A DNA stretch of 64,000 nt from Sulfurimonas sp. Its GTDB lineage: Bacteria; Campylobacterota; Campylobacteria; Campylobacterales; Sulfurimonadaceae. Positions within the stretch are counted from its first letter, which is position 1. The number at the start of each line of letters is the position of its first letter. Below are positions 1 to 64,000 of this stretch, one piece after another. The notes below the pieces were generated by a model, which had not been told where the DNA came from, did no database searches, and was given only the letters and a program-made list of their open reading frames with translations. The position numbers were made by a program, and so were the translations under genes. The stretch is taken from positions 1-64,000 of the forward strand of contig NZ_JAQVKP010000003.1 of NCBI RefSeq assembly GCF_028694605.1, read 5' to 3'.

Positions 1-1
1 A

Positions 2-121
2 ATCCTTACCAACATAGCCAATATCCATAAAAATCTCAAGACTTCAAAGGAATTACAACATCTTGTCGCTGTTATCGGTGCTTACACCAAAAAAGAGCTG
101 GGTTTTATGTGCGAAAGTTGA
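2..121 (+). CDS. C-terminal fragment of an unrecognised protein, cut by the window edge
   Basis: An open frame enters from the left edge and stops at TGA 119-121, giving 39 residues ending in KKELGFMCES. Its composition (Ile, Asn, Lys, Leu, Glu) looks like real coding sequence, but I do not recognise a family. Its end overlaps the 3' end of the opposing RelE-like toxin gene by about 40 bp. That is unusual and suggests that a rearrangement joined the two genes. It could also be a chance open frame. Confidence 0.35.
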   Translation: MLTNIANIHKNLKTSKELQHLVAVIGAYTKKELGFMCES

Positions 122-330
122 GTAATAATTCTAAAACCACCGCTCTTGCCTGTCGGGATGGATAAATTTTTGACTCTTTTTTTAAAAAGGTTAAATCCTA
201 GATGAACCCCAAAATCTTTTGAAGACTCTATCTCATCAATAGCTCCTCTTAAATCTGATTTTAAAAGTTTAAATTTTTTTGATAATGATTTTGCCTCTTT
301 TAAAAAGTTGTCACTATACTCAATTATCAA
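82..330 (-). CDS. RelE/ParE-family toxin, probably 3'-truncated
   Basis: The N-terminal 72 residues look like an mRNA-interferase-fold toxin: two Lys-rich helices, then the basic strand FKKRVKN and the GKSGGFRII strand typical of this family. Complete members usually continue for 20-30 residues with further beta strands carrying catalytic residues. Here, after GGFRIIT, the frame gives only a short unrelated tail (QLSHIKPSSFLV) and stops. Neither other frame restores a family-like end. The gene overlaps the 3' end of the Phd-type antitoxin gene by 11 bp, so the pair is an operon with the antitoxin first. The toxin is probably inactive or weakened. Confidence 0.75.
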   Translation of the reverse strand: MIIEYSDNFLKEAKSLSKKFKLLKSDLRGAIDEIESSKDFGVHLGFNLFKKRVKNLSIPTGKSGGFRIITQLSHIKPSSFLV

Positions 331-607
331 GCTCGCTCCAAAGTTTTTCTATAGGTTGAATTCTGCCTGATTTTACATCCTCAAGTCCTGCTTGAATTGA
401 TTTTATTATCTCATTGGCTTCTACTAACTTCAAAGCTTCTGCCATTTTTTCATACTCATCTTTAGAAATAAGTACCGCTTCGACTTTGTTGTTTTTTAAA
501 ATTGCTAGTTTTTCTACCGCATGCTCTCTGATTTGCCCAAGATATGAGCCGAATTTTTTCGCAAAATCAGATGACGGTATAAGTTCGTTTGTCGCGTATG
601 ATACCAC
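320..607 (-). CDS. Phd/YefM-family antitoxin
   Basis: A 95-residue protein with the Phd/YefM layout. The N-terminal DNA-binding part (IPSSDFAKKFGSYLGQI) is followed by AILKNNKVEAVLISKDEYEKM, the usual beta hairpin and helix, and then a charged C-terminal toxin-binding tail. It would bind its own promoter and neutralise the RelE/ParE-like toxin encoded just downstream with an 11-bp overlap. The ATG lies behind an AAGGAG-like ribosome site. A second, clearly different Phd-type gene lies at 60998-61273. Confidence 0.88.
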   Translation of the reverse strand: MVSYATNELIPSSDFAKKFGSYLGQIREHAVEKLAILKNNKVEAVLISKDEYEKMAEALKLVEANEIIKSIQAGLEDVKSGRIQPIEKLWSELDN

Positions 608-687
608 AATATACTCCTTGATATTTTCCGTAAGATTTTACTCTACTATAACTTAGATATATCTTTTTGCAATTTGACGATTATATT

Positions 688-1821
688 TTACCCCACCATC
701 CAAACCAAAACACTCCCTACTGCGAGACCGCCGAAAGTTCCTATGATGTAGCCCATGATAGCCATCAATGCGCCGACTCCCGCTAACGCTTTGTTGTATG
801 AAGCTGCAAGTATGGAGGCGGATGCCACTCCGCCTATGTTTGCCAAAGAGGCGACGGCTATGCTAAAGAGATCGAGCTTAAATAGTTTCGCACCTGCCAC
901 CATGATAAGAGCATGAATCACTAAGATACAAAATCCTGCAAAGACATAAACGCCCACACCGCTGAAGTTTTCAAACAACGCTTTTGAGCCGATAAGGGCT
1001 ATGAGCATGTAGAGCATGGTTGTTGCAACCTCGCTTGAGCCGTTAATGGTTCTTAGCCTTGTAAAAGAGCCTGCAACACCAAGCAGAGTGGCTAAAATCA
1101 CGGTAGTTGTCGTATAGTTTAAAATCTCAAAACCGCTTGAAGCCAAAAGATTGACCAAAAATGCAACGGCAATAGACAAAAGCACGATAAACCAGTATCT
1201 TTTTGCGCCGATGGTGCAGGCACACCCTATCATGGAGAGTTTTGCCATCTGCTCATGCGAGGCGGTAAAGTTGTTAAAAGCATGTGCAAAAGGGGTTAAA
1301 AAGAGCAAAAACATAATCCAAATCGTATAGTTTACGCTATCGACGATAAGCGCATATCCAAAAGCCTCTTGACCCACGCCAAGAGCGGAGCCGACCGCCA
1401 CCATGTTTGCCACACCGCCCATCCAGCTTCCGCTCAACGCCCCAAATGCAGAAGCGATTTTGGCATCAAAACCAAATATAAAAGAGACTGCTATAAACCC
1501 CATCGCAATAGAGAAAACAGCCAGAGCATAGGCGATAAGAAGATGTTTTCCAAGCTTAAAAAAATCCCTCAAATCAACCTGCAAAAGCATCAAAAAGAGC
1601 ATGGCGGGGAGAAGGTTTTTTTTCGTATTTTCATAGATAGCGTCAATAGCTTCATTTTGTGCAAAAACTCCAAATGAAGCCAGCGCCATACTAAAGAGAT
1701 ATATCATAACCACCGCAGGGACAAATCTAAAGAGCTTTAGCTTGCTTTTTTGTTCAATAAGCGCAATCAAAGCCGCCAAAAATGCCAAAGAGAAGAGATA
1801 TGGAAGCGGCGAACCAATCAT
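688..1821 (-). CDS. DUF819-family integral membrane protein
   Basis: A polytopic membrane protein of 377 residues with about ten hydrophobic segments and the Gly/Ala-rich internal repeats of the DUF819 (YjcL-like) family. Examples are SGSWMGGVANM near the middle and ASLANIGGVASASILAASY near the C-terminus, which resemble the paired repeats of secondary transporters. The substrate is unknown. I place the start at ATG 1821 rather than an in-frame codon at 1839: it overlaps the amidase stop as ATGA and sits 6 nt behind AAGGG. It is therefore translationally coupled to the upstream amidase gene. Confidence 0.85.
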   Translation of the reverse strand: MIGSPLPYLFSLAFLAALIALIEQKSKLKLFRFVPAVVMIYLFSMALASFGVFAQNEAIDAIYENTKKNLLPAMLFLMLLQVDLRDFFKLGKHLLIAYALAVFSIAMGFIAVSFIFGFDAKIASAFGALSGSWMGGVANMVAVGSALGVGQEAFGYALIVDSVNYTIWIMFLLFLTPFAHAFNNFTASHEQMAKLSMIGCACTIGAKRYWFIVLLSIAVAFLVNLLASSGFEILNYTTTTVILATLLGVAGSFTRLRTINGSSEVATTMLYMLIALIGSKALFENFSGVGVYVFAGFCILVIHALIMVAGAKLFKLDLFSIAVASLANIGGVASASILAASYNKALAGVGALMAIMGYIIGTFGGLAVGSVLVWMVG

Positions 1822-2480
1822 TTTTGCCCTTGTTTGCATGGAGCATATTTAAAACCGCTTACATTTGCTCTAAGTTCATCCATAAACCTTTGCGAAGGGT
1901 CATCTTTGTGTGTTCTGTAGCCTTCGTCTCTCTCAAGCCAGAGTTCATGCCCCTCAAAACATCTATACTCATAATGCCCTATAAGATACTCTATGCTTCC
2001 AAAGCGTTTTTGAAGTTCTTTGACAAGGGCAATATTTGCCTCCAGCTGCTCTTTTGTGAGGTTGTCCGCACTGTTTTGCCCACCGACGTTTTCTATACCG
2101 ATGGAGTTGTAGTTCAGTCCTATAACATGGCGCGCCATCACGTCAAGGGGCATAAGCTGATGGATGGTTCCGTCTCTCTCAACCATAAAATGGGCGGAGA
2201 CATTGACCGCTCCGCCGTTGTTGATATCGGCTCTGATGCTCGGCAATGTCTCAGAGGCAAACCGAGAAAGCGAATCGTTAAAATCATCTATCGCCGTATG
2301 GTGAATCACAATGATTTTTGGGACTATCTTTATATATTGTACATCTAAGGCGTAGTGTGACTTAATATATTTTTTCGTCAACTCCACCCTTGTTTCTCCA
2401 AATTCTATGGGGGTTTGTTTTATCTCTAAAGCTGCTAAAAAAAGCGGTAAAAAAAGGAGAAATAGTAAAAATTTACCCAT
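1818..2480 (-). CDS. N-acetylmuramoyl-L-alanine amidase (Amidase_2 family)
   Basis: A 220-residue exported peptidoglycan amidase. It has an N-terminal signal peptide (about residues 1-17, FLLFLLFLPLFLAALE), then the Amidase_2 core. That core shows the zinc-binding IVIHHTA motif near residue 55, the SAHFMVERDG strand near 96, and a later GHYEYRC segment carrying a further expected zinc ligand. The enzyme cleaves the bond between muramic acid and the stem peptide in the periplasm. A TATAAT -10 box on this strand lies at 2506-2511. The stop codon overlaps the start of the DUF819 gene. Confidence 0.9.
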   Translation of the reverse strand: MGKFLLFLLFLPLFLAALEIKQTPIEFGETRVELTKKYIKSHYALDVQYIKIVPKIIVIHHTAIDDFNDSLSRFASETLPSIRADINNGGAVNVSAHFMVERDGTIHQLMPLDVMARHVIGLNYNSIGIENVGGQNSADNLTKEQLEANIALVKELQKRFGSIEYLIGHYEYRCFEGHELWLERDEGYRTHKDDPSQRFMDELRANVSGFKYAPCKQGQK

Positions 2481-2505
2481 AAAAAAACCTTAAGAAAAGT
2501 TTCAT

Positions 2506-2511
2506 ATTATA
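2506..2511 (-). promoter_or_regulatory. -10 box of the amidase/DUF819 operon
   Basis: Reading the minus strand, a perfect TATAAT lies 26 bp before the amidase ATG in the short divergent intergenic region. No clear -35 box is seen, as is common in Campylobacterota, where a T-rich upstream stretch replaces it. Confidence 0.5.
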
Positions 2512-2569
2512 CCAAATACTATACCGACTTTTATCTCTTTTTAATTGGTACGGGTATATCATCCTACTT

Positions 2570-2947
2570 ATGAGCACACTTTCCATAATTAAGCAAAATC
2601 TTCTCCACGAACCGCTGAGTTCGGATGCGCTTAGACTTGCGCACGGTATTTACAATACCTATATCCAGCAGGATGAAGAGTCTCCTATGGAGATAAAAAT
2701 CGCCAATTTTTACAAACTTCTCCGCCTTGAGCCGTGCGAAGAGTCTATCAACAAAATCCAAGAGCTGTTTGAAGAGCTCAACGAACCTCTTGCCGTAAAA
2801 AATTTTGAATTTAGAGGCGAGAAGACGCAACTCAAATTTGTTCAGTTTTGCACCTACAAAATTACCAAAGAGAGCATAATTATCGAAATAAACCCCGAAT
2901 ATCTGCATGTTCAAAGAGAGTATATGTTAGACTTCTTCCTATTTTAA
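2570..2947 (+). CDS. Conserved hypothetical protein upstream of the exonuclease
   Basis: A 125-residue soluble, acidic protein with no signal peptide and no domain that I recognise. It is mostly predicted helix, followed by a C-terminal strand-rich part (EFRGEKTQLKFVQFCTYKI). Only 14 bp separate it from the TTG start of the DEDDh exonuclease gene, so the two are probably cotranscribed. It is divergent from the amidase gene. The ATG has only a weak ribosome site. A function in nucleic acid metabolism is possible from context only. Confidence 0.7.
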   Translation: MSTLSIIKQNLLHEPLSSDALRLAHGIYNTYIQQDEESPMEIKIANFYKLLRLEPCEESINKIQELFEELNEPLAVKNFEFRGEKTQLKFVQFCTYKITKESIIIEINPEYLHVQREYMLDFFLF

Positions 2948-2961
2948 AGAAGAGAAAAGAT

Positions 2962-3705
2962 TTGGCAAAAAAATATATCATACTCGATACGGAAACAACA
3001 GGAACGGGTGAACAAGACAGAGTTATACAGTTAGGTTTTATGGTGCTGGGTGCAAAAGAGGTGGAGGTTTATAACGAGTATTGCGCATGCGATGTTCCCA
3101 TCAGTTTTGGTGCAATGGAGACACACGGCATAACCCCAGAGATGCTTGAGGGCAAACCCGCCTGCAAGGAGAGCAGCGCTTACAAAAAGCTGCTTGAACT
3201 CAACAGCAACGAAAACTACCTCATCATCCATAACGCAAAGTTTGATATAGAAATGCTCAAAAAAGAGGGCTTTGTGCCACAAATGCAAGTAATCGACACC
3301 CTGCGTGTCGCAAAACATCTGCTCCCGGACGAAGAGGCGCACCGATTGCAGTATTTTCGGTACAAAATGGAGCTTTACAAAGAGGAGAAGAAAGAGGCTG
3401 ACCTTCTTGGCATAGAGATAAAAGCGCATGATGCTATCGGGGATGTGCTTGTTTTAAAACTTTTATTAAGCCGTCTAAAAGAGCTTACAACAGCACAGTT
3501 TCAAGGCAAAAATCCGGTTACCAAGATGGTAGAACTCACCGCAACACCCATCTTGATTAAATCTTTCAATTTTGGAAAGTACAAAGGCAAAACATTGGAA
3601 GAGGTAGCTTCAAGCGATGCTGCTTATCTTAGATGGATGCTCAGTTCCATGGAGAAAATCGACGAAGATTTGAAGTACTCTATCAATAGAGTTTTAAGTG
3701 TATAA
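2962..3705 (+). CDS. DEDDh 3'-5' exonuclease with C-terminal DUF3820-like domain
   Basis: A 247-residue exonuclease of the DnaQ/RNase T superfamily. All five catalytic positions are visible: IILDTETTGTG (D and E) at the N-terminus, HNAKFDIEML (second D), and HDAIGDVLV (general-base H and last D). After residue about 195 comes a short FNFGKYKGKTLEEVA segment typical of DUF3820, often fused to such nucleases. The open frame extends upstream to 2848 but overlaps the preceding gene there. TTG 2962, behind AAGAAGAGAAAAGA, places the DTETTG strand at the N-terminus as in relatives. Confidence 0.88.
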   Translation: MAKKYIILDTETTGTGEQDRVIQLGFMVLGAKEVEVYNEYCACDVPISFGAMETHGITPEMLEGKPACKESSAYKKLLELNSNENYLIIHNAKFDIEMLKKEGFVPQMQVIDTLRVAKHLLPDEEAHRLQYFRYKMELYKEEKKEADLLGIEIKAHDAIGDVLVLKLLLSRLKELTTAQFQGKNPVTKMVELTATPILIKSFNFGKYKGKTLEEVASSDAAYLRWMLSSMEKIDEDLKYSINRVLSV

Positions 3706-3720
3706 AGGGTACCTCTAAAG
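3703..3720 (+). repeat. Diverged copy of a recurring GGGCACCTCTAAA motif
   Basis: TAAAGGGTACCTCTAAAG overlaps the stop of the exonuclease gene. It differs slightly from the identical 19-mers at 6452-6470 and 61334-61352. All three lie at the 3' border of a gene. Confidence 0.4.
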
Positions 3721-3724
3721 TTAG

Positions 3725-5065
3725 TTAGGTTTGGTATAATCCAAACAACACAAACAACACAAAGGCAACTCCTCCACTGATAAGAGCATAAGGAAGCTGC
3801 GTATTTACATGCTCTATAAGTTCACAGTCACTCGCCATTGAAGAGATTATTGTCGTGTCTGAGATAGGCGAGCAGTGGTCTCCAAACACCCCTCCGGAGA
3901 TAACCGCACCGATGCAAAGTGCCACATTTGCGTCCATAGCAACTGCCATAGGAAGAGCGATGGGAATCATGATGCTAAATGTCCCCCAGCTTGTACCTGT
4001 TGCAAAAGAGATTACGGAACCTATAAGAAAAATTACTGCCGCCAAAAAAGTTACACTTAGATTTTGAGTAGCAAGCGATGCCAGATAGTGTCCGGTTTTA
4101 AGCTCTGTCGTTATTTCGCCTATCGCAAATGCAAAAAGAAGTATCATGGCGATAGGTACAAGTTTCCATGCTCCATCAAGTGCGGTTTTACTCCAAATGG
4201 AAAGTGACATATTTTTTGTGCCTACAAAGTAAAATAGCGTAAAAAACAGCACTGTAAGCATGGTATAAAAGATAGAACTTGAACCGCTCCCTTTGAGTAT
4301 ATCTCCGCCACCGGTTATATATAAAAACACAAAGACCAAAAGCACCATCAAAGCTATAGGCAAAAGCATATAAAACATACTTGCGCCATTGCTTGTTATC
4401 TCTATATCTCTAGGCGTATATTTTGTATTTTTCATAGCACCGATATCTATATTAAACCAAATGAACAAAAATGTAACTAGGAGTGCCGCCATAGAGTAAA
4501 AGTTATAAAAAACAGCATCAATCAAGATATCAATAGCATTGACATCTATAACTCCCAGAGATATTTGAGTAGCTATAAGCCCCAAAAGAAGCGCACCCCA
4601 ACCGTTTAAAATGATAAGCGAGCTAATGGGTGCGGATGTCGAGTCGCAAACAAAAGCAAGTTTGGCACTTGGGATTTTATATTTTTGGCAAAACGGTTTG
4701 CCTACCGCTCCGGCAATAAGCGAAGTAATGGAGGATTCAACAAAGATAACAACACCTATAAAGTAGCTTAGCATCAAAGCGGCGCGAGGCGATTTAACCA
4801 ATCCTGCTTTATGTTGCATAAAATCAACAAAGCCCTCTATCCCGCCAGACCTTTCGATTAATGCCATGATGCTCCCGACCAAAACGGCAAAAGCCAAAGT
4901 TTTAAGTATCCAAGGCTCTAAAAGCAGCGTGAAAAATAGTTTAACAATAGTTTCAAGCGATGCGAAAAGGGAAAAATCATGAAGTATAAATGCGCCGAGC
5001 GCTATTCCGCCAAAAAGCGAGAGCATAACATTTCTCGTCCAAAGCGAGAGCGCAATGGCAAGCAC
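3725..5065 (-). CDS. NhaC-family Na+/H+ antiporter
   Basis: A polytopic inner-membrane protein of 446 residues or more, with about eleven hydrophobic segments and NhaC-family hallmarks. These include the STSAPISSLIILNGWGALL region, the FATGTSWGTFSIMIPIALPMA segment, and GGVFGDHCSPISDTTIISSMAS near the C-terminus, the most conserved motif of the family. The role is exchange of sodium (or an amino-acid-like solute) for protons. GTG 5065 is the first standard start codon but has no ribosome site. The frame continues upstream through IELSALSLLPSV, where an ATA at 5096-5098 may be the real start. It follows the GNAT gene closely and is probably cotranscribed with it. Confidence 0.88.
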   Translation of the reverse strand: MLAIALSLWTRNVMLSLFGGIALGAFILHDFSLFASLETIVKLFFTLLLEPWILKTLAFAVLVGSIMALIERSGGIEGFVDFMQHKAGLVKSPRAALMLSYFIGVVIFVESSITSLIAGAVGKPFCQKYKIPSAKLAFVCDSTSAPISSLIILNGWGALLLGLIATQISLGVIDVNAIDILIDAVFYNFYSMAALLVTFLFIWFNIDIGAMKNTKYTPRDIEITSNGASMFYMLLPIALMVLLVFVFLYITGGGDILKGSGSSSIFYTMLTVLFFTLFYFVGTKNMSLSIWSKTALDGAWKLVPIAMILLFAFAIGEITTELKTGHYLASLATQNLSVTFLAAVIFLIGSVISFATGTSWGTFSIMIPIALPMAVAMDANVALCIGAVISGGVFGDHCSPISDTTIISSMASDCELIEHVNTQLPYALISGGVAFVLFVLFGLYQT

Positions 5066-5099
5066 AGAGGGAAGAAGTGAGAGCGCAGAGAGTTCTATG

Positions 5100-5723
5100 C
5101 TAAAACTCTATAGAGAGCAGTACCAGACCGACTCTGCCAAAAATCTCTTTGTAAGGCTCACACTCCTTCTCTTTTATAACTCCAAATCCGAGTTTTTTAT
5201 AGTAAAGCAGTGTCTCAAGTGAGCCTATTTCTACGATAGTTTGCGCTATGCGGTACCCTTTGAGCCTCGCATTTAAGAGACTTTTTTGCATAAGGGCTTT
5301 TAAGATACCGACATCCATAAACCCTTCAACCTCTTCCATATAGTCAAAAACAAGTGTTCTGCTGTTGAGCGCAAAACCGCAAATCTCCATCAGTCCAAAG
5401 TACTCGCTCTCCTCACCGTTAACACCTATCTCGCTCAGAGCACTCAAAAAAGTCTCTTTTGTGATAAGCCGAGGCTCATAACTTGCAAGAGAACCGACAC
5501 ATTTCCCATCAATCTCGGCAATTAAAAAATTAGTATAGTGGCAAGAAGATTTTGCAGTGGTAATTGTTAATTTTTCTATATTTTTTAAAATCTCTTCATC
5601 GCTGGAAGTTTTGAAAATAAGGTCATAAACACCTATCTTCTTGTCAGCTCTAGTACTTTGTAAAACCATTTGTGCTAAAAACGATGCGTCAGCACTAGTC
5701 GCTTTTCTTATGTTAATACCCAT
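5100..5723 (-). CDS. GNAT-family N-acetyltransferase
   Basis: A 207-residue protein with the GNAT fold. The N-terminal IRKATSADASFLAQM opening is followed by the central strand FLIAEIDGKCVGSLASYE, and the C-terminal acetyl-CoA region ends in ETLLYYKKLGFGVIKE, the usual YxKxGF motif. It would transfer an acetyl group from acetyl-CoA to an unknown amine. The acceptor cannot be inferred from the sequence. It lies immediately upstream of the NhaC-type antiporter gene, with at most a couple of bases between the stop and the possible ATA start there. Confidence 0.8.
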   Translation of the reverse strand: MGINIRKATSADASFLAQMVLQSTRADKKIGVYDLIFKTSSDEEILKNIEKLTITTAKSSCHYTNFLIAEIDGKCVGSLASYEPRLITKETFLSALSEIGVNGEESEYFGLMEICGFALNSRTLVFDYMEEVEGFMDVGILKALMQKSLLNARLKGYRIAQTIVEIGSLETLLYYKKLGFGVIKEKECEPYKEIFGRVGLVLLSIEF

Positions 5724-5785
5724 AAACCTTTTTCCGTAATCTCAAAATTAATCTGTTTCACATTTTGGTAATAGTAACATACTTT

Positions 5786-6481
5786 ATGGTAAAAAGTTTC
5801 TTAATTATTATAATTTGTCAAATCTTTATTTTTGCAAGCGAGCAGGTGGTTCTGGTCATTGCCGATGAGTATAATTCGACAAAGGCGGAGCTATTTTGTT
5901 TTGAGCAAAATAGACAGGTTTTAGGTCATATAGAGGTAAATTTAGGTCAAAACGGGCTAGGCTTTGGGATTGGGGATGTTGCGCTTATGCAAAAAAGTGC
6001 TCCTCTTAAACAAGAGGGTGATAAAAAAGCGCCTATTGGCATTTTTACTCTGGATTTTCTTTTTGGATACGAAGCAAACAGTTTGCTTAAAATGCCATAT
6101 CTTCACGCAACAAAAGAGCTTATCTGCGTTGATGATACGGAGTCAAAATTTTACAATCAGATTATAAAAAAACCTTATGACATGCCAAAAAGTTTTGAAG
6201 AGATGCGGCGAAATGACGGACAGTATGAGCTTGGCATCACGGTAGGTCACAATAAAGAGCAGTTCTACAAAAGGGGTTCTTGTATCTTTATCCACGTGCA
6301 AATAGGAGAAAATGCACCGACAGCGGGATGCACTTCAATGCGGCTTGAAGATTTGCAAAAAATCGCTTCTTGGCTTGATATAAGCAAAAAACCCATTCTC
6401 ATACAAATCACAAAAGCGCAAAAAGAGGAAGTTTTAAAACTCTACCCAAAGTTAAGGGCACCTCTAAAAATAGAAGAGTAA
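5786..6481 (+). CDS. L,D-transpeptidase (YkuD family)
   Basis: An exported cysteine transpeptidase of about 231 residues. The signal peptide (MVKSFLIIIICQIFIFA) supports the ATG at 5786 over the one at 5765. The YkuD core shows KKAPIGIF (product-release strand) and the active-site region FIHVQIGENAPTAGCTSM, with the catalytic Cys in TAGC and its partner His in FIHV. It makes 3-3 crosslinks or attaches or trims peptidoglycan peptides in the periplasm. Its last codons contain the recurring 19-mer at 6452-6470. It converges on argS with no gap. Confidence 0.88.
   Translation: MVKSFLIIIICQIFIFASEQVVLVIADEYNSTKAELFCFEQNRQVLGHIEVNLGQNGLGFGIGDVALMQKSAPLKQEGDKKAPIGIFTLDFLFGYEANSLLKMPYLHATKELICVDDTESKFYNQIIKKPYDMPKSFEEMRRNDGQYELGITVGHNKEQFYKRGSCIFIHVQIGENAPTAGCTSMRLEDLQKIASWLDISKKPILIQITKAQKEEVLKLYPKLRAPLKIEE
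6452..6470 (+). repeat. Recurring 19-mer, copy inside the L,D-transpeptidase 3' end
   Basis: TTAAGGGCACCTCTAAAAA is identical to 61334-61352. Here it encodes the C-terminal residues LRAPLK of the L,D-transpeptidase. It may be the end of a small mobile element that contributed the protein tail. Confidence 0.55.
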
Positions 6482-8077
6482 CTACTCCTCTTCTTTGCTC
6501 ATATAATCTTTTGCGGCAATTCCCATAAGAGAGAGACCCGTCTTAAGAGACAATCCTACAATCATAAGAAGCTTAAGGAGTTTCGCCTCATCCTCTGTGC
6601 CGATAATTCTGCAATCATAGTAAAACTTATGAAGCGATGCAGCAAGTGATTTTAGATACTCCGGGAGTTTCTGCACCTGTCTTGTAGCAAAAGCATCCTC
6701 AACGATTTCAGGTAAAAGAAGCGCATCAAACATTAAAATATCTGCCGCTTCATCAAGATTTTTAAGCGTTGCAGCCATAATCTCTTCTTCACTCAAATCA
6801 CTCTTTAAAAGTAGCGTTTTGATACGTGCATGTGCGTACTGAATATAAAAAATCGGGTTAGAGCTGTCTTGCTTTTTAAATTCGGCCAAGTCAAACTCCA
6901 ATGCCGTATCGCTTTTTTTGGAAGCAAAGATAAATCTTAGCGCATCCGCTCCAATCTCTTCTACAATATCGTTCATAAGGATAACATTGCCGGCACGCTT
7001 GCTCATCTTGTATGGTTCGCCGTCTTTTAAAAGACTCACCATCTGTGAGAGCTGCACTTCAAGTTTAGAGCTGTCATACCCCAAAAACTCCACTGCCGCT
7101 TTTACTCTGGCGATATAGCCATGATGGTCAGCTCCCCAGATATTGATATAGTGGTCATACCCACGCTCAAACTTCTGGTTATGATAGACTATATCGCCTG
7201 CAAGATAGGTCGGTCGCCCATCTTCACGTACAACAACTCTATCGCTGTCATCACCCTTTTGAGAAGATGCGATAAAGATTTTGTCATCTTTTTTATAGAT
7301 GCCCTCTCCCATCTTTGCCATAACTCTCTCCCAATCATCATAGAGAGAAGACTCATAGACAAAAGTATCGAAAAAGATGTTTGTAGCACCCAAATCCCTT
7401 TTGATAATCTCCATAACACCGTCTTTTGCCCAGATGGCAAGCTCTTTTTGGCGAGATTCATCACTTAAAATCTCTATGCCAAACTTCTCTACCGCCTCTA
7501 GTGCCAGCGGTGCAAGATACTCTCCTCTGTAGTAGCTCTGCGGGTACTCAACACTCTCTTTGAGTATATTTTCACGCCCGTAAAGCTGTATGGAAAGCCC
7601 CAGCAAATCTATCTGATTGCCGGCATCGTTTACATAGTACTCAGCTGTTATATCATAGCCCAAGTGCTTTGCCAGTCTATAAAGAGTGTCTCCGTAAACT
7701 GCACCTCTGGCGTGCCCTATATGAAGCGGTCCCGTTGGATTTGCACTGACAAATTCCAAAAGAATCTTCTCTTTTTTCTCCCCTTTTGCAAACTCATGAG
7801 GATTTTGCAATGCCCATGCAGCGTACTCGCTTAAAAAATCTTCGCTTAAACGGAAATTGAGATACCCTTTGACAGAGTCAACTTTTCCAAAAACATTGCT
7901 ATCTTCAAAAGAGGATGCAAGTTCATCGGCGATTTTCATAGGGGATTGCTTTAACTCTTTTGCCAAGGAGAAAGCTATTGGGGTAGCAAAGTGACCAAAA
8001 GAGCGGTCACGAGGCTTTTCTAAAACAACTTCACGACCAAACTTTTCGCGCAAAAGCGCCGATACTCGTTGTTTCAA
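6482..8077 (-). CDS. argS: Arginyl-tRNA synthetase
   Basis: A 531-residue class I aminoacyl-tRNA synthetase that charges tRNA-Arg. The HIGH signature (GPLHIGHARGAVYGD) is at residues 119-122 and the KMSK loop (YKMSKRAGNVI) at about 357-360. The N-terminal Add-1 domain covers about residues 1-75 and the helical anticodon-binding DALR domain with AHARI covers the last 120. Length and domain order are normal. The gene lies directly downstream of tatA, with a 3-bp gap, on the same strand. Confidence 0.97.
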   Translation of the reverse strand: MKQRVSALLREKFGREVVLEKPRDRSFGHFATPIAFSLAKELKQSPMKIADELASSFEDSNVFGKVDSVKGYLNFRLSEDFLSEYAAWALQNPHEFAKGEKKEKILLEFVSANPTGPLHIGHARGAVYGDTLYRLAKHLGYDITAEYYVNDAGNQIDLLGLSIQLYGRENILKESVEYPQSYYRGEYLAPLALEAVEKFGIEILSDESRQKELAIWAKDGVMEIIKRDLGATNIFFDTFVYESSLYDDWERVMAKMGEGIYKKDDKIFIASSQKGDDSDRVVVREDGRPTYLAGDIVYHNQKFERGYDHYINIWGADHHGYIARVKAAVEFLGYDSSKLEVQLSQMVSLLKDGEPYKMSKRAGNVILMNDIVEEIGADALRFIFASKKSDTALEFDLAEFKKQDSSNPIFYIQYAHARIKTLLLKSDLSEEEIMAATLKNLDEAADILMFDALLLPEIVEDAFATRQVQKLPEYLKSLAASLHKFYYDCRIIGTEDEAKLLKLLMIVGLSLKTGLSLMGIAAKDYMSKEEE

Positions 8078-8080
8078 TGG

Positions 8081-8329
8081 TTACGCTTGTGTTGTAGTTT
8101 TTGGAGTTTGAGCTGCCGCTGTTGTCTCTGTCGGCTCTACTTTTTTAGGAGCATCGCTTTGTGCAGTTTTTACCTCATCACCATCAACTTCATCACTCTT
8201 CATCTCAGCTTTAAAGTTTTTGATTCCCTTACCGATTCCCTTTGCTAACTCAGGTATCTTTTTTGCTCCAAAAAGTAAAACTACAATTGCTAGTATTACC
8301 AGTAATTCTTGTCCGCTAGGCATTCCCAT
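8081..8329 (-). CDS. tatA: Sec-independent protein translocase subunit TatA/E
   Basis: An 82-residue protein with the classical TatA layout: a short N-terminal membrane helix ([16 protein letters not shown]), the [17 protein letters not shown] hinge and amphipathic helix, and a charged, disordered tail rich in Thr, Glu and Lys. It forms the pore-forming subunit of the twin-arginine export system in the inner membrane. It is linked to argS downstream, and gmk lies upstream on the same strand after a 59-bp gap. Confidence 0.92.
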
Positions 8330-8388
8330 ATTTTATTCCTTCTTTAAATTTAAGTCCAAAATTATAGCCAAATATGCTGTAATTTTTA

Positions 8389-9012
8389 TTAGTGAATATC
8401 TTCCCACCCACGTACAAAATCATTTATCTCGTTTGCAGGAATTTTCACTCTTGCCGCTTTTGCTATGACACGCAAAACTTCCGCTGCTTCTTGCAAGTTG
8501 TCATTGACGATGAGAAAATCATACTCACTCACTCTTTGCATCTCTCGCTTTGCCATCTCTATACGACGGTCAATTACTTCTTGCGAGTCAGTTTTGCGTG
8601 CTTCAAGCCGTTTTTTTAGTTCTGAAAGCGTGGGAGGCGTGATAAATACCGAAGTGGTAATATCCCCTAAACGATTGATAATAGTAGCATTTCCCTGTAC
8701 ATCAATATCGAAAATAACGAGCTTACCCTCTTTCAGCGCCTTTTTGACAGGTTTAATCGATGTGCCGTAGTAGTTTCCGTGCACAACAGCGTACTCTAAA
8801 AAAAGCTCCTGTTCTATATCTTGTTTAAACTCTGCCTCATCCACAAAGTGGTAATGAACGCCGTCTTCTTCACCCGCTCTTATGGGTCGTGTAGTAGTAG
8901 AGATAGAAAAATAGCATGCTCCGATATCTTTTATGACCTCTTTAAGCAGCGAACTTTTTCCGGCTCCGCTTGGACCTGAGAGTACTAAAATAGCTCCTGA
9001 TTTATGATTCAC
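8389..9012 (-). CDS. gmk: Guanylate kinase
   Basis: A 207-residue kinase converting GMP to GDP. The P-loop LSGPSGAGKSSLL is at residues 12-24, followed by the GMP-binding region STTTRPIRAGEEDGVHY and the DIDVQGNATI strand. The start is GTG 9012, which shares one base with the TAG stop of the upstream acidic protein gene (TAGTG), so translation is coupled. Length and motifs are normal. Confidence 0.96.
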   Translation of the reverse strand: MNHKSGAILVLSGPSGAGKSSLLKEVIKDIGACYFSISTTTRPIRAGEEDGVHYHFVDEAEFKQDIEQELFLEYAVVHGNYYGTSIKPVKKALKEGKLVIFDIDVQGNATIINRLGDITTSVFITPPTLSELKKRLEARKTDSQEVIDRRIEMAKREMQRVSEYDFLIVNDNLQEAAEVLRVIAKAARVKIPANEINDFVRGWEDIH

Positions 9013-10301
9013 TACGCATCACCCAATGTTATGTTAATATTTATCTTCATCCCTTGAAGAGAAGCGGCAATATCCTCTTTTGAGAGAACTTCGAGAAGTT
9101 TTTTCAGAGCTTCTACGCCGTTGCTGCTTTGACTTGGAGATTCCAAAGAACTCTTTGTTTCTGCTTTCTCAACGGTTACGTCTTCTTGAGATATTGCCAA
9201 GTCGCAAAGATCCGGCTGCTCCTCCTGCACCTCTTCACCGATAGCAAGTTTTAAATCCTTGCTTGTTAAAGAGCCGATATTTAGCAGTATGTCTTCATCA
9301 AGTTCTGTTTGCAAATCTTCATCGCTCAGAGAATCAACTGCCTCTTGTATTTGAGATGCCAAATCCTCTTCTTCAAGATTTTCTTCCTCAAAACTATCTT
9401 CCTCAAGCGCTTCTTCCGGCTCTATTTCAAAATCCTCTTCTTCTAAGATGTCCTCTACTTCTTCTTCAGGCTCTTCTTGCGGTTCTGTTTCTTCTTGCTC
9501 TTCAAAATCAAGCTCATCTTCTATTTCCGGCTCTTTTATCTCTTCTTCTTCAAAAGAGAATAAATCCTCGTTAATGGTCTCGCTCGGTTCCTCTTCTTGA
9601 GTTTTGATATCTTCTGCCTCTAATGCATCATCCTCAAAATCAAAACTCTCTTCTTCTTTGCCTTCTTCCATGGTATCAAAGTCAAAATCATCAAAATCTT
9701 CTATTTCTGCATCTTCTTCTGTCTCTTCTAAAAGTGACTGCACCTCTTGCAACTCATCTTTATCCAAAACACATTCATCTTTAACGTCTTCAAGTGCTGC
9801 CTCATTGTAGGCATCTTCATCTGACGCTTCCAATGTATCTAAATCTTCCACCTCTTCAAGCGTATCAATATTCTCTAACTCATCCAAGGATTCATCTGTA
9901 TCAAAATCATGAAACAAGGCATCATCTGCTACATCAAAATCTTCATCGTTTATGCCAAATGTTTTTTCAAGATTTACGGTATCGACTATTTTTGCTAAAG
10001 AAATCAAAGTTTCAACCAAGTCAGTCGGTAAAAAAGGTTTTTTAAGTGTTTTTGTAAACTCTCCCTGCTCCTTTGCATCTTTTGAGCATATAAAAAGAGA
10101 TTCTCTATAGCTTATCTTGCTTGCCATTTCATCCATAATCTCATCACTGTAAAGAGCGTCATCTATAATCAAAAGGTCATACTCTCCAGCTTCTATAGCC
10201 TCAACACTCTCGGCCGTATGCAACTCATCTGAAGTTTTTTGCACGCTTAAAGTAACTAGTTTTTTGACTACCGGATTATTATTTAAAAGCAAGATATTCA
10301 T
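9012..10301 (-). CDS. Receiver-like protein with long acidic low-complexity tail
   Basis: A 429-residue protein. Residues 1-110 resemble a response-regulator receiver fold: a MNILLLNNN opening strand, LLIIDDALYSDE at the phospho-acceptor position, and the TLKKPF motif with the conserved Lys. Residues 115-330 are an extremely Glu/Asp-rich low-complexity region, and the end is a short helix-rich segment (VEALKKLLEVLSKEDIAASL). It lies between fliR and gmk. A flagellar or motility role is only suggested by its position next to fliR. I do not recognise an experimentally characterised homologue. Confidence 0.75.
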   Translation of the reverse strand: MNILLLNNNPVVKKLVTLSVQKTSDELHTAESVEAIEAGEYDLLIIDDALYSDEIMDEMASKISYRESLFICSKDAKEQGEFTKTLKKPFLPTDLVETLISLAKIVDTVNLEKTFGINDEDFDVADDALFHDFDTDESLDELENIDTLEEVEDLDTLEASDEDAYNEAALEDVKDECVLDKDELQEVQSLLEETEEDAEIEDFDDFDFDTMEEGKEEESFDFEDDALEAEDIKTQEEEPSETINEDLFSFEEEEIKEPEIEDELDFEEQEETEPQEEPEEEVEDILEEEDFEIEPEEALEEDSFEEENLEEEDLASQIQEAVDSLSDEDLQTELDEDILLNIGSLTSKDLKLAIGEEVQEEQPDLCDLAISQEDVTVEKAETKSSLESPSQSSNGVEALKKLLEVLSKEDIAASLQGMKININITLGDA

Positions 10302-10321
10302 TCAATTTCCCTCAGAGGCTG

Positions 10322-10343
10322 TTTTGATATTATTGTATCAAAA
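10322..10343. promoter_or_regulatory. 8-bp inverted repeat between fliR and the acidic protein gene
   Basis: TTTTGATA and TATCAAAA are perfect inverted repeats separated by 6 bases. On the minus strand no T-run follows the stem, so this is not a standard terminator for fliR. It may be a weak operator or attenuator for the acidic protein gene, which starts 20 bp downstream. Confidence 0.4.
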
Positions 10344-10347
10344 AAAA

Positions 10348-11112
10348 CTAAAAAAGCATCTCTAAAAAATTAAATGCTTGAAGCATTTGGTTTTTTAAAA
10401 TGAGCATAGTTGCAGTGAGTGTTGCGATGAGAACGACAAATGAGACCATAATTTTTATAGGAAACCCTATAACCAAAAGGTTAAACTGCGGCATGGTTTT
10501 CATAAGCATTCCAAATATCACATCGGTGAGCCATCCAAGAGCAGTAATAGGAAAAGCAATCATAAAACCGACTAAAAACATATTTGACATTGCTTGAATA
10601 ATATAACCAAAAAGATTCTCACTCATCACAAAACCGCCAAGGGGAATATGTTGCAGCGAACTGTCAATAAAAAGCAGCATCCAATGGTGCATATCGATAG
10701 CAAAGAGAATCATAAGCGCAACAAGAGATAAAAATTGAGATATTATAGGCATGGATACGCCTGACTGCGGATCGATTGCGCTTGCAAGTGAAAAACCCAT
10801 CATAAAAGATATCTGTCCACCTGCAAAAGTGATGGCATTAAAAGCAATTTGTAGCACAACTCCGATGGCAAGCCCAAGAAAAAGCTCACTTAAGATAGCC
10901 AAAACAAGGTTTGTAAGGGTAATATCCATCGCCAAAGGAGGCATGGATGAGTAAAAAACAATAGTGAAAAAAAACGCCAAAGAGGCTTTGATATTCATTG
11001 GAATACTGTTGTGCGAAAAAATCGGTACCGCCATAAAGAGTGCACCAAAACGAAAAAAAAGGAGAATAAAACCGACAATGTAACTCTCAGTAAATACTTG
11101 CGGCCACGTCAT
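10348..11112 (-). CDS. fliR: Flagellar biosynthetic protein FliR
   Basis: A 254-residue inner-membrane component of the flagellar type III export gate. It has about six hydrophobic segments and FliR-type motifs, including the LRFGALFMAVPIFSH-like N-terminus and the FSLASAIDPQSGVSMPIISQF segment near the middle, the family signature. It works with FliP and FliQ at the base of the flagellum. The LolD-like ATPase gene ends 18 bp upstream on the same strand. Confidence 0.93.
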   Translation of the reverse strand: MTWPQVFTESYIVGFILLFFRFGALFMAVPIFSHNSIPMNIKASLAFFFTIVFYSSMPPLAMDITLTNLVLAILSELFLGLAIGVVLQIAFNAITFAGGQISFMMGFSLASAIDPQSGVSMPIISQFLSLVALMILFAIDMHHWMLLFIDSSLQHIPLGGFVMSENLFGYIIQAMSNMFLVGFMIAFPITALGWLTDVIFGMLMKTMPQFNLLVIGFPIKIMVSFVVLIATLTATMLILKNQMLQAFNFLEMLF

Positions 11113-11130
11113 CTTCTTCTGCTCTCTTTT

Positions 11131-11775
11131 TCAGTCCACTTTTACAAGCTCTTTGTTGAATAGTTTATAAACTTTACTGCACTTATATGCCAATGCTTCA
11201 TCATGCGTCACCAAAACCATTCCTGCATTATACTCTTTGAGATACTCAAAAAAGATATCCATGACCTCATGTGCGGTAGTTTTATCAAGATTGCCAGTTG
11301 GCTCATCCACGAAAAGAAGGCGAGGTTTTTTTGTCAAAACTCTTGCGATAGAGACTCTTTGCTGCTGTCCGCCTGAGAGCTCTGTTACCTTTTGGTGGAT
11401 TGTGCCATCGATATTTAGTCTCTTAAGCAGCGCACTATCCACCTCTTGGTTTGAAAGGATAGCGGCTACTTCAAGATTTTCAAAAGAGGTAAAACCTTTA
11501 AATAGATAGTGAGACTGAAAAACAAGCCCTATCTCATTGCGTTTTATCTCTGCAAGTCTCTTTTTTTGCATCTTAGAAACATCCTCTCCAAAAAGAGAAA
11601 CACTCCCTTTATTTGGCTTTAAAAGAGTTGATAGAATATGTAGAAGTGTAGATTTGCCACTTCCACTCACTCCAATAATGGCGATGGACTCTCCTGATTC
11701 CAAGTCAAGCGATATATTAGAAAACAGTTCATAATCAAAAGTATGTGATAAGTTTTTTGCGGATAATAAATTCAT
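11131..11775 (-). CDS. ABC transporter ATP-binding protein, LolD/MacB type
   Basis: A 214-residue ATPase with Walker A (GVSGSGKSTLL, residues 36-46), the Q-loop in VFQSHYLF, signature LSGGQQQRVSIARVL, Walker B LLFVDEPTGNLD and the H-loop VLVTHD. Sequence and length fit the LolD/FtsE/MacB subgroup, which drives lipoprotein release or envelope functions. No permease gene is adjacent, so the partner lies elsewhere and the exact role is open. Confidence 0.88.
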   Translation of the reverse strand: MNLLSAKNLSHTFDYELFSNISLDLESGESIAIIGVSGSGKSTLLHILSTLLKPNKGSVSLFGEDVSKMQKKRLAEIKRNEIGLVFQSHYLFKGFTSFENLEVAAILSNQEVDSALLKRLNIDGTIHQKVTELSGGQQQRVSIARVLTKKPRLLFVDEPTGNLDKTTAHEVMDIFFEYLKEYNAGMVLVTHDEALAYKCSKVYKLFNKELVKVD

Positions 11776-11832
11776 AAGAGTATTATAACTAAAAGTTAAA
11801 GGATATTTTTGCAGAAATAGAAAACCAGGCGG

Positions 11833-11853
11833 GTTAAGGAAAGATTCCTTAAC
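11833..11853 (-). terminator. Hairpin at the end of tsf
   Basis: A perfect 9-bp inverted repeat (GTTAAGGAA / TTCCTTAAC, loop of 3) starts at the tsf stop codon. The T-rich stretch follows only after about 10 bases (TGGTTTTCTATTT), so it is either an imperfect terminator or a 3'-end stabilising hairpin of the rpsB-tsf mRNA. Confidence 0.55.
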
Positions 11854-12904
11854 TCATCTGTGCCGCAACTTCTGCAGCGAAGTCATCAGCTTTTTTCTCG
11901 ATACCTTCACCTACTTCAAGGCGAACAAAATCGATAATCTCAGCCGTACCGCCTGCTTCTTTGGCAGCTTCTTCAACAGCTTTGGCAACCGTAAGTTTAT
12001 CATTTAGAACATAAGTCTGATCTAAAAGTGCAAGCTCTTTGTCAAGCGTTGTGTTGTCATCGATAAAACGAGCTAGAGAACCCGGAACAATTTTATCCCA
12101 GATAGCTTCAGGTTTACCTTGAGCTTTCAGTGCTTCTTTGATTTCAGCTTCGGCTTGTGCCAAAACCGCATCAGTGAGCTGTGCCATAGAGATATACTGT
12201 GGTACATTTTTAAGAGGTTTTTTAAGTCTTGCAAGCTCTTCATTCTCTTTTTTGATAGCTTCGATTCTGCCGATAGTCTCAGACTCAACGAATGCCGCAT
12301 CAAAATCTCTGTAAGAAAGAGTTTTTGGCTTCATAGCAGATGCATGCATCGCTACATTTTTAAGCATAGGGCGAAGTGCATCGGCAGTTTTTTTGCTGTC
12401 ACACTTAGCAGCTACGATAACTGCAATACGGTTGTTTGAGTGAACATATCCGTTGATAGCTACAGTCTCATCTTCAGCTTTGATAGTTTTAAAACGGCGA
12501 AGTTCGATTTTCTCACCGATTTTTGCAACGCTCTCTGTGAAGTAAGAGCCAAATGAAGTAGCTTTGAGGCTCTCAACATCTGCCGGAGAAGTCTCGTAAA
12601 TCTCTTCTGTTGTTCTAAGTACTAGGTTTTGGAAGCCTTCATTCTTTGCAACGAAGTCTGTCTCAGAGTTAATCTCAACAACAGTTGCTTTAGAGAAATC
12701 GTCCGCAATTTTAAGACCTACAAGTCCCTCAGCTGCGACACGGTCTGCTTTTTTGGCAGATTGTGCGATGCCTCTTTCTTTAAGCCAAGCAGTTGCTTTT
12801 TCCATATCTCCGTCAGACTCAACAAGAGCTTTTTTACAATCCATCATCGGTGCATCGGTTGATGCACGAAGATCTTTTACCATTGCTGCTGTTATTTCTA
12901 CCAT
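11849..12904 (-). CDS. tsf: Translation elongation factor Ts
   Basis: A 351-residue guanine-nucleotide exchange factor for EF-Tu. The N-terminal UBA-like domain ([19 protein letters not shown]) and the TDFVAKN motif that contacts EF-Tu are intact, followed by the dimerisation domain. It has the longer Campylobacterota form with an insertion of charged helices. It is 2 bp downstream of rpsB in the standard rpsB-tsf operon. Confidence 0.97.
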
Positions 12905-12906
12905 GA

Positions 12907-13689
12907 CTACTCCTCGTCAGTATCGAAATCTTCTGGTTCAAAAGCATCAAGTGCATCAACACTTGTCTCTTCTTCTACAGTTTCGTTTGCGATTTCATCT
13001 CTTCCACCGCTTCTAAGCGCTTTACCCTCATTGATAGCTTCTGTCATTTCACGGCAGAAAAGTTGGATAGAACGGATAGCATCGTCATTTCCCGGAATCG
13101 GGTAAGTGATAAGGTCAGGGTCGCAGTTTGTATCAAGCGGAGCAACAACCGGAATACCTAAACAACGAGCTTCTAAAACAGCGATATGCTCTTTTACAGC
13201 ATCCATAACAAAAAGCATGTCAGGAAGTCTTTTCATGTTTTTGATACCGCCGAAGTACTCTTCAAGCTTCTCTTTTTGGCGAGTAAGCATAAGAGCCTCT
13301 TTTTTTGTTAAAAGGTTGATTTGCCCGTTTTCTTGCATCTCGGTAATAACATCAAGTTTACGGATAGACTTTTGGATAGTAGGGAAGTTTGTAAGCATAC
13401 CCCCCAACCATCTGTTGTCAACGTATGGCATACCGCACGCGATTGCTGCATCTCTTACAGATTGACGAGCTTGTTTTTTTGTTCCGACAAAAAGAACAGT
13501 TTTTCCCTCAGCTGCTGCGTCAACAACGATTTGGTATGTGTTGCGGAAATAGCGAAGAGTTTTTTGCAAATCTATAATATAGATATTTTTACGAACACCG
13601 AAGATGAATTTTTTCATTTTTGGGTTCCAACGACGTGTTTGGTGTCCGAAGTGTACACCACACTCTAAGAGGTCTTTCATAGTTACCAT
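12907..13689 (-). CDS. rpsB: 30S ribosomal protein S2
   Basis: A 260-residue ribosomal protein with family signatures [19 protein letters not shown] at the N-terminus and the [19 protein letters not shown] segment. The C-terminus is an acidic extension ([18 protein letters not shown]). It is the first gene of the rpsB-tsf operon. It is preceded by a roughly 140-nt leader with nested inverted repeats, consistent with autogenous control. Confidence 0.97.
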
Positions 13690-13709
13690 TTAAGGTCCTT
13701 TAAGGGCAT

Positions 13710-13834
13710 TGAAGCCGGATTTTGTCAGTTTTCGTTGGTAATATCGGGCAATAATCGCCTATCAAAGGGAGTTGCACTGACTTTTGATACATACCTGTTG
13801 AATCTTTCTTTGAGCAAAGCCAAAAGAAAATCCG
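13710..13834 (-). promoter_or_regulatory. Structured 5' leader of rpsB-tsf
   Basis: On the transcript, an outer stem CGGATTTT:AAAATCCG joins 13827-13834 to 13716-13723. Directly next to it, an inner stem GTCAGT:ACTGAC joins 13776-13781 to 13724-13729 and encloses a GGCGATTATTGCC hairpin. A second hairpin (TCTTT/AAAGA) sits in the outer loop. The nesting and the adjacency of the two stems argue for a real folded RNA, such as an S2-binding autoregulatory leader. Confidence 0.55.
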
Positions 13835-13837
13835 CGA

Positions 13838-13843
13838 ATTCTA
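13838..13843 (-). promoter_or_regulatory. -10 box of the rpsB-tsf promoter
   Basis: TAGAAT on the minus strand would start transcription around 13831, exactly at the base of the outer stem of the rpsB leader. Upstream lies a T-rich stretch rather than a clear -35 box. Confidence 0.5.
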
Positions 13844-13985
13844 CTTAAAAGTTATTTAAACTTTGCTTTGTAAAGACAAAACAGCAAAAATGTTATTTTT
13901 TTATCACAATTTAAAAAAAATTTTATTTTATCTGGGTATAGTACTGCAACGATATTATAAAAAAGTATTATACAAAGGATGAAAT

Positions 13986-15506
13986 ATGAATAAGCCGTTA
14001 ATGCTATCTTTAGCCGCTGCAATGCTTCTTGGAACGACTCTAAACGCCGATGCCTTGAGTGAAAGATTTGAGGCAATGGAAAAAGAGATGCAAAAACTCA
14101 AAGCTGAGATTGCAGAGCTTAAATCCGCTTCTGCCAAAGCAGCAGAAGCACCAAAAGCCGAGGAAGAGAAAAAAGAAAAAGTTGCAGCTGCATCAAAAGA
14201 AGATGATGAAGATTCACTTGAGAACAGACTGAGCGAACTTGAAGAAGCGGTCTCGGACATCAACAGAAACACATCCGGTTCTCACCTCAAATTCCAAGTT
14301 GACTACAGATTTGCCATCGAAAATATGAACTATGAGATGGCAGATGGCTCAAGTGCGAAAAATGATGCCTTTATGACTAATCGCCTCTGGATAGATATGG
14401 GCTACAAAGCAACCAATAACCTCAGTTTTATAGGACAGCTTGCTTACAACAAAGCGTTTGGGGCTAGAAGCGGTGTAACTCCTCAAACAAGCGGATATGA
14501 GACATTTGACTGGATAGCCAATGAAAACGCTTTTGATGACCAGATAAGAGTGCGCAGCGCCTACTTCTTGTGGCAAGACCATGAGTTTATGGGTAAAGAT
14601 ATCCCATGGACGTTTAGCATCGGTCGTCGTCCATCCACCAACGGAGCGCTTGTCAACCTTAGAGATGACGATGTGGCATCATCGCCAATCGGACATGGTA
14701 TAAATGTAGAGTTTGACGGATTAAGCTCACAATTTACACTAAACCAAAAATATGGAACTTCCGTAAAATTCTGCCTTGGGCGCGGTATGAGCGAAGCTGC
14801 TCCAAAGTTTGCCAGCACGCCTTATGCGGATGCGGATGGGTTTAACTCTGATATAGACCTTATGGGCTTTATCTTTACGCCTTATAATGACAAACAGTAC
14901 AAGGTCTCAAGCATGTACTATCATGCAAGCAACCTTATTGACAACAATGTTGCGGGTACAGGTTTTGACACGGTAGGCAATATGCATAGCGGCGTGCTTT
15001 ATGCTTCTGCAAAAGGTATCGGTAAAAACTTAGGCTCATTTTTAGATGACACAACCGTTTTTGCAAGTTTTGCAGTCTCGGTGACAGACCCTAAAAATAA
15101 TCAAGGGATGCTTGGCTCAGAGCTTGGAGAGAGCAAAACAGGGACATCGTTTTGGATAGGGACACAATTTCCTTCACTTATCACCGATGATGGAAAATGG
15201 GGCTTAGAGTACAACCACGGAAGTAAATACTGGAGAAGTGTGACTTATGGGGAAGATACAAACATCGGCTCTAAAGTGGCAGCACGCGGAGATGTGTGTG
15301 AGGCGTATTTTACAGAGTACCTTGTAGATGACATTCTCTCAATGCAGCTTCGCTATACCTATATAGACTATAAATACAGCGGAAGCAACGGTTTCTTCGG
15401 AAACACATCGGGATACGCAATGGAGATAACGGACACTATGCCAAACGCAGACATGGTTGTTGACAAAGCACAAGATATCCGCCTCTATATCCGCTACAGA
15501 TACTAA
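13986..15506 (+). CDS. DUF3373 outer-membrane porin-like protein
   Basis: A 506-residue exported protein with a signal peptide (about residues 1-23, LAAAMLLGTTLNADA), a coiled-coil segment with Ala/Lys/Glu-rich linker (about 25-95), then a long aromatic, alternating beta-strand region ending in RLYIRYRY. The terminal Tyr is typical of an outer-membrane barrel. It matches the DUF3373 family common in Campylobacterota. The coiled coil resembles the periplasmic anchoring region of Campylobacterota porins. The gene is transcribed alone, with AAAGGATG ribosome site and AT-rich promoter (candidate -10 TATTATAC) just upstream. Confidence 0.88.
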   Translation: MNKPLMLSLAAAMLLGTTLNADALSERFEAMEKEMQKLKAEIAELKSASAKAAEAPKAEEEKKEKVAAASKEDDEDSLENRLSELEEAVSDINRNTSGSHLKFQVDYRFAIENMNYEMADGSSAKNDAFMTNRLWIDMGYKATNNLSFIGQLAYNKAFGARSGVTPQTSGYETFDWIANENAFDDQIRVRSAYFLWQDHEFMGKDIPWTFSIGRRPSTNGALVNLRDDDVASSPIGHGINVEFDGLSSQFTLNQKYGTSVKFCLGRGMSEAAPKFASTPYADADGFNSDIDLMGFIFTPYNDKQYKVSSMYYHASNLIDNNVAGTGFDTVGNMHSGVLYASAKGIGKNLGSFLDDTTVFASFAVSVTDPKNNQGMLGSELGESKTGTSFWIGTQFPSLITDDGKWGLEYNHGSKYWRSVTYGEDTNIGSKVAARGDVCEAYFTEYLVDDILSMQLRYTYIDYKYSGSNGFFGNTSGYAMEITDTMPNADMVVDKAQDIRLYIRYRY

Positions 15507-15515
15507 ACTTCAAGG

Positions 15516-16532
15516 CTACTTGCCTTGAAGAGCTATAAACCCCAATGTAACCGTTGTCAAGCCGTTTTCTACGGAATCTATGTCTATCTTTATCTTATAT
15601 CTTCCGCATACCCTTTTTACGATATCAAGCCCGATGCCAAAGCCGCCTTCGTATTCGTTAGCTCTGTAAAATCTGTCAAAAATTTTATCCTGCTGCTCTT
15701 TTTTTATACCCATACCGCTATTGCTGATGGTAAACTCATTTGCCGTGAGCTTTAGCTCTATCTTACCGCCGTGCCTGTTGTACTTGATGGCATTTGAGAG
15801 CAAGTTGCTAACGAGCCTCTCTGCGCTTACCTCGTCCATCATTAAAAAAGCATCTGAGAGGTTTTTATCTATGGTTAATGATTTTTTGTATGCCAAATCC
15901 TCATAAAGAGCAAGCTCATTTTCTACAATCTCTTTTAGATTGATTCGTTTTGCCTCTTTATTTTCATTTTCTAGCAACAAATAGGTTAAATCCGAGTATA
16001 TTTTTTGAACACGCTTTGAGCTGATATCCACTCTTTTTAAAATCTTCTCATCAATATTCTCTTTTTTAAGCCTCTCTATACTCATCAAAATTGCGGTAAT
16101 GGGAGTATTTAGTTCATGCGTAGTATCTTTTATAAATTTGTCTAATTTGATTCTCTCGTTTTGTATCGGTTTTAAAAACATTTTTGCCAAAAAGTAGCCC
16201 ACTATTACGATAAGAACAACCGAAAACAGGGCGATAAAAAGTATGCTTTGAATCAATTTAGAAATTTGCTCGTTTGCTTTTTTGTTTTTAACTACCAAAT
16301 ACTTTACGCCATGATGAAGCTGCGGACTAAGATCTACGAAATAGTCAAATTTATCATCCTCGTAAAAGCCCTGCTTAAATTCTATCGCCTCTGACGCCAA
16401 ACCGTAGATAACGGCTCTGTCTTCATCATAGAGCGTTATGTCGTATCCGTCTGTTTTCTCAATGTTTAAGGGCTGCGAATTCATATATGAAGAGACAATT
16501 TTTGAAGAGAGTCCTAGTGCCAAATTTTGCAT
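15516..16532 (-). CDS. Sensor histidine kinase of the cus operon
   Basis: From the first ATG it encodes 338 residues: a periplasmic region, a membrane helix (LFSVVLIVIVGYFLAKMFL), the HisKA box DTTHELNTPITAILMS, N box LVSNLLSNAIKYN, and G boxes ISNSGMGIKK and FGIGLDIV. The frame continues upstream to about 16676 and encodes another, clearly functional membrane helix (FLGLYLSSSIFLILFIAVSF), so the real protein is probably 386 residues and starts at ATA 16674-16676. That codon lies 6 nt behind AAAGGGG and overlaps the regulator gene by 17 bp. It senses metal in the periplasm and phosphorylates the regulator encoded just upstream. Confidence 0.88.
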   Translation of the reverse strand: MQNLALGLSSKIVSSYMNSQPLNIEKTDGYDITLYDEDRAVIYGLASEAIEFKQGFYEDDKFDYFVDLSPQLHHGVKYLVVKNKKANEQISKLIQSILFIALFSVVLIVIVGYFLAKMFLKPIQNERIKLDKFIKDTTHELNTPITAILMSIERLKKENIDEKILKRVDISSKRVQKIYSDLTYLLLENENKEAKRINLKEIVENELALYEDLAYKKSLTIDKNLSDAFLMMDEVSAERLVSNLLSNAIKYNRHGGKIELKLTANEFTISNSGMGIKKEQQDKIFDRFYRANEYEGGFGIGLDIVKRVCGRYKIKIDIDSVENGLTTVTLGFIALQGK

Positions 16533-16659
16533 CTTCTCTTTTTTTATGGAAATAATATTTGAAGATTCATAACCGTAAAAACTGACGGCGATAAAGAGAA
16601 TTAGAAAGATTGATGAACTAAGGTAAAGTCCTAAAAAGCCATAAAGCGACTTTTTTTCA

Positions 16660-17316
16660 CTAAGCGTTAACTCTATAGCCGACCCCTTTAATCGTAGTTA
16701 TAAAATCTTTGCCAAGGTGCGCTCTTATATTTTTTATATAGGTTCTAAGCGTTGCATCGCTCGGCACTTCACTCTCTATCCAGATATTTGCCGCTAGCTC
16801 TGCATGTGAGATAATTTTACCTTTTTGCGATAAAAGATACTCAATTATTTCAAAATCTTTTTTGGATAGTTTTATTTTTTCGCCCTCTTTAACAAGCGTA
16901 TAAGTCGATTTATCAAGGTAACTATCGGCATCTATAACGGTGTGCGTAGAGTTTAGATTGTGCGTTTTTATAAGGTAGTTTATCCTTGCGTCGAGTTCTA
17001 TGAGGTCAAAAGGTTTTTTTAGGTAATCATCACACCCCAAATCAAACCCTTTTTTTAAATCAACGGCAGAATCAAGCGAAGTGATAAAGATAGTCGGGAT
17101 GTTGATATGCTGTTCTTTAAGAAGTTTTAAGAGTTCAAAACCGTTTAAAAGCGGTACGTTGACATCAAAAAGCACAAAATCATATCTCTTGCTCATTATT
17201 TTGTCATAAGCCTCTTCTCCGTCGTGGGCGCATGAAACAAAACAACCTTTTTCGCTTAAATGCTCACTTAATATCTCTGATAAAATAACGTCATCTTCAA
17301 GTAGTAAAATATTCAT
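16660..17316 (-). CDS. OmpR-family response regulator of the cus operon
   Basis: A 218-residue regulator. The receiver domain has the acidic pair EDD at the N-terminus, phospho-acceptor Asp in YDFVLFDVNVP, and Lys in LKKPFDLIEL. The C-terminal winged helix ends in FITTIKGVGYRVNA. It follows cusA by 12 bp and is coupled to the sensor kinase gene. The likely target is the promoter before 22944, where TACACA repeats at 11-bp spacing overlap the -35 region. Confidence 0.93.
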   Translation of the reverse strand: MNILLLEDDVILSEILSEHLSEKGCFVSCAHDGEEAYDKIMSKRYDFVLFDVNVPLLNGFELLKLLKEQHINIPTIFITSLDSAVDLKKGFDLGCDDYLKKPFDLIELDARINYLIKTHNLNSTHTVIDADSYLDKSTYTLVKEGEKIKLSKKDFEIIEYLLSQKGKIISHAELAANIWIESEVPSDATLRTYIKNIRAHLGKDFITTIKGVGYRVNA

Positions 17317-17328
17317 TTGGGTATTTTA

Positions 17329-20300
17329 CTACTTTTTTCTTAGGGAGTACAAAACAGGGATAATAAGCAGTGTTAAAACAGCCGAAGTCACTATACCGCC
17401 CATCATAGGCGCTGCGATTCGCTGCATAACTTCACTTCCGACACCGCCAACATACATAATGGGTACAAGAGAACCAAGAATCGCAAAAACAGTCATCAGT
17501 TTTGGTCTTAGTCGCCCCGCCGAGCCGTGCATTATCGCCTCTTCATGCGATAGAGTTTTGTCTTTTATCGCCTCTTCAAGATAGATAACCATAACAATCG
17601 CCGTCTCTGCGGCGATGCCAAGCAGAGCCAAAAATCCTACGACTACAGCAACTGAGAGATTAAACCCGAGATAGTCGATATAGAGCAATCCGCCAAGAAC
17701 GGCAAAAGGCAGAGTTAAAAAAACGATAAGCGAATTTGTCATATCCTTAAGTGCAAAATAGATGAGGACAAAAATACTTATAATAACAATAGGAACAATA
17801 AAGCTGAGTCTTGCCTTTGCAGATTCAAGGTACTCGCTCTGTCCTGCAAACTCATAATAGTACCCCTTTGGAAGTTTGATACTCTCCAAAAGAGCTTTTG
17901 CTTCATTTTTATAATCATCTACGCTCACATCGCTTTTTGGCGTAATGTAAACAAATGAGACCTTCATCCCTTTTTCACTTTTTATAACGCTCGCACCTTC
18001 TATATATTCTATATCAGCAAACATACTCAAAGGCAAAAAACCGGATTTTGTTTTGACTTTTAACTCTCTTATCTTATCTATATCCTCTCTTTGCTGCGAA
18101 TTGATTCTCATTGATATAGGGTGACGTTTAAGCCCGTCAATAAAAGTACTTGCACCAAGCCCGCCTACGCCAAAAGAGATCGTGTTAAATATTTCCTGCT
18201 TTGAGACTCCGTATCTTGAGAGGTTATCTTGCTTGATGGCAATATCAAGAAAGTATCCGCTGTTTGATTTGTCGGCAGATACGCTTAGGGTAAGGGGCAT
18301 AGTTTTTAGTTTTTGCTCCATCTTTGAAGAGATTTCTTCTAAAATTTTGTTGTCATCCCCATATAGTTTTATGCCAAGAGGGGTTCGGATACCTGTTAGA
18401 AGCATATCTATCCTTCCTCGTATAGGGTAAGTCCAAGAGTTTATAAGCCCTTTTACTTTAAGTGCTGCTTCCATGTCCTGCATCAGCCTCTCATAAGTCA
18501 TACCCTCTCTCCACATAGATTTATCCTTAAAGGTTATGATGGTCTCTATCATGGCGAGCGGGGCAGGATCTGTCGCACTGTCGGCACGACCGGCTTTTCC
18601 AAAAACAGTATCAACCTCCGGAAAACTTTTGATAATTTTATTTGTCTCGGCGAGAACATCTTTAGCCAAATCTATACTGATTCCATATGGAGTAACTGGC
18701 ATATACATAAAGTCCTGTTCGTTTAACTGCGGCATAAACTCCCATTTTTGAGTATTGTAAAGTGGGTAGATATACACTATGGCGGCAACCGAAAGAATAA
18801 TGACCAAATACTTTAGTTTTAGAAAAAGCTTGAGTACTGGAGTATAAAAAAATATAAAAAACCGGTTGATGTAGTTGTCTTCCTCTTTTTTAATTCCGCC
18901 CTTGATAAAAAGCACCATTAAAACCGGCACCAGAGTAATGGAGAGCATCGCACCGATAAGCATCGCAAATGTTTTAGTGTATGCCAGAGGCGAAAAAAGT
19001 CTGGCTTCCTGCCCCTCTAGCGCGAAAATAGGCAAAAACGAGACAACTATAAGCATAAGAGCAAAGAAAATAGGGCGGCCCACCTGTTTGGAAGAGTCTA
19101 TGATGATTTCTACCCTGCTTTTTGAACCGTCGCTCTTGCTGAGATATTTATGGGCATTTTCTATCATTACAATCGAAGCATCCACCATCGCACCTATAGC
19201 TATCGCAATACCTCCCAAGCTCATAATGTTTGAGCCTATATTAAAAAGGGTCATAAGCCAAAAACTAAGAAGAACAGTTAAAGGCAGAGTGACAAGAACA
19301 ACCAAAGCACTCCTAAAGTGGAACAAAAAGAGAGCCGTAATAATGATGACTATGACAGATTCTTCTATCAATGTACGCTTTAGCGTATCTATAGCCTTAT
19401 CTATTAGTTTGCTTCTGTCATAAACGGTAACTATCTCTACGTCCTCATTTTTAAGCGACTCTATTTTGGCTTTGATTTTTTGAATCACCTCGTAAGTATT
19501 CTCTTTGTATCGCACCAAAACGATACCGCCCACAACCTCGCCCTCTCCGTTAAACTCCGCAACTCCGCGCCTTTGTGTCGGCACAAGTGTCACTTCGCCT
19601 ATATCGCGCAATTTTATAGGCGTAACATCGCTTACTTTGAGTGTTATATTTTCAATATCTTCGATACTTGAAGCATAACCGTGAGCCTGAACTATATTTT
19701 CATAACCCTTTTGCAAAAGTACGCCACCGCCGATATCTTGGTTGTTTCTCTTAAGCGCTTCCGTTATTTCGTTAATACCGATGTTATACTTAACCATCTT
19801 ATCTTGATCTACAAGAAGCTGATAATTTTTTACAAATCCGCCTACTGCGGCTACTTCACTTACGCCGTCAACCCCGAGAAGTCCGTATTTTAAGTAGTAA
19901 TCTTGATAATCCCTTAACTCCGCGAGATTAAGTTTATTTGATTTTAAAATATATTGATACGCCCAGCCGACACCCGTTGCATCCGGTCCCATACTTACCT
20001 TTGCATTTGAGGGCAAAGTCGGCAAAATAGAAGATAGCTGCTCTAAAATTCTGCTTCTGGCATCATAAATATCAGTATTATCTTTAAAAATAATATAAAT
20101 CATCCCATTTTCAAAACTGCTCATTGCCCTAACAGTTTTAATGTTTGAAAGCGACATCAAAGAGCTTATAAGCGGATATGACACCTGTTCCTCTATGATT
20201 TTTGGAGACTGCCCTGCGTACGATACTTGAAGTATTACCTGCGGCGGCGAGAGATCGGGCAATGCGTCGAGCGAAATATTTTTAAGGCTAAAAAGACTAA

Positions 20301-20376
20301 TAGCCGTCAACATAGCCGAGACGACAAGAACCAAAAATATATTTTTCGCACTAAAGCCTATAATTTTCTCAATCAT
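17329..20376 (-). CDS. cusA: CusA-type Cu(I)/Ag(I) RND efflux pump
   Basis: A 1015-residue heavy-metal RND transporter with the two-fold 6+6 helix layout and two large periplasmic loops. The membrane motif GGIAIAIGAMVDASIVMIEN is the CusA form. Three methionines at about residues 559, 609 and 658 (in FMYMP, LAMIET and RIDMLLTG) match the copper-binding Met triad of E. coli CusA at 573, 623 and 672 with the same spacing. I therefore prefer Cu/Ag over Co/Zn/Cd. It pumps metal through the adaptor and TolC-like channel encoded upstream. Confidence 0.95.
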   Translation of the reverse strand: MIEKIIGFSAKNIFLVLVVSAMLTAISLFSLKNISLDALPDLSPPQVILQVSYAGQSPKIIEEQVSYPLISSLMSLSNIKTVRAMSSFENGMIYIIFKDNTDIYDARSRILEQLSSILPTLPSNAKVSMGPDATGVGWAYQYILKSNKLNLAELRDYQDYYLKYGLLGVDGVSEVAAVGGFVKNYQLLVDQDKMVKYNIGINEITEALKRNNQDIGGGVLLQKGYENIVQAHGYASSIEDIENITLKVSDVTPIKLRDIGEVTLVPTQRRGVAEFNGEGEVVGGIVLVRYKENTYEVIQKIKAKIESLKNEDVEIVTVYDRSKLIDKAIDTLKRTLIEESVIVIIITALFLFHFRSALVVLVTLPLTVLLSFWLMTLFNIGSNIMSLGGIAIAIGAMVDASIVMIENAHKYLSKSDGSKSRVEIIIDSSKQVGRPIFFALMLIVVSFLPIFALEGQEARLFSPLAYTKTFAMLIGAMLSITLVPVLMVLFIKGGIKKEEDNYINRFFIFFYTPVLKLFLKLKYLVIILSVAAIVYIYPLYNTQKWEFMPQLNEQDFMYMPVTPYGISIDLAKDVLAETNKIIKSFPEVDTVFGKAGRADSATDPAPLAMIETIITFKDKSMWREGMTYERLMQDMEAALKVKGLINSWTYPIRGRIDMLLTGIRTPLGIKLYGDDNKILEEISSKMEQKLKTMPLTLSVSADKSNSGYFLDIAIKQDNLSRYGVSKQEIFNTISFGVGGLGASTFIDGLKRHPISMRINSQQREDIDKIRELKVKTKSGFLPLSMFADIEYIEGASVIKSEKGMKVSFVYITPKSDVSVDDYKNEAKALLESIKLPKGYYYEFAGQSEYLESAKARLSFIVPIVIISIFVLIYFALKDMTNSLIVFLTLPFAVLGGLLYIDYLGFNLSVAVVVGFLALLGIAAETAIVMVIYLEEAIKDKTLSHEEAIMHGSAGRLRPKLMTVFAILGSLVPIMYVGGVGSEVMQRIAAPMMGGIVTSAVLTLLIIPVLYSLRKK

Positions 20377-20380
20377 CGCC

Positions 20381-21343
20381 CTACCACTCTTCGCTCACAT
20401 AAGAACCGTTTGTAACCGCATCGCTATCAAGCAAAAAGAGTGCGTTTTGAGCCACTTCATCACTTTGCGAAATACCGCTAGAAATACGATAATATCCACC
20501 GCCGTAGCTTGCTTCAACCTCTTGAGGCTCATACTCATTTTGTGATATTTTTTTAAAAACATAAAACTTGTCACCTTTTTTTATAACGGCATCTTTTGGA
20601 AGAGTGAGTGCCGCACTTAGGTTTTTGCTAAAACTCACCTTCGCAAACATATCGGGAAATACTTTGCCATGCGAATTTTCAACATCAACCCTTACGTCAA
20701 AAGTAAGATCTGCTTTGTTAATCCTTGGATATATCTTACCTACTCTTGCCTTGATGGGTACGCTTAGACCTTCTATCTCAACGCTCACGTCCATCCCTTC
20801 TTTGATAAACTCAAGATCTTTTTGATAAACCTTTGCCACAATCCACATTTCAGAACTATCGGCAATCTTTAAAAGAGCGGTGCCTGCTTTTGCATACGAA
20901 CCGGCAAATAGATTTTTTTGGATGATTTTGCCCTCAAATCTGCTGTAAATAGGTATTGTCTCTCCACCCATAACAATGGCTTTTTCGTCAATATCGTAAA
21001 GTTTTAATTTTTCCAAAACAGTTGATTGCAGAACCGGAAAATTTTTAGCTGCATTTAGCTCTTTTTTGAGTGTATATATCTCTTTTGAATATATGTCAAA
21101 AAGTTTATCCCCTTTTTTGATATTTTTATAGAGTTCATCAGCTTCCAATTTTTCGATGTACCCGTCAAACCTTATGTTTACTTCGTATATTTTACGCTCA
21201 TTATATGCGGTAGTGGCATAATATGTTTTAGATATTTTTTGTGTCTGCACTCTGGGTTTTATGCTTTGGATATTAAAAGCCTGTTCAAACGTCTTTGCCT
21301 GTGCAAACGAAAGGCTCAAAAGTATTAAAAACAATGTTTTCAT
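20381..21343 (-). CDS. cusB: RND periplasmic adaptor (CusB-like)
   Basis: A 320-residue membrane-fusion protein with a signal peptide (MKTLFLILLSLSFAQA), a split lipoyl/barrel-sandwich domain (IRFDGYIEKLEADELY and SRFEGKIIQKNLFAGSYAKAGTALLKI), a short alpha hairpin and a beta-barrel domain with PKDAVIKKGDKFYVF. It links CusA to the TolC-like protein. It is shorter than E. coli CusB and lacks the long Met-rich N-terminus. The Met/His-rich product of 22531-22944 may take over metal delivery. Confidence 0.9.
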   Translation of the reverse strand: MKTLFLILLSLSFAQAKTFEQAFNIQSIKPRVQTQKISKTYYATTAYNERKIYEVNIRFDGYIEKLEADELYKNIKKGDKLFDIYSKEIYTLKKELNAAKNFPVLQSTVLEKLKLYDIDEKAIVMGGETIPIYSRFEGKIIQKNLFAGSYAKAGTALLKIADSSEMWIVAKVYQKDLEFIKEGMDVSVEIEGLSVPIKARVGKIYPRINKADLTFDVRVDVENSHGKVFPDMFAKVSFSKNLSAALTLPKDAVIKKGDKFYVFKKISQNEYEPQEVEASYGGGYYRISSGISQSDEVAQNALFLLDSDAVTNGSYVSEEW

Positions 21344-22524
21344 TATAAACTCTCTTTCGTGATGTAAAAAAGCTCTAAATGAGCAGTTTTTATATCCAGT
21401 TTGTATTTAAGTTTTTCTATCTTCAAATCCAGTAAAAGATTTTCGTTCTCTATACTTTTTTCAAGTGTAATGCTATTTTTTATATTGGATTTCTCATAAA
21501 GAGTCAACTCTTTATATTTTTCCAAAATCGCATCAAGATTTTCTACTCTTTTATTTAAATACTCTGCTTTTTTATAATTATTCTGAAAAATCATGGTTGC
21601 ATTTCGCAGATAATTATCCTCTTTTTGAACATTCTCCGCCCTTAAATGGCTTACTTCTTTTACTTTTATCTCTTCTGTTCCATAAATTGGCAGCGCAAAA
21701 GAAGCGGAAAATGAGAGGTAATCATCAAAGTTCTCTCTATTGTTATAGCTTACGTTGAGATTTACGTTTGAATATTTTTTTCTCTCTTCCAGTGTAGTTT
21801 GAAGTTCCAGCTGTTTGGTTTTTATCTCAAATATTTTATATTTTGGAGATTTTTTTATATCTTCTTGAAAAAATTCCTCAGATATAGCGGCTTTTTGTAT
21901 GGATGTAAAATCTTCACTCGTGAGATATTTAAACTCATTTTTAAGTGATGTTACCTTATCTTGAAGCTCTAAGATTTTATCTTCGAGAGCAAATATCTTT
22001 TTTTGAAGTTCTACGCTTGTTTTGAGTCCATCTTCAATACTGATGCTATTTTCATAATAACCTCCAAGTATCTCCAAGTTTGATTTTTTTTGCTCCAGCA
22101 ATTCAATAAGCATTGTAGAAGTTGAAATCTGTTCAACCAAAAGCGCTGTTTTTTTATACAGTTCTATTTTCATGTCTTCTAACTCATACTCCAAAACGAG
22201 AGTATCCGCTCTGGCAATCGCCTCTTTAAGCTCAAGTTTTCCAAAAGTTTCAAACTCTTGAGTTATACCTACAAACTGGGTCTGCATAGGCTCAAGATCT
22301 CTTTTTAAAAAATTTCCATTTAGAGGCAAATCGTTTGCACCTATGGAAATAACCGGATTTTTATATGCACTTTGACTCTTTAAAGCCTGACGAGATGCTA
22401 AAATCTTTTCTTGTTTTGCTAACAAATTCGGTGAACGGTTAAGCGCTTTTTCAAAAACATCATTAAACTCTGCACCGACACAGATAGTTGCAGACATAAC
22501 AAAAAAAGTCAGCACCTTCATCAT
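21343..22524 (-). CDS. TolC-family outer-membrane efflux protein
   Basis: A 393-residue outer-membrane factor with a signal peptide and two related helical repeats. The first has SPNLLAKQEKILASRQAL and the motif KNPVISIGANDLP, the second VNLNVSYNNR. It provides the exit channel for the CusAB pump and shares its stop/start region with the adaptor gene. It is the second gene of the operon. The C-terminal repeat appears complete. Confidence 0.88.
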   Translation of the reverse strand: MMKVLTFFVMSATICVGAEFNDVFEKALNRSPNLLAKQEKILASRQALKSQSAYKNPVISIGANDLPLNGNFLKRDLEPMQTQFVGITQEFETFGKLELKEAIARADTLVLEYELEDMKIELYKKTALLVEQISTSTMLIELLEQKKSNLEILGGYYENSISIEDGLKTSVELQKKIFALEDKILELQDKVTSLKNEFKYLTSEDFTSIQKAAISEEFFQEDIKKSPKYKIFEIKTKQLELQTTLEERKKYSNVNLNVSYNNRENFDDYLSFSASFALPIYGTEEIKVKEVSHLRAENVQKEDNYLRNATMIFQNNYKKAEYLNKRVENLDAILEKYKELTLYEKSNIKNSITLEKSIENENLLLDLKIEKLKYKLDIKTAHLELFYITKESL

Positions 22525-22530
22525 AAAACC

Positions 22531-22944
22531 TTAATGATGAGAGTGCATCGATGATGCTTGACCTAGATTTACACTTCCCTTGTATTTGTAATCTTTGTTA
22601 TTTTCATCTTTGATAAAAACCTGATATTGCCACGTTCCGCTCATACCAAAATTGACATTACACTCAAAATAGGTATCTGTTTTTTTACAAATATCTTTTG
22701 ATTCCATATAAGGCATTCCCGGCATTTCAGGCATAAAAAACTTCACTCTAACATCTTTTGCTTTTACATCTGCGCCGCCGTGACCGCCTTTGTTTAGTTC
22801 TATTTTAATTTTGTTTTGTCCCTCGCTTAAAACTTTATCGCTTGAGAGCATTATATGCATATCACCGCTCATACCCATATCCATAAAACCCGCTGCAAAA
22901 GAGAGAGAGGACAACACTACCGCCGAAAGAAGAACTTTTTTCAT
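22531..22944 (-). CDS. Met/His-rich periplasmic protein of the cus operon (YtkA/FixH-like)
   Basis: A 137-residue exported protein with a signal peptide (MKKVLLSAVVLSSLSFAAG), then an unusual cluster of Met, His and Asp (MDMGMSGDMHIML), a beta-sandwich region resembling YtkA/FixH domains with FFMPEMPGMPYM, two cysteines, and a MHSHH terminus. Such clusters bind Cu(I) or Ag(I). As the first gene of the efflux operon it is a good candidate periplasmic copper carrier, functionally parallel to CusF but unrelated in sequence. The role is inferred from composition and position. Confidence 0.75.
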   Translation of the reverse strand: MKKVLLSAVVLSSLSFAAGFMDMGMSGDMHIMLSSDKVLSEGQNKIKIELNKGGHGGADVKAKDVRVKFFMPEMPGMPYMESKDICKKTDTYFECNVNFGMSGTWQYQVFIKDENNKDYKYKGSVNLGQASSMHSHH

Positions 22945-22968
22945 TTTTGATACTCCGTTTTTTTTTGA

Positions 22969-23001
22969 ATTGTATAACTTTCAATGTGTAGTGAGTGTGT
23001 A
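22969..23001 (-). promoter_or_regulatory. cus operon promoter with tandem regulator box
   Basis: On the minus strand TATACAAT (22969-22976) is a good -10. Just upstream two TACACA hexamers lie exactly 11 bp apart (22985-22990 and 22996-23001). This is the one-turn spacing bound by OmpR-type regulator dimers. It is the likely target of the regulator encoded at 16660-17316. Confidence 0.5.
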
Positions 23002-23024
23002 AAAAAAGTCTAGTAAAATTTAAA

Positions 23025-23146
23025 AGTCTTCTTGCATAATCTAGTTTTCGTTCGTGGTGAGCTTGTCGAACCATGAGCCAACACCCTTTGAGAGGCTCAG
23101 GGCGAACGGTGGTATATTTTACAATTAAAGGTTATAAAAGAAGTCT
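23025..23146. mobile_element. MITE/REP-like element, copy 1
   Basis: A non-coding unit of about 122 bp between the cus operon and the peroxiredoxin gene. Its ends are imperfect inverted repeats (AGTCTTCTTGCATAAT at 23025 and, reversed, AGACTTCTTTTATAAC at 23146). Its core (23049-23146) carries two REP-like arms with GGTGAGCTTGTCGAACCA and GAGAGGCTCAGGGCGAACGG. It matches 60430-60526 in the opposite orientation with only scattered differences. Confidence 0.75.
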
Positions 23147-23185
23147 AATAAAAAAATGCAAAAAAGTACCGTTGTGTAGTACTCA

Positions 23186-23656
23186 TCACTTGCCTTGAAG
23201 CACTTCTAGCTTCTCTTTTACGATTCTAGCGTGCTCTTTTACTTTGACATTTTTCCAAATCGCTTGGACGATGCCCTCTTGGTCAATGATAATGGTTGAG
23301 CGGACAATCCCCATATACTCTTTGCCGTAGTTTTTTTTCAAAGCCCATACACCGTACTCTTGCATCATTGTGGTGGTTTCATCACTCAAAAGAGTTATCA
23401 TCAAATCTTTTTTCTCTATAAAACCTCTATGCGACTTGGTGCTGTCGGCACTCACACCCAGTATAACGGCATCAAGAGCGCTAAAGTCTGGTGCTGCCTC
23501 ACTAAAGTCACACGCTTCGGTCGTACATCCGGGGGTGTTGTCTTTTGGGTAGAAGTAAAGCACTATCCACTTGCCTCTAAGATCTCGTAAACATATCTCA
23601 ACATCATCTTGATTTGGCAGACAAAACTCCGGTGCCGCACTCCCCAATGTAACCAT
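23186..23656 (-). CDS. bcp: Thioredoxin-dependent peroxiredoxin (BCP/PrxQ)
   Basis: A 156-residue thiol peroxidase. The catalytic motif FYPKDNTPGCTTEACDF holds the peroxidatic Cys (PGCT) and the resolving Cys four residues later (EAC), as in the BCP/PrxQ group. It reduces hydrogen peroxide and organic peroxides in the cytoplasm. It lies 3 bp downstream of the cytochrome b gene on the same strand. Confidence 0.94.
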   Translation of the reverse strand: MVTLGSAAPEFCLPNQDDVEICLRDLRGKWIVLYFYPKDNTPGCTTEACDFSEAAPDFSALDAVILGVSADSTKSHRGFIEKKDLMITLLSDETTTMMQEYGVWALKKNYGKEYMGIVRSTIIIDQEGIVQAIWKNVKVKEHARIVKEKLEVLQGK

Positions 23657-23659
23657 TTT

Positions 23660-24244
23660 TTATACCTCTTTTGTAGTTTCTCTTCCGTTTATCATGCTAG
23701 AAATCATGCCGTGCTCTTCTCTTATATCTGCCACCACAACTCCTGCTATATGAAGCGGTATAAAAAACAAGAAGTAGTTATAGACGAGTTCATGCGTCTC
23801 TTTTATGCTCTTTGCCATCGCTTCGGTAAGTTCAAGAGCCTCTTTGAGATAGAGCGCAAAACCGCTGATAGTCATAAACAAAAGTGCCCCATAAAGTATA
23901 TAGTGCAGAGCTTTGACACCTTTTTTGTGGATGTTAAGCGTGCTAAAAGGCTCTTTTTGACTTTTGTCAAAAAACAGAAGTGCGATTCTGTAAACCACCA
24001 AAAATGCAAGCGCATACCCTAAGATAAGATGCCACTCCCACATAGGAGCGCGAATAGCTTTTGCGATAGCTACAGCATCCTCTTTGAAGATGTCCACACC
24101 CATATCGGTAAGCTTTGTCATAATGATTTCAGAGTTGGTTCTGTAACTCAAAAATCCTTTTCTAAGCAGTACAGTTCCTACAAGTCCTAAAACAACTATG
24201 GCATTTAGCCAATGCCAAATCCTAAAAGCTGCCGTATATTTCAT
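23660..24244 (-). CDS. Cytochrome b/b6-type membrane protein
   Basis: A 194-residue protein with four membrane helices and haem-ligand histidines placed as in di-haem cytochrome b561/Ni-Fe hydrogenase b-type subunits: FRIWHWLNAI in helix 1, MWEWHLILGY in helix 2, and ETHELVYNYFLFFIPLHIAG in helices 3-4. It passes electrons between the quinone pool and an unknown partner. No dehydrogenase subunit is adjacent. Confidence 0.85.
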   Translation of the reverse strand: MKYTAAFRIWHWLNAIVVLGLVGTVLLRKGFLSYRTNSEIIMTKLTDMGVDIFKEDAVAIAKAIRAPMWEWHLILGYALAFLVVYRIALLFFDKSQKEPFSTLNIHKKGVKALHYILYGALLFMTISGFALYLKEALELTEAMAKSIKETHELVYNYFLFFIPLHIAGVVVADIREEHGMISSMINGRETTKEV

Positions 24245-24245
24245 C

Positions 24246-24851
24246 TTAATACCCCTTTTTTGATTTTTGGTAACGAATATACCATAAAGCTAGTAAAACT
24301 AATATAACGACAACTACAAAAGTTATCTGTTTAAGATAAGCGTCTATGAGTTCTTGATTTTCGCCTATGGTGTAGCCAAGTATAACGAGTATAAACGCCC
24401 AAAGAGAAGCTCCAAGAGCGGTGTAGAGTGAAAAAACCGCCAAATTCATACGTGCAAGTCCTGCGGGAATGGAGATAAGCTGGCGAATCCCCGGAAGCAG
24501 TCTCCCTATAAATGTGGAGATATGCCCATGTTTTTCAAAATAATCATCCATCTTTTGAAGCGCATTTTCTTTGATAAAAAAGTATTTTCCATATTTGCTT
24601 AGTATCTTTCTGCCAAGAAGCAGTGCAAGATAGTAGTTCACAAATGCTCCCGCCATCGACCCTCCAAGCGCACTTAGCATAATCATGCCTATGTGCATCT
24701 CTCCTTTGGATGCCAAATAGCCCGCCGGAATAAGCACTATCTCGCTGGGAAAAGGGATAAACGAACTCTCAATAGTCATTAAAATAAAAACACCAATGTA
24801 GCCCCAATCTAAAATAAGCTCCACTAAATCAGAGGCTAACTCCCTAAGCAT
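24246..24851 (-). CDS. DedA-family membrane protein
   Basis: A 201-residue inner-membrane protein with DedA hallmarks: ESSFIPFPSEIVLIPAGYLA near residue 30 and FIGRLLPGIRQLISIPAGLA near 115, the conserved re-entrant and amphipathic motifs. The family is linked to recycling of undecaprenyl phosphate and phospholipid flipping. The start overlaps the murG stop by 8 bp, which fits a shared envelope-biosynthesis operon. Confidence 0.92.
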   Translation of the reverse strand: MLRELASDLVELILDWGYIGVFILMTIESSFIPFPSEIVLIPAGYLASKGEMHIGMIMLSALGGSMAGAFVNYYLALLLGRKILSKYGKYFFIKENALQKMDDYFEKHGHISTFIGRLLPGIRQLISIPAGLARMNLAVFSLYTALGASLWAFILVILGYTIGENQELIDAYLKQITFVVVVILVLLALWYIRYQKSKKGY

Positions 24852-25854
24852 TTAAGTCCTTAATCATCTCATGCGCGGCATCTTTTGCACAATATGCTAC
24901 AAGCGCTTTACTCTTTTGCTCCAAATCTTGCCCTAAGATAGAGAGTAAAATCGTTCTCAAGTCACCGCCCTCTCTCTCGCACCATCCCAAATCATGCGCA
25001 ACTATAAACCTTGCATTGTGGTACTGATGGTCTGCTGCTGCATGAGGAAACGGAACAAAAAGCGCAGGTAAGCCGTTAGCGCATAGCTCCCAAAGTGTAC
25101 TTGCCCCTGAGCGGCTCACCGCCAAATCCGCTTTTGCCATAAGAGAAGGAATCTCTTTTGTAAAAGAGTAAATCTCTACCTCTACTTCAAGCTCCCCGTA
25201 AGCTTTTTTTACCCTCTCAAAATCTCTCTCGCCTGCTTGATGGATGATATGTATGCCTTGCTCTTGAAGCTCTTTTGCGACACTTAATGCCAAATCGTTA
25301 ATCGCTTTTGCACCTTGTGAACCGCCCAAAAAGATAATAGTTTTTATCTTGCTTCTCACTCTTGCAGTCTTAAAAAAAACATCTTTTACGGGATAGCCTT
25401 TGATGGGAGAAGAGGCGTCATACGCTGAGATAAATCGCTTTGCAAATGGCTTTAAGAGGGAGTTGAGCCTTCCCTCCACAGCATTTTGTTCATGGATAAA
25501 AAGAGGTATGCCGCAGCTAAGAGATGCAAACGATGCAGGAGCGGCAGAAAATCCGCCAACACTGTAAGTTGCCTCAATATGATGTTTTTTTAAAATAGCC
25601 CGTGAAGCCAAAAAAGCACGAAAAACACGCCAGAGCGCTTTGAGTTTGCCGAAGCCTCTTTGGTTGACAACTCCTGTCGTCTCTAAAAAATAGACATGGC
25701 TAAATGCACTATGTTCCTCAAAATATTTTCTATCCTGTCCGCTGGTAGAACCTATAAAAATAGCTTCATGCCCCTCACTCGCCGCTGCTTCAACAAGAGA
25801 CTGGGCTATCATAAGGTGTCCGCCCGTACCCCCGCCTGTTATACATAGTTTCAT
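24844..25854 (-). CDS. murG: UDP-GlcNAc:undecaprenyl-PP-MurNAc-pentapeptide GlcNAc transferase
   Basis: A 336-residue GT28 glycosyltransferase that makes lipid II at the inner face of the cytoplasmic membrane. The N-terminal ITGGGTGGH loop, the FIHEQNAVEGRLN strand, FLGGSQGAKAIN and the donor-binding SRSGASTLWELCANGLPALFVPFPHAAADHQ region are all present. I start it at ATG 25854 (MKLCITGGG), five bases past the ftsW stop, because family members begin there. An in-frame ATG at 25875 would add seven residues. Confidence 0.96.
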   Translation of the reverse strand: MKLCITGGGTGGHLMIAQSLVEAAASEGHEAIFIGSTSGQDRKYFEEHSAFSHVYFLETTGVVNQRGFGKLKALWRVFRAFLASRAILKKHHIEATYSVGGFSAAPASFASLSCGIPLFIHEQNAVEGRLNSLLKPFAKRFISAYDASSPIKGYPVKDVFFKTARVRSKIKTIIFLGGSQGAKAINDLALSVAKELQEQGIHIIHQAGERDFERVKKAYGELEVEVEIYSFTKEIPSLMAKADLAVSRSGASTLWELCANGLPALFVPFPHAAADHQYHNARFIVAHDLGWCEREGGDLRTILLSILGQDLEQKSKALVAYCAKDAAHEMIKDLNA

Positions 25855-25858
25855 CGTT

Positions 25859-27022
25859 TCAACTTCTTTGTGCATTTTTTGATATCATAAGAACCATCCC
25901 AATCCCGATAGACGCCGCCAAAATAGTAGAACCCCCATAGCTTAAGAATGGTACGGAGATACCTTTGATAGGCGTGATACCGCTTATACCGTAAGCATTT
26001 ACTAAAAATGCGAAAGCCAAAAGCAGTCCTACTCCAAGGCTAAATAGATAGTTTTTTGTGTCTTGGACTCTGTTGGCAATTTTAAAAATTCTCTGAAGCA
26101 TCATCATAAAAAGAGCAACAACTGCAAAAACACCAAAAAATCCGAACTCTTCGGCAAGTCCCGCCAAAACAAAGTCCGTATGCACTTCACTTAAAAAACC
26201 GAGCTTAAATGTGCCGTTTGACAGACCTGCACCAAAAAGACCGCCGTTGTGGATGGCATTTAGCGAGTGGCCTATCTGGTAAGGTTCTACCTCGGTTGGA
26301 ACACGAAGCTGTGAAGCAACGGCTTCGGGAAAAATTTCCAAAACGGTGTTTTGCGCTAAAGCCCACCAAGATTTGATGCGCAAAATCCTATGTTCGGCCG
26401 TAAAGATAAAAAAGAGAAAAAAGAGAACCGCTCCGCTCAGCAGTGTCAAGAAGAAATGAAAACTGCTCCCTGCAAACATCAACATAAAAAGAAGCGTAAG
26501 CCCAAGTACCACGACCTGACCCAAATCGTTTTGCACAAAAGCAATTACAAACATCGCCCCGACAAAAACTATACCGTAAGGGGCAAATCTGATATACTCC
26601 TCTTTTACGCCCATACCGCCGTGATGTCCCAATTTTCTTGAAAAACTCCATGCTAGAAAATAGACAAACCCTATCTTAAAAAACTCAACAGGCGCTATGG
26701 AGAAGCCAAAGAACTTAATCCACCGCTTTGCACCTCCGACTGCCGAGACGAGAGATTCCGGTAAAAATGGCATCGCTATCATCAAAATAGTAGAACCTAT
26801 AAAAAGAGAGAAACCAACCATTGAGAGATGTTTTTCTGGATCGCCCTGAGCCAAAAGCCACATAACAAAGATACTTAAAATCCCAAAAAGAGCTTGTCGC
26901 ACAGCAAAGTGGAACTGATGCAAATCAAAAAGAATCGTGATATATGCAGAGAGCGAGTAGGTCAGAACTATACTAATGCCAATCAAAACTGCCACAAGTG
27001 CAAATAATTTTCTATCTGCCAT
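25859..27022 (-). CDS. ftsW: Peptidoglycan glycosyltransferase/division protein FtsW
   Basis: A 387-residue SEDS-family membrane protein with about ten helices. The family signature SGITPIKGISVPFLSYGGS lies near residues 350-370, and AVEPYQIGHSLNAIHNGGLFGAGL-like loop residues (PYQIGHSLNAI) near 255. I call it FtsW rather than RodA because it is directly followed by murG. It polymerises lipid II at the division site. Confidence 0.93.
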   Translation of the reverse strand: MADRKLFALVAVLIGISIVLTYSLSAYITILFDLHQFHFAVRQALFGILSIFVMWLLAQGDPEKHLSMVGFSLFIGSTILMIAMPFLPESLVSAVGGAKRWIKFFGFSIAPVEFFKIGFVYFLAWSFSRKLGHHGGMGVKEEYIRFAPYGIVFVGAMFVIAFVQNDLGQVVVLGLTLLFMLMFAGSSFHFFLTLLSGAVLFFLFFIFTAEHRILRIKSWWALAQNTVLEIFPEAVASQLRVPTEVEPYQIGHSLNAIHNGGLFGAGLSNGTFKLGFLSEVHTDFVLAGLAEEFGFFGVFAVVALFMMMLQRIFKIANRVQDTKNYLFSLGVGLLLAFAFLVNAYGISGITPIKGISVPFLSYGGSTILAASIGIGMVLMISKNAQRS

Positions 27023-27028
27023 CAGCCG

Positions 27029-27547
27029 TTACTTTATCTTGTTAATCTTAAGCACAAACTCAACTTCTGCTTTAGATATATGCAGCTCTTTTGAGATTAT
27101 CTCCAAAGAAGCGCCCTGTTTGTATAGCGAAATTATTTTTTCATCATCATTTCCATGGATAGAGGCGGGTATGGATATCTGCTTGACACCGTTTTCCAGT
27201 GACGATAGTCTGGATTCTATATGCCCCTCTATCATCAAAAGGCTCTCTTCAACTCTTTTAATAGTTGCTGCGAGAGGCTTTATCATATCATAAACCGTTC
27301 TCTCAACCTCTTGGTAAATCTCTTCATCGCTCATTCGGCTGCTGTTTTTTTGGATATTTGCCTGTGTTTCCGAGAGCTTTTTTTTGAGATAAAAAATCTC
27401 TTTGTTCAGCTCTTCTGCCACGGTGGCAACCGAGCGGATGTTTTTGTTATACTCCGCATCTTTGGTAAAAACGTAGTAGAGCAGATACAAAATCATAGCC
27501 GCCATGGCTACTACCAAATACTCTATATTTATGGACTCTAAATTCAT
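27029..27547 (-). CDS. Single-pass membrane coiled-coil protein with C-terminal DUF6115-like helix
   Basis: A 172-residue protein with an N-terminal membrane helix (LVVAMAAMILYLLYYVF), a long coiled coil (about 35-125), and a C-terminal segment EKIISLYKQGASLEIISKEL followed by HISKAEVEFVLKINK, which looks like a small helix-turn-helix. This matches the DUF6115 type seen in Campylobacterota. The start overlaps the preceding gene as ATGA. Its place before ftsW hints at an envelope or division role, but this is inference. Confidence 0.7.
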   Translation of the reverse strand: MNLESINIEYLVVAMAAMILYLLYYVFTKDAEYNKNIRSVATVAEELNKEIFYLKKKLSETQANIQKNSSRMSDEEIYQEVERTVYDMIKPLAATIKRVEESLLMIEGHIESRLSSLENGVKQISIPASIHGNDDEKIISLYKQGASLEIISKELHISKAEVEFVLKINKIK

Positions 27548-28065
27548 GCTCTACTCTCTCGTGCTTCACGGATAAGCACTCTTTCTCTGGCTGTCAAATA
27601 AGCATTCCACTCTTTTTCATCACGTTCATGTATCTTCGTGATTTCAGCCAGCGAGCCATCAAGCGCTTTAAAAAAGAGTGCTATATCACGTTTTGGATGT
27701 ACGGGCATAGCAACTCTTCCATAATACTCCACTCCACTCTCTAAAAGTTCTGCGGAGAGTTTAAAGTGTTCAAATCCGATAGACTCAATCTCTGCTTCAT
27801 CTACAAGAGAAACTCTTTTTGGCTGCTCGTTTTTCAAAAACATCTCAAGCGCATCTATCTTTCGATGCAACTCAACGATAAGGTTAAGCAAAACCGGATC
27901 GGTATCGGCCGTATCTCCTTTTGCACGTGCGAGCTTGAGCCAGTGGCTTATAGGGTCATCATCACTCTCGCCAAGTTTGTCAAACTCTCTTGCGTACAAC
28001 TCACTATCCAAAGCAAGCGGACTGAAAGCTATACTAATCGGGGCTTTTACTAAACGAATGCTCAT
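27544..28065 (-). CDS. Conserved hypothetical protein between mqnP and ftsW
   Basis: A 173-residue soluble protein with no signal peptide and no domain I can name with confidence. It is helical in the first half (DPVLLNLIVELHRKIDALEMFLKN), then has a strand-rich part (VSLVDEAEIESIGFEHFKLSA, GVEYYGRVAMPVHPKRDIALFF) that recalls PilZ-type barrels of the atypical kind. The C-terminus is helical. Both ends overlap neighbours as ATGA, so it belongs to a tightly coupled operon. Confidence 0.7.
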   Translation of the reverse strand: MSIRLVKAPISIAFSPLALDSELYAREFDKLGESDDDPISHWLKLARAKGDTADTDPVLLNLIVELHRKIDALEMFLKNEQPKRVSLVDEAEIESIGFEHFKLSAELLESGVEYYGRVAMPVHPKRDIALFFKALDGSLAEITKIHERDEKEWNAYLTARERVLIREARESRA

Positions 28066-28922
28066 AATATAACCTTATCCATAACGATTAAAATAAAAAA
28101 GAGTATGCCAAGATAACCATTGACGGTAAAAAAAGCACGGTCAATTTTTGTAAAATCTTTTCGCACCAAATAGTGTTCATACGAGAGCATCACGGCACTC
28201 AAAACTACTGCCGTAACAGCAAAAAAACCAAGCTGCGCCACCCAGACGAAAAGCGCCCAAAAAAGGACAGTAAGCAGATGAAATAGTGTGGAGAGCAGAA
28301 GCGTCGTCTGCTCACCGTACTTTGAGGGGATGGAGTGCAGTCCTTTTTCTCTGTCAAACTCCATATCCTGCAAAGAGTACAAAAGGTCAAAGCCCGCCAC
28401 CCAAAATAACACGCCAAGACTAAGCAGAACCGACCAAACGGTTATCTCTGCACTTACCGCAACCACACCTGCGATGGGAGCAAGTCCGAGAGAGACGCCA
28501 AGTACGATGTGTGCCAAAGAGGAGAAACGCTTAAAGTAAGAGTAGCTTCCAAGTATGAGCAAGATAGGAAAACTAAGCGTAAAAGCAAGCGGGTTGATGA
28601 TGTAGGCAACCCCCACAAAAGCAAGTGCGTTGACAAGGGTAAAAATCAATATACTTGAAGCATCAAGCCGCCCGTCAACATTTGGGCGAGAAGAGGTGCG
28701 GGGATTTTGCGCATCGATATCTCTGTCTGCAAATCTGTTAAGACCCATGGCAAAATTTCTTGCACTCACAGCCGCCCCCACCCCCAACACAAGAAGTCCA
28801 AATCCAAACCACCCATCAGCCGCAACAATCATAGCTATAAAAATAAAAGGAAGCGAAAATATGGAGTGTTCAAACATCACAAGTTCGTTAAAATCTTTCA
28901 GTTTATTGACATATCTTTGCAA
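28062..28922 (-). CDS. mqnP: UbiA-family prenyltransferase, menaquinone biosynthesis (MqnP)
   Basis: A 286-residue inner-membrane prenyltransferase with eight or nine helices. The two Asp-rich motifs that bind the prenyl diphosphate through magnesium are LNRFADRDID (about residues 61-70) and YSLQDMEFDREKGLHSIP (about 180-197). Campylobacterota make menaquinone by the futalosine route, and this member fits MqnP, which adds the polyprenyl tail. It heads the operon towards ftsW and murG. Confidence 0.88.
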   Translation of the reverse strand: MQRYVNKLKDFNELVMFEHSIFSLPFIFIAMIVAADGWFGFGLLVLGVGAAVSARNFAMGLNRFADRDIDAQNPRTSSRPNVDGRLDASSILIFTLVNALAFVGVAYIINPLAFTLSFPILLILGSYSYFKRFSSLAHIVLGVSLGLAPIAGVVAVSAEITVWSVLLSLGVLFWVAGFDLLYSLQDMEFDREKGLHSIPSKYGEQTTLLLSTLFHLLTVLFWALFVWVAQLGFFAVTAVVLSAVMLSYEHYLVRKDFTKIDRAFFTVNGYLGILFFILIVMDKVIL

Positions 28923-29030
28923 AGTCAGCCTCGAAATTGTTTTTGTTTTATTCTATCTAAAGTTGCTTTAAAAGCGTATGACTTTAGGATTTTTAATGAA
29001 AATCTTTATAGGTTCCTATATGAATAAAAA

Positions 29031-29076
29031 TTCATCTTGCGTTCATATTGTCTTAATCTTCATATTCTATTATAAT
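29031..29076 (+). promoter_or_regulatory. Promoter of the acquired envelope cassette with tandem 11-bp boxes
   Basis: Three consecutive 11-mers, TTCATCTTGCG, TTCATATTGTC and TTAATCTTCAT, share TTNATNTT and start at 29031, 29042 and 29053. They end 7 bp before a perfect TATAAT -10 box (29071-29076). One-helical-turn direct repeats over the -35 region are typical of OmpR-type activator sites, so the regulator encoded next may control itself. Confidence 0.6.
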
Positions 29077-29170
29077 ACTTAAAAAGCCTCTACAACATAT
29101 AGGAATGCAATTGAAAAATCAACAAAAAAACAGAGTTTCAAAGATGATAATGATGGGTATTTTATAGCAG

Positions 29171-29848
29171 ATGCGCGTACTTGTAGTAGAAGATGATGTA
29201 AAGATAGCCTCATTCATAAGACAGGGTCTGCAAGAGGAGTCTTACAGCGTGGACGTATCATACCACGGCGATGAAGCTATATACTTGGCGCAGACAAACA
29301 GTTACGATATCATAATCCTTGACATAATGCTTCCGGGCTCAAGCGGAATGGAGATCTGCGAAAAGCTGAGAAGCAAAAACATTATAACCCCCATCATCAT
29401 GCTCACAGCCAGAAACAGGCTTGAGGACAAGATAGACGGGCTTGACAGGGGTGCCAACGACTATCTGACCAAACCATTTGCATTCGAAGAGCTGCTTGCG
29501 CGCATACGCGTTCAGCTTCGCAGCACCCACTCTTGCTCATCCGCGGTAATCGAGATAGCCGACCTGAAAATAGACATGAACCGCCGCGAGGTCACACGTG
29601 CAGGCAAAAAGATAACGCTCACAAGCAAAGAGTACGCTCTTTTGGAGCTGTTAGCCAGAAACAAAAAAAGGCTCCTGAGCGAAACCGTCATAAAGGACAG
29701 CATAAGCGACATGGAACAAGATATGATGAGCAATATCATAAGCGTGTATATCTATAGGCTGCGCAACAAGATAGACAAATCCCACGACATAAAACTTATC
29801 CATACCGTACGTGGTCTGGGATATATGCTAAGCAACGAACATGTTTAA
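29171..29848 (+). CDS. OmpR-family response regulator of the envelope cassette
   Basis: A 225-residue regulator with a complete receiver (VVEDD at residues 5-9, YDIIILDIMLPG with the phospho-acceptor Asp, LTKPFAFEELLARI with Lys) and a winged-helix domain ending in IHTVRGLGYML. It resembles PmrA/QseB/CusR-type regulators. The coding sequence is visibly richer in GC and uses AGC, ATA and AGG more than neighbours. It overlaps the kinase gene by 8 bp. The likely operator is the tandem 11-bp array upstream. Confidence 0.93.
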   Translation: MRVLVVEDDVKIASFIRQGLQEESYSVDVSYHGDEAIYLAQTNSYDIIILDIMLPGSSGMEICEKLRSKNIITPIIMLTARNRLEDKIDGLDRGANDYLTKPFAFEELLARIRVQLRSTHSCSSAVIEIADLKIDMNRREVTRAGKKITLTSKEYALLELLARNKKRLLSETVIKDSISDMEQDMMSNIISVYIYRLRNKIDKSHDIKLIHTVRGLGYMLSNEHV

Positions 29849-31259
29849 AAGCCTAAAGATAAAACTGCTCTTCTTTTTCCTGATAACGAACATCCTTGTG
29901 CTCTCAGGCTTTGGCATATTCATATATATGACCGCGAAAAAAGGGGTCTCTGATAGCCTAGACACTATGCTTAAGATAATAAGCATAGATGTCATCCCCG
30001 ATTTTAAAGAGGACAAACATCTTGACGCAAAAGGGGTTGCTGATGAGCTCTACGAAGAGTTTGGCTTAGCGCCTCTGCATGTAAAGATAATCCACTATGA
30101 CAAGATAAACGGGACTGTCGAGCAGGAGAGCGTCTCCTCCGCCGCTTATGAAGGGCTCTTTGACATACCGCTCAACGAGATGGGGCATCTGCACAGCATA
30201 TATTATTTCGACAAGGACCTTTACCGCGTCAGCTCTATGCTTTTGTTCGACGATGACGGCACAAAGGTGTTCTTTCAGCTTGGTATGCTAAAGGACGTGG
30301 ACTCCCCTTATCTCAAGGATCTCGCTATCAGCCTTCTCATAGCCAACCCCGTTATTCTTATCATCTTTTTGTTCATTGCCAACACGCTCGTTAACAGAAC
30401 GCTCCAGCCGGTCAAAGATGTCATCAGGTCTGTAAACTCCATCTCTGCCAACAAGCTTTGCAAACGTATCGACGCAAAGAGCATACCTACCGAAATAAAG
30501 GAGCTGGTGGAGACCTTCAACAGGCTTTTGGACAACCTCGAAGAGTCGTTCAAGAGGATATCCTCTTTCAGCAGCGACGCCTCGCATGAGCTAAAGACGC
30601 CGCTTACGGTCATCAGGGGCGAAGTGGAAGTATGCCTAAGGCAGGAGAGATCGCCGCAGGAATACAGGAACGTGCTAGAAGACGTGCTTGTAGAGGCGCT
30701 TCGCGTGCAGGAGACGATAGACCAGCTTTTCCTGCTCACCAAAAAAGACACGGCCGAACTCGGGAAGAACTTCACGGAGCTGTATCTAGACGAGCTGATC
30801 CCGGACATAGTATCGCAAATAAGCAGGTTCGCATCAAGAAGGTCGGTACGCATAAACATAAAGAACATCATCCCGGCCACTATCTACGCAAACGAAACAC
30901 TCTTAAGGATAGCCATCGAGAACATACTTAGAAATGCGATAATTTACAGCGCGCAGGGCGCAGAGGTAGAGATAGGCATCATCGACTCCGACAACGAATA
31001 CCTCCTCGTCATAGAAGACCACGGCTGCGGAATAACGCAAGAGGACCTCCCATTCGTGTTCGATCGTTTTTACAGAGCCGATAAAGCCCGTTCGCGTAAA
31101 GCCTCGGAGTCGGGAACCGGGCTCGGGCTTGCCATAGTCAAGATGATACTCGACATCCACCGCTACGGCATAGAGCTGCAAAGCACACCTGGAGCCGGAA
31201 CCAAAGCCATCATCAAGATACCCAAGAGCGATGAACAAAAATTAATATTTGATTCATAG
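29841..31259 (+). CDS. Sensor histidine kinase of the envelope cassette
   Basis: A 472-residue membrane kinase. Helix 1 (LLFFFLITNILVLSGFGIFI) and helix 2 (LLIANPVILIIFLFIANTLV, about 170-190) bracket a periplasmic sensor of about 140 residues with no recognised fold. Then come HAMP, the HisKA box SSDASHELKTPLTVIRGEVE with His near residue 250, the N box ENILRNAIIYSA, and G boxes VIEDHGCGI and GTGLGLAIVKMI. It is the partner of the regulator encoded just upstream. The base composition matches the rest of the cassette. Confidence 0.93.
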   Translation: MFKSLKIKLLFFFLITNILVLSGFGIFIYMTAKKGVSDSLDTMLKIISIDVIPDFKEDKHLDAKGVADELYEEFGLAPLHVKIIHYDKINGTVEQESVSSAAYEGLFDIPLNEMGHLHSIYYFDKDLYRVSSMLLFDDDGTKVFFQLGMLKDVDSPYLKDLAISLLIANPVILIIFLFIANTLVNRTLQPVKDVIRSVNSISANKLCKRIDAKSIPTEIKELVETFNRLLDNLEESFKRISSFSSDASHELKTPLTVIRGEVEVCLRQERSPQEYRNVLEDVLVEALRVQETIDQLFLLTKKDTAELGKNFTELYLDELIPDIVSQISRFASRRSVRINIKNIIPATIYANETLLRIAIENILRNAIIYSAQGAEVEIGIIDSDNEYLLVIEDHGCGITQEDLPFVFDRFYRADKARSRKASESGTGLGLAIVKMILDIHRYGIELQSTPGAGTKAIIKIPKSDEQKLIFDS

Positions 31260-31276
31260 AGCTTTCATCCGCATAT

Positions 31277-31318
31277 TTTAATATTCCTGAACACTTCGTT
31301 CTTCTAAAGGATATTAAA
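31277..31318 (+). promoter_or_regulatory. Hairpin masking the ribosome site of the sulfatase gene
   Basis: TTTAATATTCC (31277-31287) can pair with GGATATTAAA (31309-31318), with one bulged base. A small GAAC/GTTC hairpin lies inside. The right arm contains the AAAGGA ribosome site and reaches the first base of the ATG, so folding would block translation of the sulfatase. Confidence 0.45.
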
Positions 31319-33246
31319 TGAAAGAAACAATATACGGCAGGTTCAGGTTCATCACCCTGATCTACATATTATTTTTAAGCGTATCGGCGCTGACACGAAC
31401 CGTTCTTTTGATAAAGTCGCTGAACATGCTTGACATGTCGCTTTTTGAACTGCTGCAGATATATCTCATAGGCGCATTTTTTGATTTCGCCGCGGCAAGC
31501 TACCTCGTGATACCTTTTACGCTCTATCTGCTTTTTGTGCCTCAAAAACTGTTTGGGCACTCCGTTCATAAGTATCTCTCACATATATTTACCTATGCCG
31601 TGATATTTGCTCTGGTTTTCTACTCGTTTAGCGAGTGGTTCTTCTGGGACGAGTTTAGCGTAAGGTTCAATTTTATCGCCGTGGACTATCTGGTCTATAC
31701 TACCGAGGTGATAGGCAATATAAGAGAGTCCTATCCTATGGGCATGCTTCTAAGCGTCATTGCCGTTATAGCTGCGGCGATATTCTGGGTCGTTCACAGA
31801 CTCGGATATATAAACGACATTTCAAAAGACGACAGAAATTTCAGAGGACGCCTCAAGCCGACCGTATTTTACCTGATGTTTCCGGTAATATTCTCGATGG
31901 GAATGCCGCAGGAACTCTCAAAAATATCGCAGAATCAATACGCCAACGAGCTTGGCAAGTCTGGACTATACTCGCTTTTCTCGGCTTTTAGGAACAACTC
32001 CATCGACTATGACAACTTCTATGCAAGAGAAGACGAAAAAGAGATGTTCTCAAATCTCAAGAACGTCTTAAGCACCAAAAACAGCATATTCGTCCATCCA
32101 AAAGAGAACGATACCGTCCGCCAGATAGTGAACAGAGGCGAGGAGAAGGACTATAACGTAATGGTACTAACGGTCGAAAGCCTCAGCGGAAAATTCCTTG
32201 AGTCTTTGGGCGGAGAGGGGGGCTTGACGCCAAATATCGACGCACTGGCAAAAGAGGGCATGTTCTTTAGCAACTTCTATGCAACGGGGACAAGAACCGT
32301 AAGGGGGATGGAAGCCATAACTCTCTCCATCCCTCCCACTCCCGGCCGCTCCATCGTAAAAAGACCCGACAACCACGGAATGTTCTCAAGCGGCTTCATA
32401 TTTAAGAACAAAGGCTACGAGACCAAGTTTATCTACGGCGGCCACGGATACTTCGACAATATGAACGAGTTCTTCTCCAACAACGGCTTTGATATAGTGG
32501 ACAGAACCGATTTTACGGACGAAGAGGATACATTCCATACTACATGGGGAGTTTGCGACGAGGATCTGCTGAACAAAACGCTCAAAGAGGCCGATGCCTC
32601 ATACAAGACCCACAAACCGTTCATGAGCTTCATCATGACAACATCCAACCACCGTCCCTACGACTATCCGGACGGGCGCATAGACATACCTTCGCACACA
32701 GGCAGAGATGGTGCAGTAAAATACACCGACTACGCAATAGGCGATTTTCTGGCAAAAGCCAAAACCAAACCGTGGTTCAAAGACACCATATTCGTCATAG
32801 TGGCAGACCACTGCTCGACAAGTGCGGGCAAAACAGAACTGCCGCTTGACAAATACCGAATCCCGATGATAATGTATGCGCCCTTTATCATAAAACCTCA
32901 AGTCATAGACAAGGTCGCGAGCCAGATAGATATAATGCCTACACTCTTTAGCATGCTCAACTGGTCGTACAAAAGCAAGTTCTACGGCAATGACATACTT
33001 GACGACTCGTTTAAAGAGAGGGCCCTTATAGGCACATACCAGAAGCTCGGTCTTTACAAGGACGGCGTACTTACCGTTTTGTCGCCCGGCAAAAAGGTGC
33101 AGAGCTATAAAGTGCTAAAGACCGATGCTTTTGAGACGCAGTATGAAGATATATCGACCGACGAACATACAAAGGAGGACACCATATCCTACTATCAGGG
33201 GGCAAGCTTGCTGCACAAGAAGAGAATGGACCGCTATGACAACTAA
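31318..33246 (+). CDS. LTA-synthase-type membrane sulfatase/phosphotransferase
   Basis: A 642-residue protein with four or five N-terminal membrane helices (residues 1-165) and a periplasmic alkaline-phosphatase-fold domain. Metal and catalytic sites are visible: VESLSG near residue 287, the nucleophile Thr in ATGTRTVRGMEA near 328, HTTWGVCDEDLL, and VADHCSTS near 497. The architecture is that of LtaS/OpgB phosphoglycerol transferases, not of the EptA group, which has a different helix region. It probably transfers a phospho-head group from phospholipid to an envelope glycan or lipid. Its 3' end overlaps the PAP2 gene by 11 bp. Confidence 0.9.
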   Translation: MKETIYGRFRFITLIYILFLSVSALTRTVLLIKSLNMLDMSLFELLQIYLIGAFFDFAAASYLVIPFTLYLLFVPQKLFGHSVHKYLSHIFTYAVIFALVFYSFSEWFFWDEFSVRFNFIAVDYLVYTTEVIGNIRESYPMGMLLSVIAVIAAAIFWVVHRLGYINDISKDDRNFRGRLKPTVFYLMFPVIFSMGMPQELSKISQNQYANELGKSGLYSLFSAFRNNSIDYDNFYAREDEKEMFSNLKNVLSTKNSIFVHPKENDTVRQIVNRGEEKDYNVMVLTVESLSGKFLESLGGEGGLTPNIDALAKEGMFFSNFYATGTRTVRGMEAITLSIPPTPGRSIVKRPDNHGMFSSGFIFKNKGYETKFIYGGHGYFDNMNEFFSNNGFDIVDRTDFTDEEDTFHTTWGVCDEDLLNKTLKEADASYKTHKPFMSFIMTTSNHRPYDYPDGRIDIPSHTGRDGAVKYTDYAIGDFLAKAKTKPWFKDTIFVIVADHCSTSAGKTELPLDKYRIPMIMYAPFIIKPQVIDKVASQIDIMPTLFSMLNWSYKSKFYGNDILDDSFKERALIGTYQKLGLYKDGVLTVLSPGKKVQSYKVLKTDAFETQYEDISTDEHTKEDTISYYQGASLLHKKRMDRYDN

Positions 33247-33922
33247 AAAGCAGCTTCTCCTGACTGCTTTTTTGCTTATATCTGTCTTCTTTTTCTTTGA
33301 ATACAGCGCAACGGACATTATCATACAAGACTTTTTTTTCGACAAAGCATCAGCCTCATGGCTGCTCTCTCACAAAAACGGCAGCTTGCTCGACATGCTT
33401 TTTTACACAGGCATTAAAGCTGTATTGATTGGCTTTGGGACGGCTATGCTTGTTTTGTACATCTACTCTTTTAGAAACACTCCAAAAGGGCTAGCCTTAA
33501 AAGGGTACAGAAGAGGACTTTTTGTGGTATGGACGGCTCTGCTTACCGTCCCTCTGCTCATAGGCGCTCTCAAAGCGGCGACCAATACACCCTGTCCATG
33601 CCATTTTACGCGCTACGGAGGAGAGTACCCTCATATAAAAGTACTTGATACGATGCCTACATACATAACAAAAAAGTTCAAATGTTTTCCCGCAGGCCAT
33701 GCGAGCGGAGGTTTCGCACTCTTATCACTCTTCTTTCTTTTTAAGACGCAGCGTAACAGACAAAGGGCTATATTCGCCGCTCTTGGCATCGGCTGGAGCA
33801 TGGGGTTGTACAAAATGGTCATAGGAGACCACTATCTGAGCCACACTCTCATAACCATGATAATGTCGTGGTTTATCATACTTCTCATCTACAAAATATC
33901 CTCACTACTGCATCAAAAATGA
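33236..33922 (+). CDS. PAP2-family membrane phosphatase
   Basis: A 228-residue membrane phosphatase with about six helices. It has the subgroup motifs KAATNTPCPCHFTRYGG (phosphatase motif 1 region), FPAGHASGGFALL (motif 2, PSGH-like), and KMVIGDHYLSH (motif 3). In motif 3 the usual Arg and the final Asp of the consensus R-x5-H-x3-D are replaced by Lys and His. It would remove phosphate from a lipid or from lipid A. ATG 33236 overlaps the sulfatase end and fixes the start. It closes the cassette, and miaA follows 12 bp later with normal local composition. Confidence 0.88.
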   Translation: MTTKKQLLLTAFLLISVFFFFEYSATDIIIQDFFFDKASASWLLSHKNGSLLDMLFYTGIKAVLIGFGTAMLVLYIYSFRNTPKGLALKGYRRGLFVVWTALLTVPLLIGALKAATNTPCPCHFTRYGGEYPHIKVLDTMPTYITKKFKCFPAGHASGGFALLSLFFLFKTQRNRQRAIFAALGIGWSMGLYKMVIGDHYLSHTLITMIMSWFIILLIYKISSLLHQK

Positions 33923-33934
33923 TATAATCCTTTT

Positions 33935-34828
33935 ATGATTCAACTAGCGATTATAGGACCCACAGCATCGGGAAAAAGTGATTTAGCCATAAAAGTCGCT
34001 AAAAAAATCAACGCCTACATACTCTCCATAGACTCACTATCTATCTACAAAGAGATAGACATCGTCTCTGCAAAACCCTCAAATGAGGAACTGCAAGAGG
34101 TTAAGCATTTCGGCATAGATGTTTTACAGCCAAATGAGTATTTTAGTATTGAAATTTTTATACGGCTTTACAAAGAAGCGGTGCAAAAATGCCAAGACGA
34201 GAGCAAGAACCTCATCATTGTAGGCGGAACTTCTTTTTATCTGAAGATGCTTGTCGATGGACTCTCAAATATCCCGGCAATAGATGATGCAGCAAAAAAA
34301 AGAGTTGAAAATAGGCTGCTCAACCTGCAAGATAGTTATGATTTTTTATACGCAAAAGATAGCGAGTACATGAAAAACATCTCTGCAAACGACAGATACA
34401 GGATAGAAAAAGCACTTCTTATCTATGAGGCTTCTTCTCTTGCCCCAAGCGAGTGGTTTAGGCAAAATCCGCCAAAACCCGTTATAGAAAATCTTCCTAT
34501 TTACAACATTGATGTTGATAGAGACATTTTGCGAGAGCGCATAAAAAAACGCACCCTAAAGATGTTTGAGAGCGGACTGATAGACGAAGTATGCCGCCTA
34601 GAACAACGCTACACAAGAGCGCCACACTCCATGAACTCAATAGGCATAGTAGAAGTTCTGGAGTATCTTGACGGCAAAGTAAGTAAAGACGAGATGCTAG
34701 AAAACATCTCAATCCACACCGCACAGCTTGCAAAAAGACAGCAGACTTTTAACCGAACCCAGTTTGATGGTGTCATCAATGCACCGCTTGAGGAGTTAGA
34801 AGCGATAATCATGGACAACTTGCTATAA
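33935..34828 (+). CDS. miaA: tRNA dimethylallyltransferase
   Basis: A 297-residue enzyme that adds an isopentenyl group to A37 of tRNAs reading UNN codons. The P-loop IIGPTASGKSDLA is at residues 6-18. The DSLSIYKEIDIVSAKPS region binds the tRNA and substrate, and VGGTSFYLKMLVDGL and RRTLKMFESGLIDE-type helices follow (here KKRTLKMFESGLIDEV). A TATAAT sequence lies between the PAP2 stop and this ATG, so it may have its own promoter. Confidence 0.95.
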   Translation: MIQLAIIGPTASGKSDLAIKVAKKINAYILSIDSLSIYKEIDIVSAKPSNEELQEVKHFGIDVLQPNEYFSIEIFIRLYKEAVQKCQDESKNLIIVGGTSFYLKMLVDGLSNIPAIDDAAKKRVENRLLNLQDSYDFLYAKDSEYMKNISANDRYRIEKALLIYEASSLAPSEWFRQNPPKPVIENLPIYNIDVDRDILRERIKKRTLKMFESGLIDEVCRLEQRYTRAPHSMNSIGIVEVLEYLDGKVSKDEMLENISIHTAQLAKRQQTFNRTQFDGVINAPLEELEAIIMDNLL

Positions 34829-34834
34829 TTCGAT

Positions 34835-35974
34835 ATGTATTTTTTAAAGCTCTTTTTTGCATCACTTTTTTTTAACACTTTGGTTTTTGGGGATGGGAAG
34901 TTTTATACCCTCTCCATGTGTTTGACAAAAGACCATGACGGTGCTTCCTACTTTTTAAACCGATATCTTGATGAGCCTGAGGCAGATATATTTATAGTCA
35001 AGCTGGAAGATGGACGCTACCTTACGACTTACGGCTCTTTTAACTCAAGAGAGAAGGCGGCGGAGTTTATGGCAAAGCTCCCCGAGAGGCTTAAACAACA
35101 TAAACCTTTTATAAAAGAGTTTGACTACAACTTAGCCCACGCCAAAGATACTCAAAAATATATATTTCACAAAGAAAATTTCAACTACTCTATCTCCGTT
35201 TGCTCCTCTAAAGAGTACAAAAATGCCATTGGATGCGTCAAAGAGTATATACCAAATCAAAAGAGCGAGGTTTATATCATCAAAGACGATGACGGGCTTT
35301 ACAAAACACTCTATGGTGCTTTTCAAACGCACCAAGAGGCACAGAAGTTTATAAAAACTCTTGCTGAAGTGACAAAATCACAGGGACCTTTTGTAAAAAA
35401 ACTACCATATAGCCTCAAAGACAAACGAAACTACTCTGAGAGGATTCTAAAAAGAGAATCAAATCAAAAAAAAGCCATAGATGTAAATCAGTTTGTCAAA
35501 TTTGAGAAGATTGTTATCAGTGTCGATTCCAAAACACACAAGATGTCGCTCCAAGGCATCTTAGACGGCAAAGCGGTAGAACTCAAAGAGTACAAAGTCT
35601 CCACCGCTAAAAGAGATATGCCAAAACCATTAGGCGAAGGCGGTATAACCTCCATATCCCTGCATCCTCACTGGTACCCAACGCAAGAGACTATAGAGCA
35701 TTTTAAAAAAACAAAAAATATCAATCTGCCTTCGGTTGTACCATACGGACATCCGCACAACTATATGGGAGAAGCAAAGATAAATCTGACACATGAAGTT
35801 GATGGCAAAAACGTATTTAGGATACACGGCACCGTAAACGAATCCACAATCGGTAGAAGCGAATCCGGCGGATGCATCAGAATGAAAAACGCAGAAGTAG
35901 CAGAACTAGCAACCCTGCTTCAAAACTACTCAGATAAAAAAAGCATGAAAAATATAAAAGTAATTTTGAACTGA
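34835..35974 (+). CDS. L,D-transpeptidase with two SPOR-like repeats
   Basis: A 379-residue exported protein. After a signal peptide (MYFLKLFFASLFFNTLVFG) come two tandem modules of about 75 residues (about 20-100 and 115-200). Each starts with a Cys-containing strand (FYTLSMCLT, YSISVCSS) and ends in a GxFxxxxxA-type segment (TTYGSFNSREKAAEFM, TLYGAFQTHQEAQKFI) like SPOR domains that bind denuded glycan strands. Then comes a YkuD catalytic domain with FRIHGTVNESTIGRSESGGC, holding the catalytic His and Cys. The gene follows miaA by 6 bp. Confidence 0.87.
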   Translation: MYFLKLFFASLFFNTLVFGDGKFYTLSMCLTKDHDGASYFLNRYLDEPEADIFIVKLEDGRYLTTYGSFNSREKAAEFMAKLPERLKQHKPFIKEFDYNLAHAKDTQKYIFHKENFNYSISVCSSKEYKNAIGCVKEYIPNQKSEVYIIKDDDGLYKTLYGAFQTHQEAQKFIKTLAEVTKSQGPFVKKLPYSLKDKRNYSERILKRESNQKKAIDVNQFVKFEKIVISVDSKTHKMSLQGILDGKAVELKEYKVSTAKRDMPKPLGEGGITSISLHPHWYPTQETIEHFKKTKNINLPSVVPYGHPHNYMGEAKINLTHEVDGKNVFRIHGTVNESTIGRSESGGCIRMKNAEVAELATLLQNYSDKKSMKNIKVILN

Positions 35975-35980
35975 TGCTCC

Positions 35981-36631
35981 TTACAAAACTTTAGACCTCA
36001 AAAGAGCTGCTTCTATCTCCTCTTTTTTAACCTCTCCGCTGAGTTCAAGCAGTACATCGCCGTCATCTCCGCTTACTTGCATATCTTTTATCTTCTTTTT
36101 CGTATCATCACTCATACACTCGCATGCGCCTGTTTTGCAATTTTGTACCATTTTGACGATTTTTGCTTTTTGCACGGCGCCGCTGAACTTTATCGCCACA
36201 CCGCTTCCCTTTTGCGTCACCTCTTTTTTCATTCCAAAAAGAACCTCTTTTACCTTTGGAAGCAAAACCTCTTCTATCTCTTTGTAGGTTGCTTCAAACG
36301 CCTCATACCCCTTGCCGTCCGGATCTTCAAAGCCGACATGAATCTTTTGAACAGGACGAGGAAACATCGGGCAGGTCTCGTTTGCATGGTCACATACGGT
36401 TACAACTAAGTCAAACTCTTCATCTATCAATGTATCAAGCGTTTTGGAGTGGTATTCGTCTCTCCAAATCCCTTTCTCCTCTAGCAGTTTTTTAGCGTTT
36501 GGATTTACTCTTCCGCTGGCTCTCACACCGCTGCTCTTTGCCTCAACACCATCTAACTTTGCGTTTATGAGAGCCTCTGCGATTATGCTTCTGCAACTAT
36601 TTCCCGTACATAAAACCAAAACTTTTTTCAT
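35981..36631 (-). CDS. arsC: Thioredoxin-type arsenate reductase fused to an uncharacterised Cys-containing domain
   Basis: A 216-residue protein. Residues 1-135 are a complete low-molecular-weight-phosphatase-type ArsC: the CTGNSCRS loop (Cys8, Cys13) and the redox pair Cys80 and Cys87 in VTVCDHANETCPMF. Relatives end near 135. Here about 75 more residues follow, with NCKTGACECMSDD (Cys165, Cys170, Cys172) between two similar beta-rich halves (GVAIKFSGAVQKAKI and DVLLELSGEVKKEEI). The extra domain may bind arsenite or relay thiols, which is inference. It is coupled to arsB by an ATGA overlap. Confidence 0.88.
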   Translation of the reverse strand: MKKVLVLCTGNSCRSIIAEALINAKLDGVEAKSSGVRASGRVNPNAKKLLEEKGIWRDEYHSKTLDTLIDEEFDLVVTVCDHANETCPMFPRPVQKIHVGFEDPDGKGYEAFEATYKEIEEVLLPKVKEVLFGMKKEVTQKGSGVAIKFSGAVQKAKIVKMVQNCKTGACECMSDDTKKKIKDMQVSGDDGDVLLELSGEVKKEEIEAALLRSKVL

Positions 36632-37890
36632 ATTATTACTCCGAGTGAAATTAAAACAACAAGTAAAATCGGCGGTGTAACAAGCAGTCCAAACTTGCTA
36701 TATTCCCAAAAGCCTATTTTTACACCTTTTTGTGAAAGTACATGTAGCCAAAGCAAAGTTGCCAGCGAACCAAACGGCGTCATCTTAGGTCCCAAATTAC
36801 AACCGATGATATTTGCATACGCCAAAGCTTGATTTGGTATATCAACCAAAGCTATATCCATTATCATAATGGTCGGCATATTGTTCATAGCGGCACTTAA
36901 AATCGCACTTATAAAACCTGTCCCGATAATTGCTGCCATATCGCCCTTTGTTGCCAAATCTTTTAAAACAGAAGCCAGATAATCGGTAAGCCCTGCATTT
37001 TTGAGTCCGTAAACTACGATGTATAAACCGATACTAAACCAGACAACCTGCCAAGGTGCGGTTTTTATGGTAAGCATAGCACGAGCGGCTTTCATGTAGG
37101 AAGCAAGTACCAAAAAGAGAAGCCCGCCGCCAAGGGCAAACAAAGAGATTGGCAGATGATAAGCGTCGCCTATAAAATAAGCAACAAGCAAAAGTGCCAA
37201 AAAGAGCCATGATACATAAAAAAGCGGTTTGCTTTTGAGTACATCGTCAGGATTTTTGAGCAGATTTACATCTATGGTTTTTGGTATATCGTTCTTTAAA
37301 ACAAGCCATAAAACAACTATAGATATGATTACGCTCACAACAAAGGGCACAAACATAACACCCAGATACTCCACAAATCCTATGTTAAAGTAGTTTGCCG
37401 TAACTATATTTGTAAGGTTTGAAAAGACGAAAGGCAGCGATGCGCTGTCACTTATGAAACCCCCTGCAAGTAAAAATGCGATGATGGTTTTTACATTTAA
37501 CTTAAGCAGCCTCATCTTCGCCAAAAGTATCGGTGTAAGGATTAGCGCTGCACCGTCATTTGCAAAAAGAGCTGAAACGAAAGCCCCTAAAAGCAGAGCA
37601 TACACAAACATAAGATGCCCGTCTCCGCGGCTGAGCTTTGCCATTTTTATAGCGCACCACTCAAAAAAACCTATCTCGTCCAAAACCATCGACATAATGA
37701 TAATCCCGATAAACGCCAAAGTCGCATCCCAGACAATGTTGCTTACAATAAGCACATCACCAAAACTCACCGTACCAAAAGCTAAAGAGACTATTGCGCC
37801 GATTATTGCCGTTGTACCGATTTTTAGCCCCTTTGGCTGCCAGATAACAAAAATCAGCGTTGTTAAAAAAATCAGACTTGAAACTATCAT
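36628..37890 (-). CDS. arsB: ArsB-type arsenite efflux permease
   Basis: A 420-residue inner-membrane transporter of the ArsB/NhaD (IT) superfamily with about eleven helices. Family features include FFEWCAIKMAKLSRGDGH, SALFANDGAALILTPILLAK, and NNMPTIMIMDIAL followed by IIGCNLGPKMTPFGSLATLLWL near the C-terminus. It exports arsenite or antimonite using the proton gradient. Both its ends overlap arsR and arsC as ATGA, giving the order arsR-arsB-arsC. Confidence 0.93.
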   Translation of the reverse strand: MIVSSLIFLTTLIFVIWQPKGLKIGTTAIIGAIVSLAFGTVSFGDVLIVSNIVWDATLAFIGIIIMSMVLDEIGFFEWCAIKMAKLSRGDGHLMFVYALLLGAFVSALFANDGAALILTPILLAKMRLLKLNVKTIIAFLLAGGFISDSASLPFVFSNLTNIVTANYFNIGFVEYLGVMFVPFVVSVIISIVVLWLVLKNDIPKTIDVNLLKNPDDVLKSKPLFYVSWLFLALLLVAYFIGDAYHLPISLFALGGGLLFLVLASYMKAARAMLTIKTAPWQVVWFSIGLYIVVYGLKNAGLTDYLASVLKDLATKGDMAAIIGTGFISAILSAAMNNMPTIMIMDIALVDIPNQALAYANIIGCNLGPKMTPFGSLATLLWLHVLSQKGVKIGFWEYSKFGLLVTPPILLVVLISLGVII

Positions 37891-38195
37891 ACACTACACC
37901 CTTTTCTTAGCTTTGGAATCTCAATATCAAGCGAATCAAGCTCTTTGAGCACGGAGAGCCTAAACTCATCAAGAGGCGAGCGGATAGAGTAGTACGCCCA
38001 AGTCCCCCTTCTCTCAACCCTCAAAAAACCGCCCTCTTTTAGGATTTTGAGATGTCTTGAGATGCGGGACTGAATCATATCAAACGAGTTTTCTATATCA
38101 CAAACACAAACCTCTCCGTTTTGGTTGATAAACTTGAGTATCTTTACTCTCGTTTCATCGTATATAGAACCAACGGTTTGAAGAAATAACTCCAT
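37887..38195 (-). CDS. arsR: ArsR-family arsenic-responsive repressor
   Basis: A 102-residue winged-helix repressor. GEVCVCDIENSFDM carries the Cys30-x-Cys32 pair of the arsenite site in helix 3. SRISRHLKILKEGGFLRVERRGTWAYYSI forms the recognition helix and wing (shown here as SRISRHLKILKEGG, then the wing). It leaves its operator when arsenite binds. A strong ribosome site (AGGAGGAG) precedes the ATG. The operator lies at 38246-38265. Confidence 0.94.
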   Translation of the reverse strand: MELFLQTVGSIYDETRVKILKFINQNGEVCVCDIENSFDMIQSRISRHLKILKEGGFLRVERRGTWAYYSIRSPLDEFRLSVLKELDSLDIEIPKLRKGCSV

Positions 38196-38234
38196 GTAAC
38201 TCCTCCTATAATTTTATGAAAAGTCAATTACAAA

Positions 38235-38265
38235 ATTATACCAAAATATCAAGATATATTGATAT
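38235..38265 (-). promoter_or_regulatory. ars promoter and ArsR operator
   Basis: ATATCAA (38246-38252) and TTGATAT (38259-38265) form a perfect inverted repeat around a 6-bp spacer, the ATCAA-N6-TTGAT pattern known for ArsR sites. It lies next to the TATAAT -10 box (38235-38240, minus strand), covering the spacer and -35 region, so bound ArsR would block RNA polymerase. Confidence 0.72.
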
Positions 38266-38308
38266 ATATATTATAAAATTTCTGTTTTCGAGCAAAAGAG
38301 CGTCTTAG

Positions 38309-40678
38309 CTATAGCCCTTTTGCACTCTTTGCCAGTCCTGCCCACGCAGAAGCAGGGTCGGCATCTATGGCTTCTTGGTATGCTTTATTTGATTCTGTAT
38401 CTCTCCAGAGTTTTGCCAAAACGCTTCCTAAAAGATATTTTTGCCTTGCTCTTTGATTTTTCTTCAACTCAACCGTATCAAGCATTTTGATAACATCCAA
38501 TGCCTTGGCATAATCCTCTTTTTGGGTATATGCTTCATAAAGAGCAAACTCAACAAAAGGTGTTTGCGCCAAAGAACCTGAAGTTTTTTGAATCTTTAGT
38601 ATCTTCTCTCCATACGCAATTACCAGATTTGTATCTTTTATATTGCCCCCGGCTGCCATCATAGCCGCATATCTATCGCTGTCAATATAGCTCTCTCCAT
38701 AAATCTCTACTACTTTAGACATAGACTCTATCATCTTTTGTGTGTTTTCAAGCCTGTGATATGTGTCAAAAACCACCCTATAAACATCTTGATACGCAGA
38801 GTTTTTTTCTTTGGCTATAAGCGTTATAAGCTCTTTGGATGCCTCTATAACATTTGTGTAGTTACCGGTTGCAAAATCTATCTTTATGTAGCGATAGAGC
38901 CATTTTTTTCTCTGCTCCAGCTCTTTGGATTTAAGATTTCTATCTGCCATTTTCTTGGCAAGTAAAAAATCTGCTCCCTTCATCGCACACTCATAAACAC
39001 CGTCATCCCACTGCGCAGACAAATCAATTTGATACTTAGAAGCAAGTTGCAGCACTTTGTTGCACTCTTTTGTCTCTAATGCTTCCTGCATAGCCCCAAT
39101 AGCGGCATCAACAATAAGCTCAGGCACATCACCGTACTCTACCTTATCAAGCGCTTGAAGCTCTGTTTCAAGAGCAAGCACCCCCTTAAACATTTTTTGT
39201 GCTATTAGAAGTTTTGCTTTTTCATAAAGTGCTTTGTCTCCGATTCTATCTTTTGGGTACTCTTGTATAAGCTTATTATACATCTCTAGCTTTGAGGTTT
39301 TGTTTGTCTCATTGTCCTCATCTACATCAAAAAACAGTGAATCTTTGGCAATTTTTACTTCCTCAAGATAAGTTCCGTCAGGAAACAGCTCCGAATACTT
39401 GTTCAGAGCTTTAAGTGCCTCTTGTTTCATCTTGGACTGGCTAAGCCAAATACCGATATTTTTCAGCAATCCTTCATACTCGTCATCATCATAATTCATC
39501 TTTGCCACAAGTGCTTTTGCTATAGCAGCGGCAGATACAAAATCACCATTATCTGCAAATTCATGTATCATATCTATAGATTCAGACTTCTTTTGCATAA
39601 AAATATCCGGTTTTGCCAAAGAGATTTTTTCTATATGTTTTGCCGCTTCACTGATTTTTGCATTCCAAAGATGAAGTCTGCCAAGCTTATATGCCGCTTC
39701 CGCAGCAACATCTATGTCATCTGCCTCTTTAAGTATCTTTTCATAAATACCCTGCGCCTTAGAAGTACCCCCGCTATCCTCTAGCCCTTCTGCCATATAG
39801 ATATATCCCCGCATCGCATAAACTGAATCAGGATGTTCGCTAAATAGCCTATCATAAAAATAGTCTGCATCGCTATTTATGCCCATTTTGTCATAAGATT
39901 TTGCGATAAGTGAAAGCACCTCGGCAACATTTTCATCAGATGAGTAGTTTCTCAAATACTCTTTTGCGGTCTCAATAAGCTTCTCATTTTCTTTTAGCTT
40001 TGCGTAGATTCTAATCTTATAAAAAAGGAGTTCTGCTCTAAAGAGCGAGTTTGGATACTCTTTTAAAACATCCTCTACCAGCTCAAGAGCAAACTCGTAG
40101 TTTTTCTCATCATAAAGTTTTTTGATTTTTAGATATTCTGTCACATCCCCTACACGCTTGATATAGACTGGGTTTCCTTTGATATCCAAGCTTCCGACAT
40201 AAGGGAGTTTTTCATCATGTGACGTAAAAGGCAGATTGATTGCCAATCTGCTTTTAGTCTCTTTTTCCATGTAAGGGATATTCTCTTTATAGCCCACAAT
40301 CATCCAGTGGTTTGAGAGTTCAACATTAGCTCCAAAAAGCGTCTCCTCTTTGCTTAGATTAAAAACTATCGGCAGAAGCTTCATCTTCTCATATGGCTTG
40401 ATAATAAGAAAAAATGTATCTTTTTTTATCTCACTATCAATTTCAAAAAAGGTGTTTTGAAGTTTCTGTACTTTTTTTGAAGGGGATTTGGAAAAAGCAC
40501 AAACAATTTTGATGACATTGTCAAAATCATCTTTAAACTCTTGACATAAAAACTTGTCTTTATCGCTTATATGGAGTGTGGAGTATGGCTGATGATTCTC
40601 TTTTGCACCCTGAAGGGAGATTTCAAGCGCAAAAAGAGAGGCGAAAGAGAAAAGAAGAAGGAGTATTATTTTAAACAA
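38309..40678 (-). CDS. Exported tetratricopeptide-repeat protein downstream of nuoN
   Basis: A 789-residue periplasmic or outer-membrane-associated protein. The signal peptide (FKIILLLLFSFASLFALE) follows a TTG at 40678 that sits behind GGGAGAGGGG, so I choose this start over an upstream ATG inside nuoN. The rest is largely helical with repeated TPR-like units (for example ALELVEDVLKEYPNSLFRAE and AYKLGRLHLWNAKISEAAKH). It follows nuoN closely and is probably transcribed with the nuo operon, yet has no known part in Complex I. It may act in envelope assembly. Confidence 0.8.
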   Translation of the reverse strand: MFKIILLLLFSFASLFALEISLQGAKENHQPYSTLHISDKDKFLCQEFKDDFDNVIKIVCAFSKSPSKKVQKLQNTFFEIDSEIKKDTFFLIIKPYEKMKLLPIVFNLSKEETLFGANVELSNHWMIVGYKENIPYMEKETKSRLAINLPFTSHDEKLPYVGSLDIKGNPVYIKRVGDVTEYLKIKKLYDEKNYEFALELVEDVLKEYPNSLFRAELLFYKIRIYAKLKENEKLIETAKEYLRNYSSDENVAEVLSLIAKSYDKMGINSDADYFYDRLFSEHPDSVYAMRGYIYMAEGLEDSGGTSKAQGIYEKILKEADDIDVAAEAAYKLGRLHLWNAKISEAAKHIEKISLAKPDIFMQKKSESIDMIHEFADNGDFVSAAAIAKALVAKMNYDDDEYEGLLKNIGIWLSQSKMKQEALKALNKYSELFPDGTYLEEVKIAKDSLFFDVDEDNETNKTSKLEMYNKLIQEYPKDRIGDKALYEKAKLLIAQKMFKGVLALETELQALDKVEYGDVPELIVDAAIGAMQEALETKECNKVLQLASKYQIDLSAQWDDGVYECAMKGADFLLAKKMADRNLKSKELEQRKKWLYRYIKIDFATGNYTNVIEASKELITLIAKEKNSAYQDVYRVVFDTYHRLENTQKMIESMSKVVEIYGESYIDSDRYAAMMAAGGNIKDTNLVIAYGEKILKIQKTSGSLAQTPFVEFALYEAYTQKEDYAKALDVIKMLDTVELKKNQRARQKYLLGSVLAKLWRDTESNKAYQEAIDADPASAWAGLAKSAKGL

Positions 40679-40712
40679 AATGCCCCTCTCCCTTTTTATA
40701 TAATATCTGTAA

Positions 40713-42221
40713 TCAATACCCGCTATTATAGACAAATGCAGTAATAAATTCTAGTAGCTGGTTTACAGCGACAAAAGCAAAAATAGTTCCTATTGCAGCA
40801 ATGCCGATAATAGTTTTAAGTGAAAGCGTTGCGTTGGCACTGTAAACATGACCGCCATTTTCTACAATCGGCTCTTTCATAAACATATAAACGATAAGCT
40901 TTAGGTAGTAGTACCCGGCTATAGCCGAGTTAAGCGCCATTATGAGCGCTAAAACAGTATAGCCGCCTGTTACGGCTGAGCTTATCATATACATCTTGCC
41001 CCAAAAGAGCGCAAAAGGCGGAAGACCTGCAAGACTGAGCATAAAGAGCGCCATAATTGTTGCAGCTACAGGTGCAGTTTTAATCATTCCCGCAAACTTG
41101 TTATAGCTGTGGTCTGACTGCTGATGGGCAGGAAGATTTTTCTGACGGCTTATCCAAAGCATGGAGAATGACCCGAGATTTGTAAAACTAAACAGTACCC
41201 AGTAGAAGAAAAGTGCGCTGTTTGACTGTGTCGTGCCAATCAAAATAGCCGCCATTACAAAACCTGCATGTGAGATCGAACTGTATGCAAGCATTCTTTT
41301 GACATCTGTTTGCACCAGCGCCCATACATTTGCCATCGTCATAGTAATAACAACGCTTGCGTAGAGGATAACTTCTAACCAAACAACGCCGCTATGAATC
41401 AAAAATTCAAAGATTCTCATCGCAACAACAAATGCCGCTATCTTTGGAACGATGGACATATACCCCGCAAGTGCAGCCGATGAGCCTTCATAAACATCCG
41501 GTGTCCATGTATGAAACGGAACCATAGAGAGCTTGAAGCCAAATGATGCAAGCAGGAAAACGACACCGACAAGAACAAATCCGATATCTGCGTAGTTATT
41601 TGCTTCAAGAACGGCTGCTATCTGGTTAATCTCAACCGAGCCTGTAAGAGCATAAAAAACCATAGAACCGAAACTAAAAAATCCTGCCGCCAATGCACCC
41701 ATAGTGAAGTACTTTACTGCCGCCTCAAACGATTTGTCACGGTTGTGCATCGCTATGAGCGTATAAAGTGCAAGTGAAGCAGTCTCAAGTCCTACAAAGA
41801 TAAGGATAAGATTATCCGTTGCCACCATAAACTGGAATCCTGCAATCATAAACAAGAAGAGTGCAAAAAACTCAGGGTATGTAAACTCATGGAATCTTTT
41901 ATGAGTTAGTGCCAACGGTATAAAGAGCATAGAAGCACCTACAACGATAAACTGCGACAAAATCGCCAAACCGTCGATAAGCATTACATCAAAGACACCC
42001 ATAATCGTACCGTTTTTAGAAAAGACACCTGCCGTATCCATCAAAGCTACAAAGTCAACCCCCAAGATAAGAAGACTCAGCATTACATATAAGGAGCGAT
42101 CTTGTTCACTTTTAAAGAGATCGACAATGATAATTAAGAGTGCACCAATGATTGGTATAAGCATTGGTACCAGAGTTATTAGATTTAATGACTCCATTGA
42201 GATATTTGCCGGTGATACCAT
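40713..42221 (-). CDS. nuoN: NADH-quinone oxidoreductase subunit N
   Basis: A 502-residue antiporter-like membrane subunit of Complex I with about fourteen helices. The proton-path residues are visible: [11 protein letters not shown] (Glu), the lysines in [18 protein letters not shown], and [20 protein letters not shown]. It pumps protons across the inner membrane. It is the last gene of the nuo operon, and its start overlaps the nuoM stop by one base. Confidence 0.96.
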
Positions 42222-43774
42222 TAGTGTGCCTCCCCTGTTGGTTTTGTAATTAGCGCCATATCCTTAGCAACACTCGGAATCCTTTGTTTTGCTTCTTCGC
42301 TTAAAGATTTTTCATGCATAAGCGAAACAACTGCCTCAACACTTGTGTTTATAGGTCCTAAGAGCGGTTTTGGATAGATTCCAAGCCAAATTGTAATGAT
42401 AGTAAGCGGGATAAGGGCAAGAAGCTCTCTTTTGTTTACATCTTTTAGATGTTTGTTCTCCTCTTTTGTCACTACACCAAAAAACATCTTTTTATACGCC
42501 GCAAGCATATAGATAGCGCCTACGATAATAGCCGTTCCTGCAAGTAGTGTTAAAATATGAGACTGTTTGTAAAAACCGAGTAAGCTTAAAAACTCACCTA
42601 CAAAGTTTATAGTAAGCGGAAGACCCACAGATGCCATAAGCATCACACCAAAGATAGTTGCATAACGAGGCATCACATGTGCCAAACCGCCAAACTCACT
42701 CATATATTTTGTATGTCTTCTGTCATAAATAACGCCAACAAGCAAGAAGAGCGCTCCAGAGACAACACCGTGTGCAATCATAAGAAAGATAGAACCAGTA
42801 ATCCCCTCAACATTGAGTGCAAATGTACCAAGGATGATAACACCCATATGTGAAACAGAAGAGTAAGCAACAACCTGCTTAACATCTTTTTGCGCATACG
42901 CAACCATCGCCGTATAGATAATCATGATAATAGCCAATACCGCAATCGGATACATAAAGTAAACAGACGCATCAGGAAAGAGCGGCAATGAAAAACGGAT
43001 AAAAGCGTATGTTCCCATTTTTAAGAGAATTGCCGCAAGGATAACTGAACCGATAGTCGGTGCTTGCCCGTGGGCGTACGGCAACCATGTATGAAACGGA
43101 AACATCGGAACTTTGATAGCAAAGCCCATAAAAAATGCTACAAACAACCAAAGCTGGAAAGATTCAGGAAGAATAAGACGATACCAGTCAAGAATCGCAA
43201 AGCTCCACTCTCCTGTTGCCTGATAGTAAAAATACGCCATAAAAAGCATACCCACCAGCATAACAAGTGAGCCTGCAAATGTGTATAGGAAGAACTTTAC
43301 AGACGCATAGATACGAAGCGGTCCACCCCATGCACCGATGATATAAAGCATAGGCACAAGCGAGAGTTCCCAGAATAGATAAAACACGATAGCATCAAGT
43401 GCCGCAAAAACACCTACCATAGTCATCTGTAAAAACAGAAGCGTGATAATCATATTTTTAATATCTTTTGTTTCACCCAAAGATGCGATACCTATCATAG
43501 TAAAAAACGCCGCTAATATGATGATAAAGAGCGAGATGCCATCCACTCCGACAATATAGTTGATACCAAATGTCGGAATAAGTGCGATTTGCTCCATAAA
43601 CTGCATACCTGACACATTTGAGTCAAAGACAAACCATAACCACAATGCCAACACAAACTCAATTGTAGCTACCGCAACACCGTATGAACGAATGCTGTTT
43701 TTATTGACTACAAATCCGAGAACTCCTGCGAGTGCCGGGAAGAAAATTAAAATCGATAAGATATGATCCAACAT
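42221..43774 (-). CDS. nuoM: NADH-quinone oxidoreductase subunit M
   Basis: A 517-residue antiporter-like Complex I subunit. The conserved Glu in [19 protein letters not shown], the Lys in [20 protein letters not shown] and the broken-helix region [18 protein letters not shown] are all present. Length and order relative to nuoL and nuoN are standard. Confidence 0.96.
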
Positions 43775-43777
43775 CTA

Positions 43778-45700
43778 TTAAACTCCTAAACCTGAAAGAA
43801 ATGTCTTGATTTCTACAGAATATCTTGCTGCAAGTCCAAATGCCACAGCCAGTGATAATAAAGCAACAGTTCCTGCCACCATCCATTTAAGCATTGTCGA
43901 GAGGTTGCCGCTTTGCATAACTCTTGTCTTCTCTCCGGTTTGATAGAAGATATTTGCTATACCGTCAACCGTTGCATCCACAACTTTTTGATCAATCTTA
44001 GTCCAAAATACCTCAGAAAGCTCTCTATAAGCTTTAACGATATAGTTCTCATAGAAGTATGGAATGTAGTACTGGTTGATAAGCAGTTTATATCCAAAGC
44101 TGTTTTCCATCTTTGAAGTGCCATCCGGTACTTTTATATCTTTGCTTGTATATTTTTTATACGCATAGGCAATCGCTCCCATAACAAAAAGCTGTGTTCC
44201 AATCGTCATAATCCAATATGTTGCAGCAGAATGAACATGATACTCTGTTGCAGGAAGCAACTCTGTTACCATGCCAAAATAACCCATCTTAAACGCACCT
44301 GCGATAACCGCCAGAACAAGTAATGGGCTCATCGCAACAAGCATAAACTTGTACGCTTCGTGCGGATGGATACCAAAGTGCTTGTATCTATCTTCACCGT
44401 GAAAGATGAGTGCAACAAGTCTAAACGAGTAAAACGCCGTCAAACCTGCTGTCAAAAGAAGCACCGTATAGATGATAAAGTGATGTTCGACAAAAGCAAC
44501 CTCTAATATCAAATCTTTTGAGAAGAATCCTGCAAGCGGAAAGATACCTGCAAGTGCAACTGAAGCGATTGTCATCATTACAAACGTACCCTTCATAACC
44601 TTGCTAAGACCTCCCATTTTAAACGGATCAAGCTCATCATGCATAGCGTGCATAACGTTACCTGCACCCAAGAAGAGAAGCGCTTTAAAGAATGCGTGAG
44701 CCATAAGATGGAAAAGAGCAACCCAGTATGCGCCAAGACCTGCGGCTGCAAACATATACCCAAGCTGAGAGAGCGTAGAATATGCAATAACTCTTTTCAT
44801 ATCACGGTTTACAAGTGCCATTGATGCCGCAAAAAGCGCAACAAATGCGCCAAGAGAGGCGATAAATAGTCCAACATGAGGTATCAAACTATAAAGCGGG
44901 TTTGCACGAACAACAAGATATACACCTGCCGTAACCATCGTAGCTGCGTGGATAAGAGCCGAAACCGGAGTAGGACCCTCCATCGCATCGGCAAGCCATG
45001 TATGAAGCGGGAACTGTGCGGATTTACCCATTGCACCTATAAAGAGGAAGATTCCCATCCATGTTAAGATTGCCGTATCGAGTGAAGGCATTGCGGCAAA
45101 AGCCTCTTTGTACTGTAGTGTTCCTGTATTCCAATAAACCAAAAAGATGCCGATAAGCATACCAAGGTCGGCGATACGGTTCATAATAAACGCTTCGTTA
45201 GCCGCCCAAGATGCGCTCTCTTTGTGATACCAGAAACCGATTAGAAGCCATGAACAAAGTCCTACGCCCTCCCAACCGATAAAAAGACCTGCAAAGTTAT
45301 CGCTCATAACAAGAATAAGCATTGAGAAAACGAAAGCAGAGAGATAAGAGAAAAATCTGTTAAACCCTTTGTCGTGATCCATATAACCGATAGCATAGAC
45401 ATGCACGACGGTTGAGACAAGAGTTACAACCATCATCATCACAACACTCACCTGATCAACTACAAAACCAAACGGTATGTAAAGGTCTCCAGCTGCCATC
45501 CATGTCATCATCTCAACATGAATAGTACGCCCTGTCATAAATACAAGAATGAGCAAAACAGTACTGCTCAACAAAGAGAGACCAAGAAGAGCGCTCGGTA
45601 CGATTCCCGCTATCTTAGTCTTTTTTGATGCTCCAAAAAGTGCTGCAAACAAAGAGCCTGCAAGCGGTGCAAAAAGTGCGGTATATAAAAAGAGTTCCAT
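43778..45700 (-). CDS. nuoL: NADH-quinone oxidoreductase subunit L
   Basis: A 640-residue antiporter-like subunit with the long lateral amphipathic helix near the C-terminus. Key motifs are GWEGVGLCSWLLIGFW (Glu), KSAQFPLHTWLADAMEGPTP (Lys, His) and VNRDMKRVIAYSTLSQLGYM. It is the distal proton pump module of Complex I and is normal in size. Confidence 0.97.
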   Translation of the reverse strand: MELFLYTALFAPLAGSLFAALFGASKKTKIAGIVPSALLGLSLLSSTVLLILVFMTGRTIHVEMMTWMAAGDLYIPFGFVVDQVSVVMMMVVTLVSTVVHVYAIGYMDHDKGFNRFFSYLSAFVFSMLILVMSDNFAGLFIGWEGVGLCSWLLIGFWYHKESASWAANEAFIMNRIADLGMLIGIFLVYWNTGTLQYKEAFAAMPSLDTAILTWMGIFLFIGAMGKSAQFPLHTWLADAMEGPTPVSALIHAATMVTAGVYLVVRANPLYSLIPHVGLFIASLGAFVALFAASMALVNRDMKRVIAYSTLSQLGYMFAAAGLGAYWVALFHLMAHAFFKALLFLGAGNVMHAMHDELDPFKMGGLSKVMKGTFVMMTIASVALAGIFPLAGFFSKDLILEVAFVEHHFIIYTVLLLTAGLTAFYSFRLVALIFHGEDRYKHFGIHPHEAYKFMLVAMSPLLVLAVIAGAFKMGYFGMVTELLPATEYHVHSAATYWIMTIGTQLFVMGAIAYAYKKYTSKDIKVPDGTSKMENSFGYKLLINQYYIPYFYENYIVKAYRELSEVFWTKIDQKVVDATVDGIANIFYQTGEKTRVMQSGNLSTMLKWMVAGTVALLSLAVAFGLAARYSVEIKTFLSGLGV

Positions 45701-45703
45701 TCC

Positions 45704-46012
45704 CTACCCCCTCATCGTTGACATATTGTCAAGGTCGATATTGTTATGTTTTTTATGCCAAACAATCAAAAGCCCAAGACCGACTGCAACCTCTGATGCA
45801 GCGATTGCGATAACAAAAAACGCAAACATCTGCCCAGTTAAGTCGCCATAGTAGTGTGAAATTGCAGCAAACGAGATATTGACCGCATTTAAGAGTATCT
45901 CTGTTGCAAAAAACAGCATAAGAAGGTTTTTTCTTCTCATAACACCCACTAATCCAATAGCAAAAAGGATAGTAGAGAGTACAAGATAGTGGTGTAATCC
46001 TATTTCCATCAT
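45704..46012 (-). CDS. nuoK: NADH-quinone oxidoreductase subunit K
   Basis: A 102-residue subunit with three membrane helices. The two buried glutamates of the proton path are in LLMLFFATEILLNAVN and FFVIAIAASEVAVGLGLL. It overlaps nuoJ by 4 bp (ATGA). It corresponds to mitochondrial ND4L. Confidence 0.95.
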   Translation of the reverse strand: MMEIGLHHYLVLSTILFAIGLVGVMRRKNLLMLFFATEILLNAVNISFAAISHYYGDLTGQMFAFFVIAIAASEVAVGLGLLIVWHKKHNNIDLDNMSTMRG

Positions 46013-46593
46013 GAGTGAGCCTTTTTGTTTTTATCTTCTTCTTTCATCATCATTATCTCAGCTTCGTTCATAAGAGTAACAGAGAGATCCATCTTCTTTC
46101 CTGCAAGAACGATTCCTGCAATCATCGCTACTAAAAGCATAACTGCCGCAACTTCAAAAGGAACAAGATACTTAGTAAAGAGAACCATACCTACTTCTTG
46201 AACATTCTTGGTAGCATCTACCGATGGGTAGAGCGCTTCGATATTGTTGCCAACAATCGGTGCTGCAACAATGACAACCACCATAAGAGCCGCTAACGTG
46301 CTTAGTCCGATGATAATAGCCTTGTTCCCCTGCTTCTCCTTGACCTCTCTTGTTGTGTCAAAAAACATCATACCAAAAGCATAAAGCGCCATAACGGCAC
46401 CGGAGTAAACGACGATTTGAACCGCACCCAAAAAGTCGGCACCCAAAATAAAGAAGAATGCCGATATAAAAATCATTCCTGCTGCCAATGCGCTTAGAGC
46501 GTACAACGCCTGAGACGTTGTTACGGCTATGTAAAACATTGTGATTGTTAAAAAAGCGAACAGGTAAAATGCAATTGCTTCAAACATAATCAA
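46009..46593 (-). CDS. nuoJ: NADH-quinone oxidoreductase subunit J
   Basis: A 194-residue membrane subunit with five helices. The family motif LGADFLGAVQIVVYSGAVMAL, whose pi-bulge helix changes shape during turnover, is intact near residues 50-70. The C-terminus has a charged tail (MMMKEEDKNKK). It sits between nuoI and nuoK as usual. Confidence 0.94.
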   Translation of the reverse strand: MIMFEAIAFYLFAFLTITMFYIAVTTSQALYALSALAAGMIFISAFFFILGADFLGAVQIVVYSGAVMALYAFGMMFFDTTREVKEKQGNKAIIIGLSTLAALMVVVIVAAPIVGNNIEALYPSVDATKNVQEVGMVLFTKYLVPFEVAAVMLLVAMIAGIVLAGKKMDLSVTLMNEAEIMMMKEEDKNKKAHS

Positions 46594-46598
46594 ACTCC

Positions 46599-47240
46599 TT
46601 AATATGCTAGAGGTGTTTTTTTAACACGCTCGTCTTCATGTGGTGTAATTGCGCCAAAGCCTTCAAACTCTCTTTGCGCTCCCGCTTTCATCGTATCAAG
46701 CGGTGTTAGCATATCTTGGAAAGTCAAGAAATGCTCTCTCTGGTCACTTGCATTTTCATACTCGCCGCCATGTGTGATGGCAAGTTCAGGACAAACTTCG
46801 GCACAGTAACCGCAAAAGATACAGCGACCTAAATTGATACTGTACTCTGACACCTCTTTACGAGAGTTCTCATCAATTCTCGTGTCTATTCTGATGCAGT
46901 TGGAAATACAAATCTTCTCACAAAGTCCGCACCCGATACATCTCTCGGTGTCAGACTCCCAAAGTCTCTTCATCTCATGAACGGCTCTGTATCTTGGACC
47001 TATCGGCATTTTCTCCGCCGGATACTGTACCGTATGGATATCAAAGCGAATCATCTCTCTCATTACTACCCACAGACCTACAAAAAGCTCGCCTTTAACA
47101 GCTCTTTTTGCTGCTCTTTTAAATTTGCCCCATCCATCTTTTGGATAGTCCTCGATAGCAACCATATAGTAGTCGCTAGGCATCTCTGCTACATTTCTGC
47201 TGCTAAAATGTTCTTCAATATGTTCGTTATGCATGCTCAC
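46599..47240 (-). CDS. nuoI: NADH-quinone oxidoreductase subunit I
   Basis: A 213-residue ferredoxin-like subunit holding clusters N6a and N6b through two CxxCxxCxxxC motifs: CIGCGLCEKICISNCIRID and CIFCGYCAEVCPELAITHG. It passes electrons from NuoG to NuoB. The N-terminus is longer than in E. coli, about 45 extra charged residues before the membrane-contacting helix. Confidence 0.96.
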   Translation of the reverse strand: MSMHNEHIEEHFSSRNVAEMPSDYYMVAIEDYPKDGWGKFKRAAKRAVKGELFVGLWVVMREMIRFDIHTVQYPAEKMPIGPRYRAVHEMKRLWESDTERCIGCGLCEKICISNCIRIDTRIDENSRKEVSEYSINLGRCIFCGYCAEVCPELAITHGGEYENASDQREHFLTFQDMLTPLDTMKAGAQREFEGFGAITPHEDERVKKTPLAY

Positions 47241-47243
47241 CCC

Positions 47244-48230
47244 TTACATCATCACAATACCGGTGATAACTATGTTTATCACCGCAATCGGCATTAAAAC
47301 TTTCCAACATAACCACATCAACTGGTCAGGTCTCACATCCGGCCAAGCCGCTCTTGTCCACAAGAAAAAGAAGAAGAAAAATGCAACTTTACCAAGAAGT
47401 CCGAGTGCACCCAAGAAGCTTCCGTCTCCATACCCGCCTAAGAAAATGATAGAAATAACAAAAGAGATAAAGAACATATTTGCATACTCACCGATAAAGA
47501 AAAGTCCCCATCTCATACCAGAATACTCAGTTCCAAATCCGTCAATAATCTCATGGTCGTTTGCGATAAGGTGAAACGGCGTTCTTCCTGTTTCAGCAAA
47601 TGCCGCTATCCAAAAGAGGATGAAAGCAACAGGCTGCGACCAGACAATCCAGCTTGTAATCCCGCCTGATTGGTACTGATTAAAGTCAATAAGCGACAGC
47701 GAGCCAACCATCATAATAGGCGCAAGAATAGAAAGACCCGTGATAACCTCATACGAGATAAACACAGCCGCACCCCTTGCCGCAGAGAGAAGCGAGAACT
47801 TGTTTGCCGAAGCCATACCGCCAAGAAGCGGACCATAAAGTCCAACACCCATAATTCCAAGTATGTAGAGAATACCAATGTTGATATCCGCAACGATTGG
47901 ATGCACCTCATAGCCAAAAATGGTAAAAGACGGCAAAAACGGAATAGCCGCCGCCGCCATAAAAGCAGTCGCTGCTGTAATTACCGGTGCGATTTTAAAT
48001 ATACGACCGACAACACTTGTAGGGATGATATCCTCTTTTGTAAAGAGCTTGATACCGTCTGCCGCAACTTGCAACAATCCAAAAGGTCCGACATTTACAG
48101 GTCCAAGACGACGCTGCATAAACGCAAGAACTTTTCTCTCAAAGTAAGTTCCAATCCCAGCGAGTGCTGAGAAGATAAGTAAAATTACGACGATTTTAAT
48201 TATCGTCTCTATAAAATATGCTATTTCCAT
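47244..48230 (-). CDS. nuoH: NADH-quinone oxidoreductase subunit H
   Basis: A 328-residue membrane subunit with eight helices that forms the quinone cavity. Signatures are the AFMQRRLGPVNVGPFGLLQ loop, KLFTKEDIIP, and AETGRTPFHLIANDHEI (in the segment preceding DGFGTEYSGMRWGLFFIGEY). Order and size are standard. Confidence 0.96.
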   Translation of the reverse strand: MEIAYFIETIIKIVVILLIFSALAGIGTYFERKVLAFMQRRLGPVNVGPFGLLQVAADGIKLFTKEDIIPTSVVGRIFKIAPVITAATAFMAAAAIPFLPSFTIFGYEVHPIVADINIGILYILGIMGVGLYGPLLGGMASANKFSLLSAARGAAVFISYEVITGLSILAPIMMVGSLSLIDFNQYQSGGITSWIVWSQPVAFILFWIAAFAETGRTPFHLIANDHEIIDGFGTEYSGMRWGLFFIGEYANMFFISFVISIIFLGGYGDGSFLGALGLLGKVAFFFFFFLWTRAAWPDVRPDQLMWLCWKVLMPIAVINIVITGIVMM

Positions 48231-48233
48231 ACA

Positions 48234-50720
48234 TTACACCTTTTCAATTGAAGCTGTTGCAAAGCGATAAGAGCTAAACAGAGCCTCTGAGTTTAATTTT
48301 GCATCAAATGTCGGCAGAACTATGATATCACCGCTTATTTTGTTGTCACTTACAATATTTGCCACAAGCTCACCGCTTGCACTTTTCACTCTCACGATGT
48401 CTCCTTCATTAAAATCAGATTTGCTTAAAAACTCTTCACTCATATAAACGCCGCTTACCTCATCTAAGTTTGTACACTTATAAGTAAAAGGTGTAAATTG
48501 TCTGACCGGATTTGCCATATAGATAAGCGTTCCATCAAGTTTTTCATCACCAAACTTCTCAACACTCTCATCACCGCTTGCAGCAACCGCAACATTATCA
48601 AGCAGATAGCCGCGACACTCTGTTCTGTCATTCTCATAATGATTTGGCAGACTGTCAAACTCTTGCGATTTAAACCCTTTGTGTGTCGGGAGCATTTTTG
48701 TATATTCGACAACATGCTCCGCTCTTAGTCCGAGTGCATTTGCGATATCATTAAGTTCATAGCCGTTATAACCGATAGCTGCGTTGGTCGGGTTTACCCT
48801 TTTGTTGATGCTCGTAAGCGTTCCCTCTTGCTGGTTGATAGCAGGCATATCAAGGTCTCCCTCTCCAAGTGCGGAGAGCGTAAAGTCGCCTTTTGTATTG
48901 TAGCCAACAGTATGAAGACCCGTTGCGTCATCAAGCTCACAGATAAGTGAGACACCAAGAGTATTTGTAAGATTTGGAATCATAACAAGCTCAAATGCGC
49001 TGTATTTTTCTATAAGAGCTAAGAGACGAGCCAAATTTTTAGAGTTTGGATGTGTATAGAGGTCTGCTCCTGCGATAAGAACAAAACTGTCTTTTTTTGC
49101 CAAGTTTTTCTCCAACTCCTCCATAAACTTCTCGCCTGCTCCCAAAATCGCTAAAAGGCGGTTGTCATCAACCTCTACCTCTTTTGTGATTTTCTTAGGA
49201 ACCATCTTTTTCTTCTCTTCTTCTACCTCTTCCTCTTCACCTGTCTCTTCATTTTTCTTCATAACTTTAACTATCTCGGTAATCTCTTCTTTGATAGTCT
49301 CTTCAACCGTTACGGTTTTTGTCCCATGAAAAGTTGCAAGATACTCTACAACCTCGTTTGGAAGCTTTGTTTTGTCGGCAAAAAGGTCAAGGATAAGATA
49401 GAGCACAACCTCTTCTTGAAGCGGAGCGTGGTACATCGTCATGATGCTTTTGCCAAGCCCCTCAATCACAGGGTCTTTTAAAGGGTGAAAATACAAACCC
49501 GCACCCTTGTTTACAGTCATAGAGTTGTTAAGCGCATAGCGTGCATTTGGGTTGTCGCTCTTAAGAGCCGCACCTACCGAGATAACAAAGTTTGCGTTAT
49601 GCGTTGCCTCTAGGTCATAACCGTAAAGCTTTTTACCGCTTATCTCGCTGTAATCACTCAAAAATGTCTGGAACGCTTTTGCTTCATTGTTTACAAGTTT
49701 GTAGCCAAACTTCTCTTTTAAAGATTGAAGCAGGTATGCCTCTTCGTTTGTGATTGTAGAGGTAAACTTGATGGTGTCTGCTTTTTTAAATGCTTCAACC
49801 GCTTTTGCAAACGCCGTTTCGTCTTTTGATGCCGCTTTGTTTTGATAGTCAAATCCATAGCGTCCAGCACCGCAAAGCGCAACATAGTTCCACTCGTTCA
49901 TAACACGGTAAATCTTCTCGTTCGTATTGTCGATACTTGTGTGTTTTACATCGTAAGAGATTTGGCATCCCGCACTACAGTGTCCGCATGTAGCAGGAAT
50001 CTGCTTGAGTTCCCACGCATTAGACGTATATGTAAAGTGCGTGTCAACAAGCGCACCGACAGGACAAACCGCCGCACACTCGCCACAACTTGTACAATCA
50101 AGCATCTCTTCGCCGCTTGTTAGACCGATAAGCGATTTGTTAAGCTTGTTCCACATAGCATAAGCATCTTTTGGCATAGTGTCTTTAAACTCTGCCTCTA
50201 TCGCATCTGCCCCGCGAGCTACAGTTTTGAGCGCATTATCGCCAATCATATCTTTACAAGTGGTTACACAACGCTCACAAACTATACAAAGCCCTGGGTT
50301 ATAGTGTATGTGTCCCCAATCTTTATCTTTTCTGTTGACATCTTTGATAGCATAGTGCTGCTGATCCACGCCCATCTCTAAAGTATAATTTTGCAGTTCG
50401 CACTCGCCTGACTGGTCACAAACACCGCACTCCAGCGGGTGGTTTACATCGTAAACTTCCATGATTGCACGACGCTCTTTGGCGATGTTTTCAGTGGAGG
50501 TTACAACACTCATACCCTCTTTTGATTTTGCATTACACGCATAAACCTGCTTGCCATCCGCCTCTACAAGACACAAACGACACGCAAGTGTCGGACTGCA
50601 CCTCGTCAGATAACAAATCGCCGGGATAAAGATATTGTTGGCACGAGCAGCATTGAGTATATACTCGCCCTCTTGCGTCTCTACATCTTTTCCATCAATG
50701 TTTATAGTAATTTTACTCAT
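48234..50720 (-). CDS. nuoG2: NADH-quinone oxidoreductase subunit G, second copy
   Basis: An 828-residue NuoG with all N-terminal cluster motifs: the 2Fe-2S ligands in CYLTRCSPTLACRLC, HPLECGVCDQSGEC for N5, CIVCERCVTTC and CTSCGECAAVCPVGAL, and the extra N7-type CGHCSAGC. The rest is a molybdopterin-oxidoreductase-like scaffold. It carries a highly charged insertion (about residues 465-515, Glu/Lys-rich with EETGEEEEVEEE) absent from the other NuoG in the operon. It is one base coupled to that gene. Two NuoG proteins in one operon suggest an altered or exchangeable electron input arm. Confidence 0.93.
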   Translation of the reverse strand: MSKITINIDGKDVETQEGEYILNAARANNIFIPAICYLTRCSPTLACRLCLVEADGKQVYACNAKSKEGMSVVTSTENIAKERRAIMEVYDVNHPLECGVCDQSGECELQNYTLEMGVDQQHYAIKDVNRKDKDWGHIHYNPGLCIVCERCVTTCKDMIGDNALKTVARGADAIEAEFKDTMPKDAYAMWNKLNKSLIGLTSGEEMLDCTSCGECAAVCPVGALVDTHFTYTSNAWELKQIPATCGHCSAGCQISYDVKHTSIDNTNEKIYRVMNEWNYVALCGAGRYGFDYQNKAASKDETAFAKAVEAFKKADTIKFTSTITNEEAYLLQSLKEKFGYKLVNNEAKAFQTFLSDYSEISGKKLYGYDLEATHNANFVISVGAALKSDNPNARYALNNSMTVNKGAGLYFHPLKDPVIEGLGKSIMTMYHAPLQEEVVLYLILDLFADKTKLPNEVVEYLATFHGTKTVTVEETIKEEITEIVKVMKKNEETGEEEEVEEEKKKMVPKKITKEVEVDDNRLLAILGAGEKFMEELEKNLAKKDSFVLIAGADLYTHPNSKNLARLLALIEKYSAFELVMIPNLTNTLGVSLICELDDATGLHTVGYNTKGDFTLSALGEGDLDMPAINQQEGTLTSINKRVNPTNAAIGYNGYELNDIANALGLRAEHVVEYTKMLPTHKGFKSQEFDSLPNHYENDRTECRGYLLDNVAVAASGDESVEKFGDEKLDGTLIYMANPVRQFTPFTYKCTNLDEVSGVYMSEEFLSKSDFNEGDIVRVKSASGELVANIVSDNKISGDIIVLPTFDAKLNSEALFSSYRFATASIEKV

Positions 50721-52963
50721 TAAACCACTCTCACTATTTTGGATTTTTCAAATCTATATCTGCTAGCATCTACACTTACATCAAATGTTGGATTAAGCGC
50801 TATAGTCCCTTTTAGGTCGCCATCCACTTTAAACTCTCTTTGGATTTTGGTTGTTCCAAAGCTAATCTCTACCTTGTCGCCGTCACTTATCTTTGCAGCA
50901 ACCGCAAATTGTGCAGAACCTCTCAGGCAATTCTCTTTTGGAAGCTGTGCCGCCTTTTGCGTATAGTTGTTAAACTGAAGCACAGGGTCACAGTGATAGA
51001 TGATAGTTCCGTTGAACTCCGGCATATCGTCAAGCTCTTCAACCTCACCGTCTGCCTCACACGAAACTTCATCCAAGATATATCCTCGTCTGTCTTCGCC
51101 CAGCGGTGAAAGGAAATTTTGCAAATCATCAAACGCAACGCCTTTAAATCCTGCGCTTGCAGGAAGTTTTGGCGTATAGTCTATGGTTTGCTCCTGCGCT
51201 AACCCAAGAGCATTTGCAAGGTCGTTGAGAGTATAGCCTTCAAACGCAAGTGCAACATTGGTCGGAAGCAGTTGGTTGTCTATGCTTACAAAAGTTCCCT
51301 CTTGCTGGTTAAGTGCAGGTACGGCCAGATTTGCACCCTCCATTGCAGAGATAACAAACGAACCTCTTGCATTGTAGCCGACAACACCCTCAATATCTTC
51401 ATCCGCATCTAAAGAGTTGATAAGCGAAACACCCAGAGTGTTGACTTCACGAGGAACGACCACCAAAGAAAAATCACTGTATTTTTCAATCAACGCCGCA
51501 AGCTTTGCGATATTTGACGCTCTTGGATGCGACATAAGGTCGTTTCCGATAACAAGCGTGCGTTTCGTCGCTCTTGCAAAAGAGCGCATCATAAGCTCAA
51601 ACTCCTCTTCGCCGATGTTGGTTTCAGCATAGAGGTAGCCAAAGTCAAGCGCATCAAAAAATGCTCTCTCTTCTTGCGGCAAATCTGCATCTTTGAGAAT
51701 CGCATCTGCCAAAAGCGCTAAAACACCCTCTTCTGTTCCAACTTCATGTTTCATCATCTGCGTGATAACATTTTGCATCAAGACATCTTCAAGCGGATGC
51801 GCATAGAGGATTTTTGCACCGTTATGTTTTGAAGCGGTTGTGAGTGCATAGCGCACACTAGGATTGTCAGTTGCGATTCTGCTGCCTATGACGACAACTG
51901 CGTCTGAGCGTCTGATAGCATCAAGTGAGCCGCTATGATGAAGTTTGCCGCTTACAGAGCTGTATGACTTCATAAACTCTGCAAATTTTCTTGCGTCTTC
52001 ATTAAAGAGTTTTATACCCAGCTTCTCTTTTAAAAGCTCTAAAATATACGCCTCTTCATTTGTAATCATAGAAGAAAATCTTATAGCTTTTGCGCTTTTG
52101 AGTGCTTCTAGCGCTTTTGCAAACGCTGCTTCATCTCTTGGGGCTTTGTTATCAAAATCAAAACCGAATCTTCCCGCACCGCAAAGTGTAGTAAACTCAA
52201 AGTTATTTTTCACTCTAAATATCTCATCTGCACCGTTGATAGAAGCGTGTCTTGTCTCATACTCAAGCGGACATCCGGCAGAGCAGTGGGCGCATGTAGC
52301 AGGAACCTTCTCAAGCTCCCACGCATTTGCTCTGTAGCGAAAACCGCTGCTTGTAAGCGCACCCACAGGGCAAACCGCAATACACTCTCCACAAAAAGTA
52401 CAGTCAAGTGTCTCGCTGTTTTTTGGAATGATGGTTGAGCTGTATCCGCCGAATTTTACCTCGATTGCGTCATCGCCGATAACCTCATTGCAGACATGCA
52501 CACACTTTTCACACAAAATACAAAGAGAAGGCTCATAGTTTATAAGCCCCCACTCTTTAAGAGGTCGCAACTGGTCTTTTGCACTGAAGTGCTGGCGTGA
52601 TACATTGAACTCCAAAGTCTTGTTTTGAAGGTCACACTCTCCTGATTTATCGCAAACACCGCACTCCAGCGGGTGGTTTACATCATAAAGTTTCATAATG
52701 TTGGTTCGCTCATGGTTTAGCGCATCGGAGTTTGTAGTAATCTCGACACCCTCGACAGGAGGCGTGTTGCAGCTTAGCACAAAACCATCCATCCCTTTTG
52801 CTTCAACGACACACATACGGCATGACGCACACGGTGAAGTTTTTGAGAGATAACACATAGTCGGGATATAAATCCCGTTTTTGCGGGCTACCGTTAGGAT
52901 AGTCTCGCCCTTAAGTGCTTCTACAGAGATACCGTCTATCTTAAAATGAATCAATTTTTCCAT
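50720..52963 (-). CDS. nuoG1: NADH-quinone oxidoreductase subunit G, first copy
   Basis: A NuoG of 747 residues. Cluster motifs are complete: CYLSKTSPCASCRMC (N1b), HPLECGVCDKSGEC (N5), CILCEKCVHVC and CTFCGECIAVCPVGAL (the His-Cys and ferredoxin-like sites), CAHCSAGCPLEYE and LCGAGRFGFD (N7 site). I start it at ATG 52963 because AGAGG lies 9 bp before it, while the ATG at 52972 has no space for a ribosome site. It differs from the next NuoG in lacking the charged insertion. Confidence 0.94.
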   Translation of the reverse strand: MEKLIHFKIDGISVEALKGETILTVARKNGIYIPTMCYLSKTSPCASCRMCVVEAKGMDGFVLSCNTPPVEGVEITTNSDALNHERTNIMKLYDVNHPLECGVCDKSGECDLQNKTLEFNVSRQHFSAKDQLRPLKEWGLINYEPSLCILCEKCVHVCNEVIGDDAIEVKFGGYSSTIIPKNSETLDCTFCGECIAVCPVGALTSSGFRYRANAWELEKVPATCAHCSAGCPLEYETRHASINGADEIFRVKNNFEFTTLCGAGRFGFDFDNKAPRDEAAFAKALEALKSAKAIRFSSMITNEEAYILELLKEKLGIKLFNEDARKFAEFMKSYSSVSGKLHHSGSLDAIRRSDAVVVIGSRIATDNPSVRYALTTASKHNGAKILYAHPLEDVLMQNVITQMMKHEVGTEEGVLALLADAILKDADLPQEERAFFDALDFGYLYAETNIGEEEFELMMRSFARATKRTLVIGNDLMSHPRASNIAKLAALIEKYSDFSLVVVPREVNTLGVSLINSLDADEDIEGVVGYNARGSFVISAMEGANLAVPALNQQEGTFVSIDNQLLPTNVALAFEGYTLNDLANALGLAQEQTIDYTPKLPASAGFKGVAFDDLQNFLSPLGEDRRGYILDEVSCEADGEVEELDDMPEFNGTIIYHCDPVLQFNNYTQKAAQLPKENCLRGSAQFAVAAKISDGDKVEISFGTTKIQREFKVDGDLKGTIALNPTFDVSVDASRYRFEKSKIVRVV

Positions 52964-52975
52964 ACTGCCCATCCT

Positions 52976-55009
52976 CTACGCCTGCACCATAGCTATATAG
53001 TAGCAACGCATACATCTCTCTGCTTCGCTCATAGCCTCTTCTTGCGTAAAGCCCAAGTTTACTTCTTTGTTGTTGTATTTTCTATCTTCCACTTCTAAAA
53101 CTGTAGAGTGTTGTCTCGGCACGCCTTTGAGCCAGCCCGTAATCTTCTCTTTTTTATCATAAACTTTGAGTTTTTTGAGGTGATCTTCCATAATCTCCTC
53201 ATCGGTAAGCGTAATTTCACCCGTTTGAACATATCTGCTCATAACAGAAGCCGCTCTTTTTGCCTGACCGACTGCATTTACGATAGTCATAGGACCGTAT
53301 TCGCAATCCCCTGAAGCAAAAATACCTTTGCGAGATGTCATATAGTCCTTGCCGTTTGTCTTGATAGTCGCCCATGAAGTCATCTCAATCTCCCACTCAG
53401 GAGGTAAAAGTTTCAAATCAGCAGACTGAGAAACCGCAGGTATAAGGTAGTCCGCCTCTATAACATAAGATGCGCCCTCAATTTTTACAAGCTCTGCACG
53501 ACCGCCGTTTGGATCTGGAACCAGTTCATACTTATCAATCAAAAGAGATTTTAAGATATTTTCTTCATCCACCATTTCTGCAACGGCAGAGTGAAACAAA
53601 AATTCTACACCCTCTTCTACTGCTTCATGATACTCTTCATAAGTCGTGTTTTTGATGATGGTTTTCTCATCTCTACGGTAAATCATATAGACTTTTTTAG
53701 CATTTGCTCTGATGGCACAGCGTACAACGTCCATGGAGGTAAATCCGCCCCCGACGCACACAACCGTTTTGCCCGTCAAATCAACATAGTCGGTGGTTAA
53801 GAGGTTCTTCTCTTGCTCTTCTTTAGAAATTTTATATCCGTACTTCTCATAAAGATTTACTTTGTCTAAAAAGTCGATTGCACCCCAGTATCCTTTTATA
53901 TCTGCTCTTTCGTTGTTGCAGTAAACTTTTTTAGAGATTCTTGTTCCCGTTGCAACCATAGTCGCATCATACTCATTCTCAAATCTTCTCATATCGTCTG
54001 CATTAATTTTAGAGTTTACTATAAAGTTAACGCCCATATCTTTGACACACTCTATGTCTTTGTTGTATTTGCCAATCGGCATCCTGTACTCGGGAACTCC
54101 GACTGCTACTTCACCGCCAAGGACTGGAAGCTCTTCATAAACATCTACCTCTACACCATCGGCTGCAAGGTAGTAAGCAGTGGTAAGTCCTGCCGGACCT
54201 GCACCGATAACCGCAACTCTTTTGCCGTTACTCGGTTTTTTTTCAAGCGGATGGAAAAAGTCATATCCATGGTCTGTTTCCCAATCTGCACCTAAGCGCT
54301 TAAGCGACATAATGGAAACAGCCTCATCAAGATTTGTTCTTCGGCATGCATCTTCGCAAGGATGCGGACAAACGCGACCGCAGACATGCGCAAGCGGCAT
54401 TGTCTGGCGGGTTGCCATCAAAGAGTCGTCCATTCTAAGGTCTCGTACTCCCTCGATGTAAGCAGGAATATCTACATGAGAAGGACAAGCATCGCTGCAC
54501 GGTGCAGTAATCTTTGCTATATACGCAATAGACTCTCCATAATGCACGGATGGTTTTTGCTCATTTATGCACTCTAAAAATGTCTCTTCAAAATGCTCCA
54601 TAATATCAAGAATAGGATTTGGAACGGTTTTGCCTATCTCACATTTTGAAGTGATTTGCATACTTTTGCCAATCTCTTTTAAATGGTCCAAATCAGCTTT
54701 GCTTCCCTCGCCTCGGGCAATTTTGTCAAGCTGATCATATAAGATACGACCGCCCCATCTCCCCGGTGCGCATCTGCCGCATGCTTCCGAATACTCCTGA
54801 TACTGCGCTGCATACTCCATCGCCAGACGGATAACATCCACATCTTTATCAAAAAGCGCAACGCCGTCCCAGCCTATAAAAGCTTTGGATGTACGGTGAG
54901 AATCATACTGTGCGGGCAGATTGTAAGCCGATTCTTTCCACTCCTCTTGCGGCAGGTTTATGTTGTTAACAAACTCGCCGTTCCAAGTAGAAAAATATAC
55001 TTTTGCCAA
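52976..55009 (-). CDS. NuoF replacement: NuoF C-terminal domain fused to a GltD-like flavoprotein
   Basis: A 677-residue protein in the NuoF position. Residues about 70-150 resemble the N3-cluster domain of NuoF (EACGRCAPGRWGG, then TSKCEIG), but the third Cys of the usual CxxCxxC is Gly83. Then come a GltD-type double 4Fe-4S domain (CSDACPSHVDIP, CGRVCPHPCEDAC), the FAD site AVIGAGPAGL near 269, an NAD(P)-type site VCVGGGFTSMDVVR near 420, GIFASGDCEYGP, and a CMRC tail. The NADH/FMN domain of NuoF is absent. The electron donor may be NAD(P)H through FAD or a ferredoxin or flavodoxin. Relatives with NuoEF replaced are known in Campylobacterota. Confidence 0.88.
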   Translation of the reverse strand: MAKVYFSTWNGEFVNNINLPQEEWKESAYNLPAQYDSHRTSKAFIGWDGVALFDKDVDVIRLAMEYAAQYQEYSEACGRCAPGRWGGRILYDQLDKIARGEGSKADLDHLKEIGKSMQITSKCEIGKTVPNPILDIMEHFEETFLECINEQKPSVHYGESIAYIAKITAPCSDACPSHVDIPAYIEGVRDLRMDDSLMATRQTMPLAHVCGRVCPHPCEDACRRTNLDEAVSIMSLKRLGADWETDHGYDFFHPLEKKPSNGKRVAVIGAGPAGLTTAYYLAADGVEVDVYEELPVLGGEVAVGVPEYRMPIGKYNKDIECVKDMGVNFIVNSKINADDMRRFENEYDATMVATGTRISKKVYCNNERADIKGYWGAIDFLDKVNLYEKYGYKISKEEQEKNLLTTDYVDLTGKTVVCVGGGFTSMDVVRCAIRANAKKVYMIYRRDEKTIIKNTTYEEYHEAVEEGVEFLFHSAVAEMVDEENILKSLLIDKYELVPDPNGGRAELVKIEGASYVIEADYLIPAVSQSADLKLLPPEWEIEMTSWATIKTNGKDYMTSRKGIFASGDCEYGPMTIVNAVGQAKRAASVMSRYVQTGEITLTDEEIMEDHLKKLKVYDKKEKITGWLKGVPRQHSTVLEVEDRKYNNKEVNLGFTQEEAMSEAERCMRCYYIAMVQA

Positions 55010-55022
55010 ATTTGTATCCTAC

Positions 55023-55244
55023 CTATCTTTTTGTAACGATAGTCCAATCGACTTCGTTAAACTTTAAAGAGTTCAAAAGCTCATATCCACACTCTTTTAC
55101 CAAATCCGCCGATCTTTGAATCGGAGAAAAATCGCCGATTTCAAAAAGGAAAATCGCAACTTCACCGACTTTATGCGCTGACAAAATCTCTCTCATGCGA
55201 GGCTCAAAACCATCTTTTAAATGTCTTAAATCATATCTTTTCAT
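55023..55244 (-). CDS. Small NuoE-position subunit
   Basis: A 73-residue protein located where nuoE would be. It keeps none of the four cysteines of NuoE, so it cannot hold cluster N1a. It resembles the small proteins (Cj1575/HP1264 type) that replace NuoE in Campylobacter and Helicobacter. The sequence has a strand-helix-strand look (GEVAIFLFEIGDF, SADLVKECGYELL, DWTIVTKR). It probably helps to dock the replacement electron-input protein. It is directly coupled to nuoD by one base. Confidence 0.8.
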   Translation of the reverse strand: MKRYDLRHLKDGFEPRMREILSAHKVGEVAIFLFEIGDFSPIQRSADLVKECGYELLNSLKFNEVDWTIVTKR

Positions 55245-56482
55245 TAGCGGTCAACCTCTCCAAATACGATATTTGTTGTACCTATGATAGAGACAACGTC
55301 CGGAATGTAGTGTCCCGGTAACAGGTCAGTTAAAATCCCCGTATGCCAAAATGACGGAGCACGAAGTTTTAGTCTGTACGGGTATGGTCCGCCTTGAGAG
55401 TTGATGTAAAAACCAAGTTCGCCTTTTGGAGATTCGGTTGCCACATAAACCTCTCCCACAGGCGGTCTCATACCTTGCGTTACAAGAACAAAGTGCTGCA
55501 TCAAAGAGTAGTTTTGTGTCATGATGTCAAGTTTTGAAGCAGAAATATACTTTGGCGCATGTGCCATAAGTTCAGTCTGCCCCTCTTTTACCGTCTTCTC
55601 ATACATATCGATAGTTTGGTAAAGAATCTTTGCAGACTCTCTCATCTCTTCCATGTACATACGGTATCTTGCGAAGTTATCACCCTTGTCAGAATAAGGA
55701 ACTCTAAACTCTACCTCATCATAAAGCTCATAAGGCTCTTCTTTACGAATGTCCCAAGCAACACCGCTAGCTCTTAGCATAGGACCGGAACATCCCCACG
55801 AAAGCGCCATCTCTTTTGAGATAGCTCCTACCTCTTCCATCCTCATACGCCATATACGGTTCGTGTCAAGAAGGTCTTCATAATCTTTGATATTTGCAGG
55901 AAGTTTGTCTAAAAATGTTTTGAGCTGCGCTATAAAAGTGTCCTGAATATCAAGAGGAACACCGCCGATACGGATAGCCGCATGTGTAAGTCTGGCACCG
56001 CAGTAGCCCTCTATAATGTCCATAAGGTACTCTCTCTCACGGAACGCAAAAAGGAAAACAGTCATCGCACCGATATCAAGAGCAGTCGTTGCCAACCAGA
56101 AAAGGTGAGACATAAGACGGTTAATCTCTAAGAGCATCATACGGATAACTTTTGCACGGCGAGGCACTTCAAGCCCGATAAGCTTCTCAACTGCCAGCGC
56201 AAAGCCGTAGTTGTTTGAAGAGGATGCGATGTAGTCCATACGGTCCGTTGTAGGCATAAACTCATTGTAAATCATATTTTCAGCCATCTTCTCCATACCA
56301 CGGTGAAGATACCCGATGTCGGGATGAGCTTTTACAATCATCTCTTGTTGCAAATGGAGCATCAAACGAAGCTGTCCGTGAGCAGAAGGGTGCTGCGGAC
56401 CGAAGTTTAGAATCATCTCATTATCTTCTCTGTCAAAAGTGATATTTTCAAAAAACGGGTTTAATCTATTTGTTACTTGCAT
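55244..56482 (-). CDS. nuoD: NADH-quinone oxidoreductase subunit D
   Basis: A 412-residue hydrogenase-like subunit at the quinone site. Family marks are [51 protein letters not shown], and [15 protein letters not shown] with the C-terminal [18 protein letters not shown]. The histidine and tyrosine that contact quinone are in place. Confidence 0.97.
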
Positions 56483-56490
56483 GTTACTCC

Positions 56491-57297
56491 CTATCTTTGA
56501 GGATTGTCGATAACGACAGAATCTTTTTTGTCAAATTTCTTAATCATGAAAACGCCGCCCTCTTCTTGGTAGCTCTCTGTATGGCGTGGCTCATCTCCTG
56601 TAATCTTGGTTCCTTTTGGCACTTCATGTCCAAGGCGGGCAAAACGCTCAGAGTCATAACGGTCAACTTTTGCGGTATCACGAAGCTCAGGTCCGATGAC
56701 GTCTCTTGCCTCTTTGCCGTAAATTTTGTCAACTTCATACCATGCCGCAAACTCATCGCCTTGAAGCGGGTAAGTTTTAAGAAGCGGATGTCCCTGCCAA
56801 TCGTAAGGCATAAGGATACGTTTCATAAACGGATGTCCGTTCGCCTCGATGCCAAACATGTCAAACATCTCACGCTCAGACCAGTCGGCTGAACGGAAAA
56901 GCTTCTCGACAGAGTTTACCGCTTCACCTTTTTTGATAAACATTTTGATGCGGATACGTTTACGTTTGCTCATGCTTAGCATCTGGTAAAACACCTCAAA
57001 CCCGCCTCTTTTTGCAAGCCAGTCAATCGCACTCATCTCGCTCAACTGCACATAATCGCACTCATCTCTAAGAAGTTCTAAGGCTTTATAGTTATCTTCA
57101 GGCTTTATGTAAACCACCATCTGCCCTACTTGGATATAGGCATCAAGAACTTCACACTTTGCTTTGATGGCTTCTAGGTCGTGAGCAAAAACTTCATCAC
57201 TCTCCACAGGAGACTTCGGCACTTGCGGTGCAACATAAAATCTATCCGTATAGTAGGCTTTTTTCTGTACATTATCTTTTGGTTTATAAGCTCTCAT
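56491..57297 (-). CDS. nuoC: NADH-quinone oxidoreductase subunit C
   Basis: A 268-residue subunit. The core [20 protein letters not shown] and the [20 protein letters not shown] segment are NuoC signatures. The N-terminus has about 65 extra residues with low similarity, and the C-terminus a charged tail, both typical of Campylobacterota. It shares one base with nuoB. Confidence 0.95.
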
Positions 57298-57806
57298 TAC
57301 ATTAACCTTTTAGCTTGTTGCGCTCTTGAAGCTTGATTTGCACGGATTTTTTTCTGTAAAAGCATAACACCGTACTGGAGTGTTTCAGGGCGAGGCGCAC
57401 AACCCGGAAGATACAAGTCAACGGGGATAATTCTGTCCACGCCTTGAACGGTTGCATAAGTGTTGAACATACCGCCAGTATTTGCGCATGAACCCATGGA
57501 GATAACCCATTTTGGCTCTGTCATCTGGTCATAAAGTCTTTTGATAAACTCGGCGTGTTTTTTCGTAAGCGTTCCTGCAACTATCATAACATCGGCTTGA
57601 CGAGGAGAGGCTCTAAAAATAGTACCGAATCTATCGAAGTCATAGCGAGATGCGCCCGAAGCCATCATCTCGATACCGCAACATGCAAGACCGTAAGTAA
57701 GCGCCCAAAGAGAGTTTGAACGACCCCAGTTTACAATCTTGTCTATACTCGTCAGAGCAACCGGCAGACCGCCGTTTTGTGTATAATTTATTTTATGTTG
57801 TGCCAT
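57297..57806 (-). CDS. nuoB: NADH-quinone oxidoreductase subunit B
   Basis: A 169-residue subunit that holds terminal cluster N2. The tandem cysteines ([12 protein letters not shown]), MGSCANTGG and [13 protein letters not shown] are all visible. I start it at ATG 57806 ([10 protein letters not shown]). An in-frame codon at 57827 would lengthen the overlap with nuoA. Confidence 0.96.
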
Positions 57807-58177
57807 TCTAGCGCTCCTTTTTTCCATGCATAAACAAAACCGATAGTTAAAAGCAGGATAAACATTAACATCTCAGCAAAACCGAACCATCCAAGTAGCT
57901 TGAAATCAACCGCCCATGGAAACATAAAGACTATCTCAACATCGAAAAGTAAAAAAAGCAGTGCGAAAAGATAGAATTGCGGGGAAATTCTATTTGGCTG
58001 CTTTGTGACCTCAGGTCCACACTCATAAACTGACAGCTTGATTTTTTCAGTGTTTTTAGCCGCCAATGCACGACTTGCCAAACGGGCAATTATCGTTGTC
58101 ATAGTAAACGCACCAAACGTTAGAAGAAAAAGTACAAATACCCCAAAATACGGATTTGAAGTCGCCATATGCTCCAT
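57788..58177 (-). CDS. nuoA: NADH-quinone oxidoreductase subunit A
   Basis: A 129-residue subunit with three helices. The loop [11 protein letters not shown] corresponds to the ECG motif lining the quinone cavity, and [18 protein letters not shown] is the family's second helix. It is the first gene of the nuo operon and overlaps nuoB by 19 bp. Confidence 0.95.
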
Positions 58178-58275
58178 ATAACCTACCTTTAATTGTTATT
58201 GTTTTCAAACGTACAAAAACATAAGCCGTTCGGCTCAGATATTTTTGCTTATTTTTAGAAAAAACAGTTACGTGG

Positions 58276-58281
58276 ATTGTA
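58276..58281 (-). promoter_or_regulatory. -10 box of the nuo operon
   Basis: GCTACAAT on the minus strand is a good -10 about 100 bp before nuoA. The leader that follows contains AGCCG/CGGCT, a small hairpin near 58222. The 245-bp gap 58178-58422 shows no other gene. Confidence 0.45.
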
Positions 58282-58422
58282 GCAAAAAGAGTATTAAATA
58301 AAAGTTTATGATGCAATTTGAGAGAATAGCAGTTACGAAACGCTACACATTATCAGAAGCATTAAGAGTAGATGTGTAAAAAAGAAACGTTTCCAAGGGT
58401 CTTGAGGTGATGTTTTGTAACA

Positions 58423-60138
58423 CTACCTACCTAGGTAGCGTTTTTGTTTTTGTTCTTTTATCTTATCGATAGAAACCACCAAAAACCCGTCTATACAGTT
58501 TTCAAAATGTTTATCTCTGCCAAAATCGATAAACTCTACACCGCCCTCTTCGCAAAGCTCGCTGTACTGCTTATAGAGCGTCGGGATGGCATACCCCATA
58601 AGAGAGAGCTCACGCTTTAGAATAACCAAATCTTTTGCGTAATCATTTTTAAAAAAGAGTTCATCAAATTTTTTTCTTTTTGATTCTGCAAGAGTGTAGC
58701 TCTCACGATGCTCAACACTTTTATACTCTGGGCTAAAGTAGTTTTTATAGAAGTAAATCAAAAGCGCGACAGCCTCATCACTATAAGTATTTGAAATACT
58801 TACCGCTCCAAACATGTACTTAATGTCCTGATTTATGCGAAGATACGCCCCGATACCCTGCCAAAGGTAGTCAAGCGCTCTGGAGTTCCAGTATTTTGGC
58901 TGGATAAAGCTGCGTCCAAGCTCTATGGAAGAGGCAAGATATGGGTCAAACTCCTCTTTAAAATCAAAAAGCGTGGAAGTATAAAGCCCATCGACACCGT
59001 AAGCTTCCACCATTTCGCTTGATTTGACAATTCTGTAAGAGCCTACTATCTCCAAATCTTTCTCATCCCAAAGAATGATATGCTCGTAACAGTAGTCAAA
59101 ATCATCGATGTCTCTCTGTTTTCCGCTCCCCTCTTTTACTTGACGAAAACTTATCTCTCTCAGGCGTCCAATCTCTTTTATAAGTACATTTTCATCTGCA
59201 TTTGCATAGAGATAAATCTTTTTGCCATCTGTCGTCTCGCCAATCTCTTTGGCATTTTCAAGCTCTTTTACAAGTTCTTGTCTGTCTTGTGCAAGGGCAA
59301 TACCGTTGTATGTTTTAAAGATACCTTTCTCTTTTTTTGCTATCTTGTAGAAGTGTTTGCGTAGAAGCTTTACTCTGTTGTTTATGTCGATATTTGGGGC
59401 AAAGTAGCTCTCGTAAGGGATGCTTTTGCCTATGTTGAACCCTATATTTTTGTTATAGTATTTAAACATCTCATGCGGAATGGTTGCGGTTGCCAAAGAT
59501 TTGCTTATCATAGAGAGAAAATAGAACGTTTTTGAGTTTTTTGCATCTATGAAGATAGGCAAAATTGGGGACTCTGTATTTTGTGCAACTGTTAAAAACC
59601 CTTTTTTCCATTTTGTATCTTTTATGCCGTTTGGACGTGCGCGGCTTACCTCTCCGGATGGAAAAATGATGACGGCCTGTTCTTTGTTAAGTGCGTCATA
59701 GATAGCCGAAACAGACTCTCTTTGGAGTTTGCCTTTGACATTTTCAATAGGGATAAGGATGGAATCAAGATTTTTAAATTCGCTCAAAAAGTTTGAAGCC
59801 ACTATCTTGACATCTTTGCGAATCTCTTTGATGACATTTAAAAGTGCGAGCGAATCAAGCGCGCCAAGAGGATGGTTTGCTATGATGACAACTCTACCAT
59901 AAGAAGGAATCCTTAAGAGCTGATTTTTGCTGATGGTGATGTCGATGCTAAAGTAGTCAAGCACAAATTCTATAAAATCAAACGCATCAAGATGTCTGTT
60001 TTTTTTCAAAACCTCGTTAATCTCATCTTCATGAAAAAGCTTCCTAAAAAGCGATATAACACCATAACGAAACAAAGAGGGCATCTTTGCAAAAGAGGGG
60101 TAGTTATGGTTAAAATAGTTCTCGACACTTACTGCCAT
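58423..60138 (-). CDS. olsF: Two-domain acyltransferase, OlsF-like (ornithine lipid synthesis)
   Basis: A 571-residue protein. The N-terminal part (about 40-270) is a PlsC-type acyltransferase: IIANHPLGALDS holds the HxxxxD pair and FPSGEVSR the phosphate-binding Arg. The C-terminal part (about 300-570) is a GNAT-related N-acyltransferase similar to OlsB (for example VGSYRIVKSSEM, SSIELGRSFIQPKYW, and MFGAVSISNTY). This order fits the bifunctional OlsF that makes ornithine lipids in one protein, acylating ornithine and then the hydroxy-acyl chain. Other amino-acid lipids are possible. It lies 9 bp downstream of a 59-residue gene. Confidence 0.8.
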   Translation of the reverse strand: MAVSVENYFNHNYPSFAKMPSLFRYGVISLFRKLFHEDEINEVLKKNRHLDAFDFIEFVLDYFSIDITISKNQLLRIPSYGRVVIIANHPLGALDSLALLNVIKEIRKDVKIVASNFLSEFKNLDSILIPIENVKGKLQRESVSAIYDALNKEQAVIIFPSGEVSRARPNGIKDTKWKKGFLTVAQNTESPILPIFIDAKNSKTFYFLSMISKSLATATIPHEMFKYYNKNIGFNIGKSIPYESYFAPNIDINNRVKLLRKHFYKIAKKEKGIFKTYNGIALAQDRQELVKELENAKEIGETTDGKKIYLYANADENVLIKEIGRLREISFRQVKEGSGKQRDIDDFDYCYEHIILWDEKDLEIVGSYRIVKSSEMVEAYGVDGLYTSTLFDFKEEFDPYLASSIELGRSFIQPKYWNSRALDYLWQGIGAYLRINQDIKYMFGAVSISNTYSDEAVALLIYFYKNYFSPEYKSVEHRESYTLAESKRKKFDELFFKNDYAKDLVILKRELSLMGYAIPTLYKQYSELCEEGGVEFIDFGRDKHFENCIDGFLVVSIDKIKEQKQKRYLGR

Positions 60139-60147
60139 ATTAAGTCC

Positions 60148-60327
60148 TTAAGCCACCATATAGATGCAAACAAGTTCTCTTGCAACAGTTTCAGGACTTA
60201 TCTTGCCATCATCGTAAGCACTCTCTATATATGCCCACTCGTCATTGAGTATCTCTTGTGCTTCATCTCTTTTTAAATTGTAGTGTTTTGTCAACCGTAC
60301 AAAAACATGAGTAAAAAAAGTATCCAT
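60148..60327 (-). CDS. Small protein upstream of olsF
   Basis: A 59-residue frame from ATG 60327 to TAA 60148. It reads as a helical, acidic protein (MDTFFTHVFVRLTKHYNL, KRDEAQEILNDEWAYIESAY, DDGKISPETVARELVCIYM) and ends 9 bp before olsF, so the two are likely cotranscribed. The sequence looks like real coding and not like a shadow. I do not recognise it. Confidence 0.65.
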   Translation of the reverse strand: MDTFFTHVFVRLTKHYNLKRDEAQEILNDEWAYIESAYDDGKISPETVARELVCIYMVA

Positions 60328-60429
60328 TCTTAGAGCCTCTTTGTATTTTAAATATGTGAAATTTTGCGCAATGATTGTTACAAATCTATTACCGAGAGGT
60401 TACGGCAATATTACGATTTTTGATACAAA

Positions 60430-60526
60430 AGACTTCTTCATAACTTTTAATTGTAAAATATACCACCGTTCGCCCTGAGCCTCTCAAAGTGTGTTGGTTC
60501 GTGGTTCGACAAGCTCACCACGAACG
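60430..60526. mobile_element. MITE/REP-like element, copy 2
   Basis: About 97 bp matching 23049-23146 in reverse orientation. The left end AGACTTCTTCATAAC is the terminal repeat, and GTTCGTGGT (60497-60505) and ACCACGAAC (60517-60525) form a perfect 9-bp palindromic stem. The right terminal repeat seen in copy 1 is missing, so this copy looks partial. It lies between olsF and the second toxin-antitoxin pair. Confidence 0.75.
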
Positions 60527-60607
60527 GACTTTGAAGCTCAACACGAATGGAAAATTGGGTTACGAACTCAAAGTCAACAAAACGTTTGAATAGAACTTAG
60601 AGAGTGA

Positions 60608-60681
60608 CAGGATGGAGCTTAACTTCTCTTTGATAGCGAAAAAGAAGAGTGCAAAAGAGACAAAAGAGCTGCTCCATCCTG
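60608..60681. repeat. Large perfect inverted repeat (11-bp arms)
   Basis: CAGGATGGAGC at 60608-60618 and GCTCCATCCTG at 60671-60681 enclose 52 purine-rich bases. The inner sequence can also partly pair (CTCTTT with AAAGAG). It lies between the MITE copy and the toxin gene end. It may be a structured RNA, a terminator relic or part of the mobile unit. Confidence 0.55.
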
Positions 60682-60706
60682 CCATCAGCATCAGCTATAG
60701 ATGTCG

Positions 60707-60997
60707 CTATTTATAAATATCTCCTCTAAAGCCTATATCTTCGATAATCGCTTCAATAATCACCTCATCGTTGATAACTTGCAGGATGATTCTGATATTG
60801 CTTTTTCTAATTCTATAAAAGTCTCCAACATAGCCTTGCAAGGGCTTATAATCAATATTTTGCTCGATATTATAAAACCTGCTTTTGATAAATTTGATTA
60901 CCAACGCATCAACTTCACTTTCGGTAAGCACTCCTTTGTGTTTATCTAAAAATTTTTTAGATTTTTTCAAATAAGTAAGTTTTAACTCTTTTTTCAT
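60707..60997 (-). CDS. RelE/ParE-family toxin
   Basis: A complete 96-residue toxin with the family end GDFYRIRKSNIRIILQVINDEVIIEAII and the DIGFRGDIYK tail (shown in pieces: YRIRKSNIRIILQV, then IEDIGFRGDIYK), matching the RxRxGxYRxxY-type strands. It would inhibit translation by mRNA cleavage, or gyrase in ParE-type members. It follows its antitoxin with no gap. It differs in sequence from the first toxin of this window. Confidence 0.88.
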   Translation of the reverse strand: MKKELKLTYLKKSKKFLDKHKGVLTESEVDALVIKFIKSRFYNIEQNIDYKPLQGYVGDFYRIRKSNIRIILQVINDEVIIEAIIEDIGFRGDIYK

Positions 60998-61273
60998 TTA
61001 CACTTCGATGGAAATAATTTTTGAGTGTGATACTTCCAACTCATCTTTAGATCTTTGCGCTAGCATCTGTTTTATCTCATTTTCTTCAAACAAATCATAA
61101 ACCGTTTGGAGTTTTTCATACTCTTGTATATCGAGAATTACTGCCTCTAACTTGTTATTTTTTGATATCGCGAGTCTCTCATTTGTATGATTTATGATAT
61201 TGTTTAAAATAGTAGAAAAGCCTCTTGCAACATCGCTTGCAGAAACTATCTCATCTCTTTTATAAGCTACCAT
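60998..61273 (-). CDS. Phd/YefM-family antitoxin
   Basis: A 91-residue antitoxin. EIVSASDVARGFSTILNNI is the N-terminal DNA-binding ribbon-helix part, and LAISKNNKLEAVILDIQEYEKL is the family core. It is directly followed by the toxin gene. The ATG has a clear AAGGAG ribosome site. The 24-bp palindrome at 61286-61309 directly before it should be its operator. Confidence 0.9.
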   Translation of the reverse strand: MVAYKRDEIVSASDVARGFSTILNNIINHTNERLAISKNNKLEAVILDIQEYEKLQTVYDLFEENEIKQMLAQRSKDELEVSHSKIISIEV

Positions 61274-61285
61274 ACGAACTCCTTT

Positions 61286-61311
61286 TAATACATAAAATTT
61301 TATGTATTATA
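61286..61311 (-). promoter_or_regulatory. Operator and -10 box of the second toxin-antitoxin operon
   Basis: A perfect 24-bp palindrome (half site TAATACATAAAA) at 61286-61309 overlaps the TATAAT -10 (61306-61311, minus strand). This is the usual arrangement for Phd/YefM autorepression. Confidence 0.72.
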
Positions 61312-61333
61312 TTACATACTTTTTTAAAATTAC

Positions 61334-61352
61334 TTAAGGGCACCTCTAAAAA
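61334..61352 (+). repeat. Recurring 19-mer, intergenic copy
   Basis: TTAAGGGCACCTCTAAAAA, identical to 6452-6470, here between the antitoxin promoter and the 3' end of the YqiA-like gene. Confidence 0.55.
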
Positions 61353-61380
61353 CAGCGGATTTCTGCTTGCAAGCATTGCA

Positions 61381-61938
61381 TCAATCTTCAAAAAACTTTT
61401 CTATCTCTTCAAAATGTCTCTCTATGCCATCAAAGCCGTGATTGCCGCCCTCTTCTACGACCATTTTACATCCCTCAAGCTTTGTCAGCGCCTCTTTTGG
61501 GTTTAAAAGTTCATCGCCTTTTTGCAAAAAGAGAAAGAGTTTTTCTCTATCAAGCTCTTTGGTCTCATAGTTTTTCAGTATCTCAAGATGAGTCTCACAC
61601 CACTTGTAGCAGCTCTCATCATAAAAATTTGGTGCATACCCTACCGCTCTTTGCAAAGTGCTCCAAGGCGTAATGGACGGGTTGATGAGAACCGCTTTTT
61701 TTACAGACTCTTTTTGAGAAAGATAGAGCGTGTAAAATCCGCCAAGCGATGCGCCGATAAGATAAACATCCTCTCTATATGAGTCGATTAGCTCTTCAAG
61801 CGTCTTTATGGCAAGCTCTGGGTTATAAGAGAGCGTAGGAGCGATAAACCCAATGCCTTTAGCTCTAAAATACTCCCTAAAAGCCCGTGCCTTATTACCC
61901 TCTCCGCTTCCGCCAAAACCGTGTATGTAGATTATCAT
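61381..61938 (-). CDS. YqiA/YcfP-type alpha/beta hydrolase
   Basis: A small esterase of about 185 residues. MIIYIHGFGGSGEGNKA is the oxyanion strand, LIGASLGGFYTLYLS the GxSxG nucleophile elbow (Ser about 75), and the His is in EEGGNHGFDG near the end. It matches UPF0227/YqiA-type hydrolases. I start it at ATG 61938, since AAGGAG sits between the ATG at 61953 and this one. It is coupled to the preceding large gene, whose stop lies at 61950. Confidence 0.85.
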   Translation of the reverse strand: MIIYIHGFGGSGEGNKARAFREYFRAKGIGFIAPTLSYNPELAIKTLEELIDSYREDVYLIGASLGGFYTLYLSQKESVKKAVLINPSITPWSTLQRAVGYAPNFYDESCYKWCETHLEILKNYETKELDREKLFLFLQKGDELLNPKEALTKLEGCKMVVEEGGNHGFDGIERHFEEIEKFFED

Positions 61939-61949
61939 TTTTTTCTCCT

Positions 61950-64000
61950 TCACTTTTTTCCCGCATCATAATACAAATCTTCCATATCTATAAGATAGTT
62001 CAAAAGTATAAGTTTGTTTTTTACCTCTTTGTTCTCAAATATCTCGTTGTCTTGGGGTTTATAAGTAGCCAAAGTGTGGTTCACCAGCTCTTTTAGCTCC
62101 ATAATTTTCTCAAAACTAAGCACCTCATAAAACCTTGGCAGTTCCTCAAAAAACGCTATAAAAGCATTTGCATTTTGTACATTCACCTTTTTGAGTGCTA
62201 CGCTCTTCATCATCTCCACCATTGCATACTCACAAGCCACTCTATTTACAGGGTACCACTCAAATAGAGCTTCAACTACATAGATGAGATTTGAGAGATA
62301 GTTTTCCTCATTTTCATCACAAATCCCCGCAAACATAAGCGTGAGAAAGTTGATGAGTTTTTTGTCGGTTGTAAGTGTTTTGCTTTGGCTGAGTGAAATT
62401 TCTGCACTGCCCACCAACTCGTACTCTACCATTTTGCCCGTAAACCAGTTGAGCGAACTGTCTCTGTTCTCCGTTATGACAACAAGTCTGTTGAGCGTAG
62501 CTATAAGAAGTCCGAAGCGTTGGCAAAGATGGGCAAAAAAGGTTCTGTGCTCTTCGTTATTCTCGTCATAAAACCCTTGAAAATACTCAAGCACCTGCTC
62601 AAAATGATTCGGTATATACTTCATCTCATCCCATATAATCTTTGAGAGATGCCCCTCGTACATCATAAATGTTTCATTTTCAAAGTCAAAATAATCCGCT
62701 CTTGCGTACTCTAAAAAATCGGTTATCTTGTGGTAGATATGTTTCGCAAAGTTTATCATCAGCGGCATCTCCAAAGTCGCCCTTGCTCTTTGCTCAGCTG
62801 TCATCTGGCTCATATCTATGCCCGCCATCGCACTTTCAAACTGCTCTCTTGAAGACATCTCGGCACCATCGGCTAGTTTGACAACTCTGTCATTATAATC
62901 ATAAAACCTCTCAAGCTCTTTTTTACTAAGTGTCGCCAAGTATGTAAATAAAAGCCCGTTGTCACTGCTAGAAACCAGTTCGTTAAACTCATCGCTAGTG
63001 AGCAGTACTATCTCATTAACAGTATTATTTGAAAAATCGACATCATCGTATTGGGAATTTTTGATTTTGAGATAGTTTGGCACAACTCTATCATCATCAG
63101 GAAGATTGCCACGCACCAATAAATCTTCAAAACTCTTGATTCTCTCTGTTTTTGAAGATTCTGTAAAAATATCTTGCAGTCTGCTTAATCGTTCTCTACA
63201 CTCCCCATCAAGTGTCAAATACTCATGCTTAATGCCAACACTTACATACTCCCCGTTTTTCTTTTTGAAGTTTACGGGGAGTTCAATGCTCATATCAAAA
63301 ATATCTGCGCTACAGTATTGGTTCCACTCTATTGTTCCCATGTTGGCGTCTGCAAGTATCTCTTCATAACCGCTTGGTACTTCCATCGCCCAGACCTTTG
63401 CACCCCAAAGTCCGTAGTTCATCAAATCTGACTGTGTTTTTAATGTGGGTATGAGTTCAAGATAACTTGAAAGTTCTATTTTGCTTAGGTCGATTTTTGC
63501 TTTTAAACTATCACTTAAGCCGAGTGTATCTTTAACCTGCGATATGAGTCTCTTGGTTTTTAAATCATAGATGAAATACTCTTTTTCATTATGAGAGATA
63601 ATAAGGATGTTTCCGAACGCTTTGATATACTTGTATTCAAACGGCAAAGCCAAATGCTCCGTTTCTACATCATAAACACCTAAAAGTCCATGGCTGTCTC
63701 TAAATATCTGGTAACCAAATCGAAATGGATTCTCTTTTGGATAAATTAGCTTGTCATTATCCAGTATCATATGAAACTCTATATCTTTTATAGTCGTCCA
63801 TATTAGTTGCGAAGATTTTGGGATATTTTTCAAATCATCTTTATCATAAAGAGTGATTCTCTCTAGCCTTGTAAGTAAAAAAAGCGGGTAGGTTTCTGAG
63901 GCCAAAACCTCTTTTATGCTTATCTCTTCGACCTGTTCGCTTTGAGATGAAGCTTCTTGGAGATTTAGGAAAAACCTCCCGTAGCTGTTCTTGTAAACTT
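61950..64000 (-). CDS. Large unrecognised protein, cut by the right window edge
   Basis: The frame is open from 64000 to the stop at 61950, giving at least 683 residues. A TTG at 63905 gives a 651-residue frame, but the coding sequence continues upstream through YGRFFLNLQEASSQ, so the true start is outside. The visible part begins with beta-rich segments resembling WG-type repeats (FRFGYQIFRDSHGLLGVYD, NEKEYFIYDLKTKRLIS). It is then mostly helical, with a Gln/Glu-rich end. No domain is recognised. It is upstream of the hydrolase gene and probably in the same operon. Confidence 0.75.
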   Translation of the reverse strand, partial: VYKNSYGRFFLNLQEASSQSEQVEEISIKEVLASETYPLFLLTRLERITLYDKDDLKNIPKSSQLIWTTIKDIEFHMILDNDKLIYPKENPFRFGYQIFRDSHGLLGVYDVETEHLALPFEYKYIKAFGNILIISHNEKEYFIYDLKTKRLISQVKDTLGLSDSLKAKIDLSKIELSSYLELIPTLKTQSDLMNYGLWGAKVWAMEVPSGYEEILADANMGTIEWNQYCSADIFDMSIELPVNFKKKNGEYVSVGIKHEYLTLDGECRERLSRLQDIFTESSKTERIKSFEDLLVRGNLPDDDRVVPNYLKIKNSQYDDVDFSNNTVNEIVLLTSDEFNELVSSSDNGLLFTYLATLSKKELERFYDYNDRVVKLADGAEMSSREQFESAMAGIDMSQMTAEQRARATLEMPLMINFAKHIYHKITDFLEYARADYFDFENETFMMYEGHLSKIIWDEMKYIPNHFEQVLEYFQGFYDENNEEHRTFFAHLCQRFGLLIATLNRLVVITENRDSSLNWFTGKMVEYELVGSAEISLSQSKTLTTDKKLINFLTLMFAGICDENEENYLSNLIYVVEALFEWYPVNRVACEYAMVEMMKSVALKKVNVQNANAFIAFFEELPRFYEVLSFEKIMELKELVNHTLATYKPQDNEIFENKEVKNKLILLNYLIDMEDLYYDAGKK

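Follow-up and report, generated by a model that had tools for sequence, protein, structure and literature searches.

Four co-directional genes between mqnP and miaA of a sulfur-cycling Sulfurimonas raise the question of where they came from and what they do to the cell envelope. They occupy positions 29171-33922 on the forward strand of the window, i.e. the whole stretch of 64,000 nucleotides that was analyzed, and encode a response regulator, a sensor kinase, an LtaS/OpgB-type transferase and a PAP2 phosphatase. At a probability of roughly 0.6, we take them to be a horizontally acquired, self-regulated operon for envelope remodelling that works by the mechanism proposed below.

The OmpR/PhoB-type response regulator (225 aa, 29171-29848, Response_reg and Trans_reg_C domains) overlaps by 8 bp with the sensor histidine kinase (472 aa, 29841-31259, HAMP, HisKA and HATPase domains). 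After a gap of 58 bp follows the LtaS/OpgB(MdoB)-type head-group transferase (642 aa, 31318-33246), which combines an N-terminal transmembrane part with a domain of alkaline-phosphatase fold. For the PAP2 lipid phosphatase (228 aa, 33236-33922) a start at 33125 was replaced by 33236, so that the two genes overlap by 11 bp at the transferase stop. All four genes lie on the forward strand.

The transferase and its substrate

The transferase matches PF00884 with 163.6 bits. E287, T327, H445, D497 and H498 are invariant in 29 homologues and the Thr/Glu/Asp/His metal site is complete. Fold and sequence are those of an LtaS/OpgB-type (COG1368-like) phosphoglycerol transferase. The structure model (pLDDT 85.5) comes closest to VP1736 (Z 49), followed by LtaP/LtaS (Z 33-35), YejM (Z about 30) and then sulfatases (about 25). 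With LtaS/LtaP and OpgB/MdoB it shares the common fold, the transmembrane plus periplasmic architecture and the Thr-based metal site; identity to LtaS/LtaP, however, is only about 17-22%, and lipoteichoic acid is excluded as acceptor in a Gram-negative host. The scores for the LtaS and OpgB/MdoB equivalogs stay below their cut-offs (87 vs 572, 62.9 vs 970 and 58.3 vs 574 bits), and judged by sequence the protein belongs to the same superfamily as these equivalogs and to a different subfamily. This subfamily includes VP1736 from Vibrio parahaemolyticus (PDB 3lxq; about 36% identity, rmsd 2.0 Å over 400 residues), an uncharacterised protein. The nucleophile position is a threonine in GTRTVRG (T327) and not the Cys/Ser of the C/S-X-P-X-R motif of S1 sulfatases. 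PF00884 is matched without the EptA_B_N domain (PF08019), and no EptA/MCR model appears among the NCBIfam matches. Domain matches and structure model thus agree with the first-pass annotation, which had called the enzyme LtaS/OpgB-type rather than EptA-type. In the Foldseek list MCR-1 holds rank 48, and its absence from the 50 VIA-align rows excludes nothing.

In Campylobacterota the neighbourhood of the LtaS-type gene repeatedly contains genes for DgkA, EptA, PAP2, response regulators, histidine kinases and an LtaS paralogue, and the order PAP2-LtaS-RR-HK-DgkA is found in a member of the Desulfuromonadales. In five Campylobacterota loci lacking PAP2 (L035, L036, L039, L047 and L049) an eptA gene fills the slot beside the LtaS-type gene. 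This arrangement speaks for an LtaS-type enzyme that acts as a phosphoethanolamine transferase, using phosphatidylethanolamine and neutralising lipid A phosphates at a site prepared by PAP2. Phosphatase followed by phosphoethanolamine transferase is an established sequence, with LpxE acting before EptA in Helicobacter and Capnocytophaga (PMC4730577, PMC8306577), and DgkA would suit either head group. We nevertheless consider this substrate unlikely. MCR-1 is a much more distant match to the model than LtaS/LtaP and VP1736 are, the best NCBIfam matches are phosphoglycerol transferase I and LtaS, both far below cut-off, and in L047 and L049 the EptA and LtaS-type genes coexist in one operon and therefore probably do different jobs.

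Still less can be said for an OpgB-like decoration of osmoregulated periplasmic glucans in an osmotic response. Among Gram-negative phosphoglycerol transferases OpgB is the classical example, and it was to OpgB that diacylglycerol recycling by DgkA was first tied (PMC8027125). A protein of the MdoG/OpgG family, however, was not found in the genome with a search that was positive for the E. coli control, so that in contrast to the OpgB/MdoB system the host has no OpgG for glucans, and a separate OpgB-like protein (a 779-aa frame) is already present at C13. A glucan target is thus very improbable.

The PAP2 phosphatase

The phosphatase matches PF01569 with 65.4 bits and carries the PxGH motif (PAGH, residues 152-155 approximately) and the downstream GxHxxxH motif of the PAP2 superfamily, P152, H155, G197, H199 and H203 being invariant in 11 homologues. 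Its best NCBIfam match is "PAP2 family lipid A phosphatase" (NF028538), at 166.4 bits against a cut-off of 275. The structure model (pLDDT 72.7) retrieved the PAP2 superfamily only, with weak scores that do not tell PgpB, LpxE and LpxF apart, and a PDB sequence search returned chance matches only.

No PF01569 protein other than this phosphatase was found in the genome, as would be expected if it served in housekeeping turnover of phospholipids or undecaprenyl phosphate, as a C55-PP or PGP phosphatase beside which the two-component system is incidental. BacA/UppP, however, is present in the genome, the PAP2 gene has a patchy distribution (64 of 228 genomes of the family) and was acquired like the rest of the block, and predicted regulator boxes link it to an inducible operon. 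We hold out little hope for a housekeeping role.

Predicted regulator boxes, promoter and a probable dgkA relic

The best NCBIfam matches of regulator and kinase are CzcR/CopR and CzcS/CopS (TIGR01387 and TIGR01386), with scores below the cut-offs (254.9 vs 279.2 and 251.9 vs 292.6 bits). By analogy, we infer that the two-component system is nearest to the metal-responsive CzcRS/CopRS pairs and may work like CarRS, ColRS or PmrAB.

A sigma-70-like promoter (TTGTCT-17-TATAAT, 29048-29076, forward strand) aligns with the dgkA promoter of the homologous locus L055 in Sulfurovum UBA4779. Its -35 element is overlapped by a predicted regulator box, TTCATCTTGCGTTCATATTGTCTTAAT (29031-29057, forward strand), which matches the consensus TTCAT-N6-TTCAT-N6-TTCAT, of 11-bp period, in 14 of 15 positions. 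A second predicted box of the same quality, TTAATATTTGATTCATAGAGCTTTCAT (31242-31268, forward strand), lies at the end of the kinase gene, upstream of the transferase gene, and L055 carries it at the same place. These are the only two boxes with at most one mismatch in the 2.15-Mb genome. In most of the Campylobacterota loci examined, from which the motif itself was derived, a match of 13-15 out of 15 precedes the LtaS orthologue, and 357 other upstream regions contain none, except for shared divergent ones. The location of both boxes in the block, beside its own regulator and kinase, agrees with the suggestion of a self-contained system. The proposal of a single shared promoter holds for the main promoter; the second box in the kinase-transferase region speaks against it being the sole point of control. 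In two related loci from another phylum (L109 and L110) a GTCAT-N6-GTCAT repeat occurs upstream of PAP2 and may be the same box.

Between promoter and regulator gene an 18-codon frame (LKNQQKNRVSKMIMMGIL plus stop; 29111-29167, forward strand) begins with codons that match DgkA (LRNQPK...). Promoter and frame start together align with L055 at a score of 104 (shuffle maximum 34), the start part alone scores 41 (maximum of 1000 shuffles 40), and the 3' part is not significant (p 0.084). The frame is probably the 5' stub of a lost dgkA. The block probably once carried this gene, which has since been replaced by the host's own chromosomal dgkA, located in the LPS-core gene cluster.

Origin of the block

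In the closest relatives (G113, G198, G109 and G133) mqnP and miaA are arranged face to face with 66-67 bp between them; here the gap is 5.0 kb. Homology to these empty sites stops on the left at TTTAAAA (28967-28973) and restarts on the right at AAAATGATATAAT. The inserted block comprises 28974-33915 (4.94 kb), and its boundaries carry an uncertainty of ± 4 bp because AAAA is common to both ends and the empty site. The insertion separates the -35 of the miaA promoter from its -10, the split falling between TTTAAAA and TATAAT; the -10 (TATAAT) is retained directly 3' of the PAP2 stop (33923-33928, forward strand). Neither terminal repeats at the block ends nor a tRNA at the insertion nor a mobility gene among the four genes was found; with four genes only, the block is not a genomic island with mobility genes of its own.

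Among 296 open reading frames of at least 200 aa, taken from about 460 kb of the organism's own sequence, GC3 averages 0.378 (sd 0.066). The values for regulator (0.575), kinase (0.628), transferase (0.600) and phosphatase (0.493) fall into the 98.3rd to 99.7th percentile, i.e. the top 2%, compared with 0.423 for miaA. Codon fractions likewise deviate from those of the genome (AGC 0.40 vs 0.24, ATA 0.63 vs 0.34, AGG 0.28 vs 0.10, GAT 0.28 vs 0.68). The first-pass annotation had therefore been right about the deviating composition, the preference for AGC, ATA and AGG, and the ordinary nature of the flanking mqnP and miaA.

The nearest homologues are those of L055 (order dgkA-RR-HK-LtaS-PAP2), with identities of 90% for the regulator, 84% for the kinase, 80% for LtaS and 69% for PAP2. 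For DnaE, the same organism shares 65% identity with our genome and 64-67% with other Sulfurimonas copies of nearly full length. In the LtaS tree the protein from the window groups with that of L055 with full support. G198, in turn, shares 93% in mqnP and 87% in miaA, yet only 75% in LtaS (partial) and 60% in PAP2, and its copies of these two genes are located at another site, away from mqnP-miaA. UBA4779 itself was rejected as donor on the basis of composition: GC3 of its block (0.41-0.55) is lower than here, and the donor is therefore presumed to be a higher-GC relative.

An origin as native genes under a different codon selection, kept at this site except in a few relatives that lost them, is already contradicted: some other 4.8-kb stretches of the genome come near the same total GC (L136, 0.459), but GC3 and codon usage are extreme in all four genes, the closest homologues sit in another family, and where we looked for the same genes at this position the nearest relatives had an empty site. 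Empty site, composition, sporadic homologues in distant phyla and the discordance of tree and identities agree with the earlier suggestion of acquisition, and on these sequence grounds the four genes are a horizontally acquired block in a Sulfurimonas. Neither of the two outcomes that the first-pass annotation had named as refuting, a composition like that of the flanks and conservation at this position in relatives, was observed.

Proposed mechanism and relation to known systems

In the acquired, self-regulated remodelling operon that we favour, envelope stress would activate the two-component system, whose regulator would bind the TTCAT repeats and switch the operon on. The transferase would then take a head group, probably phosphoglycerol rather than phosphoethanolamine, from a phospholipid and pass it via a threonine intermediate to an acceptor in the envelope, LPS-associated or otherwise. 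The diacylglycerol freed in this transfer could be phosphorylated and recycled by chromosomal DgkA, and PAP2 would remove phosphate from a lipid, probably lipid A. As a net outcome, the charge of the cell surface would change and the cell would tolerate cationic or metal stress. Against this proposal, phosphoglycerol would add negative charge and fits a charge-lowering purpose poorly.

The closest characterised analogue is the CarRS system of Vibrio vulnificus, which controls dgkA-eptA-mdoB, MdoB being of phosphoglycerol transferase type, and is needed with this operon for full polymyxin B resistance (PMC10433830); rstAB-dgkA-eptA in the Harveyi clade is related (PMC12064563). Both arrangements combine an OmpR-type two-component system, direct-repeat boxes for autoregulation, an MdoB-type homologue and DgkA, here as predicted from sequence. 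In contrast to CarRS, however, PAP2 replaces EptA, the two-component system is part of the operon, dgkA has been lost from the block, and the box is TTCAT-N6 with an 11-bp period instead of GACA-N6-TACA. The mcr/eptA-pap2-dgkA loci likewise place a head-group transferase beside PAP2 and/or a diacylglycerol kinase and spread horizontally (PMC10285318, PMC7559476), but our block has an LtaS/OpgB-type rather than an EptA/MCR-type enzyme, a dedicated two-component system and no transposon. ColRS/RaxRH with lpxE-eptA-arnT resembles it in pairing a metal-type two-component system with genes for a lipid A phosphatase and a transferase, and in overlapping frames (PMC8306577); the transferase family is different, and our block lacks ArnT. 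The earlier suggestion that the chemistry may be new is weakened by the known control of dgkA-eptA-mdoB in V. vulnificus (PMC10433830) and by the known PAP2/DgkA partners of head-group transferases at mcr/eptA loci (PMC10285318). In the open-access literature we found no publication that deals with LtaS-type enzymes together with PAP2 from Campylobacterota, and no known substrate of the MdoB homologue encoded in the polymyxin operon of Vibrio.

More tentatively, and with considerable doubt, the operon may represent a Gram-negative module that is widespread and moves horizontally, is governed by a dedicated TTCAT-box two-component system and has PAP2 and EptA as interchangeable partners; its LtaS/MdoB-type enzyme would attach phosphoglycerol, or some related head group, to LPS core or to lipid A that has lost phosphate. 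If true, such a modification of lipid A would be new. The operon ties an uncharacterised LtaS/MdoB subfamily (PDB 3lxq) to PAP2, EptA, DgkA and a two-component system in distant phyla and makes the question of the Vibrio MdoB-homologue substrate testable outside pathogens. For Sulfurimonas it means that a complete regulatory-plus-enzymatic envelope module, apparently bringing its own operator sites, moved as one block between bacterial families to an insertion point placed within a few bases.

Insertion at the mqnP-miaA junction

Between mqnP (28062-28922, minus strand) and miaA (33935-34828, plus strand) lie four plus-strand genes for an OmpR/PhoB-type response regulator (RR), a sensor kinase with HAMP, HisKA and HATPase domains (HK), a PF00884 protein of 642 amino acids (the LtaS-type protein) and a PAP2 protein, whose gene starts at 33236 and overlaps the preceding stop by 11 bp. 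In four relatives (G113, G198, G109 and G133) mqnP and miaA are divergent and 66-67 bp apart; mqnP of G113 and G198 is 93-94% identical to the window copy. Alignment of these empty sites with the window places the break point within the promoter of miaA, where the last bases of the left flank are AAAGTTGCTTTAAAA and the right flank restarts with AAAATGATATAAT; the retained TATAAT directly adjoins the PAP2 stop codon. Judged from this alignment, the four-gene block is an insertion, by which ~4.94 kb of DNA were gained at the miaA promoter; no integrase, repeat or tRNA was found with it. The first-pass annotation had claimed a deviant codon preference and composition, and this is borne out: codon choices differ and GC3 of the block genes is 0.49-0.63 versus 0.378 ± 0.066 in the 2.15-Mb Sulfurimonas genome (n=296 genes).

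By hand count, the mqnP-miaA spacer measures at most 165 bp in ~71 genomes of the genus and 0.47-6.1 kb in 24 others. Since those long spacers that were read contain unrelated genes, the genus has an insertion hot spot at this junction (window 28923-33934; L159-L166, L169-L172). The cargo seen comprises another RR-HK pair with a Spy-like protein, APC/MFS permeases, PPK2 with a SulP transporter, a FIST-type sensor, and dgkA alone.

Origin of the block

The LtaS-type protein is patchily distributed: some relative occurs in 146 of 200 family genomes, within the genus only about a dozen genomes have orthologues of at least 67% identity, and homologues elsewhere stem from Pedobacter (46-50%), Methylococcales, Desulfuromonadales, Halodesulfovibrio, Selenomonas and Geothrix. 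In Methylococcales (L094, L097-L099, L103, L116) the gene is paired with one for a 170-aa membrane protein; conserved dapF-DUF484-like genes and one for a xerC-like recombinase lie close by. In a quick LtaS tree, with support by SH-aLRT only, the window copy forms a fully supported group with that of Sulfurovum sp. UBA4779 (L055). The L055 gene order is dgkA-RR-HK-LtaS-PAP2, and identities to the window are 90% (RR), 84% (HK), 80% (LtaS) and 69% (PAP2); its dnaE is 65% identical to that of the window's genome and 64-67% to near-full-length copies of other Sulfurimonas. In the close relative G198, LtaS and PAP2 reach 75% and 60% versus 93% for mqnP and 87% for miaA. Because GC3 of the UBA4779 block (0.41-0.55) is below that of the block in the window, the latter probably came directly from a relative of higher GC content.

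Candidate operator and dgkA relic

A candidate regulator box, TTCAT-N6-TTCAT-N6-TTCAT, was derived from the window and L037. In most Campylobacterota loci scanned, in joined as well as split gene arrangements, it scores 13-15/15 ahead of the LtaS gene, and it does so ahead of dgkA in L055; among 357 other upstream regions a score of 13 was reached only by those lying in the same divergent intergenic space. Allowing up to one mismatch, the whole genome contains only two copies, both in the block (29031-29057 and 31242-31268), and the reversed-pattern control gave one. The first overlaps the -35 element of the promoter TTGTCT-17-TATAAT, a placement as expected for an OmpR-family activator. The second lies ahead of the LtaS gene, at the position of the LtaS promoter in relatives whose operons are separate, which suggests that the present arrangement arose by fusion of a two-component operon with an LtaS-PAP2 operon. 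As read from the sequence, the block brought its own control, namely the candidate box and the two-component system. In Desulfuromonadales, GTCAT-N6-GTCAT repeats upstream of PAP2-LtaS-RR-HK (L109:7751-7766, L110:8151-8166) resemble the TTCAT box and may be that operator in a different phylum.

Alignment of the window promoter with that of L055 dgkA extends into the first dgkA codons (score 104, shuffle maximum 34). Between promoter and RR gene, the 18-codon frame LKNQQKNRVSKMIMMGIL with its stop (29111-29167) is probably what remains of the 5' end of a dgkA gene that was deleted; the 3' half of the frame has no statistical support as dgkA. Without dgkA in the block the cell would come to no harm, because the host possesses one DgkA, encoded inside an LPS-core gene cluster (C12:10377-10739).

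Transferase, PAP2 and their partners

E287, T327, H445, D497 and H498 of the LtaS-type protein are invariant among 29 aligned homologues, and Thr occupies the position of Cys/Ser in sulfatases. Its AlphaFold model (pLDDT 85.5) best matches VP1736 (PDB 3lxq, Z 49), followed by LtaP/LtaS (Z 33-35), YejM (about 30) and sulfatases (about 25); a domain search found no EptA N-terminal domain. As the protein scores below the LtaS and OpgB equivalog cut-offs, it is assigned to a superfamily branch outside the characterised members. The genome contains no OpgG, which counts against periplasmic glucans as acceptor, and the presence of BacA counts against a C55-PP role for PAP2. A 773-aa OpgB-like protein adjoins polA in this OpgG-less genome (L002; contig C13, about 191886-194207).

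DgkA, RR, HK, an LtaS paralogue and PAP2 or EptA recur in Campylobacterota LtaS neighbourhoods, and Desulfuromonadales locus L109 reads PAP2-LtaS-RR-HK-DgkA plus an LtaS paralogue (HK assigned by position). EptA takes the place of PAP2 in five loci (L035, L036, L039, L047, L049); no examined locus has both near the LtaS-type gene. The set would make biochemical sense as one module, since head-group transferases using phospholipids leave diacylglycerol that DgkA recycles (PMC8027125), and both PAP2-type LpxE and EptA alter lipid A phosphates (PMC4730577, PMC8306577).

Among tested systems, the autoregulated CarRS of Vibrio vulnificus, which activates dgkA-eptA-mdoB, comes closest; deletion of dgkA and mdoB in addition to eptA lowered polymyxin B resistance still further, to the level of the carR mutant (PMC10433830). 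In mcr/eptA loci an EptA-type enzyme is paired with PAP2 and DgkA (PMC10285318). The window operon is predicted to work in a similar way, with donor lipid, acceptor, signal and phenotype inferred, but in it the partner of PAP2 is an MdoB/LtaS-type enzyme, and the two-component system is encoded in the same gene cluster.
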